Positions 1-36,711 of a stretch of DNA of 36,711 nt are shown here, piece after piece (position 1 is the first letter of the stretch; the number at the start of each line of letters is the position of its first letter). A model generated the notes under the pieces. The model was not told the origin of the DNA. It saw only the letters and a list, made by a program, of their open reading frames with translations, and did not search any database. The stretch covers positions 1 to 36,711 of IMG/VR virus record IMGVR_UViG_3300023096_000011, one strand, 5' to 3'. The DNA comes from a virus. The position numbers and the translations under genes are program-made.

Positions 1-111
1 CTCGACCTCGCCAGTCGTGACCGCGAGCGCACTGCAGCGCACGCCCGACTGATCCCAATTCGCAGGGGCGCCGAATACCTTGTTGTTCGACGAGTGCTGG
101 GTCGGGGTCAT
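1..111 (-). CDS. Hypothetical protein, N-terminal part (runs off the left edge)
   Basis: An open frame starts with ATG at 111-109 and stays open to the window edge. It encodes about 37 residues beginning MTPTQHSSNNKVFGAPANWD. The start overlaps the stop of the upstream gene as ATGA, the usual junction in this operon, which supports the call although no family is recognised. The visible part is polar, with no signal peptide or membrane segment. It is the last visible member of the leftward early operon, so that operon continues beyond the window. Function unknown. Confidence 0.6.
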   Translation of the reverse strand, partial: MTPTQHSSNNKVFGAPANWDQSGVRCSALAVTTGEVE

Positions 112-347
112 GACTGGTGCTCCGTGATCGATCGCACCACTTCGTTCACCGCCTCGGATGGCGTGTGTCCGTTGCAGACGTTGTCGGCCTCGATCCATGC
201 AGGACCTGCGCCGGTGAACGTGCTGTATTGCTGGCCCTCCTTAGCGCTCATGTTCTGACCCGCAAGCCAGCGCGGCACGCCTGATCCTTCCCACCAGTCC
301 GGGTCGAGCCAGACGCTGATCCCGTGCTCGGTCATGAGCTTTTCCAT
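108..347 (-). CDS. Hypothetical protein, 79 aa
   Basis: The frame starts MEKLMTEHGISVWLDPDWW and ends SITEHQS. A GTG at 356 (reading V-N-D-M) would overlap the upstream stop as GTGA, so the protein may be three residues longer; the ATG at 347 is the conservative choice. The sequence is acidic and Trp-rich near its start, without transmembrane segments. No family recognised. It sits in a chain of tiny genes joined by 4-base overlaps, which implies translational coupling. A longer frame extending up to 587 is only the read-through of this frame behind the neighbouring gene. Confidence 0.65.
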   Translation of the reverse strand: MEKLMTEHGISVWLDPDWWEGSGVPRWLAGQNMSAKEGQQYSTFTGAGPAWIEADNVCNGHTPSEAVNEVVRSITEHQS

Positions 348-352
348 GTCGT

Positions 353-604
353 TCACGGCCGCTGCCCCCAGAAGCGCAGCATCTGGTGGGCCTCGTGCCG
401 GCGCCAGTCGTCTTTGCCCTCGGTCGCCTTGTAGAGCGCGCGCACGACGCTGGCATGCGAGCACCAGACGTCGCCGTCGAGGGTCACCGGGCCATTGTCC
501 GAGCCGGTCAGGCTGATCAGCACGCCGATCACCATGACCACAGCGGCTCCAATTACCGCCCCGAATAGAATTAGGTCGAGGCCCCATTGAGAGATATTCA
601 ACAT
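353..604 (-). CDS. Small single-pass membrane protein, 83 aa
   Basis: The protein starts MLNISQWGLDLILFGAVIGA. Residues about 8-33 form one strongly hydrophobic segment, followed by a polar C-terminal part rich in Trp, Arg and His. The start codon at 604 is preceded by CCAAGGAATTGCA, a good Shine-Dalgarno with suitable spacing. No known family is evident. Together with the 49-residue protein immediately upstream it gives two adjacent small membrane proteins in the early operon. A role at the host membrane, for example superinfection exclusion or take-over, is only a guess. Confidence 0.7.
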   Translation of the reverse strand: MLNISQWGLDLILFGAVIGAAVVMVIGVLISLTGSDNGPVTLDGDVWCSHASVVRALYKATEGKDDWRRHEAHQMLRFWGQRP

Positions 605-621
605 TGCAATTCCTTGGTGAA

Positions 622-771
622 TTAGAAAAGCGTCGGATCGTTAAAAGACGTCTTGAAGCGCTTAATTGCGACTTCGAGGCGCTTCAATCGACGTAGGCTC
701 ATCGTATTCAGTGCAATGTCAATTGCAAGAGCGACGAGGATCGCGACGTCGATGGCTGTGGAGTAATTCAC
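622..771 (-). CDS. Very small hydrophobic protein, 49 aa
   Basis: A GTG at 771-769 overlaps the upstream stop as GTGA and opens a 49-codon frame ending in TAA at 622-624. Residues about 4-24 (start VNYSTAIDVAILVALAIDIA) are hydrophobic with two Asp residues inside. A basic stretch follows (RRLKRLEVAIKRFK). This pattern suggests a short membrane anchor with a cytoplasmic basic tail, or an amphipathic helix. The product is short, but the coupled start and operon position support a real gene. Function unknown. Confidence 0.6.
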   Translation of the reverse strand: MNYSTAIDVAILVALAIDIALNTMSLRRLKRLEVAIKRFKTSFNDPTLF

Positions 772-980
772 GAATCGTCCTTTTTTCGGGCTTCGAGTTG
801 CAGGCGGATCTTGACCTTCAGCGCGTTGACGATGGCGTCGAGGTGTTCGTCGCGCTTCCAGTCGGTGCCGGGCTTGCCCTTGAGCAGCGCGACCTCTTGG
901 TCGTTCAGCACGCAGGAGACGATCATCGGCGGATCGCCGTCGACCAGCTGCAGCGAGAGGGTGAGGCGGGGCTCGATCAT
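768..980 (-). CDS. Hypothetical protein, 70 aa
   Basis: The frame starts MIEPRLTLSLQLVDGDPPMI and ends KKDDS. The ATG at 980 overlaps the upstream stop as ATGA, and its own stop overlaps the next GTG, so it is embedded in the coupled chain. It alternates hydrophobic and polar residues like a small alpha/beta fold, with a charged C-terminal helix (LKVKIRLQLEARKK). There is no signal peptide, metal motif or recognised family. It is annotated from frame structure alone. Confidence 0.65.
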   Translation of the reverse strand: MIEPRLTLSLQLVDGDPPMIVSCVLNDQEVALLKGKPGTDWKRDEHLDAIVNALKVKIRLQLEARKKDDS

Positions 981-1144
981 GGCTTCACGCTGCAGATTCT
1001 CAGCTTCTGTCCGGCGAAGTCGATCACCATGCCGGGCGACAGGATGCGCTCGCGCAGCGTCGGGAAAAGCTGCGGTGGCGCGATGATGGTGATCAGGACG
1101 GCCGACCAGTTACCGCGGCCTGGGGGCTTGCAGATCAGCGTCAT
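977..1144 (-). CDS. Small hypothetical protein, 55 aa
   Basis: ATG at 1144-1142 opens a 55-residue frame (MTLICKPPGRGNWSAVLITI at the start, ending CSVKP) that stops at 977-979 inside an ATGA junction with the next gene. Its start lies inside the end of the cupin-like gene, again a 4-base overlap. The sequence looks like a small beta-rich protein (P-G-M-V-I-D-F-A-G-Q-K-L-R-I). It could be a compact phage protein of the kind found next to replication genes, but no family can be named. Confidence 0.6.
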   Translation of the reverse strand: MTLICKPPGRGNWSAVLITIIAPPQLFPTLRERILSPGMVIDFAGQKLRICSVKP

Positions 1145-1614
1145 TCGCCGCACCCCTTGCCGATCGCCCCTTTGTTACCGGCGGCGGTGAACTGCTTCCA
1201 ATGCACCCAGCCGCGCGCGCACAGGAAGCCCCATTCGCGTATGCGTGGACCCGTGATGAACAGCGTCCAGCAGTCGCCATCGGTGAGCTCGACGCGATGC
1301 GGCGCTGGACCCCAGCGGAACTTGACGGCGCCCTCCTTGCGGTCGACGTATTCGCGCGGGCCGCCCGGCACGCTCGTTCCCAGAACCCATTCGCGGTACT
1401 TTCCTCGCAGCAACCAACTGCAGTTGAAGAGCCAGGGGTGATCGTGCAGCGCGCGGTCGTCGTCGCTGCGCTTGAAGCAGTGCAGATAGACGTTGAAAAC
1501 GGTATTGCGAGGGATCACCCACCAGCGCAGCAGGTAGGGATCGGCCTGGCCGCCGATGATGAAGTCTGGCGTGCGTCGGGTCACGCGAGCGATGAGGCGT
1601 TCAGCGATTTTCAC
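1141..1614 (-). CDS. Cupin-like phage protein, 157 aa
   Basis: The GTG at 1614 overlaps the upstream stop as GTGA and starts VKIAERLIARVTRRTPDFII. The protein carries a cupin-like signature: a His pair in ALHDHPW (about residues 57 and 59), a beta-rich core, and a third His in GPAPHRVEL (about 106), before a final strand region rich in Trp. In cupins such His residues bind a metal. Similar small cupin-like proteins are common in phage accessory regions, but their substrates are generally unknown. A longer frame reaching 1836 is read-through behind the neighbouring gene. The enzymatic role is not established. Confidence 0.7.
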   Translation of the reverse strand: MKIAERLIARVTRRTPDFIIGGQADPYLLRWWVIPRNTVFNVYLHCFKRSDDDRALHDHPWLFNCSWLLRGKYREWVLGTSVPGGPREYVDRKEGAVKFRWGPAPHRVELTDGDCWTLFITGPRIREWGFLCARGWVHWKQFTAAGNKGAIGKGCGE

Positions 1615-1808
1615 GACTTGCCCTCCAGCTTCGCCCCGACCTCGGCCATCACATAGGCGAGGGCGAGCATCTTCGGACCTTCGGTGTCGTCGACGAACGG
1701 CGCCAGGGCAGCGCGCAGGTCGAGCACGGCGGCGTCGAACTCGGCCAACTGCTCTGGCGGCAGTTCGCTCGCCAGGCCCTTGAGCATGAGTTGTTGCGGG
1801 GTGGTCAT
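1611..1808 (-). CDS. Hypothetical protein, 65 aa
   Basis: The frame starts MTTPQQLMLKGLASELPPEQ and ends KLEGKS. ATG at 1808 overlaps the stop of the RuvC-like gene as ATGA. It is acidic and predicted largely helical, with no metal motif or transmembrane segment. Its size and composition resemble small phage regulators or adaptor proteins, but no family is recognised. Position between a Holliday-junction-resolvase-like gene and a cupin gene gives no firm clue to function. Confidence 0.65.
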   Translation of the reverse strand: MTTPQQLMLKGLASELPPEQLAEFDAAVLDLRAALAPFVDDTEGPKMLALAYVMAEVGAKLEGKS

Positions 1809-2308
1809 CCGATGAGTTCCTTCTCGATGCGGCCATAGTGCGCGATCAGCACAGCGTCGGCCCGGTTGTGGTCAAGGGCGCGCTTCAGCCGACTTGCGGC
1901 CGTGGCCGGGTAGAGCTTCCGCGCGATGGTGAGGGTGTCCGCCTTGCTGCTGTTCAGGCCGTAGAGACGCTTCCACGTGCGCGGCACCACCATCACCGGC
2001 GGCATGCGCAGCATTTCGAGCACTGTCTCGACGGCGCCGAGCGTGCGCATCAGAGAGCCCTGCGTCTGCACGGCGTTCCCGAGCGTGCCGCCCATGGTCG
2101 ACACCTGCTCGACGTAGGCCTGCACGGGCTCGCCTGGGATGGTGCAGCGCAGGATCAGATTCGCCAGCGCGCGCCCGTCGATGCGGCGCTTGATCAGGCC
2201 GGTGCCGGGAAGGTCGACGGTGGGCAGATCCTCGACCACGCAGGAGCCGCGCTCGTCGATGAAAGCTACGGCGCCAGTTAGGCCACAGTCGACGCCGATC
2301 GTGATCAC
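1805..2308 (-). CDS. RuvC-like Holliday junction resolvase, 167 aa
   Basis: The start is GTG at 2308, preceded by the strong Shine-Dalgarno CAGGAGGTCGC and overlapping the upstream stop as GTGA. The protein begins VITIGVDCGLTGAVAF, the RNase H-like first strand with catalytic Asp at about residue 7. A second acidic residue lies in AYVEQVS (Glu about 67). Asp residues near 146 and 151 in a C-terminal helix (ALDHNRADA) complete the expected metal-binding set. Length matches RuvC and phage RuvC-like resolvases. It probably resolves branched replication or recombination intermediates before packaging. A longer frame reaching 2914 is read-through and not the gene. Confidence 0.85.
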   Translation of the reverse strand: MITIGVDCGLTGAVAFIDERGSCVVEDLPTVDLPGTGLIKRRIDGRALANLILRCTIPGEPVQAYVEQVSTMGGTLGNAVQTQGSLMRTLGAVETVLEMLRMPPVMVVPRTWKRLYGLNSSKADTLTIARKLYPATAASRLKRALDHNRADAVLIAHYGRIEKELIG

Positions 2309-2484
2309 GCGACCTCCTGGCGGTGCTGCTGGTGCTGCGCGCGATCCGCCAGCGTGCCCGGGTTGAAGATCGGGTGATACCGCTGCGCGATGGCGACCTC
2401 GTCGGGCGAGAGCGGCGTCTCCTCGGGGTGCGGCGTTCGTACGTACGGCACGACGGTCCTGCGGCGTAGGGTGAATTCGGTCAT
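2305..2484 (-). CDS. Small hypothetical protein, 59 aa
   Basis: ATG at 2484 opens a 59-codon frame starting MTEFTLRRRTVVPYVRTPHP, which ends in the GTGA overlap with the RuvC-like gene. It is preceded by the leader CACCACCACCAAGGACCAC, which recurs before other genes of this phage. The C-terminus is rich in Gln, His and Arg. There is no recognised domain; a DNA-binding or adaptor role would be speculation. Support comes from the ribosome-binding site, coupling and absence of another frame in this interval. Confidence 0.65.
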   Translation of the reverse strand: MTEFTLRRRTVVPYVRTPHPEETPLSPDEVAIAQRYHPIFNPGTLADRAQHQQHRQEVA

Positions 2485-2508
2485 GTGGTCCTTGGTGGTG
2501 GTGAGAGG

Positions 2509-2877
2509 TCAGCGCGTCGCCTGCTTGGCGCGCGCTTCGAGAAAGCGCTGAAGGCGGTGGCCCCACTGCGCGTAGCTGCTGCCAGGCAGCGGGGCGAGCT
2601 CGTCGTGCAGGAAGTCGGCGAGTTGCGGCTTCAGGCGGCCCCAGGACTCGACGAGGCGCTTCTCCGGGTCGATCTGAAGTTGCGCGCGGCGCCACGCATT
2701 GAGCTCGACGACCACCGGCCGCCAGTCCTGCAGCATCTGAGTGATGCGCACGATGTCGTGGCCGATGGCGCCGAAGTGCAGCGCGCAGACGCCAGGTGCA
2801 GCTGGCCCGGCGAGGAAGATTCCGCCGTAGAGCGGGCAGTCGTTCGCCATGCAGCGGAAGGTCGGGGCGTCGTTCAC
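2509..2877 (-). CDS. Hypothetical protein with N-terminal Cys/His cluster, 122 aa
   Basis: The start is GTG at 2877, overlapping the upstream stop as GTGA. The N-terminus holds Cys at about residues 9, 14 and 31 and His at 34 (CMANDC, then CALH), which could form one zinc site. The rest is helical and rich in Arg and Leu. The gene belongs to the block with the replication proteins, so a small nucleic-acid-binding role is plausible but not shown. No named family recognised. Confidence 0.7.
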   Translation of the reverse strand: MNDAPTFRCMANDCPLYGGIFLAGPAAPGVCALHFGAIGHDIVRITQMLQDWRPVVVELNAWRRAQLQIDPEKRLVESWGRLKPQLADFLHDELAPLPGSSYAQWGHRLQRFLEARAKQATR

Positions 2878-3053
2878 GGTGCGTCACCCACAAACCAAAA
2901 GTTGCAGTCGGCATCTTCGTCGACGTGGATCTCGTTCAGCGTAAAGCAGGCCTCGCACTCAACCAGCAAGCCCAGCAGACGCCATCCATCCCCGAGGGTG
3001 ATCTCGTGACCGCATCGACGGCAGCACGCGGTATCGGTCATTTCGACGCTCAT
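2874..3053 (-). CDS. Small zinc-ribbon-like protein, 59 aa
   Basis: ATG at 3053-3051 overlaps the stop of the upstream gene (3050-3052) as ATGA. The 59-residue product has CCRRCGHE near residue 10 and CEACF near residue 33. Two CxxC knuckles about 20 residues apart are the layout of a zinc ribbon. Such mini zinc-ribbon proteins are frequent in phages and may bind nucleic acid or a host protein, but the partner cannot be inferred here. Confidence 0.7.
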   Translation of the reverse strand: MSVEMTDTACCRRCGHEITLGDGWRLLGLLVECEACFTLNEIHVDEDADCNFWFVGDAP

Positions 3054-3646
3054 CGCTTGCCCTCCAGCGCCCGGCGCGCGAGATGGCCGATCAGCGGCGC
3101 GGACACAGCGGGCGCGGCCAGTGTCGGAACGTGCTCGCGCGCGTATTCGAGCGATATCCGTCCGCGGTCGACGGCGTCACGCAGCGCCACCTCGCGGCCC
3201 TGCACGTCGTAGCCCAGGCTCGGCGACCACTCCACCGGCATGCGGTGCTCGCGCGCCGCGATGATCGCCTTGTTGTAGGCGTCGCGGAACGCCATGCGCG
3301 CGGCGATCGGGTCGCGCTGCTGCAGCAGGGGCAGCGCCACACCCCAGGCGGCGCACATTTCCGAGGTCCAGACGACCGAGCGGCTGTCGTCGAACGGGAT
3401 CGCGGCCCATGCCTCGTCAGCAGTCGGCCGGCCATCGTCGAGGCGGCTCACCACATCGGAGACGGTCAGCAGACCGCGGACCTCCTTGCGGCACCGGGTC
3501 AGCGCGCCGAACACCTGCTCTTCAGGGAAGCCGGCCAGATCGCCGACGAACACCGCCGCGGCCTCGGGGCTGAAGGTGCGCCCGCAGAGTTCCGCGGTCA
3601 CGGCGACGGCTTGGATCAGGGCGACCGACGGTTCAGCGGTTGCCAT
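3050..3646 (-). CDS. Putative replication accessory (helicase-loader-like) protein, 198 aa
   Basis: The chosen start is ATG at 3646 (MATAEPSVALIQAVAVTAEL), preceded by GAAGGGAACCTCT; a start seven codons earlier is possible. The N-terminal third is helical with the pattern of phage helicase-loader domains: LCGRTFSPEAAAVFVGDLAG, then FPEEQVFGALTRCRKE and LLTVSDVVSRLDDG. The C-terminal half is helical and contains Trp-rich stretches. It follows the DUF1376-type replication gene and overlaps it by 14 bases, a usual place for the second component of an initiator and loader pair. The loader assignment is inference from context and pattern. Confidence 0.55.
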   Translation of the reverse strand: MATAEPSVALIQAVAVTAELCGRTFSPEAAAVFVGDLAGFPEEQVFGALTRCRKEVRGLLTVSDVVSRLDDGRPTADEAWAAIPFDDSRSVVWTSEMCAAWGVALPLLQQRDPIAARMAFRDAYNKAIIAAREHRMPVEWSPSLGYDVQGREVALRDAVDRGRISLEYAREHVPTLAAPAVSAPLIGHLARRALEGKR

Positions 3647-4325
3647 AGAGGTTCCCTTCGCGCGCACGCGCCTTGTCGATCAGCGGTCCGAACGCGGCGG
3701 CATTGGCGCCGGTCTTGTCGGCCTGGCGCGCTGCAGCCTGCGTGCTCTGCCGGCCGGTAAACCACTCGGTGCGCAGCTTCTCAGCGTCGCGCAGCAGCAG
3801 CCCGACCGAGTGCCCGCCCTGCAGGTACCACCCGTTGTTCGAGCGCACGTAGAAGGCGGCCACCTGCGGCGCTTCGTCCGCGCCGATGCGCTTCACCAGT
3901 TGCGCGAGTTGCCCCATCACGACCTGATTGCGCACCGGCTCGACGTCGTAGCGCGCGCGGTAGGCGGTGCAATAGAGCGCCCAGACAGCGGCCGTCGCGC
4001 TCGGCTTCTTCGGCTCGGGCGTGGCCTTCTTCGCCGGTGCAGGGCCCGTGCCCTCCAGCGTGAACCCCTCGACGATCTCGTCGCCGCGGTGGAAGTGCGC
4101 GCCCTCGCGCAGCACGAAGAACTCGGCCAGCATGTCGCGCGTCGCCTTCTTCTCGGCCGGCGTGGTCGCGCGAGCGATGCGCACGCAGCCGGCGAAGTCG
4201 CCAGGGAGCGGCCGGCCAGTGGCGACGACGCGGTCGAGCAAGCGCCGGTAGATGCCCTCCTGCTGGGCGGTGAGGTTGGCGGTGCGCGCCAGAAGCGACG
4301 CGCCCGGGTCTTGCGCGGCGCTCAT
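3633..4325 (-). CDS. DUF1376 (YdaU)-type replication protein, 230 aa
   Basis: The N-terminus matches the DUF1376 pattern: LLARTANLTAQQEGIYRRLL (residues about 11-30), then a winged-helix-like region to about residue 90. A Lys/Pro/Ala linker (about 95-112) follows. The C-terminal domain contains YVRSNNGWYLQGGHSVGLLL and DAEKLRTEW, a motif known from phage primosomal or replication-initiator proteins of the O/DnaT kind. This two-part layout suggests an initiator that binds origin DNA through the first domain and recruits the helicase machinery through the second. ATG at 4325 overlaps the upstream stop. Confidence 0.75.
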   Translation of the reverse strand: MSAAQDPGASLLARTANLTAQQEGIYRRLLDRVVATGRPLPGDFAGCVRIARATTPAEKKATRDMLAEFFVLREGAHFHRGDEIVEGFTLEGTGPAPAKKATPEPKKPSATAAVWALYCTAYRARYDVEPVRNQVVMGQLAQLVKRIGADEAPQVAAFYVRSNNGWYLQGGHSVGLLLRDAEKLRTEWFTGRQSTQAAARQADKTGANAAAFGPLIDKARAREGNLYGNR

Positions 4326-4738
4326 TGCGCCGGCCCGATCAGCACGAACTGCAGCGGCTTCGTCGCGAGGTTCTTCCGCACGCGGCCGATCTGGATGTCG
4401 TTCTGCAGCAGCCCGGGCACGTTCGCCGAACTGATGTCCAGCGCCGACGCGATCTCTCGCCGGTTCATCGGCCCGCGTTCGGCCAGCAGCGCGCGGATCT
4501 TCGCGGTGGTCGACTGCGACTGCGGCCGGCGCTCGGACTTCGGCTTGTACTTCGACGGCTTGCGCGGTTGCGGCGGTTCGTTCCGCACCGTCAGCTTCGG
4601 CTCGCGGAAGTTCGGCGGCTGCGACGACTGCGCCTTCGCCGCCTTCTTCGGGGTGTGGAACTCGACGGCCCAGTCGATGCCGCTACTCCAGCGCTTGTCG
4701 AAGGGGGAGAGGATCAGGCCTGTGTGGGGGGTGGTCAT
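4322..4738 (-). CDS. Winged-helix DNA-binding protein, 138 aa
   Basis: The start is ATG at 4738, within an ATGA overlap with the GIY-YIG-like gene. The N-terminal half is basic and proline-rich, probably disordered (residues about 30-78, several Lys/Pro/Gln runs). Residues about 79-125 form a helix-turn-helix of winged type: IRALLAERGPMNRREIASAL then DISSANVPGLL. Such domains occur in phage replication and regulatory proteins. Position directly before the DUF1376-type gene suggests a role in replication or local regulation. A longer frame with a His run upstream is the read-through of the GGT repeat and is not the start. Confidence 0.75.
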   Translation of the reverse strand: MTTPHTGLILSPFDKRWSSGIDWAVEFHTPKKAAKAQSSQPPNFREPKLTVRNEPPQPRKPSKYKPKSERRPQSQSTTAKIRALLAERGPMNRREIASALDISSANVPGLLQNDIQIGRVRKNLATKPLQFVLIGPAQ

Positions 4739-5121
4739 GGTGTGGTGGTGGTGGTGGTGCTGGAAAGAATATCGACCGCTCGATCGAACGGCCCCTCGAA
4801 GAACTCGACTCGCTGGACCTGCCAAATCCCGCTCGCACACAGCGCGGCGATGAAGCGGCGCTCTTCAGCCAGGCCGCCGGAGCCGATGCGCACATGGAAG
4901 CGCGTGACATCGGCGCCACGCTCGCGGATGCTGTCGCACGAAAGCGCGCGCATGCGGGTTGTCGGCTGGCCGGTGTAGCCGACCTTCACCCAGCCATCCG
5001 AGAACTCGACGACATAGAGGCTCGGCGGGCATGCGTCCGGCAAGACGAGAAACCTGTCGTATTTGGGCGCCGTGGCCTTGAACCGCTTGCGCGGCCATCG
5101 CATAACGAGGCTGGCGCTCAT
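4735..5121 (-). CDS. GIY-YIG-like (T5orf172/MUG113-type) protein, 128 aa
   Basis: ATG at 5121 overlaps the HTH gene stop as ATGA. Residues 35-57 read LYVVEFSDGWVKVGYTGQP then TTRM. This is the variant GIY-YIG motif of the T5orf172/MUG113 group, with Tyr36, the VKVGYT strand and a conserved Arg. A Glu follows in the LAEERRF helix. Members are small nucleases of phages and mobile elements, often stand-alone. The C-terminus ends in six Thr and a Pro, coded by a trinucleotide repeat. Nuclease activity is expected from the family but not demonstrated here. Confidence 0.7.
   Translation of the reverse strand: MSASLVMRWPRKRFKATAPKYDRFLVLPDACPPSLYVVEFSDGWVKVGYTGQPTTRMRALSCDSIRERGADVTRFHVRIGSGGLAEERRFIAALCASGIWQVQRVEFFEGPFDRAVDILSSTTTTTTP
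4744..4758. repeat. GGT trinucleotide microsatellite (five units)
   Basis: Five tandem GGT units on the plus strand (ACC on the coding strand) encode the Thr run ending the GIY-YIG-like protein. They lie just before the start of the winged-helix gene, where other genes of this phage have CACCACCAAGGA. Here the AAGGA part is missing, so the run looks like an expanded leader without its Shine-Dalgarno. Trinucleotide change would keep the reading frame. Confidence 0.8.
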
Positions 5122-5324
5122 TGCTGGCCGGTCGGCTGCGCGTCTGTGGGCAGACGCCGGCCCTTCGCCCACTCCTGCAAGCTGGCGAACGTTTCGAGCG
5201 TCACCTGCTTGTAACCGGCTTTGATCCGGTAGAGCGTGCGGATAGAGACCCCGGACTTCGCCGAGACCTCGGGGATGCTGACCTTAGGCGCGTTCAGCAG
5301 GGCGGTTATGCGTTGGATGTTCAT
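5118..5324 (-). CDS. Cro/CI-type helix-turn-helix regulator, 68 aa
   Basis: The frame starts MNIQRITALLNAPKVSIPEV and contains one HTH: SIPEVSAKSGVSIRTLYRIK (residues about 16-35), followed by a helix rich in Trp and Lys. Size and lack of a second domain fit a Cro-like or antirepressor-side regulator rather than a full CI. ATG at 5324 has no obvious Shine-Dalgarno; GTG at 5342 is an alternative with no better site, so leaderless translation is possible. It is the first gene of the leftward operon and faces the rightward operon across a 122-base control region. It probably controls one or both promoters there. Confidence 0.75.
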   Translation of the reverse strand: MNIQRITALLNAPKVSIPEVSAKSGVSIRTLYRIKAGYKQVTLETFASLQEWAKGRRLPTDAQPTGQQ

Positions 5325-5446
5325 AGGTGCCGATGTTGGCACAACACGAAACAGAGCGCAATGCCAAAATGTTCACAATGGCTATTGCGTTGCTGTGCCA
5401 AAGACGGCATGATTCGTCCACAGCAACACACCAACCGGAGAGCAGC
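5325..5446. promoter_or_regulatory. Divergent control region between early-left and early-right operons
   Basis: This 122-base interval separates the outward-facing first genes of both early operons, so both must have promoters here. It holds TTGGCACA at 5336-5343 and its inverse TGTGCCAA at 5394-5401, plus a partial copy TGCCAA at 5362-5367. These are candidate half-sites for the HTH protein. A weak rightward promoter could be TTGCGT (5385-5390) and CATGAT (5408-5413) with 17 bases between them. No strong consensus promoter was found, so exact sites are tentative. GC content is visibly lower than in the neighbouring genes. Confidence 0.55.
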
Positions 5447-5722
5447 ATGGCAAACAAGATCCACTTTCGGCTTACCAAAGAAGGTTCGGCCGCTTGCGCC
5501 TGTGGCTGCGTTCGCAAAGACGGCTCAGTGAGCAAAAACAGTCGGACGACTTACGCGCATATTCCGGCTTCGTGCGTGGTGGGGCCTGATGAATTCCGAG
5601 CAACGCCTGCCGCTGACCGCTGCGCGCATTGCGCCGAACAATTCACCGCGCGCATGAACGCCCGCCGCGTCAGGTCGGGCAAGCCACTCTACTCCGACGC
5701 CTTCACCAAGACGATCGCCTAA
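5447..5722 (+). CDS. Small Cys-rich (zinc-finger-like) protein, 91 aa
   Basis: The start is ATG at 5447, preceded by CCGGAGAGCAGC. The product begins MANKIHFRLTKEGSAACACG. Cys residues cluster as CACGC near residue 17 and CAHC near 64, with another Cys about 44, which could bind one zinc. The rest is basic. It is the first gene of the rightward operon, a place often used for early host-take-over or regulatory proteins. No family recognised. An upstream extension to 5327 crosses the control region and is rejected. Confidence 0.7.
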   Translation: MANKIHFRLTKEGSAACACGCVRKDGSVSKNSRTTYAHIPASCVVGPDEFRATPAADRCAHCAEQFTARMNARRVRSGKPLYSDAFTKTIA

Positions 5723-5770
5723 GACAGCCACAGTCCAAGCCGGACGCAGACGGCTTGCGCTGGCACTGTC
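5723..5770 (+). other. Extended imperfect stem-loop in intergenic gap
   Basis: Immediately after the TAA of the first rightward gene lies CAAGCCG (5736-5742), loop GACGCAGA, then CGGCTTG (5751-5757). An outer pair GACAG (5723-5727) with CTGTC (5766-5770) and partly matching CCA/TGG bases extends the stem. No T tract follows, so it is not a classical terminator. It could be an RNA processing or stability element between genes 1 and 2 of the operon. Confidence 0.5.
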
Positions 5771-5802
5771 CCACCCAGCACACCACCACCAAGGAACCCA
5801 TC

Positions 5803-5919
5803 ATGATCCTGACCTGTTTCATCCACGGCGAGCCTGCATGGCACGAACTCGTTGGCACCGACCGCCTGCTGCCGGACCCGCACGACGGCTGCACCTACAC
5901 GCTGGAGCCGCGGAAGTGA
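5803..5919 (+). CDS. Mini-protein, 38 aa
   Basis: ATG at 5803 follows the leader CACCACCACCAAGGAACCC, the best ribosome-binding site in this part of the phage. It opens a 38-codon frame starting MILTCFIHGEPAWHELVGTD and ending TLEPRK. The stop overlaps the next GTG as GTGA. It contains two Cys and three His residues, which may allow a small metal site. Its size means no family can be assigned, but the leader and coupling make it a convincing gene. Confidence 0.65.
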   Translation: MILTCFIHGEPAWHELVGTDRLLPDPHDGCTYTLEPRK

Positions 5920-6206
5920 GCGCCGCGAAGGCGAAGGTCTACGGCGGCACCGTGATGCTGTCCATAGGCAAGCGTCGCCAGGCGCGCGCCATCATCGCGA
6001 CCACCTCGCAGCAGAACGTCGCCAAGGCTTTCGGCATCACGCTCGGCGACGTGCGCGGCTTCTGGTCTGTGACCGGGAACCCCGCCGAGGTCGAAGCTGC
6101 GACCCGTCGCTATGGCGTTCCGCTGGTCGCGCCTCTGGGCCAGCCGAACACCGCGGCGGATTACGTTTCGCTGACCGAGGCGAAGGCCGCCAGGAGCCCC
6201 GCATGA
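5916..6206 (+). CDS. Hypothetical protein, 96 aa
   Basis: The start is GTG at 5916 in a GTGA overlap. The protein begins VSAAKAKVYGGTVMLSIGKR. Residues about 20-60 (RQARAIIATTSQQNVAKAFG then ITLGDVRGFWSVTG) look like a small helical DNA-binding-like or adaptor fold, but the HTH is not clear. The C-terminus is Ala-rich. Longer frames starting at 5838 or 5852 are overlapping read-through. Function unknown. Confidence 0.65.
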   Translation: MSAAKAKVYGGTVMLSIGKRRQARAIIATTSQQNVAKAFGITLGDVRGFWSVTGNPAEVEAATRRYGVPLVAPLGQPNTAADYVSLTEAKAARSPA

Positions 6207-6409
6207 CCTCGATCACCCGTCACACGTTTCCCGGCCTGCAGCGCCACGATGCCGAACTGCAGAAGTTCCGCGGCCTGCGAGTCGCCACGCTGCGGCAGGA
6301 ATACGACCTGCTGGCCGCCAATCAGAAGCCCACGCCCTGGGAACTGCGCCGGCGCGAAAGCCTACGCCTTGCCCTTGGCATCACACCACCGAAGGAGAAC
6401 CTCCTGTGA
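6203..6409 (+). CDS. Hypothetical protein, 68 aa
   Basis: ATG at 6203 lies in an ATGA overlap. The protein begins MTSITRHTFPGLQRHDAELQ and is mostly helical and basic (RVATLRQEYDLLAANQ, RRRESLRLALG). The distribution resembles small phage DNA-binding or scaffold proteins, but no family is recognised. Its end overlaps the next GTG start, which is preceded by GAAGGAGAACCTCCT inside this gene's last codons. Confidence 0.65.
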   Translation: MTSITRHTFPGLQRHDAELQKFRGLRVATLRQEYDLLAANQKPTPWELRRRESLRLALGITPPKENLL

Positions 6410-6744
6410 ACACGACCCGCCTCTCTCAAGCCCGCCGCCTGTTCTTCTGCGACGGCGTCCCTGCATCCACTGCTCGCCACAATGCACGCCAGTGGACGCG
6501 CTCGGTCCGCTTCCTGGGCGCACGCTGGCATGTCCTGCAGCAGCAACCGAAGGCGCCGTCGACGGTGACGCTCGGCCAGCTGCGCGAGCGCCTGCAGAAG
6601 ATCCGCGGCACGCCGTGGGGCGCGAAGCTGGTCAGCGAGACCGAGACGATCGCCGACCGAATCGAGTTAGAGATCGCCGAGCGTGAGATCGCTGCTGGTC
6701 TGCGTCCGGCTGTGCGCGGCGAATCGTGCTGGGGGCCGCTGTAA
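6406..6744 (+). CDS. Hypothetical protein, 112 aa
   Basis: The start is GTG at 6406 with GAAGGAG eight bases upstream. The protein begins VNTTRLSQARRLFFCDGVPA. An N-terminal part about residues 10-35 has Cys, His and Arg (FFCDGVPASTARHNARQWTR). The second half is a long amphipathic helix (LRERLQKIRG, IADRIELEIAEREIAAGL). It might be a small nucleic-acid-binding or coiled-coil protein; no family assigned. Stop overlaps the next ATG as TAATG. Confidence 0.65.
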   Translation: MNTTRLSQARRLFFCDGVPASTARHNARQWTRSVRFLGARWHVLQQQPKAPSTVTLGQLRERLQKIRGTPWGAKLVSETETIADRIELEIAEREIAAGLRPAVRGESCWGPL

Positions 6745-7145
6745 TGGGCACGAACTTCTACTGGCTGAAGGAAGAGAAGCCGCCCTGCGAATGCTGCGGC
6801 CGGCCGTTCGACGACGCGCGCCTGCACATCGGAAAGTCTTCGGTGGGCTGGTGCTTTGCGCTGCACGTCGTGCCGGAGGACGGCATCCACACGCTGGATG
6901 ACTGGCGGGAACTCCTGAAGCAGCCGGGCAGAATCGAGGACGAATACGGTAACTCTCTCAGCGTCGAGGACATGCTCGCGCGCATCACCGACCGTAGCGG
7001 CCGCGGCCCCGGCTGGTCGCCCAGTGAGTACGCGAAGAACAGTTCCCAGCCTGGCCCGAATGGTCTTGTTCGAAGCGTCCTGAATGGCCACTGCATCGGC
7101 CACGGCGACGGGACCTTCGACTATTTCGTCGGGGAGTTCTCGTGA
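6744..7145 (+). CDS. Conserved phage protein with CxxC motif, 133 aa
   Basis: The start is ATG at 6744 in a TAATG junction. It begins MGTNFYWLKEEKPPCECCGR. The pattern MGTNxYW, a CxxC pair, IGKSSVGWCFALH and a DEYG motif (IEDEYGNS) is one I know from small conserved phage proteins of unknown function. The Cys pair may bind zinc. Residues about 35-60 include the Gly/Trp-rich core. It is part of the coupled early-right gene string, but no biochemical role is known. Confidence 0.75.
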   Translation: MGTNFYWLKEEKPPCECCGRPFDDARLHIGKSSVGWCFALHVVPEDGIHTLDDWRELLKQPGRIEDEYGNSLSVEDMLARITDRSGRGPGWSPSEYAKNSSQPGPNGLVRSVLNGHCIGHGDGTFDYFVGEFS

Positions 7146-7267
7146 ACCCGCACCGCATCAACCACACCCCGAAGAAGCCCGTCGGCTTCGGCTGGGCGCT
7201 CCTGATGATCGTCGGCGTCGTGCTGGCCGTCCTGGCGCTGATCACGCGCTGCACCGAACTGATCTAA
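7142..7267 (+). CDS. Single-pass membrane mini-protein, 41 aa
   Basis: GTG at 7142-7144 overlaps the previous stop as GTGA. It opens a 41-codon frame ending TAA at 7265-7267. Residues about 15-35 form one hydrophobic helix (FGWALLMIVGVVLAVLALIT), preceded by a basic N-terminus (HRINHTPKK). This is the layout of a small inner-membrane protein with its N-terminus inside. The function is unknown; small phage membrane proteins often affect the host envelope or superinfection. Confidence 0.65.
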   Translation: MNPHRINHTPKKPVGFGWALLMIVGVVLAVLALITRCTELI

Positions 7268-7299
7268 ACCTCTCACCACACCACCACCAAGGAAAACCC

Positions 7300-8499
7300 G
7301 TGATCATTTTCACCAACCCCGGAGAGATCGACATCCGCTCGATCTCGACCTTCGGCGTCAGCGTCAAGGAGGGAAACAACCCGATCGGCTTCTTCGGAAC
7401 CGGCCTGAAGTACGCGATCGCCGTGCTGCTGCGCACCGGGCATCGCATCACCATCATGTCGGGCGATACCGTCGTGCAATTCGGCATCGAGGCGCAGGAT
7501 GTGCGCGGCCAGGCGTTCGACTTCGTGACGATGCAGGTCGGCGACGGCCCCGCGACCTCCGTCGGCTTCACGACGGAACTCGGCAAGCAATGGGCTGTGT
7601 GGATGGCCTACCGCGAAATCGCCTGCAACTGCAAGGACGAAGGCGGCAGCGCTGACCGCGCGCCGTACATGGTCGACCCTGAGGCCGGTCGCACGCAGAT
7701 CGTTGTGCAGGGTGACGAGTTCGATGCGGTCTTCGCGCGTGCGCACGAGTTCATCCTCGGCGACGAACCCCAGGCGGTCTACGGGACGCTCGAAGTTCGG
7801 AAGCAGCCGTCGCATCACTTCTTCTACCGCGGCGTCCGCATCGCCGACCTGCATCGCCCGTCGCTGTTCACCTACAGCGAGCAGACGCAGATCGAACTGA
7901 CCGAGGACCGCACCGCGAAGAGCATGTGGGAGGTGCAGCACCGGATCATTTCCGGCGTGCTGCAGGCGACCGACCGGGACTTCATCCGCACGATGGTGAC
8001 GGCGCCCGAGGAGAGCTACGAATCGACGCTCGACTTCCACGGCTGGGGACCGACGCCGTCGGCCGAGTTTCTGGAGGTCGTCGGCGAGTGCACGGCGAAC
8101 AAGCTGGTGAAGGTCAACCCATCGGCGAAGAAGCGCCATGACCAGCATGTGCAGGCCGCGTTCGCGCCGCGCGAGATCGTGATGACTGCGGTTCAGGCCG
8201 AGAGCATGGAGCGCGCGCTCGACTTCTGCGAGCGCATCGGCTTCTCGATCCGCGGCGCATTCCCGATCCTTGTGGTCGAGTCGCTGGGGAGCGGGATCCT
8301 CGGCCAGGCGCACGGCGGCACGATCTACATCGCCGAGCGCGTGTTCCACCTGGGCGGCTCGAAGCAGCTGGCCGCGACGCTGATCGAGGAGTTCGTGCAC
8401 CTGCGCCACGGCTGGGCCGACCTCACGCGGGAACTGCAGAATTTCCTGTTCGAGAAGCTGGTCAGTCTGGGCGAAGAACTCGCAGGGGAGCCGCTGTGA
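7300..8499 (+). CDS. GHKL/HSP90-like ATPase-related protein, 399 aa
   Basis: The start is GTG at 7300 behind the leader CACCACCACCAAGGAAAAC. The N-terminus contains NPIGFFGTGLKYAIAVLL (residues about 27-44), matching the G-rich GxxGxGxK loop of GHKL ATPases such as HSP90 and MORC. The usual preceding Asn-containing helix is missing or very divergent. The middle is beta-rich. Near the end, residues 359-371 hold LIEEFVHLRHGWAD, an EExxHxxH arrangement resembling a degenerate zinc-peptidase site. Homologues with the same IGFFGTGLKYA motif are known in other phages without known function. It lies directly before the exonuclease gene and overlaps it by GTGA. Confidence 0.6.
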   Translation: MIIFTNPGEIDIRSISTFGVSVKEGNNPIGFFGTGLKYAIAVLLRTGHRITIMSGDTVVQFGIEAQDVRGQAFDFVTMQVGDGPATSVGFTTELGKQWAVWMAYREIACNCKDEGGSADRAPYMVDPEAGRTQIVVQGDEFDAVFARAHEFILGDEPQAVYGTLEVRKQPSHHFFYRGVRIADLHRPSLFTYSEQTQIELTEDRTAKSMWEVQHRIISGVLQATDRDFIRTMVTAPEESYESTLDFHGWGPTPSAEFLEVVGECTANKLVKVNPSAKKRHDQHVQAAFAPREIVMTAVQAESMERALDFCERIGFSIRGAFPILVVESLGSGILGQAHGGTIYIAERVFHLGGSKQLAATLIEEFVHLRHGWADLTRELQNFLFEKLVSLGEELAGEPL

Positions 8500-9431
8500 A
8501 GACCCCAGGCATCTACTACGGCATGCCGATCGAGGACTACCACAGCCTGACGGCCGACTCGATCTCGAAGACTGGGCTCGACGACATGGCCAGGAGCCCG
8601 ATGCACTATTACGCGCGGCACCTGCACCCCGACCGGCCGACACCGGAGCGGAAGCCGTCGCACGACTTCGGGAACATGCTGCATTGCGCGGTGCTGGAGC
8701 CGGAGCAGTTCGACCAGCGCTACTGCGTCCTGCCGCCGGGCGCACCGAAGCGGCCGACCGAGGCGCAATGGAACGCCGTGAAGTCGAGCGAGAGCAGCGA
8801 GGCGGCGAAAGCCTTCTGGCTGGATTGGAACCAGCGCACCGCCGGCAAGGCAACGATCCCCGCAGCCGATCGCGATGCCGTGCGGCAGATGGCCGCCAGC
8901 GTGCGCAAGCTGACGAACGTCTGGGGCAAGCTCTCTGGCGCCGAGGTGCTGAAGGGACCGTCCGAGGTCTCGGCCTTCTGGGTCGACGAGCAGACCGGCG
9001 AGGCGTGCCGCTGCAGGCCCGACAAGGTCTTCATGCTGAACTCGAAGCAGGCCCTGCTGTGCGACCTGAAAGGCTTCGGCGATGTGCGCCCGCGCGAGTT
9101 CTCCCGGCAGTGCGGCAAGCTGTCGTATCACGTTCAAGATGCGTGGTACTCCGACGGCTTCGCGCACGCCAGCGGGATCGAGGTCGTCGGCTTCGTGTTC
9201 CTCGTCGTCGAGGACACTTGGCCATTCGCCGCGGCGTCCTTCGTGCTGGGCCAGGAAAGCCGCCTCGAAGGGTTCAACGAATACCGCCACCTGCTCGACC
9301 TCTACGCGCAGTGCAAGCGCACCGACACGTGGCCGGGCCCATCCGACCGCACGACGAAGATCGACCTCCCCTCCTACCTGTTCGACCGGCCCGACGAGGT
9401 GATCGAGTTCGACGGTAACCCGCAATCCTGA
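8496..9431 (+). CDS. RecE/exonuclease VIII-type PD-(D/E)XK nuclease, 311 aa
   Basis: The start is GTG at 8496. The protein follows the RecE C-terminal / DUF3799 pattern: YHSLTADSISKTGLDDMARS near the N-terminus, FGNMLHCAVLEP with His63, then Glu about 157, RPDKV with Asp about 176, DLKG with Asp190 and Lys192, and YHVQDAWY near 211. These residues form the metal-binding nuclease core. The family degrades one strand of duplex ends 5' to 3' to make recombinogenic tails. The following gene is a conserved companion; no RecT or Bet-type annealing protein was recognised. Confidence 0.85.
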   Translation: MKTPGIYYGMPIEDYHSLTADSISKTGLDDMARSPMHYYARHLHPDRPTPERKPSHDFGNMLHCAVLEPEQFDQRYCVLPPGAPKRPTEAQWNAVKSSESSEAAKAFWLDWNQRTAGKATIPAADRDAVRQMAASVRKLTNVWGKLSGAEVLKGPSEVSAFWVDEQTGEACRCRPDKVFMLNSKQALLCDLKGFGDVRPREFSRQCGKLSYHVQDAWYSDGFAHASGIEVVGFVFLVVEDTWPFAAASFVLGQESRLEGFNEYRHLLDLYAQCKRTDTWPGPSDRTTKIDLPSYLFDRPDEVIEFDGNPQS

Positions 9432-9441
9432 AAGCACCACC

Positions 9442-10203
9442 ATGACCGACATTTCCGACCTGCGCTCGACCATCGTCCCGCGTGGGGACCAACTGAACAC
9501 CGACCAGCTTCTCGGCGGCCCGCTGACGATCACCGTCACCAGCGTGGAAGCCGGCAGCGAGGAGCAGCCGCTGCTCCTGCACTACGAAGGTGAGGAGGGC
9601 CGCCCCTACAAGCCCGGCAAGACGATGCGCAAGCTGCTGATCTACGCCTGGGGCGAGGACGGTCGCCAGTGGGTCGGCCGCTCGATGACCCTGTTCGCCG
9701 ACGGCGCAGTGATGTTCGGCGGCATGAAGGTCGGCGGCATCCGCATCAGCCACCTCTCCGACATCGCGAAGCCGATCTCGGTCTCGCTCACGTCCACCAA
9801 GGGCAAGAAGGCGATGCACTCGGTCGAGGTGCTGCAGGTCGTCACGCTGGCCGACGTCCTGAAGGCGATCGGCGGCGCGACGAATAAGGCCAGCATGGAC
9901 AAGGCGAAGGCGCTCGCGCTGCAGCTGATCAGCCCGGCCGACAAGGAGGCGGCGCGCACGGCGTATGCGGCCCGCGTGCAGGCGCTCAAGGGCCCGGCGA
10001 AGGCCAATGCACCGGCGCCGGCCGATCCTCCTGCTCCTGGGCCGTCTGACGCGACCGCCGCGCCCACGCTCGACGACCTGAAGCAGCGCCTCGAAGAAGC
10101 GGCCGATGCCGAGGCCGGCTCGGACGTGCTTGAGCAGGGCATGCACCTCGACCAGGCCGCGCAGCAGGAACTCGTCGAAGCCTTCAATCGGAGGTTCCCG
10201 TGA
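9442..10203 (+). CDS. Conserved phage recombination-module protein, 253 aa
   Basis: It starts MTDISDLRSTIVPRGDQLNT at 9442, after AGCACCACC. The N-terminal 135 residues are beta-rich, with the conserved stretches GRPYKPGKTMRKLLIYAWG and GRSMTLFADGAVMFGGMKVG. They resemble a phage protein that regularly follows RecE-like exonucleases and may bind single-stranded DNA. A Pro/Ala linker (about 180-205) connects to a helical C-terminal domain (LEEAADAEAGSDVLEQG). It probably works with the nuclease in recombination or repair; the annealing function itself is inference. Confidence 0.65.
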   Translation: MTDISDLRSTIVPRGDQLNTDQLLGGPLTITVTSVEAGSEEQPLLLHYEGEEGRPYKPGKTMRKLLIYAWGEDGRQWVGRSMTLFADGAVMFGGMKVGGIRISHLSDIAKPISVSLTSTKGKKAMHSVEVLQVVTLADVLKAIGGATNKASMDKAKALALQLISPADKEAARTAYAARVQALKGPAKANAPAPADPPAPGPSDATAAPTLDDLKQRLEEAADAEAGSDVLEQGMHLDQAAQQELVEAFNRRFP

Positions 10204-10859
10204 AAGAACGGCCGATTCTGTTTTCCGCCCCGATGGTGCGCGCCCTGCTGGCCGGCACGAAGACGCAGACGCGGCGGGTCTGCAAGCCGGCCGAGGCGCA
10301 CGGCTTGTCATTCGTCGTCGAGGTGCCTGACCCCCAGGAGCGCGGCCAGGTCTACAACTGCTCGCACTTCGGCGATGAAGAGGGCAGCGTGCTATTTGCC
10401 AGCCCATATGGCGGCGTCGGGGATCGACTGTGGGTACGCGAGGCGTGGCGCACGCTGAACGTCCATGACCACGTGCCACCGCGTGAACTATCCGGCGCGA
10501 AGGTCTGGTACGAGGCACAAGACGACGTGCCCTTTCACCCCACCGCTTTTGGCAAGTTGCGGCCGTCGATGTTCATGCCGCGCTGGGCCTCGCGCCTGAC
10601 GCTGGAGGTGACAAAGGTCTACGTCGAGCGGCTGCAGGACATTAGCGATGCGGATGCACGGGCCGAGGGCATCGAAAAACAATCTGACGGAATCGGCTGG
10701 AAGCGCGGCCCCATTTCGGGCGACATCCCAAACACTGCGACTAGAACCGCCTTTCCACGGCTTGCTTATCAATCGCTCTGGGAATCCATCAACGGCCCCG
10801 GCTCCTGGGCGGCGAACCCCTGGGTCTGGTGCGTTTCGTTTCGGAGGATCGAGCAATGA
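10200..10859 (+). CDS. ASCH/PUA-like domain protein, 219 aa
   Basis: The start is GTG at 10200 in a GTGA overlap. It begins VKERPILFSAPMVRALLAGT and continues KTQTRR, the typical opening of phage ASCH-domain proteins. GDRLWVREAWRT (about residue 75) and later LTLEVTKVYVERLQDISDAD match the rest of the family. ASCH and related PUA-like folds bind RNA or modified bases. In phages the precise role is unknown. It is located between the recombination genes and small hypothetical genes. Confidence 0.75.
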   Translation: MKERPILFSAPMVRALLAGTKTQTRRVCKPAEAHGLSFVVEVPDPQERGQVYNCSHFGDEEGSVLFASPYGGVGDRLWVREAWRTLNVHDHVPPRELSGAKVWYEAQDDVPFHPTAFGKLRPSMFMPRWASRLTLEVTKVYVERLQDISDADARAEGIEKQSDGIGWKRGPISGDIPNTATRTAFPRLAYQSLWESINGPGSWAANPWVWCVSFRRIEQ

Positions 10860-11065
10860 CCATCGCTCTACGCCGAGAGGTCATCCGCACCGCGCACGCG
10901 ATGGCCAACGCGAGTTCCATGCGAGAGCGTGCGGTAGCTGATCACCTGCTCGCCCTGGGTCGCCTGCTTACCGCCCTCACGAATCAAGGTATCGAGGAGA
11001 TCGTCGTGCTGCCGTTCGCAGCGTCAGAACTTGAAGCCGTGCGCGGCCAGGAGAAGCAGCAATGA
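10856..11065 (+). CDS. Hypothetical protein, 69 aa
   Basis: ATG at 10856 overlaps the ASCH gene stop as ATGA. It begins MTIALRREVIRTAHAMANAS and is almost entirely helical, Ala- and Leu-rich, with charged C-terminus (AVRGQEKQQ). It resembles small phage helical-bundle proteins. A start at 10829 would lengthen it into the previous gene and is less likely. No function suggested by the sequence. Confidence 0.6.
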   Translation: MTIALRREVIRTAHAMANASSMRERAVADHLLALGRLLTALTNQGIEEIVVLPFAASELEAVRGQEKQQ

Positions 11066-11931
11066 CCGCGCCGAAGATCATGCCCGTGACGCAGTGCAAG
11101 GCGGTTTCCTCTTGCATGGCCAGCCCGAGCAGCTACGCGAGCCGGCTGTCGAGCTACGCGAAGCCCACGGCGAAAGCGGTGGCAGCGCTCGCCCTGCGCG
11201 AACTCGAAGCGGCTAGGCAGAAGGACATCGAGACGCACGCAGCGAACGCGCCAGCCCTCGAAGCGAACGCGGCCATCGTCGAGCAAGTCACGGCCATGAT
11301 GAATGCGGTCGGCATGCCCACGAAGTACAGCGAGCGCGATCCGAAGTCGCGGGCGCGCTATCCGAAGAGCATCACCCACGACGCCGGCTATCTCATCGAC
11401 CTGCGCCGCCACTGCCCGACGACCGACGGCTTCGATTGGGCGACCACCACCTACGAACGGCTGCTGAAAGACTACAAGGCCTTTGAAGAGCGCGGCGAGA
11501 AGGAGGCCGAAGAGGCGAAGCGCCAGGCAGAGATCGAGGCGAACCGCGAGATCGAGCGCCGCAAGGCCGACATGGAACTCGCCGCGATCCTGCTGCGCTA
11601 CCAGCTGCCGATCGAATCCTCGTGGGGCGATGTGCTGGAGAACCTGCGCGCGCGCGACCAGCGGCTCGACCTGGCGGTCGGCATGGCGCAGACCCGCGGC
11701 GATTGGTCGGAGGGCCCGTACCGCGTGCGCTCAGCGTTTGACCGCTTCACCATACACACGACCGAAGACAAGGCCATCGCGAACGACGTCCTCTCCTGCC
11801 TCGAAGACTTCGAGGACGGCCGCGTGTTCCGCGACACGACATGGAGCTACAGCAGGCTCTTCGCCGAGGCCGCGGACCAGCAGCTTTCTCAGGACGTTCA
11901 GACGGCGATGGCGCGCGACTCCTCCTATTGA
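11062..11931 (+). CDS. Hypothetical coiled-coil phage protein, 289 aa
   Basis: ATG at 11062 is in an ATGA overlap. The N-terminal 110 residues include SSYASRLSSYAKPTAKAVAA and a conserved-looking block SERDPKSRARYPKSITHDAG. Residues about 130-175 form a strongly charged helix (EERGEKEAEEAKRQAEIEAN), probably coiled coil. The C-terminal region (FDRFTIHTTEDKAIANDVL) is mixed. It belongs to the recombination and accessory group by position, but no catalytic motif or named family is visible. Confidence 0.65.
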   Translation: MTAPKIMPVTQCKAVSSCMASPSSYASRLSSYAKPTAKAVAALALRELEAARQKDIETHAANAPALEANAAIVEQVTAMMNAVGMPTKYSERDPKSRARYPKSITHDAGYLIDLRRHCPTTDGFDWATTTYERLLKDYKAFEERGEKEAEEAKRQAEIEANREIERRKADMELAAILLRYQLPIESSWGDVLENLRARDQRLDLAVGMAQTRGDWSEGPYRVRSAFDRFTIHTTEDKAIANDVLSCLEDFEDGRVFRDTTWSYSRLFAEAADQQLSQDVQTAMARDSSY

Positions 11932-11993
11932 TCCCACGGCGACGCTGCCCCGCCTTCTGGGCAGCACCCCGCAGCAACCTACAGGAGCCTGCA

Positions 11994-12635
11994 ATGCAAT
12001 TTTCCCTTCCCGACTTCACCAAGACCCGCATCCTCGACATCGATGCGCTGAGCCAGAAAGGACGGCCGCCGAACTCGAAGCCCGGCGTTCAGATCGCCTG
12101 CTCGGTCGAACTGCCGAACACCATCCTCACCGAGTTCGACGGCCGCATGCGTGGCGCGATCTACGAGAAGAGCGCCGCGGCCGAGACCGATCCGCAGAAG
12201 GGCCTCGACGGCGTGGAGCCGGTCACTGACCTCCCGAACCTGACCTCGTTCGGCCGCCGCCTGCGGTCCTTCGCCTTCGAGGCCGAGTTCACCGGCTTTA
12301 CGCTGGTGGTCGACTACGGCACCGGCGGCAAGTCGAATCTGTCGCTCCCCGACGCGAAGCTCGGATCGTTCCGCTTCACGCCGAAGGAAGGCGGAACCGT
12401 GACGCTGAAGTTCAAGGTCGAGGCGAACGACGTGCCCGAGGCGACGTTCGGCAAGCTGGCGACGCTGAAGAGCCGCGATGCGCAGATCCAGCTGCTGCCG
12501 CCGGAGGTCGACCAGGCTCAGCAGGATCTCGAACACGCCGAGCGCGTGCTCAAAGGTGCCGACGGCGTGAACAAAGTCACGAACGCCGGAACTCCTGATG
12601 CGACCGATGCGTTCCTGGCCGCGCAGAAGGCCTGA
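11994..12635 (+). CDS. Conserved phage hypothetical protein, 213 aa
   Basis: ATG at 11994 is preceded by TACAGGAGCCTGCA. It begins MQFSLPDFTKTRILDIDALS. It is beta-rich to about residue 155, with LTEFDGRMRGAIYEK, then a helical C-terminal tail (QAQQDLEHAERVLKGADG). I recall similar proteins near recombination genes in phages of Gram-negative bacteria, without assigned function. The position right after the exonuclease block suggests a DNA-metabolism role. Longer frames starting at 11841 run into the previous gene. Confidence 0.65.
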   Translation: MQFSLPDFTKTRILDIDALSQKGRPPNSKPGVQIACSVELPNTILTEFDGRMRGAIYEKSAAAETDPQKGLDGVEPVTDLPNLTSFGRRLRSFAFEAEFTGFTLVVDYGTGGKSNLSLPDAKLGSFRFTPKEGGTVTLKFKVEANDVPEATFGKLATLKSRDAQIQLLPPEVDQAQQDLEHAERVLKGADGVNKVTNAGTPDATDAFLAAQKA

Positions 12636-12646
12636 CACTGACAGCA

Positions 12647-12669
12647 CTCGCCGGGAAGGTCTCGGCGAG
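12647..12669 (+). other. GC-rich hairpin between genes
   Basis: CTCGCCG (12647-12653) pairs with CGGCGAG (12663-12669) around a nine-base loop, directly after the stop at 12635. No T run follows on either strand, so it is a weak terminator at best. It separates the DNA-metabolism genes from the exported-protein pair and may modulate read-through or protect the upstream mRNA end. Confidence 0.4.
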
Positions 12670-12728
12670 CGGGTCAACGGCAGCGCACCCCGACCAATCG
12701 AAAGCGCCGCCACACCAAGGAAATGAAA

Positions 12729-13409
12729 ATGAAGTTCTCGAAGATCTCCCTCTCGATCGCCGCCCTGATGTTCGCTGGCGCGGCCCTGGCCACCGGCGCA
12801 GGCAACGGCGCGGCTTCCGTCTCCAGCGGCACGCAGGCATCGGCCGGAAGCGGCATCAACGGCGGTTCGTCGGTGAGCGTCGCCTACTCGCGCAACACGG
12901 CCGGCCTCGATGCGTCGACCGGCTACTCGGCCGGCGGCTCGGTGCTCGGCCAGCAGGCCGGTGCAGCGGGCGTGTCGGGCGGCGTGCAGACGTCGTCGGT
13001 CGGCTTCGCGGCCAATGTGTCGACGGGCAATGCCGGCGGCGCAGCGGCTGCAGGCGGAACGGCATCGGCCGCACAGCAAGGCGCCAAGGCCTACACCGCC
13101 GGCGCAGGCGTGAACGGCAATGTCGCGGGCGGCGCTCAGTCGGCCAGCAGCTTCCAGATCAACGCGGCCGACAACGGCGCTGCAGGTCTGGCGGTCGGCG
13201 GCGATGCGGGCTACTCGGCCACCGCGTCGAGCACGCGCATCGGCATCTTCACGACGAACCGCACGGCGACCACCACGTCGAGCGCCTTCGCCACGACGAC
13301 GCCGCTGCAGTCCTTCACCTGGGGCAACGCCGGGTACACCGTCAGCAATGGCGCGACCTCGTCGGCCGGCGCGAACGCTGTCTCGGGCGGCACCTCCAGC
13401 CACAACTGA
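12729..13409 (+). CDS. Exported Gly/Ala/Ser-rich low-complexity protein, 226 aa
   Basis: AAGGAA at 12717-12722 is properly spaced from ATG at 12729; ATG at 12723 is too close. The N-terminus MKFSKISLSIAALMFAGAAL is a signal peptide, with probable cleavage after ALA at about residues 20-22. The mature part is almost entirely Gly, Ala, Ser, Thr, Asn and Val, with no Cys. It repeats short GGxxxAxS-type segments and has a Thr-rich stretch (TNRTATTTSS) near the C-terminus. This looks like a beta-rich surface or fibrous protein. Gly-rich adhesins and amyloid-like proteins have similar composition, but no family is recognised. It sits in the phage early-right operon, next to a second exported protein. 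Confidence 0.7.
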   Translation: MKFSKISLSIAALMFAGAALATGAGNGAASVSSGTQASAGSGINGGSSVSVAYSRNTAGLDASTGYSAGGSVLGQQAGAAGVSGGVQTSSVGFAANVSTGNAGGAAAAGGTASAAQQGAKAYTAGAGVNGNVAGGAQSASSFQINAADNGAAGLAVGGDAGYSATASSTRIGIFTTNRTATTTSSAFATTTPLQSFTWGNAGYTVSNGATSSAGANAVSGGTSSHN

Positions 13410-13430
13410 TCCGAGCAGCACGCGGAAATG

Positions 13431-13461
13431 AAAAAGCCGCCCGGGTTTGAAGCCGGGCGGC
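13431..13461 (-). terminator. Minus-strand terminator-like hairpin between the two exported-protein genes
   Basis: GCCGCCCGG (13436-13444) pairs with CCGGGCGGC (13453-13461), a nine-base-pair stem with an eight-base loop. On the minus strand it is followed by TTTTTCATTT, the layout of an intrinsic terminator. On the plus strand, the coding strand of both neighbouring genes, the sequence after the stem is CCTCTCAAC, so it would not terminate well in that direction. Confidence 0.6.
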
Positions 13462-13493
13462 CCTCTCAACAGCAACCACACCAAGGAACTGAA

Positions 13494-14129
13494 ATGACGA
13501 CCTCTCTCACCAAGTCGCGAACGAAGAATATCACCGTCGGCCTCGTGCTGCTCGCTTTCTTCGGCATCGCCAGCGCTCAGAGCGCCATCGGCTCGGGCTA
13601 CGGCATCGGCGCAGGCTACGGCGGCGCCGTCGGCGACATCACGCTCAATGCACCCAGCAGCACGACGCCCTCCGACCAGACGATTCGCCACAAGGGCGCC
13701 GGCCAGTTCGCCGCGCCCACCGCTCCGACCACGTTCGGCGCTGTCGGCAATGCCGCCGGTTGTCCGGTGCTCGAAGGCGGCTCCGTCGGCGTGTTCGTCG
13801 CCAACGGCAGCAAGACCACGGCGCGCGAGCTCCCGGGCTGCATGTCGATCCTGCTCGCCCAGGTCCTGTCGAACATCCAGCCGGCCGCAGATGGCTCGAT
13901 CACCTTCCGCGAAAAGGCCATGATCGAATCGCTGTGCGACTTCCCGCAGTACCGCGCGCGCCTGAAGACCGTCGGCTATCGCTTCGGCGGCGCGCCGTGG
14001 ATGTGCGCCGAGGACCGAGCCGAGACGCCGCGCGATGACCGCGCTCGCCTGGGCACACCGGCCGGCTTCGAGGGCGCCAACATGCAGGACCCGGCCGTTC
14101 GTGCACGCGCTGGCCTGCCGCCGCTCTGA
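13494..14129 (+). CDS. Second exported protein with Gly/Tyr-rich N-terminus, 211 aa
   Basis: ATG at 13494 follows CACACCAAGGAACTGAA. The N-terminus TKNITVGLVLLAFFGIASAQ is a signal peptide, likely cut after ASA. The mature protein begins with a Gly/Tyr-rich stretch (GSGYGIGAGYGGAVGDITL), then a Thr/Ala/Pro region, and a more ordered C-terminal half with four Cys (CPVLEGG, GCMSILL, LCDFP, WMCAED) that could form disulfides in the periplasm. The pairing with the preceding exported protein, same leader and same direction, suggests a functional unit. No named family recognised; a lysogenic-conversion or envelope role is a hypothesis. Confidence 0.7.
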   Translation: MTTSLTKSRTKNITVGLVLLAFFGIASAQSAIGSGYGIGAGYGGAVGDITLNAPSSTTPSDQTIRHKGAGQFAAPTAPTTFGAVGNAAGCPVLEGGSVGVFVANGSKTTARELPGCMSILLAQVLSNIQPAADGSITFREKAMIESLCDFPQYRARLKTVGYRFGGAPWMCAEDRAETPRDDRARLGTPAGFEGANMQDPAVRARAGLPPL

Positions 14130-14193
14130 TCTTCACTTTCAACCCTGCCGGCCTGGGCACACGATGCGCCCGGTCGGCCACCAAGGAATCGCC

Positions 14194-14412
14194 ATGGCCA
14201 CCACCCCCCGCAATCAGTACCGCCTCGAAGTTGTGAAGAACCGCCTCGGCATCGTGCACCTGCGCCTGAAGCCACCACGCGGCGGCGAGATCATCCTCTC
14301 CGGCGAACTGCTGGGAGACCACCGTAGCGCCACCCGCACGGCCGAGCGCATCGCAGAAGGAGCGAAACGCGGCTTCAAGGTGGTACAGATCCACGAAGGG
14401 CCGAAATCGTGA
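14194..14412 (+). CDS. Small hypothetical protein, DUF1508-like pattern, 72 aa
   Basis: ATG at 14194 follows GGCCACCAAGGAATCGCC. The protein begins MATTPRNQYRLEVVKNRLGI. The order of beta strands, a GEIILSGELLGDH turn and a helix (SATRTAERIAEGAKRG) resembles the DUF1508 fold found in small bacterial and phage proteins. The typical WxxK-L-K pattern is only partly kept, so the match is tentative. Its stop overlaps the next GTG start. Confidence 0.6.
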   Translation: MATTPRNQYRLEVVKNRLGIVHLRLKPPRGGEIILSGELLGDHRSATRTAERIAEGAKRGFKVVQIHEGPKS

Positions 14413-15785
14413 GCGCGTCGCACGGTTCGCACTGCCGCTGCTGGGAGTGCATCGACCGGGAGAACCGCCCGCAGCGCACCACCACCAACCAGGCAAGCGG
14501 AGTGGCCGAGGTCTGCCCCGATTGCGATATTGCGGACTGCTTCCACATCCGTGCTCGCCGCGCAGCCCTTGCTACCAAGCCTGCTGCCCCTGCCGAGGTG
14601 GTGGCGCCGGTGTGGCGATGCTTCCACTGTGACGTGGTCTACACGGATCGCGAAGAAGCACGCCAGCACTTCGGCCTGCCCGGTGACGTGGCAGAACCTT
14701 TTTGCAGGACGGCACTCGGCCGCGCACTTATGCTTCGCCGCACCGCCACCCCACCAGCGGCACCAGCCGCCACCGAGGCGCAGAGTACTCCCACACAGGC
14801 ACCCAGCACGGGGGCGGTGGTTTTGAACGATGAGCAGATCGACGCAATCGCCCTGCTCTGCCACGCCGCATCCACGCGAAGCACCCCGCTGCCTTTGGAT
14901 GCCGCTGAAGCAATGGTTCGACAGGTGGTGAGCGAAAGCCGCGTGTTTCGGGTCGCCCCTCCCGTGGTGCAGCCTGCAAGCCCTGCCATTGACGCATCGC
15001 TCATTGGGGCGGATGGCGGCTACTACGACCGGCCTGCAAGCCCTGCCGTAGAGGTGGCGTTCAAGCCGGTGCTGATCGAGTTCGAGGACGCCCACGACAC
15101 CGCATGGCAGGCAGCAGCGGCATTCCGGCCGCCCTACTTCGGCAACAACTTTCGCGCACACAACTGGGTTGTTGAGGCGATCAGATCAGCACACATGGAC
15201 GGGCAGCGATTCGCGCACGGCTTGCCGAAAATCAACCGTGCGATCGGCGGTGAGTTGCCCCAGGCGTTGCGAGAACAGCGCGCCACCCCTCCCGCAGCGG
15301 CATCCAGCACCGCCCACCCGGTCGAGTGGACGCCGATGGCCGAGCAATTCGACGACGGTGCAGGGGCATCCAGCACCGAGCCGGCGAGCTTGAGCGATGC
15401 GGAGATTGTCGAGATTTGGGGAAACTACGACGAAGGGGTCGACACCCGCCGCGACGTAGTGCTGCGCGCCATTCGCTTCGCCACCCCGACCCCTGCGGTG
15501 GCTGTGCCTGGAAGCCTGACGGACGAGCAGATCGCAATCCTTCGGCGAACCACCATGAAGGATCCGCATCAGCAGCGGGCATCCGACATCGCCTTCGCCC
15601 GAGCCATCATAGCCGCCCTCGCCACCACCAGCACCGCAGGGGCGAGCCTTCGGGCGGTCGCTGAATCTATCGAGAAGGCGTGCCCGAACGATATCGACCC
15701 GGGCGATGGCGCGGTGCTGGTGGCGCTGTCCGCTGCCGAAGTGATCGCGCTGCGCTCCGCTCTTGCCTCAAAGGACCAATCATGA
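14409..15785 (+). CDS. Modular zinc-finger and LxDEQI-repeat phage protein, 458 aa
   Basis: The start is GTG at 14409 in a GTGA overlap. The N-terminus has several Cys clusters: HCRCWEC, CPDCDIADCFH and WRCFHCDVVYTDREEARQH, the last resembling a C2H2 finger. Ala/Pro-rich linkers connect later modules. Three short helical modules share the opening LxDEQI or LSDAEI: near residues 139 (VLNDEQIDAIA), 330 (SLSDAEIVEIWG) and 370 (SLTDEQIAILRR). Some linkers are repeated at DNA level. This mosaic structure is typical of variable accessory proteins in phage early regions. Function is unknown. Confidence 0.65.
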   Translation: MSASHGSHCRCWECIDRENRPQRTTTNQASGVAEVCPDCDIADCFHIRARRAALATKPAAPAEVVAPVWRCFHCDVVYTDREEARQHFGLPGDVAEPFCRTALGRALMLRRTATPPAAPAATEAQSTPTQAPSTGAVVLNDEQIDAIALLCHAASTRSTPLPLDAAEAMVRQVVSESRVFRVAPPVVQPASPAIDASLIGADGGYYDRPASPAVEVAFKPVLIEFEDAHDTAWQAAAAFRPPYFGNNFRAHNWVVEAIRSAHMDGQRFAHGLPKINRAIGGELPQALREQRATPPAAASSTAHPVEWTPMAEQFDDGAGASSTEPASLSDAEIVEIWGNYDEGVDTRRDVVLRAIRFATPTPAVAVPGSLTDEQIAILRRTTMKDPHQQRASDIAFARAIIAALATTSTAGASLRAVAESIEKACPNDIDPGDGAVLVALSAAEVIALRSALASKDQS

Positions 15786-16012
15786 ACACGCCCACCTTCT
15801 ACACGCCCGAATCCCTCAAGGCCACGACCGCCAACGTATCGTGCGGCCTGCCTGATGGCCGATGGGTTGCATGCCGTCCTGAAAGCTGGCAAGGGCTATG
15901 CCTGCGCTTGCGGCTGCGTGCCGCATGGCTGGTGTTCACCGGCCGCGCCGACGTGCTCCAGTGGATCGAACAGCCGGCCGCAGCACAGCCTTCGAGCGGG
16001 GTGGAGCCGTGA
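15782..16012 (+). CDS. Hypothetical protein, 76 aa
   Basis: ATG at 15782 overlaps the previous stop as ATGA. It begins MNTPTFYTPESLKATTANVS. The middle (RLRLRAAWLVFTGRADVLQW) is a basic amphipathic or weakly hydrophobic helix and the C-terminus is Ala-rich. This resembles small phage proteins that open with a short strand and carry a Trp-rich segment, but no family can be named. It is part of the coupled 3' end of the rightward operon. Confidence 0.6.
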   Translation: MNTPTFYTPESLKATTANVSCGLPDGRWVACRPESWQGLCLRLRLRAAWLVFTGRADVLQWIEQPAAAQPSSGVEP

Positions 16013-16338
16013 GCCGCACCAGCAAGGTCATGCGCGTGACCATCACCAAAGAGATTCGCGTCGAGATTGACGATGCCCATCTGACACCGGAAGCGCTCGC
16101 CGAATTCAGCGCATCCATCTACAAGGTTGATCGCCCCATCGACCTCTTCGAGTGCGCGGCCCAGCAGATCGCACGCTTCGAGCCGTCTTTCGTCGAAGGC
16201 ATTGGCACCGCCGTCCCCTACTACTCCCACACCAAAGACACGGCCGCCGTCGTCTGGACCGAAGTGGATGAGGAGGTCGAGGTCGAAGAAGTCAGGGCAC
16301 GCCCAGGGGCTGCCACACCCAAGGGAGGCGAAGCGTGA
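16009..16338 (+). CDS. Hypothetical acidic protein, 109 aa
   Basis: The start is GTG at 16009 in a GTGA overlap. It begins VSRTSKVMRVTITKEIRVEI. It starts with strands (TITKEIRVEIDDAHLTPEAL), has an aromatic helix and ends in a highly acidic stretch (WTEVDEEVEVEEVRA). Such acidic small proteins in phage early regions sometimes mimic DNA, but the net charge and fold here are not enough to claim this. No known family. Confidence 0.6.
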   Translation: MSRTSKVMRVTITKEIRVEIDDAHLTPEALAEFSASIYKVDRPIDLFECAAQQIARFEPSFVEGIGTAVPYYSHTKDTAAVVWTEVDEEVEVEEVRARPGAATPKGGEA

Positions 16339-16874
16339 ACAAAGGACTGATTCATCGAGTTGAGGCGCCCATCGCTACTGCGGCAACGCCGACCGAAATC
16401 ACCAACGTGGTGGCTCTGTTTGAGGCGCTCGCGGTGGGCTGGGTGGAGGGGTCCAGCCTGAACCGCTACCTTGTGGCTGGTGATGGCATCCCGTTCGTGC
16501 GTGTGAATCGCCCCAGCTTCCCGAACACCGGCAAACCAGGCGCCGGCGACATCCCAGTTGTCGTTCTCAATCACGCCTACAGCATGCGTGGCTTCATCCA
16601 GCATGAAACTCGCATCCTCTACCGCGGCATGTTTGAAACCGCGTTCGATGATGAAGATCGTGTGTGGTCGGCGTGGCTTACAGCCGAAGGGTTTCGATTC
16701 GCACAGGCGCCAGTCTTCGACATCGCCCATCTGCATCACGTCTACGCTACCTGCTCGTTCTTCAACCCATCGACCAAAGGCCCGGAAACGAAGGAGCTGG
16801 AGCGCGCCACCAACTTGGCGATTGGCGCGCCCCAGGCCGCTCCAGCGGCGGCCAGTACCAAGGAGTCCGCATGA
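16335..16874 (+). CDS. Hypothetical protein, 179 aa
   Basis: The start is GTG at 16335. It begins VNKGLIHRVEAPIATAATPT. It is a mixed alpha/beta protein with several aromatic residues and a HLHHVY motif near residue 132, and an Ala-rich C-terminus. The His-rich motif could bind metal but lacks partners typical of a known enzyme. Neighbours are the acidic protein and the Lar-like gene. No family recognised. Confidence 0.6.
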   Translation: MNKGLIHRVEAPIATAATPTEITNVVALFEALAVGWVEGSSLNRYLVAGDGIPFVRVNRPSFPNTGKPGAGDIPVVVLNHAYSMRGFIQHETRILYRGMFETAFDDEDRVWSAWLTAEGFRFAQAPVFDIAHLHHVYATCSFFNPSTKGPETKELERATNLAIGAPQAAPAAASTKESA

Positions 16875-17269
16875 GCACCGAACTGAAGCCCTGCCCCTTC
16901 TGCGGCAGCTCGGCCGAGGCCTATCCAGACGGCGAAATGGAGGGGCACACCATCATGTGTTCCGGCAAGACCGTTCTGTTTGGAGGTGAAGCTACAAACT
17001 GCCCGCTTGCAACATTCGGGTTTGCCACGCATGAAGCCGCTGCGGCTGCATGGAACCGTCGCGCAACCCCCGCACCAGGGGCGCCAGGGCAGGAAGCTGC
17101 AGCAGTGCAAGCGGTGGGGGCGGCCGAACAGATGCTGAAGGCACTGAAGTTCCACCCCAGCGCGTCGCATGTCTCGCCCGACTTCCGCGACAACTTCAAC
17201 GCCACGCTGCAGCAGCACTTCGACAACTACGTGCGCTACGGGGCGGGTGCTGGGGAGAAGACATCGTGA
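16871..17269 (+). CDS. Lar-like (restriction alleviation) zinc protein, 132 aa
   Basis: ATG at 16871 follows TACCAAGGAGTCCGC and overlaps the previous stop. The N-terminal 65 residues match the Lar family: LKPCPFCGSSAEA with Cys8 and Cys11, Cys30, and CP at 44, ending in EAAAAAWNRRA. Family members such as Rac prophage Lar modulate type I restriction-modification, but many phage homologues are annotated by the zinc-finger similarity only. The C-terminal half (about 70-132) is an extra extension of unknown role. Restriction alleviation is family knowledge, not shown here. Confidence 0.75.
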   Translation: MSTELKPCPFCGSSAEAYPDGEMEGHTIMCSGKTVLFGGEATNCPLATFGFATHEAAAAAWNRRATPAPGAPGQEAAAVQAVGAAEQMLKALKFHPSASHVSPDFRDNFNATLQQHFDNYVRYGAGAGEKTS

Positions 17270-17460
17270 GCAGCTTCGCCGACCTCTGCGACTATGCCGA
17301 CTCGATGTTCGGCCTATTGCCTGACGGTCGTCAGCGTGTCGGAGCGCCGCTCGCAGGCGCTGCCGGCGGCGACAGAAACAAAATGAAGGAAGCGAATGAA
17401 CGATCCAGCACAGAGGCCGCCGCTGACGGCCGCACGACTGCGCGAACTGCTGACCTATGA
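17266..17460 (+). CDS. Small hypothetical protein overlapped by the HNH gene, 64 aa
   Basis: GTG at 17266 overlaps the Lar-like stop as GTGA and begins VSSFADLCDYADSMFGLLPD. Its last 65 bases overlap the HNH gene start. The C-terminal part (SSTEAAADGRTTARTADL) is low complexity and may be the altered end of a longer protein that was cut by insertion of the HNH gene. No family recognised; the real protein may be only the first 40 or so residues. Confidence 0.5.
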   Translation: MSSFADLCDYADSMFGLLPDGRQRVGAPLAGAAGGDRNKMKEANERSSTEAAADGRTTARTADL

Positions 17461-17881
17461 ACCAGAGACCGGGATATTCCGTTGTTCGACCGATAGGGTG
17501 GGCAAGGGGTGCAAGCTGAAGGCGGGCATGAAGGTCGGAGGCCCCCACAACAAGGGGTATTGGTGCATCAGGATAGACGGGCGCTCCTATCTTGCGCACC
17601 GCCTCGCCTGGCTCTACGTGACCGGCCAATGGCCAACGGAAAGCGTCGACCATCGGGACCGAAACAAGATGAACAACGCCTGGGCCAACCTGCGCGACGT
17701 GACGCACACCGTCAACATGCAGAACAACGGAGCGCGAGGGGTGAGCTTCCACAGCGGCAAGTCCCGATGGATGGCCCAGATCGTCGCCAATGGCAAGCAG
17801 CGTCAACGCTACTTCCAAACTGAAGGGCAGGCGCTTGCGGCCCGCGCGGACATGAAGGCTCTACTTCACGCCTCCGCTTAA
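17396..17881 (+). CDS. HNH homing-type endonuclease, 161 aa
   Basis: ATG at 17396 is preceded by AAGGAAGCGA. The HNH core is SYLAHRLAWLYVTGQWP and SVDHRDRNKMNNAWANLRDV, with His68, Asp85-His86, Asn90 and the Asn93/94 pair. A C-terminal basic part (RGVSFHSGKSRWMAQIVANG) resembles an AP2-like DNA-binding region of phage HNH endonucleases. It is the last gene of the rightward operon and its end overlaps the convergent spanin gene by 21 bases. This is the classical placement of a free-standing mobile endonuclease gene. Confidence 0.85.
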   Translation: MNDPAQRPPLTAARLRELLTYEPETGIFRCSTDRVGKGCKLKAGMKVGGPHNKGYWCIRIDGRSYLAHRLAWLYVTGQWPTESVDHRDRNKMNNAWANLRDVTHTVNMQNNGARGVSFHSGKSRWMAQIVANGKQRQRYFQTEGQALAARADMKALLHASA

Positions 17882-18391
17882 CGAGTCGTGGGCGGCTTCG
17901 CAGGCGGCACCGGCGACGTAGGCGTCGTCTGCGGCTGCAGCATAGCGTCCCGCAGCTTCGTCAATTCGGCTGAGCACTGAGGCAAGCATCCCTGCTGCAT
18001 CCGGCTCACCCGGGCTTCGTCCGGCAGCGCCGGGATTCGCGCCGGCTCGACGGCTGGCGGCGACGAGGGCGGCGACACGCCCGCGCAGCTGATCAGCAGA
18101 GGCATCAGCAGCACGAGCAGCAGCATCGGCCGCGGCGGTCTGTTCTTTGGCTTCACGTCGAATCCTTTCGTTCTCTTCCTGGCGGGTGCGCTCGATGGCG
18201 CGCTGCTCATCGGCTTGCGTCTTCGCGGCCTGCGCGTAGGTGGTGCGGTCGTTGGCCAGCGCCTCGCGTGCTTGCGCTGCCTGGGTGCGCCCGTCGCTGA
18301 CCTGTGCGCGCTGGATGAGCACCAGGGCCAGCAGCGCGCCGATCGCGGCGATGTACCAGTATTCCGCCAACAAGCCGAGGACCCGCTTCAC
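17861..18391 (-). CDS. i-spanin, Rz-like (DUF2514-type), 176 aa
   Basis: The start is GTG at 18391, overlapping the endolysin stop as GTGA. The N-terminus VKRVLGLLAEYWYIAAIGAL and ALVLIQ form a single membrane helix. A long Ala/Glu/Arg-rich coiled coil follows (about residues 30-110), then a looser C-terminus with two Cys. This is the layout of inner-membrane spanins, which work with an outer-membrane lipoprotein to fuse the two membranes at lysis. The partner is nested inside this gene. The size agrees with DUF2514 proteins. Confidence 0.75.
   Translation of the reverse strand: MKRVLGLLAEYWYIAAIGALLALVLIQRAQVSDGRTQAAQAREALANDRTTYAQAAKTQADEQRAIERTRQEENERIRREAKEQTAAADAAARAADASADQLRGRVAALVAASRRAGANPGAAGRSPGEPDAAGMLASVLSRIDEAAGRYAAAADDAYVAGAACEAAHDSLSGGVK
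17878..18156 (-). CDS. o-spanin, Rz1-like lipoprotein nested in the Rz gene, 92 aa
   Basis: GTG at 18156, preceded by AAAGGATTCGAC, opens a frame fully inside the i-spanin gene in a different phase. Residues 11-24 (MLLLVLLMPLLISC) are a lipoprotein signal with Cys24 in the LISC lipobox. A proline-rich region (PPSSPPAVEPARIP) and a Pro/Thr-rich C-terminus follow, as usual for Rz1. A start at 18210 is possible but has a less suitable site. The nested arrangement matches lambda Rz/Rz1, so the assignment is quite safe. Confidence 0.8.
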   Translation of the reverse strand: MKPKNRPPRPMLLLVLLMPLLISCAGVSPPSSPPAVEPARIPALPDEARVSRMQQGCLPQCSAELTKLRDAMLQPQTTPTSPVPPAKPPTTR

Positions 18392-19053
18392 GCTTCAGCC
18401 TCGATCGCCTGGCGCACTATGCCGGTGAGGCGCCGCACTTCGTCGAGGCCGAAGGTACCGCCGTTGACGCGCTTTCGAATGCTGGTGGTCTCGCCGAGCA
18501 TGGTGTCTGGGATGCGATCCTCCCACCACGCGATGCAGGCTTCGAGCGCAAACCGTGGCTGCTCCAGCAGTTCAGGAAGCGAGGTGAGGTCCTGACCGAT
18601 CAAGCGACCGACGCGGTCATAGTTCGCGCGCCCGGTGATCTGGATCACGCCTCGCCCGCGGAATCGCCAGCCGTCGCCGTCGTAGAGGTTGCCCAGGTTC
18701 TGCCGGCCCCATGCACCGCCGTAGATCGTATTCGCGATGGCCTGCTGGTCGGCCATCTGCCGGCGGCCGGTGTCGATGCGGCCGAACTGCAGCGCCTGCA
18801 CTGGCGTGATCCGATGGATGCCGAACAGCTTGATCAGCGCGTCGGAGGTGTAGTTCAGGTTCTCGACCAGGCGCGTCAGTCCTGCGCTCTCGTGGATGAT
18901 CTCTGGCAGGAAGTCGACGACGTCTGCGTCTCCCTTCGAGAACGTGCCGTCGTCGATCTCGTCGCTCAGCACATCGCCCCACAGGTCGGCAGTGCTGGGC
19001 CCCACGCCGCACGCTGTGAGGATGCTGGTCCATTGGTCGGGCGTGCGTTTCAT
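18388..19053 (-). CDS. GH19-type endolysin, 221 aa
   Basis: ATG at 19053 follows GAGGCACAA. The protein has the phage GH19 (chitinase-like) pattern: FLPEIIHESAGLTRLVENLN with the probable catalytic Glu55, YGGAWGRQNLGNLYDGDGW, then FRGRGVIQITGRANY. The fold is a lysozyme-like muramidase or transglycosylase and the substrate is peptidoglycan. There is no signal peptide, so it needs a holin for export. It lies between the holin candidates and the spanin pair. A longer frame reaching 19155 is read-through. Confidence 0.9.
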   Translation of the reverse strand: MKRTPDQWTSILTACGVGPSTADLWGDVLSDEIDDGTFSKGDADVVDFLPEIIHESAGLTRLVENLNYTSDALIKLFGIHRITPVQALQFGRIDTGRRQMADQQAIANTIYGGAWGRQNLGNLYDGDGWRFRGRGVIQITGRANYDRVGRLIGQDLTSLPELLEQPRFALEACIAWWEDRIPDTMLGETTSIRKRVNGGTFGLDEVRRLTGIVRQAIEAEA

Positions 19054-19060
19054 TTGTGCC

Positions 19061-19552
19061 TCACTTGTCGGAGATAGGGGCCTGAATGGATGTGGGCGGC
19101 GGGTCGGTCTTGCCCGACGACGGGAACACCCGAGCGAAGCCTGCAGCCACGCCATCGACCGCGAACCGCGAGACCACGTCGCGCCAGCGGCCTTGCGACG
19201 CGCCGGCGATGATGATCGCGAGCATGCGGAGTTCCTTGTTGAAGATCGACGGGGAGACGGTCTGCAGCCAGAGGAACAGCAGGTAGATGACGGCGCCGCC
19301 GATCATGGCGACGACCAGATCGCGCAGCAGCTGGCGCCATGGGTACAAGACGAAAACCTTCGTCGACATGAGGCGCACAAGCGTCGCGCCGATCCCGCCC
19401 ATCACACCGAAGCCGCCGGCGAAGAGGATCGAATTCCAGTCGTAGCCCGTGAGCTCGTTCGCGAGGGAAGGGACCAGCGCGCCGGCCCAGACCATGGCCG
19501 AGCACGTGGCCACCCAGAGGGCGACGAGGAGGCGAAGGCTACGCGGGTTCAT
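19061..19552 (-). CDS. Holin candidate, three transmembrane helices, 163 aa
   Basis: ATG at 19552 is preceded by GGGGGAC but with some distance, so translation may be coupled to the previous gene, which overlaps it by 14 bases. Hydrophobic helices are at about residues 6-29 (LRLLVALWVATCSAMVWAGA), 38-61 (GGFGVMGGIGATLVRL) and 78-98 (LLRDLVVAMIGGAVIYLLFL). A final amphipathic stretch (AGASQGRWRDVVSRF) is basic. Place next to the endolysin and membrane topology make it the best holin candidate. Family not certain. Confidence 0.65.
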   Translation of the reverse strand: MNPRSLRLLVALWVATCSAMVWAGALVPSLANELTGYDWNSILFAGGFGVMGGIGATLVRLMSTKVFVLYPWRQLLRDLVVAMIGGAVIYLLFLWLQTVSPSIFNKELRMLAIIIAGASQGRWRDVVSRFAVDGVAAGFARVFPSSGKTDPPPTSIQAPISDK

Positions 19553-20075
19553 GGGGCGATTGTCCGTCCCCCTGGCCCGGCTGAGTGCCCACCTCCTCGC
19601 GCGCAAGCTGGGCATTCAACGAGAGCGCCAGGTTCCACGCCACCCAGAGGCCGAAGATCGCCCGCGCGATGTAGAGCGGCGTCACGTAGGTGAAGTCCAG
19701 CGGCTGGGAAAGGAGCGCCATCGAGGCCCACAGCACCGCGCCGAGGAATGCGCCCGCGCCGGCCAGTTCTCGCGGCAGGCGGCACGACAGGCGGTTCGGC
19801 GTGAAGATCAGCGCCAGCAAGTGCGGCAGCATGAGCGCCGCGGTCAGGAAGAAGCCGAGCGACACGATCGGATAACCCGAGAGCATCGCGACCTTGTGCA
19901 TCGCGCTCTGCTCGACGAAGCCGATGTAGACGGCCGACTCGGCGGCCATGTAGAAGGCGACGCTCATCGCGAAGATGGAGAGGCTTCGAACCTCGACCCT
20001 GTCGGCACCCATCTTCAGGAGCGGCGACTCGGTGATGAAGCGGCGAAGTTCGGAACGGCTGACGATGTTCGGCAT
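19539..20075 (-). CDS. Membrane protein of the lysis cassette, 178 aa
   Basis: ATG at 20075 (MPNIVSRSELRRFITESPLL) follows CCGGAGACTTCACC; the start at 20117 lacks a good site. Four hydrophobic segments are visible, around LSIFAMSVAFYMAAESAVYI, VSLGFFLTAALMLPHLLALI, GAFLGAVLWASMALL and YIARAIFGLWVAWNLAL. It may be a second holin, an antiholin or a membrane protein of other purpose. It directly precedes the three-helix holin candidate and overlaps it. Confidence 0.6.
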   Translation of the reverse strand: MPNIVSRSELRRFITESPLLKMGADRVEVRSLSIFAMSVAFYMAAESAVYIGFVEQSAMHKVAMLSGYPIVSLGFFLTAALMLPHLLALIFTPNRLSCRLPRELAGAGAFLGAVLWASMALLSQPLDFTYVTPLYIARAIFGLWVAWNLALSLNAQLAREEVGTQPGQGDGQSPHEPA

Positions 20076-20176
20076 GGTGAAGTCTCCGGCCTGATGGGGT
20101 GAGCGAGTTTCGGACATCGGTCAGGCCATGAGGCGGGATTGTGCGCCGATGCGGTGTCGTCCGGCTACCGGGGCGG

Positions 20177-21103
20177 TCACAGTTCGGCCCCACCGAAGAT
20201 GATGGCGGACGTCGACAGGGTGCCTTGCAGGGTGGCTCCGTTGCCCGCCACCAGCCCACCGCCCACAGGGCAGGAGAGGAGCACGCTGCGCCGCCCTGTC
20301 ACTGCCAGTGTCATGCCGGTGATCGCGAGCGCAGCGCCGGCCGCACTCGTGACCACGAAAGAACCGCCAGCAGCCACCGAAGTGACCGAGAAACGCAACT
20401 CGACGTCAAAGGTGTAGTTGATGAGCGATGTCGTTGCCGAGGTGGCTTGGCCGGCGCCGACTTGTTCGTTCGTCGACAGAGACCGCCAGACGGCAAGATA
20501 CCGCTTGCACCATGCCAGTTCCCAGGCAAACCCCTTGCGCTCGAACGGGGTCGGGATGGTGCCTGGCTCCAGCTGCACACGCGACAGCGTGCCGGTGTTG
20601 AACTCGACGGTCAGATTGCCGGCGGCCGTGACGCTGGCCGCAGTGACACCGCTCGCGGCATAGGAGCCAGCGGCGATCTTTCCCTGCGCCGTGCCGAACC
20701 ACGACATGACGTAGCTGCCGCCCTCGATGTACCGCCCCTCGATGATCTGCTGGAGCGAGCCGGCCGTGATCGTGATGACCGTGTCAATGCCGGAGGTGGC
20801 AAAGGTGTAGGTGCAGCCCGCGGCGCCAGCCTTCCAGCCGTCGTGACCGTACTGACCAGCCGCAAGCACCACAGAGCCCGAGACCGTCCGTTGATTCACC
20901 TCGAAGTTCGGATTGCGGATGCGGTTTCGGAAACTGATCACCGGCCCCAGGCCGAGCGCGTCGCGTGCCTCTGCAGGGTTGCCCGTCGTGCCCAGCACGC
21001 CAACGACGTAATCCCACAGCTTGCCGATCCCGGTTCGAAAGACTGCGTTCGATGGGTTCGGGTAGGTGTTGGCGAGTTCGGTTCGTGCGGGAGGCGTTGC
21101 CAT
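20177..21103 (-). CDS. Tail fibre / receptor-binding protein, 308 aa
   Basis: ATG at 21103 is preceded by TTGAAGGAACCACC. It starts MATPPARTELANTYPNPSNA. A block RNRIRNPNFEVNQRTVSGSV (about residues 59-78) resembles openings of phage fibre C-terminal domains with carbohydrate-binding folds, followed by YGHDGWKAG. The second half is beta-rich, Gly- and Thr-rich. Position directly downstream of the gpJ-like gene is typical of fibre or tail-tip adhesin genes. Host receptor unknown. Confidence 0.7.
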   Translation of the reverse strand: MATPPARTELANTYPNPSNAVFRTGIGKLWDYVVGVLGTTGNPAEARDALGLGPVISFRNRIRNPNFEVNQRTVSGSVVLAAGQYGHDGWKAGAAGCTYTFATSGIDTVITITAGSLQQIIEGRYIEGGSYVMSWFGTAQGKIAAGSYAASGVTAASVTAAGNLTVEFNTGTLSRVQLEPGTIPTPFERKGFAWELAWCKRYLAVWRSLSTNEQVGAGQATSATTSLINYTFDVELRFSVTSVAAGGSFVVTSAAGAALAITGMTLAVTGRRSVLLSCPVGGGLVAGNGATLQGTLSTSAIIFGGAEL

Positions 21104-21113
21104 GGTGGTTCCT

Positions 21114-24100
21114 TCAATAGCCCTTGATGCGGAGGTCCGCGGTAGCTCCCGACACGCTGGTGTGCGCGCTGTTGAAGGCGCGCACGACAGGGGCGATCGG
21201 GTTCGTCTTGTCGATCTCGATTGTCACCGCGCCGCTGCCATTCGACTGCAGCGTTCCGATCACAGTCTTGATCGAGGTGAACGGCTTGGCGTAGGGGATC
21301 ACCGTGCCGCCTGCAGCAATCGGGAGGTCGTCGATCTCTTCCTCGATGTCCGGCGCGTCGATGGTCAGGACCATTGCCTGAAGGATGCCGCGGTCGACGC
21401 CCGCGCCGATCGTGACGCGGAACTGATACACGTCATCGGATGCGATGGCCTGGCCCGGCCATGGGTTCCACGCACCCGGCGGCCCATAGAACGAGTCGGC
21501 GTCCGGCCCATAGAACGAGTCGGCATCGGGGCCGTACTTCGACCCGGGGCCCGAGAGGCGATAGTCGACCCGCAGGTCGACGCCTTGCGCGGCAATGTCG
21601 AGGGTCATCTTCGAACCCGCGAGAGCCGAACTGATCGGGACCTCGTTCGTCACGTACACCAGCTGGCCATAGGCCGCGGCGTCATAGAACGAATCGTTGT
21701 CGGCCCCGTAGAAGCTCTGATCGTCCGTCCCATAGAGCGAATCCAGCGCATCGGCCGAAGGATCGCCGCTGACCAAGGTCCAGCCGCTTTGTTCGCCAGG
21801 AGCGAAAGGCCAGCCCATGGCCTCAAAGTCCCATTGCTCGATGATGTTCGCGACCGGCGCGTCGCCGAGGTCCATCACGATATCGGCGGTGTTCTGCGAC
21901 ACGTTTCCGGTCGTGTCGATTGCCTTGCCCATGATGGTCACGACGCCGCCCGGGCGCGTCTCCGGCTCCCATGGGCTCTCGGTGACGATGCCGTTATGCA
22001 GAGGGGCGGCACTTCCCCAGTCGAGGTTCACACCGTAGTGGAAGCGGAAGACGAAGCCGGCCAGGTCAGGCACGCGGCGCGGCAAGCTCCACGACAACAC
22101 CGCGCCGCTGATCGAGAGATTCAGGATGTCCGGTGGCGGCTCGGTCTTGCCGACGATGAGGTGGGAGATCTGAGGACTCCAGTCGCTCGCCGCCACATCG
22201 TTTCGGCTCCGCACGCGCAGGACGATGTAAACGCCATCCGGCAGGCCTGGGATGACTGCGGAGGTGTCGCTCCCAGGCACTGTGACGGTGCCGCGAAACC
22301 CGGTCGATGGCATGGTCCAGTCGACGTCGATGAAGCCGCCCCGGATGGATGCGTCGACGATTGGCGCCCAGATCACCCGCACGCCGTTGATGATCGTTCC
22401 GTCGCTCTGGATGATGAGCTCAGACTCGCCGCTTCGGATCTCTGTGATGGTTGGCGCGAGGATGTCCCACGGCCGTGGCAGGCCAGAGTTCGAGGCATAC
22501 CCCTGCGGCACGAAGCCCGCGCCGTATTGGTAGATCGCCGAGGAGGTCTCCTTCAGGGTCAGCTGAATCGTTCCGTCAGGCGCCAGGTCGCGGCCCAGCA
22601 CGCGGAACTCCTTGGCGGCCCATCCGTAGCGCGGAAGCGTGAGGGTGACGCCGTCGAAGATCTCGATCGGGTAGGCGCGCAGCTTGAGCGGAACGACGAC
22701 GGTCAGCGGGTCGCGTGCATCGCGCAGCAGAATCCCGGCGATGTGGAAGGCCTGGCCGGCGTAGAACACCGCAGGCATCGTGACCTCTTCGACCAGTTCC
22801 GCGCCGTCCTTAGCGACCAGTGCGTCGGCGCGGAAGGGAGAGATCGGCGACTGCACATAGCCTGCCGCTTGATCCCAGATCCGCGGCAGCACGATATTGA
22901 TCTTGTCGTTCCGCGCCTTGTGCACGCTGGTCGTGATCGCCGACTGCGAGACGCCACCGTCGCTCGTTCGGCTCACCACCGCGAGATCCGACTCGACGAG
23001 GTTCACCACGGGCATCTGATACGCACCGGCGCGCACGTAGAGCTCCCCTGCAGCGTAGGCCCATTCGCCGCCCATTGCCTGCGCCAGGTCGTCGAAGATG
23101 TCGCGAGCCGGCGATCCGAAGGGCACGACATAGGCAGCGCGGAATGTCTGCACCAGATCGGAGCCTGTATAGCTGATCGCCTGATCGCAGGCATTGGCGG
23201 CGGCGACGATGCGGGCGTCTTCTGCCGCGGTCATGGCGGCACGCTTGCCGAACTGCGGATGCAAGTCGACGTAGCGCATCATGAGGGCCGGGTTTTCAGC
23301 GAACTGCGTCAGGCCGGTGCGCGGATCGTAGATCTTCGCGCCGCGCAGCTGCACCGTGACCGATGGCAGGCCGGAGGGGAAAGCGGTTTCGTCGTAGTCA
23401 AACTCGCAGATCACATAGGCGACCCCGTCGGCTCGGTGCTGGTCCGTCCACACGCCGGGAAGTTGCGCCATCAGGCCGGCATCTGCAGCCTGGCCGGGCG
23501 CGCCAAGGTGCCAGCGCGCGCGCGCGTATGAGCGAAGAACCGTCGTCTGATAGCTGGCCGAATAGGTGTACGCCGGGTCATAGTCGATCGTCACCGTCGC
23601 GCCTGCGAGGGTGTACGGCACTTGGCCCTGAATCGGATCGGGCTCGCTTGATCCAACACTGGCGCTCCCCTCCCTGACGATGACAAGTGACCCGGCGTTC
23701 GGCACGCTTGGGAGTACGGTCACGGCGCCGGCCAGCCGGATCGGGTTGAACGGATTGAGCGGATAGGAGGTCGTCTCGTTTCGCGCCCATGGGGAGTTCA
23801 ACACCTCGCCTCCTGCGCCGAGTTGCAGCGTCACCCCGTTGAACAGCACCGCCTCGATCGCGTCGATCTCATGTCCGGCCACCGCCATGCACATCAGGAA
23901 GCGCTCGCTGTACGCGCCCACGCTGGTGCGGAAGAACACCGTCCCACCCTTCACCATACGGCCGAGCACGAGCTCGCGCGGCGCCATCTGCGCGGGGACG
24001 TTGGCGAATCGATCCACCTGGGCCGCGTCGAAGGCGGCTCGCTTGGCGGCCTTGGCCTTCCGCTTCTGATAGTTCGACAGCGCCAGCGAGCCCACCGCGA

Positions 24101-24176
24101 GCACGAGGTTTGCCACGACCACGGCCGTGGAGGTCGCCGTCGCGGCAGCAATGATGAAGGGAATAGCGGTGGGCAT
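21114..24176 (-). CDS. gpJ-like tail tip / host specificity protein, 1020 aa
   Basis: ATG at 24176 directly follows the NlpC-like stop. The N-terminal 40 residues contain a hydrophobic segment (IIAAATATSTAVVVANLVLA), then RELVLGRMVKGGTVFF, a region seen in gpJ-type proteins. The middle is beta-rich with fibronectin-III-like stretches (APTITEIRSGESELIIQSDG, GFRGTVTVPGSDTSAVIPG). The C-terminal quarter has Asp/Tyr repeats (LYGTDDQSFYGADNDSFYD; GPDADSFYGPDADSFYG). Such proteins close the tail tip and carry host recognition. The order NlpC-like, gpJ-like, fibre is typical for siphoviruses. Confidence 0.85.
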   Translation of the reverse strand: MPTAIPFIIAAATATSTAVVVANLVLAVGSLALSNYQKRKAKAAKRAAFDAAQVDRFANVPAQMAPRELVLGRMVKGGTVFFRTSVGAYSERFLMCMAVAGHEIDAIEAVLFNGVTLQLGAGGEVLNSPWARNETTSYPLNPFNPIRLAGAVTVLPSVPNAGSLVIVREGSASVGSSEPDPIQGQVPYTLAGATVTIDYDPAYTYSASYQTTVLRSYARARWHLGAPGQAADAGLMAQLPGVWTDQHRADGVAYVICEFDYDETAFPSGLPSVTVQLRGAKIYDPRTGLTQFAENPALMMRYVDLHPQFGKRAAMTAAEDARIVAAANACDQAISYTGSDLVQTFRAAYVVPFGSPARDIFDDLAQAMGGEWAYAAGELYVRAGAYQMPVVNLVESDLAVVSRTSDGGVSQSAITTSVHKARNDKINIVLPRIWDQAAGYVQSPISPFRADALVAKDGAELVEEVTMPAVFYAGQAFHIAGILLRDARDPLTVVVPLKLRAYPIEIFDGVTLTLPRYGWAAKEFRVLGRDLAPDGTIQLTLKETSSAIYQYGAGFVPQGYASNSGLPRPWDILAPTITEIRSGESELIIQSDGTIINGVRVIWAPIVDASIRGGFIDVDWTMPSTGFRGTVTVPGSDTSAVIPGLPDGVYIVLRVRSRNDVAASDWSPQISHLIVGKTEPPPDILNLSISGAVLSWSLPRRVPDLAGFVFRFHYGVNLDWGSAAPLHNGIVTESPWEPETRPGGVVTIMGKAIDTTGNVSQNTADIVMDLGDAPVANIIEQWDFEAMGWPFAPGEQSGWTLVSGDPSADALDSLYGTDDQSFYGADNDSFYDAAAYGQLVYVTNEVPISSALAGSKMTLDIAAQGVDLRVDYRLSGPGSKYGPDADSFYGPDADSFYGPPGAWNPWPGQAIASDDVYQFRVTIGAGVDRGILQAMVLTIDAPDIEEEIDDLPIAAGGTVIPYAKPFTSIKTVIGTLQSNGSGAVTIEIDKTNPIAPVVRAFNSAHTSVSGATADLRIKGY
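21481..21528 (-). repeat. 24-base tandem repeat in the gpJ-like gene
   Basis: Two nearly identical 24-base units (21481-21504 and 21505-21528) share the first 20 bases, GGCCCATAGAACGAGTCGGC. They encode two copies of DADSFYGP. Related motifs lie at about 21680-21740 (TDDQSFYG and ADNDSFYD). The Asp-rich motif is characteristic of this part of many gpJ-like proteins and may bind calcium. Confidence 0.8.
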
Positions 24177-24572
24177 TCAGACTTTCCAGCAGCCCAGGGC
24201 GTGCGACATCGCGTGAGCCGTCAGGCCATCCTCGCCAGGAGAGATTGCGGTCGTGCCGTTGCAGATGGCCAGCACCTCGCGGCCGTCGTTCATCATTAGC
24301 ACGACGTCGCCCACCGAGGCTAACATCGGGCCGACCGGACTCCCGAGTGCCGCCGTCGCGATGGCTTGGAGGCCTCCGCCCGCCTCGATATGACGCAGCG
24401 CGCCGGCAGCCGAATCGTAGCCCCTGAACGCCTCCGCGTGGTCGATGCCCGTCATCGCCAGAACAGCGTCCGCGGCGAAGAGACAGCAGTCGTTCGTGCC
24501 CCATTCGAACTTCTGGCCGGCACGCTCACGCGCCAGGGCGGACAGGCGCAATTGCCAGTCGAGAAATCTCAT
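24177..24572 (-). CDS. NlpC/P60-like (DUF6950-type) tail assembly protein, 131 aa
   Basis: ATG at 24572 overlaps the previous stop as ATGA. It begins MRFLDWQLRLSALARERAGQ. FEWGTNDCCLFAADAVLAMT contains the NDC motif of the NlpC/P60-like group, with a catalytic Cys; GDVVLM near residue 90 and a His in LTAHAMSHALG are the second half of the expected site. Such proteins (lambda gpK-like) are coded just before gpJ and may cut peptidoglycan during infection or tail maturation. Whether it is an active peptidase is not known. Confidence 0.75.
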   Translation of the reverse strand: MRFLDWQLRLSALARERAGQKFEWGTNDCCLFAADAVLAMTGIDHAEAFRGYDSAAGALRHIEAGGGLQAIATAALGSPVGPMLASVGDVVLMMNDGREVLAICNGTTAISPGEDGLTAHAMSHALGCWKV

Positions 24573-25153
24573 CGCTGGCCCTTCTCGATGAACCACTGGC
24601 GGTGCGGCCAGATGATCGGCGCGTCCACCTGCGAGAGCACGTATTCGAAGGCCCTGTCGCCAGGATAGAGGGCCTGCTGATCGGCGTTGCTGTACGTGAG
24701 CGGCGAGCCGCGGAGCAGATCGACAGCGCTACTCTCGGCCGTCACCGAGATCGAGCACGTCTCGCCGTCTTCGGTGATGCCCATCGTGTCGAGCGTCCCG
24801 ATCCAGTCGAGGGGCGCGTCGACTATCTGATAGTTGCTGTCCAGCAGCGCCGTGCGAATGTGGCACGGCGTTCCCTGCACGACTGCTGCATCGTCCAGCG
24901 CGAACGCGATGGCTTCGGTGCTGACCCCCGACAACTCGAAGCTGAGACCCTTGATCTCGCCCCCGGAGTCGTGGATCTCGGCGACCGTCCCCAGGATGCC
25001 GGCGCCCTTGAAGAGCAGGCCCGCATAGGTGAAGTCGAAGTTCGAGGCGTTCAGGGTGAGCGGGGTCGGGACGAAGCCCATGTAGACCAGCTGCACGATC
25101 GCGGCGTTCGTCCCGCTCAGCGCCGCCAGCGCCGGTGCGCCGAGCAACCTCAC
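24569..25153 (-). CDS. Minor tail protein (gpL-position), 194 aa
   Basis: The start is GTG at 25153 in a GTGA overlap. It begins VRLLGAPALAALSGTNAAIV. LTLNASNFDFTYAGLLFKGA and the rest of the first half (GLSFELSGVSTEAIAFALDD) match the beta-rich pattern of a minor tail protein located between the distal tail protein and the NlpC-like protein (the lambda gpL position). Lambda gpL carries an iron-sulphur cluster, but here few Cys are present, so no cluster is claimed. It likely belongs to the tail tip hub. Confidence 0.65.
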   Translation of the reverse strand: MRLLGAPALAALSGTNAAIVQLVYMGFVPTPLTLNASNFDFTYAGLLFKGAGILGTVAEIHDSGGEIKGLSFELSGVSTEAIAFALDDAAVVQGTPCHIRTALLDSNYQIVDAPLDWIGTLDTMGITEDGETCSISVTAESSAVDLLRGSPLTYSNADQQALYPGDRAFEYVLSQVDAPIIWPHRQWFIEKGQR

Positions 25154-25743
25154 GAGATAGCCTCCACGAACTCGAATGAGACCTCGGGGCTGTAGCCCGG
25201 CACGTACTGCACCGCCGAGGGGGAAGCCAGCCGAAACGGGGCCGTCGGACGATCCCAGGTAACCAAGCTGCCCAGTGGAAAGGCCTTGCGAATCCGGTTC
25301 ACCAGCGTGATCGGCATCAGGCCGCCGCCGTCGGCGACGGTGTCCTGCGCGATCATGAGCAGCAAGCCGCCGATCCCGATCATGTCGCCGGCCAGCAGCG
25401 TCCAGCCCGGGGTCATGCTGCCGATCAGAAGCGAGCTCGCGCCGGGAATTCCGGGGTCACTGAGCGGCGTGCCGCGCATGGTGCCGCGTGGGATGGGGCG
25501 GCCGAAGTGATGCAGGTTCACCGTGTTCGTCATGCCGCGCAGCGATGCGATGAACGCCTCTACCGCCGCGGCCTCACCAGTGCGCCGAGCGGGGAGCGTC
25601 ATGCCAATCGCCCAGCGATCATTCAGCAGGTCGACGACCTGCTCGCTTCCGCTATAGGGCGAAGACGACGCACGCTGCACGACGTTCATCGCGAGCGAGA
25701 AGTCACGGGGGCAGAGCCCGGTCGGAAGTGCGATCGTGGTCAT
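25150..25743 (-). CDS. Distal tail / minor tail protein, 197 aa
   Basis: ATG at 25743 overlaps the tape measure stop as ATGA. It begins MTTIALPTGLCPRDFSLAMN. The protein looks beta-rich, with FGRPIPRGTMRGTPLSDPG and a C-terminal VPGYSPEVSFEFVEAIS, as in phage minor tail proteins coded right after the tape measure gene. The position is that of lambda gpM or of distal tail proteins that connect the tube to the tip. No specific family can be fixed from the sequence. Confidence 0.65.
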   Translation of the reverse strand: MTTIALPTGLCPRDFSLAMNVVQRASSSPYSGSEQVVDLLNDRWAIGMTLPARRTGEAAAVEAFIASLRGMTNTVNLHHFGRPIPRGTMRGTPLSDPGIPGASSLLIGSMTPGWTLLAGDMIGIGGLLLMIAQDTVADGGGLMPITLVNRIRKAFPLGSLVTWDRPTAPFRLASPSAVQYVPGYSPEVSFEFVEAIS

Positions 25744-27854
25744 GCTGCAGCCGCCTCACCGGCATAGGCGCGGCTTCGGCGCAGGTTGCCCGTCACCTGC
25801 TGCTGAGAAACCGCGATCGCCTTCTTCACCTGCGCCATGCTGGCCACGTCGCCAACGGTGAAGTTGTTGTTCACGATGGTGGTCCCGCCGCCGCCGCTGA
25901 GCGCCTTGTTCGGGATGATGGTGCCCGCGGTGCGTGGAACGAAGAGCTCGGGGCCCTTCTCGCCGACGACGCTCATCTTTCCGACGGGCGGCATGCCGCC
26001 TTCTGCGAAGAAGCCGCCGAACCACTTCCCAGCACTGGCAAGGAGATCGGCGAACCCTCCGCCAGACGAACCGCCAGAAGAGGCGCCGCCAATGGCTTTT
26101 GCGATCGGCCCGGTGATCTGCTGCCGGATGACCAGCGCCGCGATGTCCTTGATCAGGCCGCCGATCACGTCACTCAGCTTCCCGCCTTCGAGGATGGCCT
26201 TCTCAAAGCTACTCTCGAACGCAGCACCGACCGCGCTCGCGAACTCCTTGGCTTCATCGGCATCCTGCTTCAGGCGCTGCGCGACCGCGCGCTCGCCGAG
26301 CAGGTCCTTGCGCTCGGTCAGCGCGTCGATCTGCGCGCGGATGGCGTCGGTCTCGCGCACCAGCGCGCCGGAGCTTTCACTGCGCGCGAGGTTCTCTTCG
26401 AGGATGGCGACCTTGCTGCTGATGCGCGCCTTCTCGATGGCGGCCTGCGCCTCGACGCTCTTGCCGAGAAGTTCGGTCTCCTCGCGCATCGCCTTGTTAC
26501 CCTCGATCAGGCCCTTCGCCTGCTCTTCCTGGGCCTCGGCCGACTTCAGCAGCAAGGCATCGCGCTCCTTCTCCGCTTCGGCGGACAGCTTACGGTATTC
26601 GAGCATCGCCTTCGCAGCGTCGACCTCCTTCGCCATCGCCACCGCCCGATCGATCGTCTCGCCCTTCTGCAGTTTCAGACGGCCGGCCTGCACGTCGGAA
26701 AGCAGCTGCTCGACGACGGTCAGTTCCTTCGTCTTGTCGAGTTGCTTGCCCAGGTTCTCGATGTAGTTCGTCAGTTCGCTGTCGGTCTCTTTCTTCGCCT
26801 TCGCGACCTTCTCCGGCTTGCCAGGCAGCGGCCCCACGCTGGCCAGCACCTCCGGCCGCATGAAGCGCCGAGAGACCGCGTCGCCGGTGTCGCCTGCGCC
26901 GGCGAGCGCGTCGCGCGCCTGCAGCTGCTTCAGGTAGTCGTATTGCTTCTTGCTGTTGCGGATCGCGTCGTCGATGCCGCGCGTGTCAGACTTCGAATTG
27001 ACGTAGCGCGCGCGGTCCTTCTCCAGCCCCTCGATCTCTTCGCGCAGGCCCTTCAGGTTCGACTGCTGCGTCTTGAACGGGTTGATCGTGCCGAAGGTCA
27101 GGATCGCGTCGAGGAAGCCGCCGGCGGTCTTGCGGCCGATCGTGAACTCTTCGATCACACGCTGCACGCTCGGCAGCAGGTCGGAAACCAGCGTGCGACC
27201 GAGGTCCGTCGCGCCCTTCTGCAGCGCGAACAGCTGCTTGTTGAAGTCCTCGGCGGCCTGCGCCTGCGCCGTGGTCACGGTGCCGACGAGTTCAGTCTTC
27301 TCGGCCAGGTCTTTCAGGAAGGGCGCCACCTCGCGCACCGACTTGCCGAACAATTCCTGCACGAGCCGCGCCTTGTCGCCGTCGTCTGCGAAAGTGGCCA
27401 GCGCCGCGGCGGTCTGGCGCAGCGCCTCGGCTGGGTCGATGGCCTTCAGCTTCTCCGCGTCGAGCCCGATCGCCTTCAGCGCCTGAGACGCGCCGTTCTT
27501 CCCGTCGGCCTCCTTGAGCGTGTTGTTGAACTTGATCAGCGCGCCCTGCACCGTGTCGAATGAGGTGCCAGTGCGCAGCGCCACGTCTTCGAGCGCCGAA
27601 ATGTTCTCGATCGAGGAGCCGGTCGCGTCGCGCACGTCGTTCAGCGCGTCGAGGCCGTCGATCACCTGCTTTCCGAAGTAGACCGCGGCGGTGCCGGCTG
27701 CGACCAGGCTGGCGCCGACTGCGACGCCGGCCTTCGAGACCGCGTCGTCGATCTCCTTCGCGCGCTTGGCCGCCGTCTTCGACGCCCGCGCCATGTCGGT
27801 TTCGAAGGAACCTGTTTTCGCGAGCAGGTCAACGGTGATCGATCCAATGGCCAT
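25740..27854 (-). CDS. Tape measure protein, 704 aa
   Basis: ATG at 27854 directly follows the stop of the frameshifted chaperone. It begins MAIGSITVDLLAKTGSFETD. It has a hydrophobic segment at about 40-65 (SKAGVAVGASLVAAGTAAVY), long charged helices with coiled-coil character (EKLKAIDPAEALRQTAAALA; AEKERDALLLKSAEAQEEQA) and a Gly/Ser-rich C-terminal region (GGASSGGSSGGGFADLL). This is typical of lambda gpH-like proteins that set tail length and pass into the host membrane. At about 1.5 angstrom per residue it predicts a tail of roughly 105 nm. Confidence 0.9.
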   Translation of the reverse strand: MAIGSITVDLLAKTGSFETDMARASKTAAKRAKEIDDAVSKAGVAVGASLVAAGTAAVYFGKQVIDGLDALNDVRDATGSSIENISALEDVALRTGTSFDTVQGALIKFNNTLKEADGKNGASQALKAIGLDAEKLKAIDPAEALRQTAAALATFADDGDKARLVQELFGKSVREVAPFLKDLAEKTELVGTVTTAQAQAAEDFNKQLFALQKGATDLGRTLVSDLLPSVQRVIEEFTIGRKTAGGFLDAILTFGTINPFKTQQSNLKGLREEIEGLEKDRARYVNSKSDTRGIDDAIRNSKKQYDYLKQLQARDALAGAGDTGDAVSRRFMRPEVLASVGPLPGKPEKVAKAKKETDSELTNYIENLGKQLDKTKELTVVEQLLSDVQAGRLKLQKGETIDRAVAMAKEVDAAKAMLEYRKLSAEAEKERDALLLKSAEAQEEQAKGLIEGNKAMREETELLGKSVEAQAAIEKARISSKVAILEENLARSESSGALVRETDAIRAQIDALTERKDLLGERAVAQRLKQDADEAKEFASAVGAAFESSFEKAILEGGKLSDVIGGLIKDIAALVIRQQITGPIAKAIGGASSGGSSGGGFADLLASAGKWFGGFFAEGGMPPVGKMSVVGEKGPELFVPRTAGTIIPNKALSGGGGTTIVNNNFTVGDVASMAQVKKAIAVSQQQVTGNLRRSRAYAGEAAAA

Positions 27855-28492
27855 TCAGCGCTTTCTAGGTGGTGGTACAGCGCCGGCCGCTTCGAACAGA
27901 GACCGATCCGCTTCCGTGTTTCCGTCATCCCCTGGCGGCGCGAGATAGTCCATGGCCGTCTGCAGCGTCACGCCGCCATTGCTCCAGGCCACCAATGCCG
28001 CCGGCTTCTGATACCGATGGTAATCGTCGAACGGGTGCTCGGTGTAGAACTGACACCAGGCTTCGAACTCGGGAAGCCCCATTGCCGCTTTCCACTCTGC
28101 GACCGTCCGGCCGCCCAGTGCGAGCGCCAGGACGTGCCACAGCCACTCGCGGCTATGGGGCGTCAGCCGTTTCCCTCTTCGGCCTCCTGCACGGGCTTGT
28201 GGTTGAACAGGAACGCCTCGGTGTAGATCGCCGCCGCGACGTCGGGCAGGAGCTTCTGCGCCTTCTCGATCGTCAGCGCCGGCTCGCCGTCGGGGTCGCA
28301 CAGCGCGGCCGCGATGAGGATGTGCGTCCGCATGGCGCGCTGGTCGATGTCCTGGGAACGAGCCGCCGAAAGGAAGCGCTCCCAGTCGAAGGAGGACACC
28401 TTGCGGAACCACAGTTTCTGCGTGCCGCCGGGCATCTTCACATCGCGCTCGCCCACCTCTGGCGAAACGAAAAAGTCCTTGGGAAGTGCCAT
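27855..28492 (-). CDS. Tail assembly chaperone, frameshift product (gpGT-like), about 212 aa
   Basis: This product starts like the shorter chaperone (ATG at 28492), reads 108 codons to the GGGAAAC heptamer, slips -1, and continues in the new phase from 28169 (CGG) to the stop at 27855-27857. The added 104 residues start RLTPHSREWLWHVLALALGG and end VPPPRKR. They correspond to the T part of lambda gpGT, which binds the tail tube protein. It is a fusion by recoding, so the annotated span is not a single open frame. Confidence 0.8.
28163..28492 (-). CDS. Tail assembly chaperone (gpG-like), 109 aa
   Basis: The unshifted product begins MALPKDFFVSPEVGERDVKM and ends EAEEGNG. FRKVSSFDWERFLSAARSQD and a helical C-terminal half match gpG-type tail chaperones that lie between the tail tube and tape measure genes. 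It prevents aggregation of the tape measure before tube assembly. The gene sits five bases after the tail tube gene. The stop codon follows the slippery sequence by two codons, as usual for gpG. Confidence 0.8.
   Translation of the reverse strand: MALPKDFFVSPEVGERDVKMPGGTQKLWFRKVSSFDWERFLSAARSQDIDQRAMRTHILIAAALCDPDGEPALTIEKAQKLLPDVAAAIYTEAFLFNHKPVQEAEEGNG
28169..28175 (-). promoter_or_regulatory. -1 ribosomal frameshift site GGGAAAC
   Basis: The heptamer (GTTTCCC on the plus strand) has the X XXY YYZ pattern in the gpG frame: G GGA AAC. Slipping both tRNAs back by one base gives GGG AAA with partly kept pairing. The new frame then continues 104 codons without a stop, while the original frame ends five bases later. 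Lambda G/GT uses the close relative GGGAAAG. Confidence 0.85.
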
Positions 28493-28497
28493 GACGA

Positions 28498-28977
28498 TCA
28501 GGCGACGCTCAGGTCGAAGTCGACAGAGCCGGAGCGCTGGATCGTGATCGAGCCCTTCCAGATGTCATTCCCCGCCACGTCGAGACTGAGGTCCGAAACG
28601 TAACCGCGGAAGATGGCCGAGGCGCGGTCGGTGACCGTCTGCAGGACGCTGGCGACCACGGTCGGGACCGTGGCGGCGTGCGAGCTATAGATGCCCCACG
28701 AGACCTCTTCGCCGCTTTCCTTCAGCGCGAGCAGCGCCTCGTGCGCGGCCTCGTTCACGTGGATATTGAAGGGCACCGTCACCTGACCTGGGCGGCCCAG
28801 GCCCGGGATACTGGTCGCATCGCCAGTGTTGTCGAGGCAGGAGGTGTCGATCTGGTCGCGGGCGCCGCCCAGGCCAGAGATACCCGTGGCGCACACGACG
28901 CGCAGCGCCGTGGTCGCGCCGGTTGCCCAGTAGAGGTCGGTGCCTTGTGAACGAATAACGCCGCTTGCGGTTGCCAT
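28498..28977 (-). CDS. Major tail (tube) protein, 159 aa
   Basis: It starts MATASGVIRSQGTDLYWATG at 28977. The beta-rich sequence (VTVPFNIHVNEAAHEALLAL; SDLSLDVAGNDIWKGSITIQ) is the pattern of phage tail tube proteins. Position directly upstream of the two chaperone products is the expected one. Length is shorter than lambda gpV because the C-terminal Ig-like domain is absent. It should form the hollow tube through stacked hexamers. Confidence 0.8.
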   Translation of the reverse strand: MATASGVIRSQGTDLYWATGATTALRVVCATGISGLGGARDQIDTSCLDNTGDATSIPGLGRPGQVTVPFNIHVNEAAHEALLALKESGEEVSWGIYSSHAATVPTVVASVLQTVTDRASAIFRGYVSDLSLDVAGNDIWKGSITIQRSGSVDFDLSVA

Positions 28978-29019
28978 GATGGAGGCCTTTCAGGTTGGAG
29001 GATGGAACAGGGGTGATTG

Positions 29020-29397
29020 TCAGCGCGGATTGATGAAATCGAACGCCATGGAGAAACGGAAGCGGCGGGTCGCAAAGTCGCGATCGTCGGCGACATAGGC
29101 GACGAGCACATGGCCCTGCGCCTCGATGGCGTCGCGCACCGCCTGGCCCAGGGCCTCGATCTGCGCGTCACCGTTGTCCGCGCTGGCCCAGCAGTCGACC
29201 TGCACGCGCCAGCGATCGGCACAGGCGCCGGTGAGGCTGTTCTCGGCTTCGCCGCCCGGCGCGCTCCACGTGACGTAGGGAAGGCTGACGCCCTGGGTCG
29301 CCTCGCCATGACGGTACACGCGCGCATCGATGCCGACGCCGACCAGCGCAGTGACCGCGGGCGCGGCCGTGAGGATGGAGGTCACGAGGGGCAGCAT
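29020..29397 (-). CDS. Tail completion protein, DUF3168/gpU-like, 125 aa
   Basis: ATG at 29397 lies in a TGATG junction. It begins MLPLVTSILTAAPAVTALVG. The block YVTWSAPGGEAENSLTGACA, then WRVQVDCWASADNGDAQIEA and ALGQAVRDAIEAQG match DUF3168, the family that ends the tail tube or joins it to the neck (lambda gpU position). Length is typical. The frame extending to 29511 is read-through into the previous gene. Confidence 0.8.
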   Translation of the reverse strand: MLPLVTSILTAAPAVTALVGVGIDARVYRHGEATQGVSLPYVTWSAPGGEAENSLTGACADRWRVQVDCWASADNGDAQIEALGQAVRDAIEAQGHVLVAYVADDRDFATRRFRFSMAFDFINPR

Positions 29398-29906
29398 CAG
29401 CGGCTCGCCTTCTGCATCTTCTTGATGATGCGGTTCGCGCCGGCTTCGATCTCGCGGACGACGGTGGTCAGCGCGCGCTCGCGGGAGGCCATGAAAGCCG
29501 GCAGCATCCACGGCTCGGCGCGCTGGTCCTCGGTGCCGAACTCCAGCCAGCGCGCGGTCATGATGGCGGTGAGCGGCTTGCCACGGGTGTTCAGCCGGCC
29601 CTCGTACTTCCGGTTGCGGCGCACGAAGACCTGCATCTTCTCGTTTGCGCCCGAGCGCTGGGGCCGCGGGTCGCGACGGATCGAGAGCGCGTCGTGCAGG
29701 ACCTTCGTCGGCACGTAGCCGGAGGCGGCCGAGTCGCGCGTCACCGCGAGTATGTTGCGCTGCGCCTCCTTGAGGATCACGCGCGCGCCCTTGCGTAGGC
29801 CGGCCGCCACCGGGCCGCCGCGCTTGCTCACCAGTTCAGGGGGCAGCGCCTTCAGCTTCGCGAGCAGGTCGTCGACGCCGTGCAGGGTGCGGGTGTCGAT
29901 GGCCAT
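29397..29906 (-). CDS. HK97 gp10-like head-tail protein, 169 aa
   Basis: It starts MAIDTRTLHGVDDLLAKLKA at 29906. LLAKLKALPPELVSK followed by AAGLRKGARVILKEAQRN and a C-terminal EFGTEDQRAEPWMLPAF are signature stretches of the HK97 gp10 family, which helps attach the tail to the head. It is at its usual place between connector and tail completion genes. The end of the protein is basic (RIIKKMQKASR). Confidence 0.85.
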   Translation of the reverse strand: MAIDTRTLHGVDDLLAKLKALPPELVSKRGGPVAAGLRKGARVILKEAQRNILAVTRDSAASGYVPTKVLHDALSIRRDPRPQRSGANEKMQVFVRRNRKYEGRLNTRGKPLTAIMTARWLEFGTEDQRAEPWMLPAFMASRERALTTVVREIEAGANRIIKKMQKASR

Positions 29907-30148
29907 CAGCCGCGATCGTCCAGCGATGCGCCGATGCGTGGCGCGGGCTCGTCGTCTGGCGGCTCGTCGAGGTCGCCCTGCGGCTCCTGCGCGTAGAACT
30001 CGCCGGTGAAGGTGATCGGCTGTCCGATCTCGAAGCGCACCTCAAACCAGCGCGGGTTCGTTGGAACGCCGAGGGCGCTTTGCAGGAGGTGGATGATCTG
30101 CTTGCCCACCTCGTCGTGCGGCAGGATCAGGGTCCGGCGCTCATTCAT
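29906..30148 (-). CDS. Small neck-region protein, 80 aa
   Basis: ATG at 30148 starts MNERRTLILPHDEVGKQIIH and overlaps the previous gene by eight bases; its stop overlaps the gp10-like start. A start one codon group later is also possible. The sequence is acidic with a proline- and aspartate-rich C-terminal part (QGDLDEPPDDEPAPRIG). No family is recognised. Its place between head-tail joining and gp10-like genes suggests a structural or assembly role. Confidence 0.65.
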   Translation of the reverse strand: MNERRTLILPHDEVGKQIIHLLQSALGVPTNPRWFEVRFEIGQPITFTGEFYAQEPQGDLDEPPDDEPAPRIGASLDDRG

Positions 30149-30467
30149 TGGAGGCTCCTTGCTCGACCGTCAGGTCGGTGTATTCGTTGCCGCGCTCGTC
30201 GGGCAGCACAGCGAGGATGGAAAAGATCACCTCGCCTTGCTTGACGCGCCACGCGGGATCTACAGCCCGCTTCCGGATCCGCATCGATGCCCGGGCCGGC
30301 GCCAGGACGGTATTCGCTCGGGCCATTTCCAGGCCGGAGGTGTAGCGCACATCGGCCCAGACGGCGATCACATCCTCCCAGGTGGTCGACATGGCGCCGG
30401 TGCTGGCATTGCGCGAGCGCACCGGGCGCTGCAGCTTGATCAGCTTGTTCAGGGAACCGATGCGCAT
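30141..30467 (-). CDS. Head-tail joining (head closure) protein, 108 aa
   Basis: It starts MRIGSLNKLIKLQRPVRSRN at 30467 in a TGATG junction. The pattern LNKLIKLQRP, then TWEDVIAVWADVRYTSGLEM and VKQGEVIFSILAVLPDERGN is that of the phage head-tail joining family (SPP1 gp16 / HK97 gp7-like). It closes the portal after packaging and connects to the tail. Two other frames reading this region in full are shadows. Confidence 0.8.
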   Translation of the reverse strand: MRIGSLNKLIKLQRPVRSRNASTGAMSTTWEDVIAVWADVRYTSGLEMARANTVLAPARASMRIRKRAVDPAWRVKQGEVIFSILAVLPDERGNEYTDLTVEQGASNE

Positions 30468-30946
30468 CAGATCCCCAAGCCCGTGCGGTACGGGAAGAGG
30501 CTGAACTCGGAAGCCATCGGCATCGCCGCGACGCTGACGCCGCTCTGCACGTCCTGGCGGTTCTCGAAGCGGTGGCCGAAAATGAAGAGGATGCCGCTGA
30601 TGATGTCGTCGTTCGCCACGATGCCGGCGCGGATCTCGCGGCACTCTTCCTGCGCGCGACAGTAGACCTGATGCGCATAGGTGCGCGCGTCGCACCGGGC
30701 CGCGCAGTCCTCGATCAGGTCGGCGGCCTCCAGCGCGGCATCGTAGGCGGTGCGCGCGGCAATGAGCGCCGGCGTGACGCCGTCCTGTGCCTCCTGCAGT
30801 TCCTCGTCGGTCGCGTAGACCTTGCGGTTCAGGAACTGCTGGGCAGCTTGCTCTGCGCCGCGCAGGTACGGCAGGAACTCCTCCTCAGGAAAGTCTGGGT
30901 CGACCCGGAGGTGGCGCCGCGCTCGGTCGCTGTCGATGATCGGCAT
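30467..30946 (-). CDS. Head-tail connector (gp6-like adaptor), 159 aa
   Basis: It starts MPIIDSDRARRHLRVDPDFP at 30946. The N-terminal LRVDPDFPEEEFLPYLRGAE and the helical repeat of QAAQQFLNRKVYATDEELQE match the gp6-like connector family, which forms a ring under the portal. A block with several Cys and a Tyr (DCAARCDARTYAHQVYCRAQ) in the middle is a lineage-specific insertion. The end FSLFPYRTGLGI is typical for the family. Confidence 0.8.
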   Translation of the reverse strand: MPIIDSDRARRHLRVDPDFPEEEFLPYLRGAEQAAQQFLNRKVYATDEELQEAQDGVTPALIAARTAYDAALEAADLIEDCAARCDARTYAHQVYCRAQEECREIRAGIVANDDIISGILFIFGHRFENRQDVQSGVSVAAMPMASEFSLFPYRTGLGI

Positions 30947-30949
30947 GGT

Positions 30950-31273
30950 TCAGGTCTCGTCGATGTTGAAGTGGAGAGTCTGCTGCTCAACGCGGTTTTG
31001 GTCGGTGGTCCAGACGCAGCGTGCCCACTGCTTCGAGCCGTCGGCGCCGATGGTCTTCAGCATCACATAGGCGATCGGGCCGCGGTCGGTGTCCTGCACG
31101 ACCTCGCTGTCGGTGACCTGCAGACCGTCGCTGCAGGTCCAGACGGCTTGAGCAGAGGTCGACACGGCATCGCCTTCGACCAGCCAGCCGCGCAGCGCGA
31201 TCCCATAGTCGAGGTCGCTGCGCACGCTCTTGGTGATGACCTGGCGCCCGTAGCGCTCCTGAAAACCTGTCAT
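30950..31273 (-). CDS. Putative Ig-like structural protein, 107 aa
   Basis: ATG at 31273 is preceded by AAGGGAACACCCC. It begins MTGFQERYGRQVITKSVRSD. The core (LDYGIALRGWLVEGDAVSTS, then WTCSDGLQVTDSEVVQDTDR and YVMLKTIGADG) follows a beta-sandwich pattern that I know from small phage proteins coded near head-tail connectors. Their name varies and function is uncertain. It probably sits on the particle, close to the lectin-like protein coded just upstream. Confidence 0.65.
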   Translation of the reverse strand: MTGFQERYGRQVITKSVRSDLDYGIALRGWLVEGDAVSTSAQAVWTCSDGLQVTDSEVVQDTDRGPIAYVMLKTIGADGSKQWARCVWTTDQNRVEQQTLHFNIDET

Positions 31274-31284
31274 GGGGTGTTCCC

Positions 31285-32859
31285 TTAGAAGCCCGCCGGC
31301 CGCGGCGATAGCTCGATTGTGCGCGACTGGGCGCTGATCACGAGGATTCGATTCTGCGCGGGCAGCGACAGCACGCGCTCGCTGTACCCGAAGACGATGT
31401 CGCCCGGCCGCGCCTGAACGCTGCCCACGGCCGAGACCGACGCCACGCCCGCCGCGGTGCCCGACGTGCGCGACACCGCCGCGCCGCTGCCCTCGGTCGT
31501 CGCGATGCCGGCCGCCGGTGTGGCGCTGCGCGCGCTCGTGCCGCCGGCCAGCGCCGAGACCGATGCAGCACCAGCGGCCGGGGTGAACGCGGCCACGGCG
31601 CGCGCGGATGTGGAAGCAGCCACCGACGCGATGCCGTTCACCGGCACGGCGGTCGATCCCTGCCCGGTGCCGGTCACAGCAGAGACTGACGCGACGCCGC
31701 TCGCTGGCGCCGCTATGGCCTTCGATGCAGCAGCGACCGTGCTGCTGACGGTGGCCAGCCCGACAGCCGGAGACGGCGCTGCGCGCATTGTTGCAGCCGC
31801 GAGGGCCGAGACGATGGCCGAGCCTGCCGCCGGCGTCGCGCCGTATGCCACGGCCGCGGCGCCTGCTGCCGACACGGTGGCGACGCCGCTCGCGCTGGTC
31901 GTTGCGGTCGAGGCCAGGGCAGCACCGCCCGCCGCCACCGATGCCGCACCGGCTGCAGGCACTGCAGAGGATGCGACCCCTGTGATCGACGAGCCCACCG
32001 CGGAGGCAGTCGCCACACCTGCAGCCGTGACTGCCACTGCCGATACGAGAGCGCGCGCGACAGCAGAGACGGCGGCCAGGCCAGCAGCTGCAGCAGCCGC
32101 GACTCGGGTGGTCGCCCGGCCGGCCGCGCTGGTGGTTGCCAGGCCTGCAGCAGCGGTGCCCGCGGTGCGCGAGGTGGCGGCAGCAGTGCGCGACACGGTG
32201 GCGGCGCCGGCGGCGGCCGTGGCGGTGGTCGCCGTCGTGCCGCCAGAGGGACCTGGGAAAGGGAACCCGTCGTCGACGAACGAGGCGGTCACAGACTCGT
32301 TGATCAGGTAGCGGAACTCGTCGATCTTGCCGCGCCAGCCGGTCGAGGCCCCGACGCTCTTTCCGACCCACGCCACGGTCGGCACCGAGAAGCCCGCGCC
32401 GTAGGCCACATTCGCGACCAGCGTCCCATCGATGAAGAGGTAGACGCGCTGGGTCGAATTGACGAAGGACGCGGTCAGCAGGTGCGGGTTTCCGTCGCTG
32501 GCGAAGCTGCCGCGGTTGCCGCTGTTCGCGCCCTCGAAGTCGAGCTCGTTGCTGTTGCGAATATTCAGGTTCCAGGCGTTGGAGCCGAACAGCGTCGTGA
32601 AGAAGAAAGGAGGAGCGGTGCCGGCCTTGACGCGGATGTCGATGCGCCAGTCCCGCGCGCCTGCCATGTTGTTGATGACCGCTGCAGTCGTCGTCGAGAC
32701 TCCACCCTCGGCCGAGGAAAGATCGAGCGATGAAAGCCCTGTGATGGGGCTCACCGTGCTCTGGGTGGCGCCTCCGCTCGCCGTCCAGACGTTGCCCGGC
32801 ACCTCGTCGGTGATGGTCGTGCCGCTGTTCTCGAAGCGGAGGAGAGTGACGAGCGACAC
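31285..32859 (-). CDS. Lectin-like structural protein with 21-aa repeats, 524 aa
   Basis: It starts MSLVTLLRFENSGTTITDEV at 32859. Residues about 1-205 match a LamG/concanavalin A-like jelly roll (TSTGWRGKIDEFRYLINESV at the end). Residues 216-478 consist of about 13 copies of a 21-residue unit with the pattern AAGxATVSAxAxAxxxAxA. A C-terminal domain of about 46 residues (PAQNRILVISAQSRTIEL) resembles a small domain often found in phage structural proteins. The gene is between the capsid and connector genes, so this could be a capsid decoration, head fibre or neck appendage. The combination is unusual. Function is inference. Confidence 0.65.
   Translation of the reverse strand: MSLVTLLRFENSGTTITDEVPGNVWTASGGATQSTVSPITGLSSLDLSSAEGGVSTTTAAVINNMAGARDWRIDIRVKAGTAPPFFFTTLFGSNAWNLNIRNSNELDFEGANSGNRGSFASDGNPHLLTASFVNSTQRVYLFIDGTLVANVAYGAGFSVPTVAWVGKSVGASTGWRGKIDEFRYLINESVTASFVDDGFPFPGPSGGTTATTATAAAGAATVSRTAAATSRTAGTAAAGLATTSAAGRATTRVAAAAAAGLAAVSAVARALVSAVAVTAAGVATASAVGSSITGVASSAVPAAGAASVAAGGAALASTATTSASGVATVSAAGAAAVAYGATPAAGSAIVSALAAATMRAAPSPAVGLATVSSTVAAASKAIAAPASGVASVSAVTGTGQGSTAVPVNGIASVAASTSARAVAAFTPAAGAASVSALAGGTSARSATPAAGIATTEGSGAAVSRTSGTAAGVASVSAVGSVQARPGDIVFGYSERVLSLPAQNRILVISAQSRTIELSPRPAGF
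31426..32214 (-). repeat. About 13 tandem 63-base (21-residue) repeats in the lectin-like gene
   Basis: Motif starts (AAG, ASG or VNG followed by xAxVSA) recur every 21 residues, with one unit of 23 and one of 20. The units have diverged at both protein and DNA level, so this is an old, selected repeat and not a recent slippage. Later units end with Pro (AATP, AVP, AAFTP), which may set the boundary between successive helices or strands. Confidence 0.8.
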
Positions 32860-32870
32860 GCTTCAGGCCT

Positions 32871-33308
32871 TTATTCTTCGGTGACGACCACGCCCGCATT
32901 GATCTGCGGCGTCACACCGTTTCCGGTGACGATGGTCGGCGAGATCGCGCCCTTGTAGAGCAGCTTTCCAGCGCCCGAAGCCGAGGTCCCGATGCCGAAG
33001 AATGCCGCGGTGCCGCTGCCGCCAGTGCCGGCCGGGAACACCGCCGCCGCCGCCAGGGAAACGGCATTCCCCGAGATCGTGAAGCCGCCCGAGGTGCGCG
33101 CCACGGCGACGCGCGCATAACTGGTGTACGTGACCTCGCTCGTCGTCTGGTCGCCGGCCTCGCCCGGGTCGGCGGTGTGCAGCGACAGGTACAGGCTACC
33201 GGCGGTCGTCGAACCGCGCAGGCCCGTCGCGTCACCTATCAGGGCGGCGGTGGTGTTGTTGAACACCATGGTCAGGAGGTCGGTCTCCCAGGCGTTGGAC
33301 TTGCTCAT
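32871..33308 (-). CDS. Conserved phage structural protein (often called tail fibre protein), 145 aa
   Basis: ATG at 33308 follows CCGGAGATACCCTG. The protein begins MSKSNAWETDLLTMVFNNTT and contains SLYLSLHTADPGEAGDQTTS and SYARVAVARTSGGFTISGNA, a well-conserved pattern in many siphoviruses. Homologues are labelled tail fibre protein but lie in the head region, so a capsid or neck surface role is as likely. The rest is Gly/Ala-rich beta. Here it is the first of three consecutive putative surface proteins. Confidence 0.75.
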   Translation of the reverse strand: MSKSNAWETDLLTMVFNNTTAALIGDATGLRGSTTAGSLYLSLHTADPGEAGDQTTSEVTYTSYARVAVARTSGGFTISGNAVSLAAAAVFPAGTGGSGTAAFFGIGTSASGAGKLLYKGAISPTIVTGNGVTPQINAGVVVTEE

Positions 33309-33330
33309 CAGGGTATCTCCGGTGAATCAG

Positions 33331-33359
33331 AAAAGGGAACGCGCCCGGGGTGGGGCGCG
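33331..33359 (-). terminator. Terminator-like hairpin after the HeH/LEM-type gene
   Basis: On the minus strand CGCGCCC (33359-33353) pairs with GGGCGCG (33346-33340) around a six-base loop and is followed by TTCCCTTTT. This is a possible intrinsic terminator, though the T run is interrupted by three C. It lies between the 104-residue protein gene and the 145-residue structural gene, so it could reduce read-through from capsid genes into downstream genes. Confidence 0.5.
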
Positions 33360-33368
33360 AGGGGATGG

Positions 33369-33683
33369 TCAGGCGTTCTCGGCCGGTGCTGCGTCGAGCA
33401 GCGCGGCGAGGTCGTCCTTCAGGCGCACGCCGTCTGGGATGGCGATCTTCCGGCGTTCGAGCTCGGCCTTGATCTCGTCGACCTTCAGGCCTTCGGAGGG
33501 CTTCGGCGCGGGCGGCGGCGCAGGCGTGGGCGCGGGGGCCGGCGCCGGTGCGGCGCTGCCGTCGCTGCCGTCTTCCTTGAGCCGCGTCGCTGCGCCGATC
33601 TCTACGAAGTGCTGGCCGCGGTTGCTGTCCATGCGGACGGTCGTACCGGCGCGCGGGTCGGGGGATTTGAACTTGATCAGCAT
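33369..33683 (-). CDS. Capsid-associated protein with C-terminal HeH/LEM/SAP-like domain, 104 aa
   Basis: It begins MLIKFKSPDPRAGTTVRMDS at 33683. The N-terminal part is a small strand-rich region (GQHFVEIGAATRL), then a Pro/Ala linker (PAPAPAPTPAPPPAPKP, residues about 45-61). The C-terminal part GLKVDEIKAELERRKIAIPD and VRLKDDLAALLDAA has the helix-extended-helix pattern of HeH/LEM or SAP-like domains. Such proteins often follow capsid genes and may bind DNA or the capsid interior. Exact role unknown. Confidence 0.65.
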   Translation of the reverse strand: MLIKFKSPDPRAGTTVRMDSNRGQHFVEIGAATRLKEDGSDGSAAPAPAPAPTPAPPPAPKPSEGLKVDEIKAELERRKIAIPDGVRLKDDLAALLDAAPAENA

Positions 33684-33709
33684 GATTCGCTCCTGTGAAA
33701 GATGGAATA

Positions 33710-33734
33710 AAGGCCCGGGGATCGCCCGGGCCTT
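33710..33734 (-). terminator. Intrinsic terminator after the major capsid gene
   Basis: On the minus strand AAGGCCCGGG (33734-33725) pairs with CCCGGGCCTT (33719-33710) around a five-base loop, followed by TATTCC. The 10-base-pair stem is perfect and GC-rich; the T tail is short. It lies 23 bases after the capsid stop. A partial terminator here is common in phages and limits downstream expression relative to capsid protein. Confidence 0.75.
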
Positions 33735-33756
33735 GTTCAGTCAGCGCCGAGGCGCA

Positions 33757-34953
33757 TCAGGTCACGATGCCGAAGTCACCGTAGATGAACGCTTCCGGAC
33801 GGTACACAGCCAGGGCCAGGCGCTCTTCCGCCAGGATCGTGACCATGTTCTTCACGAAGTCGTCTTCGTTCTCGGTGGCGACTTCGACGCGCGCTTGCCA
33901 GCGGTCAAACACCTGGGCGCCCATGCGGAAGGCGCCGGTCAGGAACTTGTCCACAGCGATCGCCTGCGTCTGCACAACCGGCAGACCCCACAGCGTCGGG
34001 CTGATGTTGCCCTGCGGGTTGCCGATGATGTAGCGACCTTCCGTGTCCTTGGCCAGTTCGATGCGTGCCCAGTCGATCGGGTTCAGCACGTGGCCGGTTG
34101 CAGGGTATTCCGCGAGGAACGCCTGCAGCATGGCGAGGCGGATCATGTCGATCGACGTCGGCGAAGGCACTGCCGTCGGTGCAGCGTAGGCCGTGGCCTG
34201 GGGGATGATGCCCAGCAGGTTCTGGCCGGTGCCGTCACCGTTCAGGAGTTGCTGCTCTTCCTTGAAGGCCAGGCCGTAGCGCATGCGGCCGTCGATGAAG
34301 CTGGCCAGCTGCGCCGCGTCGTCGAGGATCTGGCGCGATGCCTTCACGAAATGCGCGATCACCTTCGGGCTGGTGGTCATCAGATCGAACTTGATCGACG
34401 ACTCGGGCTTCTTCGCACCTTCGGCCACGCCAGCGGCGTTGTTCGTGAACCCGGTTTCCTTCACGTACTCCAGCAAGTTGCCGTCCATCGTGCCGGGGGT
34501 GATCAGGTCACGCACCGTCATGCGGCGCTCGGGCATGGCCAGCACGCCGGCCAGTCGGTTCGGGCGCACGAGGTCGCCGGCCGAGCCGTCTGCGTCGGTG
34601 GTCAGGCTGGTGATCGCTGCCTTGTAGGTCAGGTCGACCTTGCCGCGCGGGCGGGTCTGGCCGAGGAAGGCCTTGACCTTCTCGTCTTGGATGAACTGCT
34701 GGCCGAAGGTCTGATGCTGCACGTCGCCGCCGGCGCCGTTGGCTTCGATCTTCGCGAGTTGCTGCTGAGCCGCTTGGAAGTCCTTGGCGAGCGCGCTGTG
34801 CTCGGTCATCAGCTTGTCGACAGCGGCCTTCGTCTCGGCAGTGATGGCGCCGGAGGCCTTCACCTCTTTCAGGGCGGTCTCGGCGAAAGCCTTGACGTCG
34901 TCCTCGATTTTCTTGATCGAGGCGCTGACGGCTTCGGGGTTGATCGTGGTCAT
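33757..34953 (-). CDS. HK97-fold major capsid protein, 398 aa
   Basis: It starts MTTINPEAVSASIKKIEDDV at 34953. Residues about 1-72 form a charged coiled coil (delta or scaffolding domain; AVDKLMTEHSALAKDFQAAQ). The remaining body contains HK97-fold signatures: ETGFTNNAAGVAEGAKKPES, FVKASRQILDDAAQLASFID, RMRYGLAFKEEQQLLNGDGT and a C-terminal NMVTILAEERLALAVYRPEA. The protease encoded just upstream should remove the delta domain during maturation. Length is typical. It ends with a terminator-like hairpin. Confidence 0.92.
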   Translation of the reverse strand: MTTINPEAVSASIKKIEDDVKAFAETALKEVKASGAITAETKAAVDKLMTEHSALAKDFQAAQQQLAKIEANGAGGDVQHQTFGQQFIQDEKVKAFLGQTRPRGKVDLTYKAAITSLTTDADGSAGDLVRPNRLAGVLAMPERRMTVRDLITPGTMDGNLLEYVKETGFTNNAAGVAEGAKKPESSIKFDLMTTSPKVIAHFVKASRQILDDAAQLASFIDGRMRYGLAFKEEQQLLNGDGTGQNLLGIIPQATAYAAPTAVPSPTSIDMIRLAMLQAFLAEYPATGHVLNPIDWARIELAKDTEGRYIIGNPQGNISPTLWGLPVVQTQAIAVDKFLTGAFRMGAQVFDRWQARVEVATENEDDFVKNMVTILAEERLALAVYRPEAFIYGDFGIVT

Positions 34954-34962
34954 GGTGATCCT

Positions 34963-35844
34963 TCAGGAAATGGAAAAAGCAGGGAGGGTGAAGCGGCTGA
35001 GCGCCGCGAGAACGTCTTTCGACGGGTCGGCGGCGGGTTCCACCCCATCGCCTCCAGCGGGTTCGCCCTCGCCGGCGCCGGCGGGATCACCCGCGCCGGC
35101 CTTCATTTCGCTGATCATCCGCATCGCTTCCGATTTCGGAAGTCCTGCAGCCATCAGCGCGGATTCGATGCGCCGCTCGGTGCGCGCGTTCTTCTTGCCC
35201 GATCCCTTCTCGACCTGATCGGAGGGCAGGAGCTCGTCAGCGAAGCCATCCTCGACAGCGGTCTCGCCGCCGATCCATGTCTCCGCATCCATCATCTTCG
35301 CCGCGGACTTCATGTCGAGGCCCGTGCGATCGGCGTAGATCGTCGCCATCGCCTCGTCGAAAGGCTTCAGCGTCTCGGCGATCTCGATCAGGTCGTTCCG
35401 GTTGCCCACCGCCATCACCCAGGCGTTATGGATCATCAGGAAGCCGGCCTTTGCGATCTGCACCTTGTCGCCAGCCATGGCGATCACCGAGGCGGCAGAG
35501 GCGGCCAGGCCGATGATGCGCACCGTGATCTCGCCCTTGTGCTCGCGCAGGAGGTTGTAGATCGCCAGGCCTTCGAACATGTCGCCGCCAGGGCTGTTCA
35601 CGTTCACGGTGACCGGGCCGGCGCCCATGGACCGCAGCGCCGCGGAGATCCGCTTAGCGTTCGTGCCCTCGCCGCTCCAGGGGTCGTAGCCGATCGCGTC
35701 GTAGATGCTGATCGAGCGCTCGGCGTCGTCGGTGGCGGCCTTGACACCGGCGTTCCAACGGTCGAGCGCGCGAGCATTGATGGCGCTGCTGATGCTTGCC
35801 AGCGGGCGGCCTTGGGGCACGGGGGGCAGGGTCTTCAGGCTCAT
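34963..35844 (-). CDS. ClpP-like (S14) prohead protease, 293 aa
   Basis: ATG at 35844 follows GAAGGAAACGCG and overlaps the portal stop. The protease core has NVNSPGGDMFEGLAIYNLLR, then GLAASAAS with the probable catalytic Ser116, and FLMIHNAW with His139; an Asp at 172 or 177 (YADRTGLD) completes the triad. After residue 200 a charged C-terminal part (EKGSGKKNARTERRIESALM) and an Ala/Gly-rich tail may serve as scaffold. Such proteases process the prohead by cutting scaffold and capsid precursor. Confidence 0.9.
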   Translation of the reverse strand: MSLKTLPPVPQGRPLASISSAINARALDRWNAGVKAATDDAERSISIYDAIGYDPWSGEGTNAKRISAALRSMGAGPVTVNVNSPGGDMFEGLAIYNLLREHKGEITVRIIGLAASAASVIAMAGDKVQIAKAGFLMIHNAWVMAVGNRNDLIEIAETLKPFDEAMATIYADRTGLDMKSAAKMMDAETWIGGETAVEDGFADELLPSDQVEKGSGKKNARTERRIESALMAAGLPKSEAMRMISEMKAGAGDPAGAGEGEPAGGDGVEPAADPSKDVLAALSRFTLPAFSIS

Positions 35845-36711
35845 CGCGTTTCCTTCGGAAGTTCGTCGAAGCCCAGGAAAGCCCGCATCGCGGCCCGCGC
35901 TTCATTGGTGGGGGATTGTGCAGCACCGACGCTGTCGAGGGTAGTCATCGCCGATTGCACGGTGAGGACCGCGGCGTTCCCGCCCATCGGCTCGCGGTCT
36001 TCGAGCTCGCGCACCTCGTCGCGGGTCAGGATGCCGTTATTCACCATGGCCGCGTAGAAGGCGGCGCGGCCGGCGCTGTCGGCGCGCAGCAGGCCCTCGA
36101 CGGCGAACTTCGGATAGAACCGCACGCGCTCGCCCGGCGTGAGCAGGTCCTTCACGATGGCCTGCTCGATGCGCTTCAGCCAGGGCGAGAGGGTGAAGGT
36201 CAGGAATCCGATCATCTGCTGCTCGATGCCGGAGCCCCAGGACGTCGACTTCTCGGTGTGGCCGACCATCCACGGCGGCACGCGGAACCAGCGGCAGATC
36301 GACTCCACGCCGAACGAGCGGGATTCGAGAAGCTGCGCGTCGATCGGGTCGATGCCGACTGCCTTCACGTCGGTTCCGCCCTCCAGCAGGGGCGCCTCGC
36401 CGCGCTCGACCGACCCTGCAACGCTGGTCTTGAACTCCGTCCGCTGCACCGGCTTAAACCAGTTCTTCGCGGTGTAGTAGATCGCCTGCATCGTGCCATT
36501 GCGGAACGAGCGCCGCGCCGCGTTCTCGGCGTCGATCGAGGCCTGAAACACCTTGGCGCCGTACTGGATCACCGAGACGCCGTTCATGCCGTCCAGCGTG
36601 AAGCCTGGCACTGTCCAGATGTTCGCGACCGGGATCTCGCGAAGCGTGCCGTCGGGCCGCGGGTATTCGTAGCGCTTCCGACCGTTGGCCAGGGTGCTGA
36701 TCCGCAGCTTG
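35841..36711 (-). CDS. HK97-like portal protein, C-terminal part (starts beyond the right edge)
   Basis: The frame is open at the window edge and ends at 35841. Visible segments are IYYTAKNWFKPVQRTEFKTS, LLESRSFGVESICRWFRVPP and WMVGHTEKSTSWGSGIEQQM, followed by FTLSPWLKRIEQAIVKDLLT and ADSAGRAAFYAAMVNNGILT. These are conserved stretches of the HK97 family portal protein, which forms the DNA entry channel. The remaining N-terminal part and the terminase genes should lie to the right. A GTG at 36611 is internal, not the start. Confidence 0.9.
   Translation of the reverse strand, partial: KLRISTLANGRKRYEYPRPDGTLREIPVANIWTVPGFTLDGMNGVSVIQYGAKVFQASIDAENAARRSFRNGTMQAIYYTAKNWFKPVQRTEFKTSVAGSVERGEAPLLEGGTDVKAVGIDPIDAQLLESRSFGVESICRWFRVPPWMVGHTEKSTSWGSGIEQQMIGFLTFTLSPWLKRIEQAIVKDLLTPGERVRFYPKFAVEGLLRADSAGRAAFYAAMVNNGILTRDEVRELEDREPMGGNAAVLTVQSAMTTLDSVGAAQSPTNEARAAMRAFLGFDELPKETR

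Follow-up and report, generated by a model that had tools for sequence, protein, structure and literature searches.

The B protein studied here is related to family phrog_20531, which corresponds to JJJA_0025 of Achromobacter phage JWDelta and is annotated as similar to ORF070 of Ralstonia phage RSL1. The literature on RSL1, on JWAlpha/JWDelta and on phage prion-like domains gave no function for either A or B. In JWAlpha/JWDelta, eight virion bands were assigned, to proteins of the structural cluster, one Ig-domain protein and an RNA polymerase (PMC3915230). Exported low-complexity proteins are also known from the curli system, a partial operon of which, with CsgF and CsgG, is carried by pelagimyophages, its function there being termed unclear (PMC7029224). 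Phage genes for exported proteins often lack a known function, and few of them have a conserved partner together with a conserved order and an intergenic element.

We analysed a complete IMG/VR virus record of 36,711 bases, called the window below. No close relative of this genome was found among annotated phages. The window contains two adjacent genes, A and B, which we compared with phage and bacterial loci. The pair is a reduced, divergent form of an exported three-gene cassette, A-B-C, that has not been described before and for which no published name was found.

Two adjacent genes for putatively exported proteins

Genes A and B are located on the + strand, behind the early module (Table 1). 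A sequence-only reading had described their products as two neighbouring exported proteins with the same leader type, the first almost pure Gly/Ala/Ser/Thr/Asn, the second Gly-rich at its start with four Cys, in an early location. All of these points were borne out. Both open reading frames are in place and have predicted Sec-type signal peptides, read by eye as KFSK, ISLSIAALMFAGAA and ALA followed by T in A, and as KSRTK, NITVGLVLLAFFGI and ASA followed by Q in B. Since the same kind of leader is present in relatives, we take A and B to be exported. Two ATG codons, at 12723 and 12729, may start gene A, whose stop is at 13409. The second is preferred because the AAGGA motif then has a normal Shine-Dalgarno spacing. 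Mature A has 204 residues (A 22, G 20, S 16, T 11, N 7%), with the five residue types making up 76%. Gene B runs from an ATG at 13494 to a stop at 14129 and encodes 211 residues. The exonuclease VIII-like gene and other early-type genes lie upstream. The gene 3′ to B (14194-14412, 72 residues) has neither a signal peptide nor the motif of C. Around A-B, no sigma-70 promoter or intrinsic terminator above chance was observed on the + strand. The late region encodes a 524-residue Ala/Ser/Thr/Val-rich protein with GxAxVSA-type repeats (31285-32859, - strand), which served as a control.

The shared leader extends to the DNA level, as the same sequence, CACCAAGGAA, stands before A and before B. Six exact copies are present in the window as compared to 0.04 expected (0/100 shuffles). 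The motif also precedes gene 14194, so that at least three of the six copies are found right before a gene. Judged from these positions, it looks like a translation leader common to early genes. The perfect hairpin between A and B was absent from the sequence-only reading. It is one of three perfect hairpins with a stem of 9 bp or more in 36.7 kb. Another, with a 10-bp stem (33710-33734), comes immediately after the major capsid gene (33757-34953, - strand), and the third is at 31115-31139.

Table 1. Position of genes A and B and of related features in the window
Feature	Position	Strand	Description
Exonuclease VIII-like gene	8496-9431		phrog_412; upstream of A/B, with other early-type genes
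Gene 11062-11931	11062-11931		homologue on the B-bearing contig of the Variovorax paradoxus ISL-3 prophage
Gene g11994	11994-12635	+	recombination-module gene; homologues adjoin B in L029 (Variovorax prophage) and L077
Leader CACCAAGGAA before gene A	12713-12722	+	exact motif
Gene A (P0001 minus two residues)	12729-13409	+	putatively exported Gly/Ala/Ser/Thr-rich low-complexity protein, resembles A of A-B-C cassettes
Signal peptide of A (predicted)	12729-12791	+	ends AALA before TG; by eye from sequence
A-B stem-loop	13436-13461	+	perfect, 9-bp stem, 8-nt loop
Leader CACCAAGGAA before gene B	13479-13488	+	exact motif
Gene B (P0002)	13494-14129	+	putatively exported; Gly-rich start, four-Cys C-terminal half; divergent, phrog_20531-like
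Signal peptide of B (predicted)	13494-13577	+	ends ASA before QS; by eye from sequence
Four-Cys region of B	13761-14006	+	Cys 90, 116, 148, 171
C-terminal signature QDPAVRARAGLPPL of P0002	14085-14126	+	pattern DPx[VI]RxRxGLPPL
Other CACCAAGGAA copies	610-619 (-), 5787, 7285, 14179		exact motif
Lysis module	17861-19041	opposite to A/B	endolysin, Rz-like spanin, overlapping spanin partner; about 4 kb from A/B

Relatives of A and B in phages and chromosomes

Neither protein gave a match in Pfam, PHROGs, NCBIfam or PADLOC except phrog_20531, and neither was matched in the defence library. By direct tblastn and pattern scans, no match was obtained for A in phages and IMG/VR, or for B in phages, plasmids, IMG/VR and genome_contigs. 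The sole lead to relatives was a weak alignment of phrog_20531 with P0002, from C-terminus to C-terminus (E=0.007). Judged by its C-terminal signature (DPAVRARAGLPPL), its predicted signal peptide and its four Cys, B belongs to this family as a divergent member, and it also has the low-complexity N-terminal half of B proteins. The end DPxVRxRxGLPPL is common to P0002, to the full-length member L042 and to JWDelta. When the DNA pattern for DPx[VI]RxRxGLPPL was scanned over IMG/VR, 14 contigs were recovered (three near-duplicate pairs included, and four truncated where the contig or locus stops), and all 14 encode B-like proteins with that end. As the pattern was built from members including P0002, this result measures the specificity of the signature rather than the identity of P0002 alone. 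The signature belongs to the B proteins of phages; those of host chromosomes are without it.

An HMM of the B domain built from ten relatives did not recognise P0002, its score being not above shuffles. With a 32-sequence HMM, P0002 scored above 5000 of 5000 shuffles, and 235 of 5000 scored as well when the C-terminal 16 residues were kept. Against 399 genomes of the Variovorax family, P0002 had marginal matches only (E 0.001-0.008), whereas the search with phrog_20531 gave good ones. Relative to the Cys, helices are predicted in the same register in P0002 and in a canonical B protein, in models that both have low overall confidence and were built with family alignments. In the P0002 model (mean pLDDT 60), the last 10-residue blocks are among the best predicted, and no fold of BFVD or the PDB was matched at E<=0.001 or Z>=2. 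With the canonical B model, the fold search returned only weak hits to TPR pieces of FimV (Z 2.4 over 47 residues) and uncharacterised phage proteins that are probably members of the B family themselves. No solved structure related to B by sequence was found. In three B proteins (L073, L074, L075), Cys 3 and Cys 4 are lost together, from which we infer putative disulphides 1-2 and 3-4.

Gene neighbourhood brings independent support for P0002 as a B protein. In L077, the gene just 5′ to B is homologous to window gene 11994 (E=2e-17) and is itself preceded by an AAA-type NTPase gene and by an exonuclease-like gene. One of the Variovorax-family matches is in the Variovorax paradoxus ISL-3 prophage, with B close to a homologue of the same window gene (11994-12635) and with a homologue of gene 11062-11931 downstream of B on the contig. 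The earlier idea that such exported pairs are not normally found in replication or recombination modules needs correcting, B being a recurrent passenger beside the g11994 family in the ISL-3 prophage and in L077.

The sequence-only reading had proposed co-conservation of the pair as a check, and cassettes of A-like, B-like and C-like genes were indeed found in many phages and in Comamonadaceae chromosomes. A search for C in IMG/VR gave 18 loci, in 13 of which A, B and C follow one another on one strand (L088-L099, L104), on contigs of up to jumbo size (350 and 385 kb). No separate A was recognised in L100, L101, L103 and L105, and L102 starts too near the contig end. Five chromosomal loci (G008, G126, G132, G136, G219) carry an exported Gly/Ala/Ser-rich A, then B, then a small exported C. 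B proteins are also present in Achromobacter phages JWAlpha/JWDelta and in Pelagibacter phages, and B without A is common. C was not found in the annotated phage collection. Cassettes of the L088-L093 group occur in two IMG/VR predicted prophages each of two genomes (2561511126, 2687453271), and the boundary of the predicted prophage in L090-L092 comes immediately after C. The window shares with the cassettes an exported Gly/Ala/Ser-rich A directly upstream of B, with a stem-loop between them. Because a C gene is absent downstream of B, we call the pair like the A-B-C cassette and not a full member.

The low complexity of A makes its homology hard to judge. Local alignment of P0001 with the A proteins of nine cassettes gave z scores, computed over shuffles of P0001, of 7.1 (L095), 5.8 (L104), 4.9 (L097), 4.3, 4.0 and 4.0 (among L089, L094 and L096), 3.1, 1.3 and 0. 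All controls, namely reversed P0001, an Ala-rich protein of the window and the Gly-rich parts of B, remained below 3. With a profile, P0001 had a weak score of 90.8 bits, which was reached by 25 of 2000 global and 11 of 2000 local shuffles. Several of the cassette A proteins are themselves dissimilar to one another. In these alignments, the likeness of P0001 to other A proteins lies in the order of residues as well as in composition, and we take homology to be probable but not proven.

The stem-loop is a further common feature. Outside the window, a clear one was obtained in 15 of the 16 A-B gaps that were folded, not all of them independent (L088-L093 are near copies of each other, L045 and L046 are close), the exception being the 24-nt gap of L095. 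Perfect stems of at least 8 bp were present in the window and in eight of the 16 other gaps (L044, L045, L094, L096, L097, L098, L099, L104), against a background of 0-0.8 per kb (1.1 in the short L045). The remaining stems are interrupted or use G-U pairs. Fold z scores over shuffles ranged from -1.4 to -6.0, with only -1.65 in the GC-rich window. Stem sequences differ between groups, showing that the feature is kept and not the sequence. We propose that the stem-loop acts as a brake on read-through or as a stabiliser of the A message, and its recurrence across the cassettes suggests that A is made in excess.

Possible function of the pair

Genes with a link to the envelope are found around the cassettes. 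A YkuD-like gene, with a weak L,D-transpeptidase YkuD match below Pfam's cut-off, is 3′ to the cassette in the large phages L094, L096, L099 and L104. Two of these four genes were scanned against PHROGs and both fell into phrog_38499. In L094 and L104, a lipoprotein follows. Beside four of the five chromosomal cassettes stands a receiver/LuxR-type regulator (G008, G136, G219, G126), divergent in G219 and G126. In marine phages, a holin, an M15 peptidase or a lysozyme is near B. No secretion pore was linked to the cassette. As a separate observation, the 107-kb phage contig L104 has two B paralogues and two YkuD-like genes (2029-2754, 3283-3810, 5371-5850, 6285-6632). Another recurring arrangement is seen in Pelagibacter phages (L057, L058, L059, L060, L108), in which B is followed by a protein of 430-610 residues, with an acidic second half where read, and lies near small proteins that carry a single membrane helix or a coiled coil.

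Recurrence of the same order of exported genes in unrelated phages and in host chromosomes suggests that their products work together. A-B(-C) looks like a genuine but undescribed envelope or cell-surface system. We tentatively favour, at a little under an even chance, a reading in which the phage carries A-B as a two-gene version of an exported A-B(-C) cassette whose role is to remodel the envelope of infected or lysogenic cells. The phage would make A and B early or as accessory genes, and Sec would carry them to the periplasm, A being more abundant than B owing to the stem-loop. A may then form a periplasmic or surface layer or a fibre-like matrix. B, its disulphides formed in the periplasm, may anchor or nucleate this matrix through its C-terminal peptide, with the Gly-rich part as a flexible tether. 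The benefit could be altered surface properties, such as exclusion of other phages, cell aggregation or attachment, or preparation of the envelope for release. We count for this model the cassette order in 13 of 18 C loci and in five chromosomes, the z scores of A, the signature in 14 of 14 contigs, the stem-loops, and the envelope-related company of YkuD-like gene, lipoprotein, holin, M15 peptidase or lysozyme and regulator. We count against it the weak similarity of A, the four-Cys region of P0002 that profiles do not recognise, and the lack of a known fold and of a secretion pore. As C is missing, the cassette of the window may be incomplete or may work differently.

Some of the same neighbours would fit a lysis accessory, with B, together with A, helping or timing envelope disruption in the periplasm alongside holin, endolysin and spanin. 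B adjoins a 3TM holin in Pelagibacter phage Mosig, is near a holin-like gene and a lysozyme in ctXG6705 and near an M15 peptidase in HTVC023P, and jumbo phages have a YkuD-like gene 3′ to the cassette. However, the window encodes its own lysis module on the opposite strand, about 4 kb from A/B, and B is part of an early recombination module here, in the Variovorax ISL-3 prophage and in L077. In addition, the chromosomal cassettes adjoin a response regulator that a lysis factor would not need, and neither A nor B matched a holin, endolysin or spanin family. We consider this role rather unlikely. The regulators would fit a host surface or matrix operon that phages acquired and whose moron genes give the lysogen attachment or biofilm traits, and the cassette of L088 is near an integrase. 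Such lysogenic conversion is nevertheless also unlikely, B being present in lytic phages (JWAlpha/JWDelta, pelagiphages) and in jumbo-size contigs, where a benefit to lysogens cannot be the reason.

It might also be asked whether chance has put next to each other two exported accessory genes that have nothing to do with one another, the likeness of A to other A proteins being compositional. The weak similarity of A, the frequency of B without A and the absence of C from the window would agree with this. Yet the z scores depend on residue order with clean reversed controls, and gene order, strand and intergenic stem-loop all match the other cassettes, making chance adjacency improbable. Lastly, A and B could be decoration proteins associated with the virion, since B is just behind tail genes in L073 and since an Ig-domain gene about 2 kb before B in JWDelta encodes a virion protein (PMC3915230). 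Both proteins have predicted signal peptides, are encoded far from the structural module and matched no virion family in homologue searches, a match that would have spoken against the sequence-only reading. Moreover, B is not among the assigned virion bands of JWAlpha/JWDelta, only eight of which were assigned (PMC3915230). A decoration role is thus very improbable, and a major virion role for A or B is unlikely.

A wider form of the envelope-remodelling model, which we regard as doubtful, would make A-B-C a new class of exported system that forms a matrix or fibres independently of curli and is common to tailed phages, including jumbo-size ones, and bacterial chromosomes. A would be the bulk subunit, B a disulphide-stabilised anchor and C an accessory, and phages would use them to alter the infected cell's surface. 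Because Comamonadaceae have chromosomal copies, the question of the cassette is testable without a phage.

Comparison with known systems

With phrog_20531, P0002 shares a predicted signal peptide, a Gly-rich start, four Cys in the same order, the C-terminal DPxVRxRxGLPPL and an early or accessory location. In P0002, however, the Gly-rich part is much shorter, Cys 3 lies further from both Cys 2 and Cys 4, and the CMGSSSGG motif is absent. Unlike in the window, B of JWDelta is not preceded by A. With the A-B-C cassettes, the window shares A directly upstream of B on one strand, the stem-loop between the genes and the putative export of both products, whereas it is without C, its A and B have diverged and the pair stands behind a recombination-module gene. 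By analogy, A and B may also be likened to the envelope-modifying or superinfection-exclusion proteins of phages, which are small exported accessory proteins made in infected cells.

Export by a curli-type route is disfavoured, as no CsgG pore (PF03783) was detected in the window or in any phage record searched. This absence also shows that A-B-C is not the curli system of pelagimyophages. No curlin repeat was matched by Pfam in P0001 or P0002 at E up to 1. A is poor in curlin-type Gln/Asn ladders, which together with the absence of CsgG leaves the term 'amyloid' without positive support. Curli (type VIII secretion) is still the nearest analogy for A-B-C, with an exported low-complexity protein, small exported partners and a LuxR-type regulator beside the cellular copies. 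Should A indeed form a layer or fibre, the phage would encode a surface structure that does not belong to the curli pathway.

Follow-up and report, generated by a model that had tools for sequence, protein, structure and literature searches.

A predicted rope-and-tip protein for a beaded neck fibre of the GP4 type in a long-tailed phage, and the association of gp80-like bead genes with proteins built of 20-21-residue repeats

The open reading frame at positions 31,285-32,859 on the minus strand of an IMG/VR virus contig (IMGVR_UViG_3300023096_000011; the whole stretch analysed, 36,711 nucleotides, is hereafter the window) probably encodes the rope-and-tip subunit of a beaded neck fibre of the GP4 type, in this case in a long-tailed, siphovirus-type phage. 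The predicted protein of 524 amino acids, with a GTG start, comprises an N-terminal LamG/ConA-like domain, thirteen 21-residue units and a short C-terminal region, and its gene sits in the middle of a fibre module of three genes. Because both flanking genes belong to the families of the GP4 fibre I protein (gp80) and the GP4 fibre-tail adaptor (gp77), the repeats most likely form a rope that runs through gp80 beads and is anchored by gp77. The association between gp80 and repeats of about 20 residues is the most interesting general result of this work, and is not stated in the open literature that we searched.

Judging by its gene content, the window is a contig of a long-tailed (siphovirus-type) phage, with genes for the portal, a ClpP-type protease and an HK97-type capsid protein upstream of the rope gene, and genes for the connector, tail completion protein, tail tube, tape measure, distal tail protein and J-like central fibre downstream. 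The earlier note on this DNA, made from the sequence alone, had placed the rope frame between capsid and connector genes, and PHROGs and Pfam assignments of the neighbors agree: the HK97-type major capsid protein is encoded at 33,757-34,953 (minus strand; phrog_10, E = 7e-91; PF05065) and a gp6-like head-tail connector, likely near the attachment site, at 30,467-30,946 (minus strand; phrog_40, E = 6e-11; PF05135). The GC content at the third codon position of the rope frame (0.82 overall and 0.87 in the N-terminal part) resembles that of the neighboring phage genes, which indicates that this frame is the coding one. A 649-aa open frame in a different phase (30,950-32,899, minus strand), which extends across the rope gene to end in the adaptor, was rejected as a high-GC artefact on the basis of GC by codon position. 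Two other features of the contig are worth recording. A small gene beside the capsid gene (33,369-33,683, minus strand) encodes a protein with a linker rich in Pro and Ala and a C-terminal domain that matches phrog_19159; at the corresponding place in locus L148 lies a gene with a near-perfect tandem DNA repeat of 19 residues. A slippery heptamer, G GGA AAC, is located at 28,169-28,175 (minus strand), just before the stop of a 109-aa ORF (28,163-28,492), and a -1 shift at this site would join that ORF to the frame of 27,855-28,412, as expected of a tail assembly chaperone pair.

The gene directly upstream of the rope (32,871-33,308, minus strand; 145 aa) encodes a predicted fibre bead of the Pfam family Gp80 (PF23140, 'Podophage GP4 fiber I protein'; E = 4.2e-13), and the profile of the bead family matches 8jou_a in the PDB (E = 8.5e-8). 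The AF2 model of the window bead has a pLDDT of 93.9, and its best Foldseek match is again 8jou_a ('Fiber I and fiber-tail-adaptor of phage GP4'; VIA Z 10.0), followed by neck proteins of the phages Sf14 (9c39_K, 108 residues, gp31-sized; Z 9.8) and Bas63 (Z 9.7). The gene directly downstream (30,950-31,273, minus strand), the ATG of which lies about 12 bases past the rope stop codon, encodes a predicted fibre-tail adaptor of the family Gp77 (PF23148, 'Podophage GP4 fiber-tail adaptor protein'; E = 1.5e-6; 29 bits, with the cutoff at 27). As a single sequence, the adaptor weakly matches 8jou_D and finds no viral contigs, and its family matches PDB 8JOU by sequence or profile. The rope protein itself, searched as the whole 524-aa chain, matches nothing in Pfam and PHROGs, has no close relatives in IMG/VR and gives no tblastn match among GenBank phages; the PDB sequence search, run with the whole chain and with the LamG part separately, returned nothing relevant.

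Genes in the order gp80, middle protein, gp77 are also present in Microcystis phage Mae-JY04, Sphingobium phage Lacusarx, Phage DSL-LC06, the Burkholderia phages BcepIL02, JC1, DC1 and CSP3, Pseudomonas phage Itty13, Ochrobactrum phage POI1126 and Sinorhizobium phage PBC5, and the middle protein usually contains an array with about 20 residues per unit. Across all ropes examined, the fitted copy numbers range from 5 to more than 20, a wide variation among relatives of the kind that the earlier note had regarded as support for a length-setting role. Among the 55 distinct gp80 loci in IMG/VR with enough flanking sequence, 46 contain a repeat protein of period 19-23 near gp80 and, of all loci, 38 have a best period of exactly 20. 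The closest capsid relatives, by comparison, include no locus with gp80, gp77 or a repeat protein of period 19-23 (0 of 63, with L148, at lag 19, left out because its signal comes from another small gene, in which the DNA itself is repeated in tandem almost perfectly), so that the two sets differ with a Fisher p of about 5e-24, the control set without gp80 representing one capsid lineage. In bacterial genomes, a repeat protein is present at 49 of the 69 gp80 loci, compared to 5 of 69 when the residues of the ORFs are shuffled. A wider control, built on the BUCT603 terminase, yielded only 5 loci and was excluded. In many loci, the repeat protein lies 1-3 kb from gp80 rather than adjacent to it and, given this spacing and the one-lineage control, the linkage test shows association, not contact. 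In many gp80 loci (L003 at 6521-8566, L040-L043, L057-L068), the interval from gp80 to the repeat protein encodes two proteins, each of about 300-400 aa and with a conserved ending of the 'ERDFLNQLPSLPRIYD' type, possibly further fibre or capsid parts.

The repeats of the window protein (31,402-32,223, minus strand; residues about 213-486), which we predict to form the bead-threading cord, are readily detected by self-comparison. Self-identity is 34% at lag 21 and 35% at lag 42, compared to about 19% at other lags, and none of the 5000 shuffles reaches the observed maximum. The profile fit yields 12 units and the motif scan adds one more, at residue 471, for a total of 13, with anchor glycines at residues 218, 239, 260, 281, 304, 325, 346, 367, 388, 409, 430, 451 and 471, in agreement with the roughly thirteen tandem 21-residue units of the earlier note. 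At lag 63 in the DNA, similarity between units is 0.52 and 0.51 at codon positions 1 and 2, whereas at position 3 it is 0.35, equal to the value at lag 60. The units thus appear to be old and maintained as protein, rather than products of a fresh DNA duplication. In the structure prediction for the whole chain, a check that the earlier note had proposed, the N-terminus matches LamG and lectin folds, in a low-confidence model, and the repeats have a pLDDT only near 50, with one or two short strands per unit weakly predicted.

Phage fibres are often homotrimeric and self-standing, and the repeats could, in principle, fold on themselves into a beta stalk with LamG tips, gp80 being a separate decoration. 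The short strands predicted for each unit would fit such a stalk, but they come from a low-confidence AF2 model of the monomer, the 20-21-residue repeats are tightly linked to gp80 in both viruses and bacterial genomes, and Sf14 provides a precedent for threading (PMC11821841), so that we regard a self-standing fibre as unlikely. Less probable still is a head fibre, in which gp80 and the repeat protein would decorate the capsid surface instead of the neck. The module does directly follow the capsid gene, and PHROG 240, which includes gp80 relatives, is annotated as 'head protein'; however, the gp77 adaptor together with 8JOU puts the gp80 family at the tail vertex, and the close fold relatives of the window bead are neck whiskers. 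Least probable, by a small step, is a partnerless Ala/Ser-rich disordered linker with repeats that reflect drift in a low-complexity tether: the low pLDDT across the repeats and their biased composition would be compatible with it, but the period of 20-21 is constant across diverse sequences and hosts, similarity between units is retained at the first two codon positions but not at the third, and in L087 and BcepIL02 the repeats are not Ala-rich yet the period is unchanged.

If the repeats are a rope threaded through beads, the two ends of the protein can be assigned predicted roles. The N-terminal domain (32,248-32,859, minus strand; residues 1-204), the putative distal tip, matches the Pfam family Laminin_G_3 (PF13385) over residues 84-183 (E = 7.7e-7; 29.8 bits, with the cutoff at 27.6), a match that exceeds the cutoff only when the repeats are removed and residues 1-204 alone are the query. 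With the low-confidence full-chain model, Foldseek retrieves LamG and jelly-roll lectin modules, for example, a legume-type lectin domain and a neurexin LNS domain. Matches to lectin modules of bacterial toxin complexes and sialidases were also obtained; given the common jelly-roll fold and the low-confidence model, we assign them no functional weight. No close relatives of the LamG domain were found in bacterial genomes. The original assignment of a LamG/ConA-like domain thus holds, whereas the accompanying remark that the domain combination was not known in phage proteins does not: a LamG-type domain with 20-21-residue repeats near gp80 is also found in L016, L087 and, weakly, L083. L016 and L017 contain the closest viral relatives of the window bead (83 and 82% identical, respectively), and both have 21-residue arrays with mutually similar C-termini, but the LamG-type domain is present in L016 only, so that the N-terminal domain of the rope seems to be exchanged among relatives while the rest is kept. 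L017 retains the downstream tail genes of the window, and no match to the window capsid protein was found in it. Bead and rope are present in L016 and L017 but gp77 was not detected in either, which implies that the adaptor is not universal.

The C-terminal region (31,288-31,401, minus strand), initially described as a small domain, consists more precisely of three short strand repeats that contain Arg, SERVLSLPA, QNRILVISA and QSRTIELSP. Similar Arg-bearing strands end most of the ropes that are followed by gp77, namely, those of Lacusarx, Mae-JY04, Mwe-JY26, DSL-LC06, the Lessieviruses and L081 and, in bacterial genomes, L212, L217, L261 and L264; the minor tail protein beside gp77 in Bernal13 also contains them. 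In ropes without a detected gp77 they are mostly absent, a contrast that was assessed visually and by a simple count of Arg spacing and that has exceptions in both groups. This co-occurrence suggests that the C-terminus of the rope grips the gp77-type adaptor, leaving the LamG end free. In Mycobacterium phage Rumpelstiltskin (L103, 3054-6089), a gp77-like gp22 is followed by a gp80-like gp23 and a large minor tail protein, the C-terminus of which has similar Arg-strand repeats; from this gene order and these repeats, cluster L mycobacteriophages may carry a beaded fibre among their minor tail genes.

Taken together, these features would fit a fibre in which the strand repeats at the C-terminus pair with a ring of gp77-type adaptor subunits at the neck, the thirteen repeats extend, as strands and turns, through dimers of the gp80-like bead or alongside them, and the LamG domain forms the free tip, where contact with a surface glycan would be possible. 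The analysis establishes the layout of the domains, the identity of the two flanking families and the genomic linkage of gp80 to 20-21-residue repeat proteins, and from these we infer physical threading, the bead-to-repeat ratio, the orientation of the tip, sugar binding and the presence of the rope in virions. The earlier proposal of a capsid or neck appendage with a stalk is retained as far as a neck appendage with a lectin-type end is concerned but, given the flanking gp80 and gp77 families, the repeats are probably a bead-carrying cord and not a free-standing stalk. The number of repeats would then set the number of threaded beads and hence the length of the fibre, with a ceiling of about 90 nm if 13 x 21 residues were fully extended at 3.3 Å each. 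One repeat unit per bead is geometrically possible, given that the beads of the neck fibre of phage A-1(L) take up about 6 nm each and an extended 20-residue unit about 6.6 nm, a comparison that speaks to consistency only. PDB 8JOU contains 10 chains of gp80 and 3 of gp77; matching the repeat number to the 10 gp80 chains through the Lessievirus ropes was abandoned as too uncertain because these ropes fit 6-8 units, with an irregular second half. More tentatively, the 20-21-residue repeat might serve generally to dock gp80-fold beads, each bead (or protomer) taking up one unit, with the copy number acting as a genetically encoded ruler of fibre length in phages of many bacterial phyla and with interchangeable N-terminal tips. 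Where gp77 is present, the approximately three C-terminal strands could find partners in three adaptor subunits for each fibre (GP4 reportedly has 15 gp77 for 5 fibres).

The beaded-fibre design is common in phages but has hardly been recognised from sequence before, and the genes for such neck fibres are now mostly labelled 'hypothetical protein'. The pairing of gp80 with 20-21-residue repeats provides a sequence rule by which phage genomes can be searched for beaded neck fibres and for the tips with which these contact the host. Should each repeat dock a single bead, the length of the fibre could be read from the gene and altered by deletion of units, in the manner of a molecular ruler.

In the Ralstonia podophage GP4, five gp80 dimers are reportedly linked by a 'rope protein', and gp77 is said to form a 15-mer; no paper on the 'rope protein' was found in the open literature searched. 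The window module resembles GP4 fibre I (PDB 8JOU) in that gp80-like and gp77-like genes flank the ORF and the bead fold matches 8jou_a, but differs in that the phage is long-tailed and the rope has a LamG-type tip. The repeat proteins (that of the window and the Lessievirus ropes, alone and as a profile) gave no relevant sequence or profile match to the chains of 8JOU. A 15:12 collar has been described as 'like in the podophage GP4' (PMC10925440), and chain g of 8JOU is described as a dimeric fibril by the authors of the study on Alishewanella phage LSH1 (PMC13243795).

In the neck of Shigella phage Sf14, whiskers are capped by gp31 dimers, with gp30 threaded through (PMC11821841, PDB 9C39), and gp31 (110 aa) weakly matches the Gp80 profile (E = 1e-4). 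The likeness lies in the bead-fold dimers that are located at the neck and threaded by a second protein; unlike the window rope, gp30 is short (166 aa), with no evident 20-residue repeat and no lectin, and the Sf14 neck is six-fold. The neck fibres of the Anabaena myophage A-1(L), about 100 nm long, are chains of 16 beads with a larger distal bead that contains a carbohydrate-binding module, and the tip showed no binding to the tested host (PMC10966104). By the published description, A-1(L) gp80-gp82 resemble the window module in forming a neck fibre of chained beads that ends in a carbohydrate-binding module, and in that beads and tip are encoded together, but in A-1(L) about 14 trimeric beads are joined head to tail, with no rope.

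The module of Burkholderia phage BcepIL02 (gp55-gp57) and its relatives (Lessievirus) shares with the window the order gp80, period-20 repeat protein, gp77, as well as the C-terminal Arg motif, but these are podophages and their ropes have no recognised tip domain. In virions of Burkholderia phage JC1, the gp80 and gp77 homologues were detected by mass spectrometry, whereas the rope homologue, gp54, is absent from the proteins reported (PMC9144972), which counts against the proposed fibre. LSH1, like the window phage, is long-tailed and has a three-gene module, gp34-gp36, the products of which are a tip protein resembling a lyase, a dimer of the GP4 fibre type and an attachment protein with an Ig fold; the C-terminal part of the tip protein is poorly predicted and was left unexplained by the authors (PMC13243795). 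It differs in that the tip is a lyase-like beta-helix and not LamG, the module follows the lysis genes and the paper recognises no repeats; the gp80/repeat pairing may explain the badly predicted C-terminal part of gp34. Given the precedents of GP4, Sf14, A-1(L) and LSH1, the fibre gene of the window is a variant of a known fibre type.
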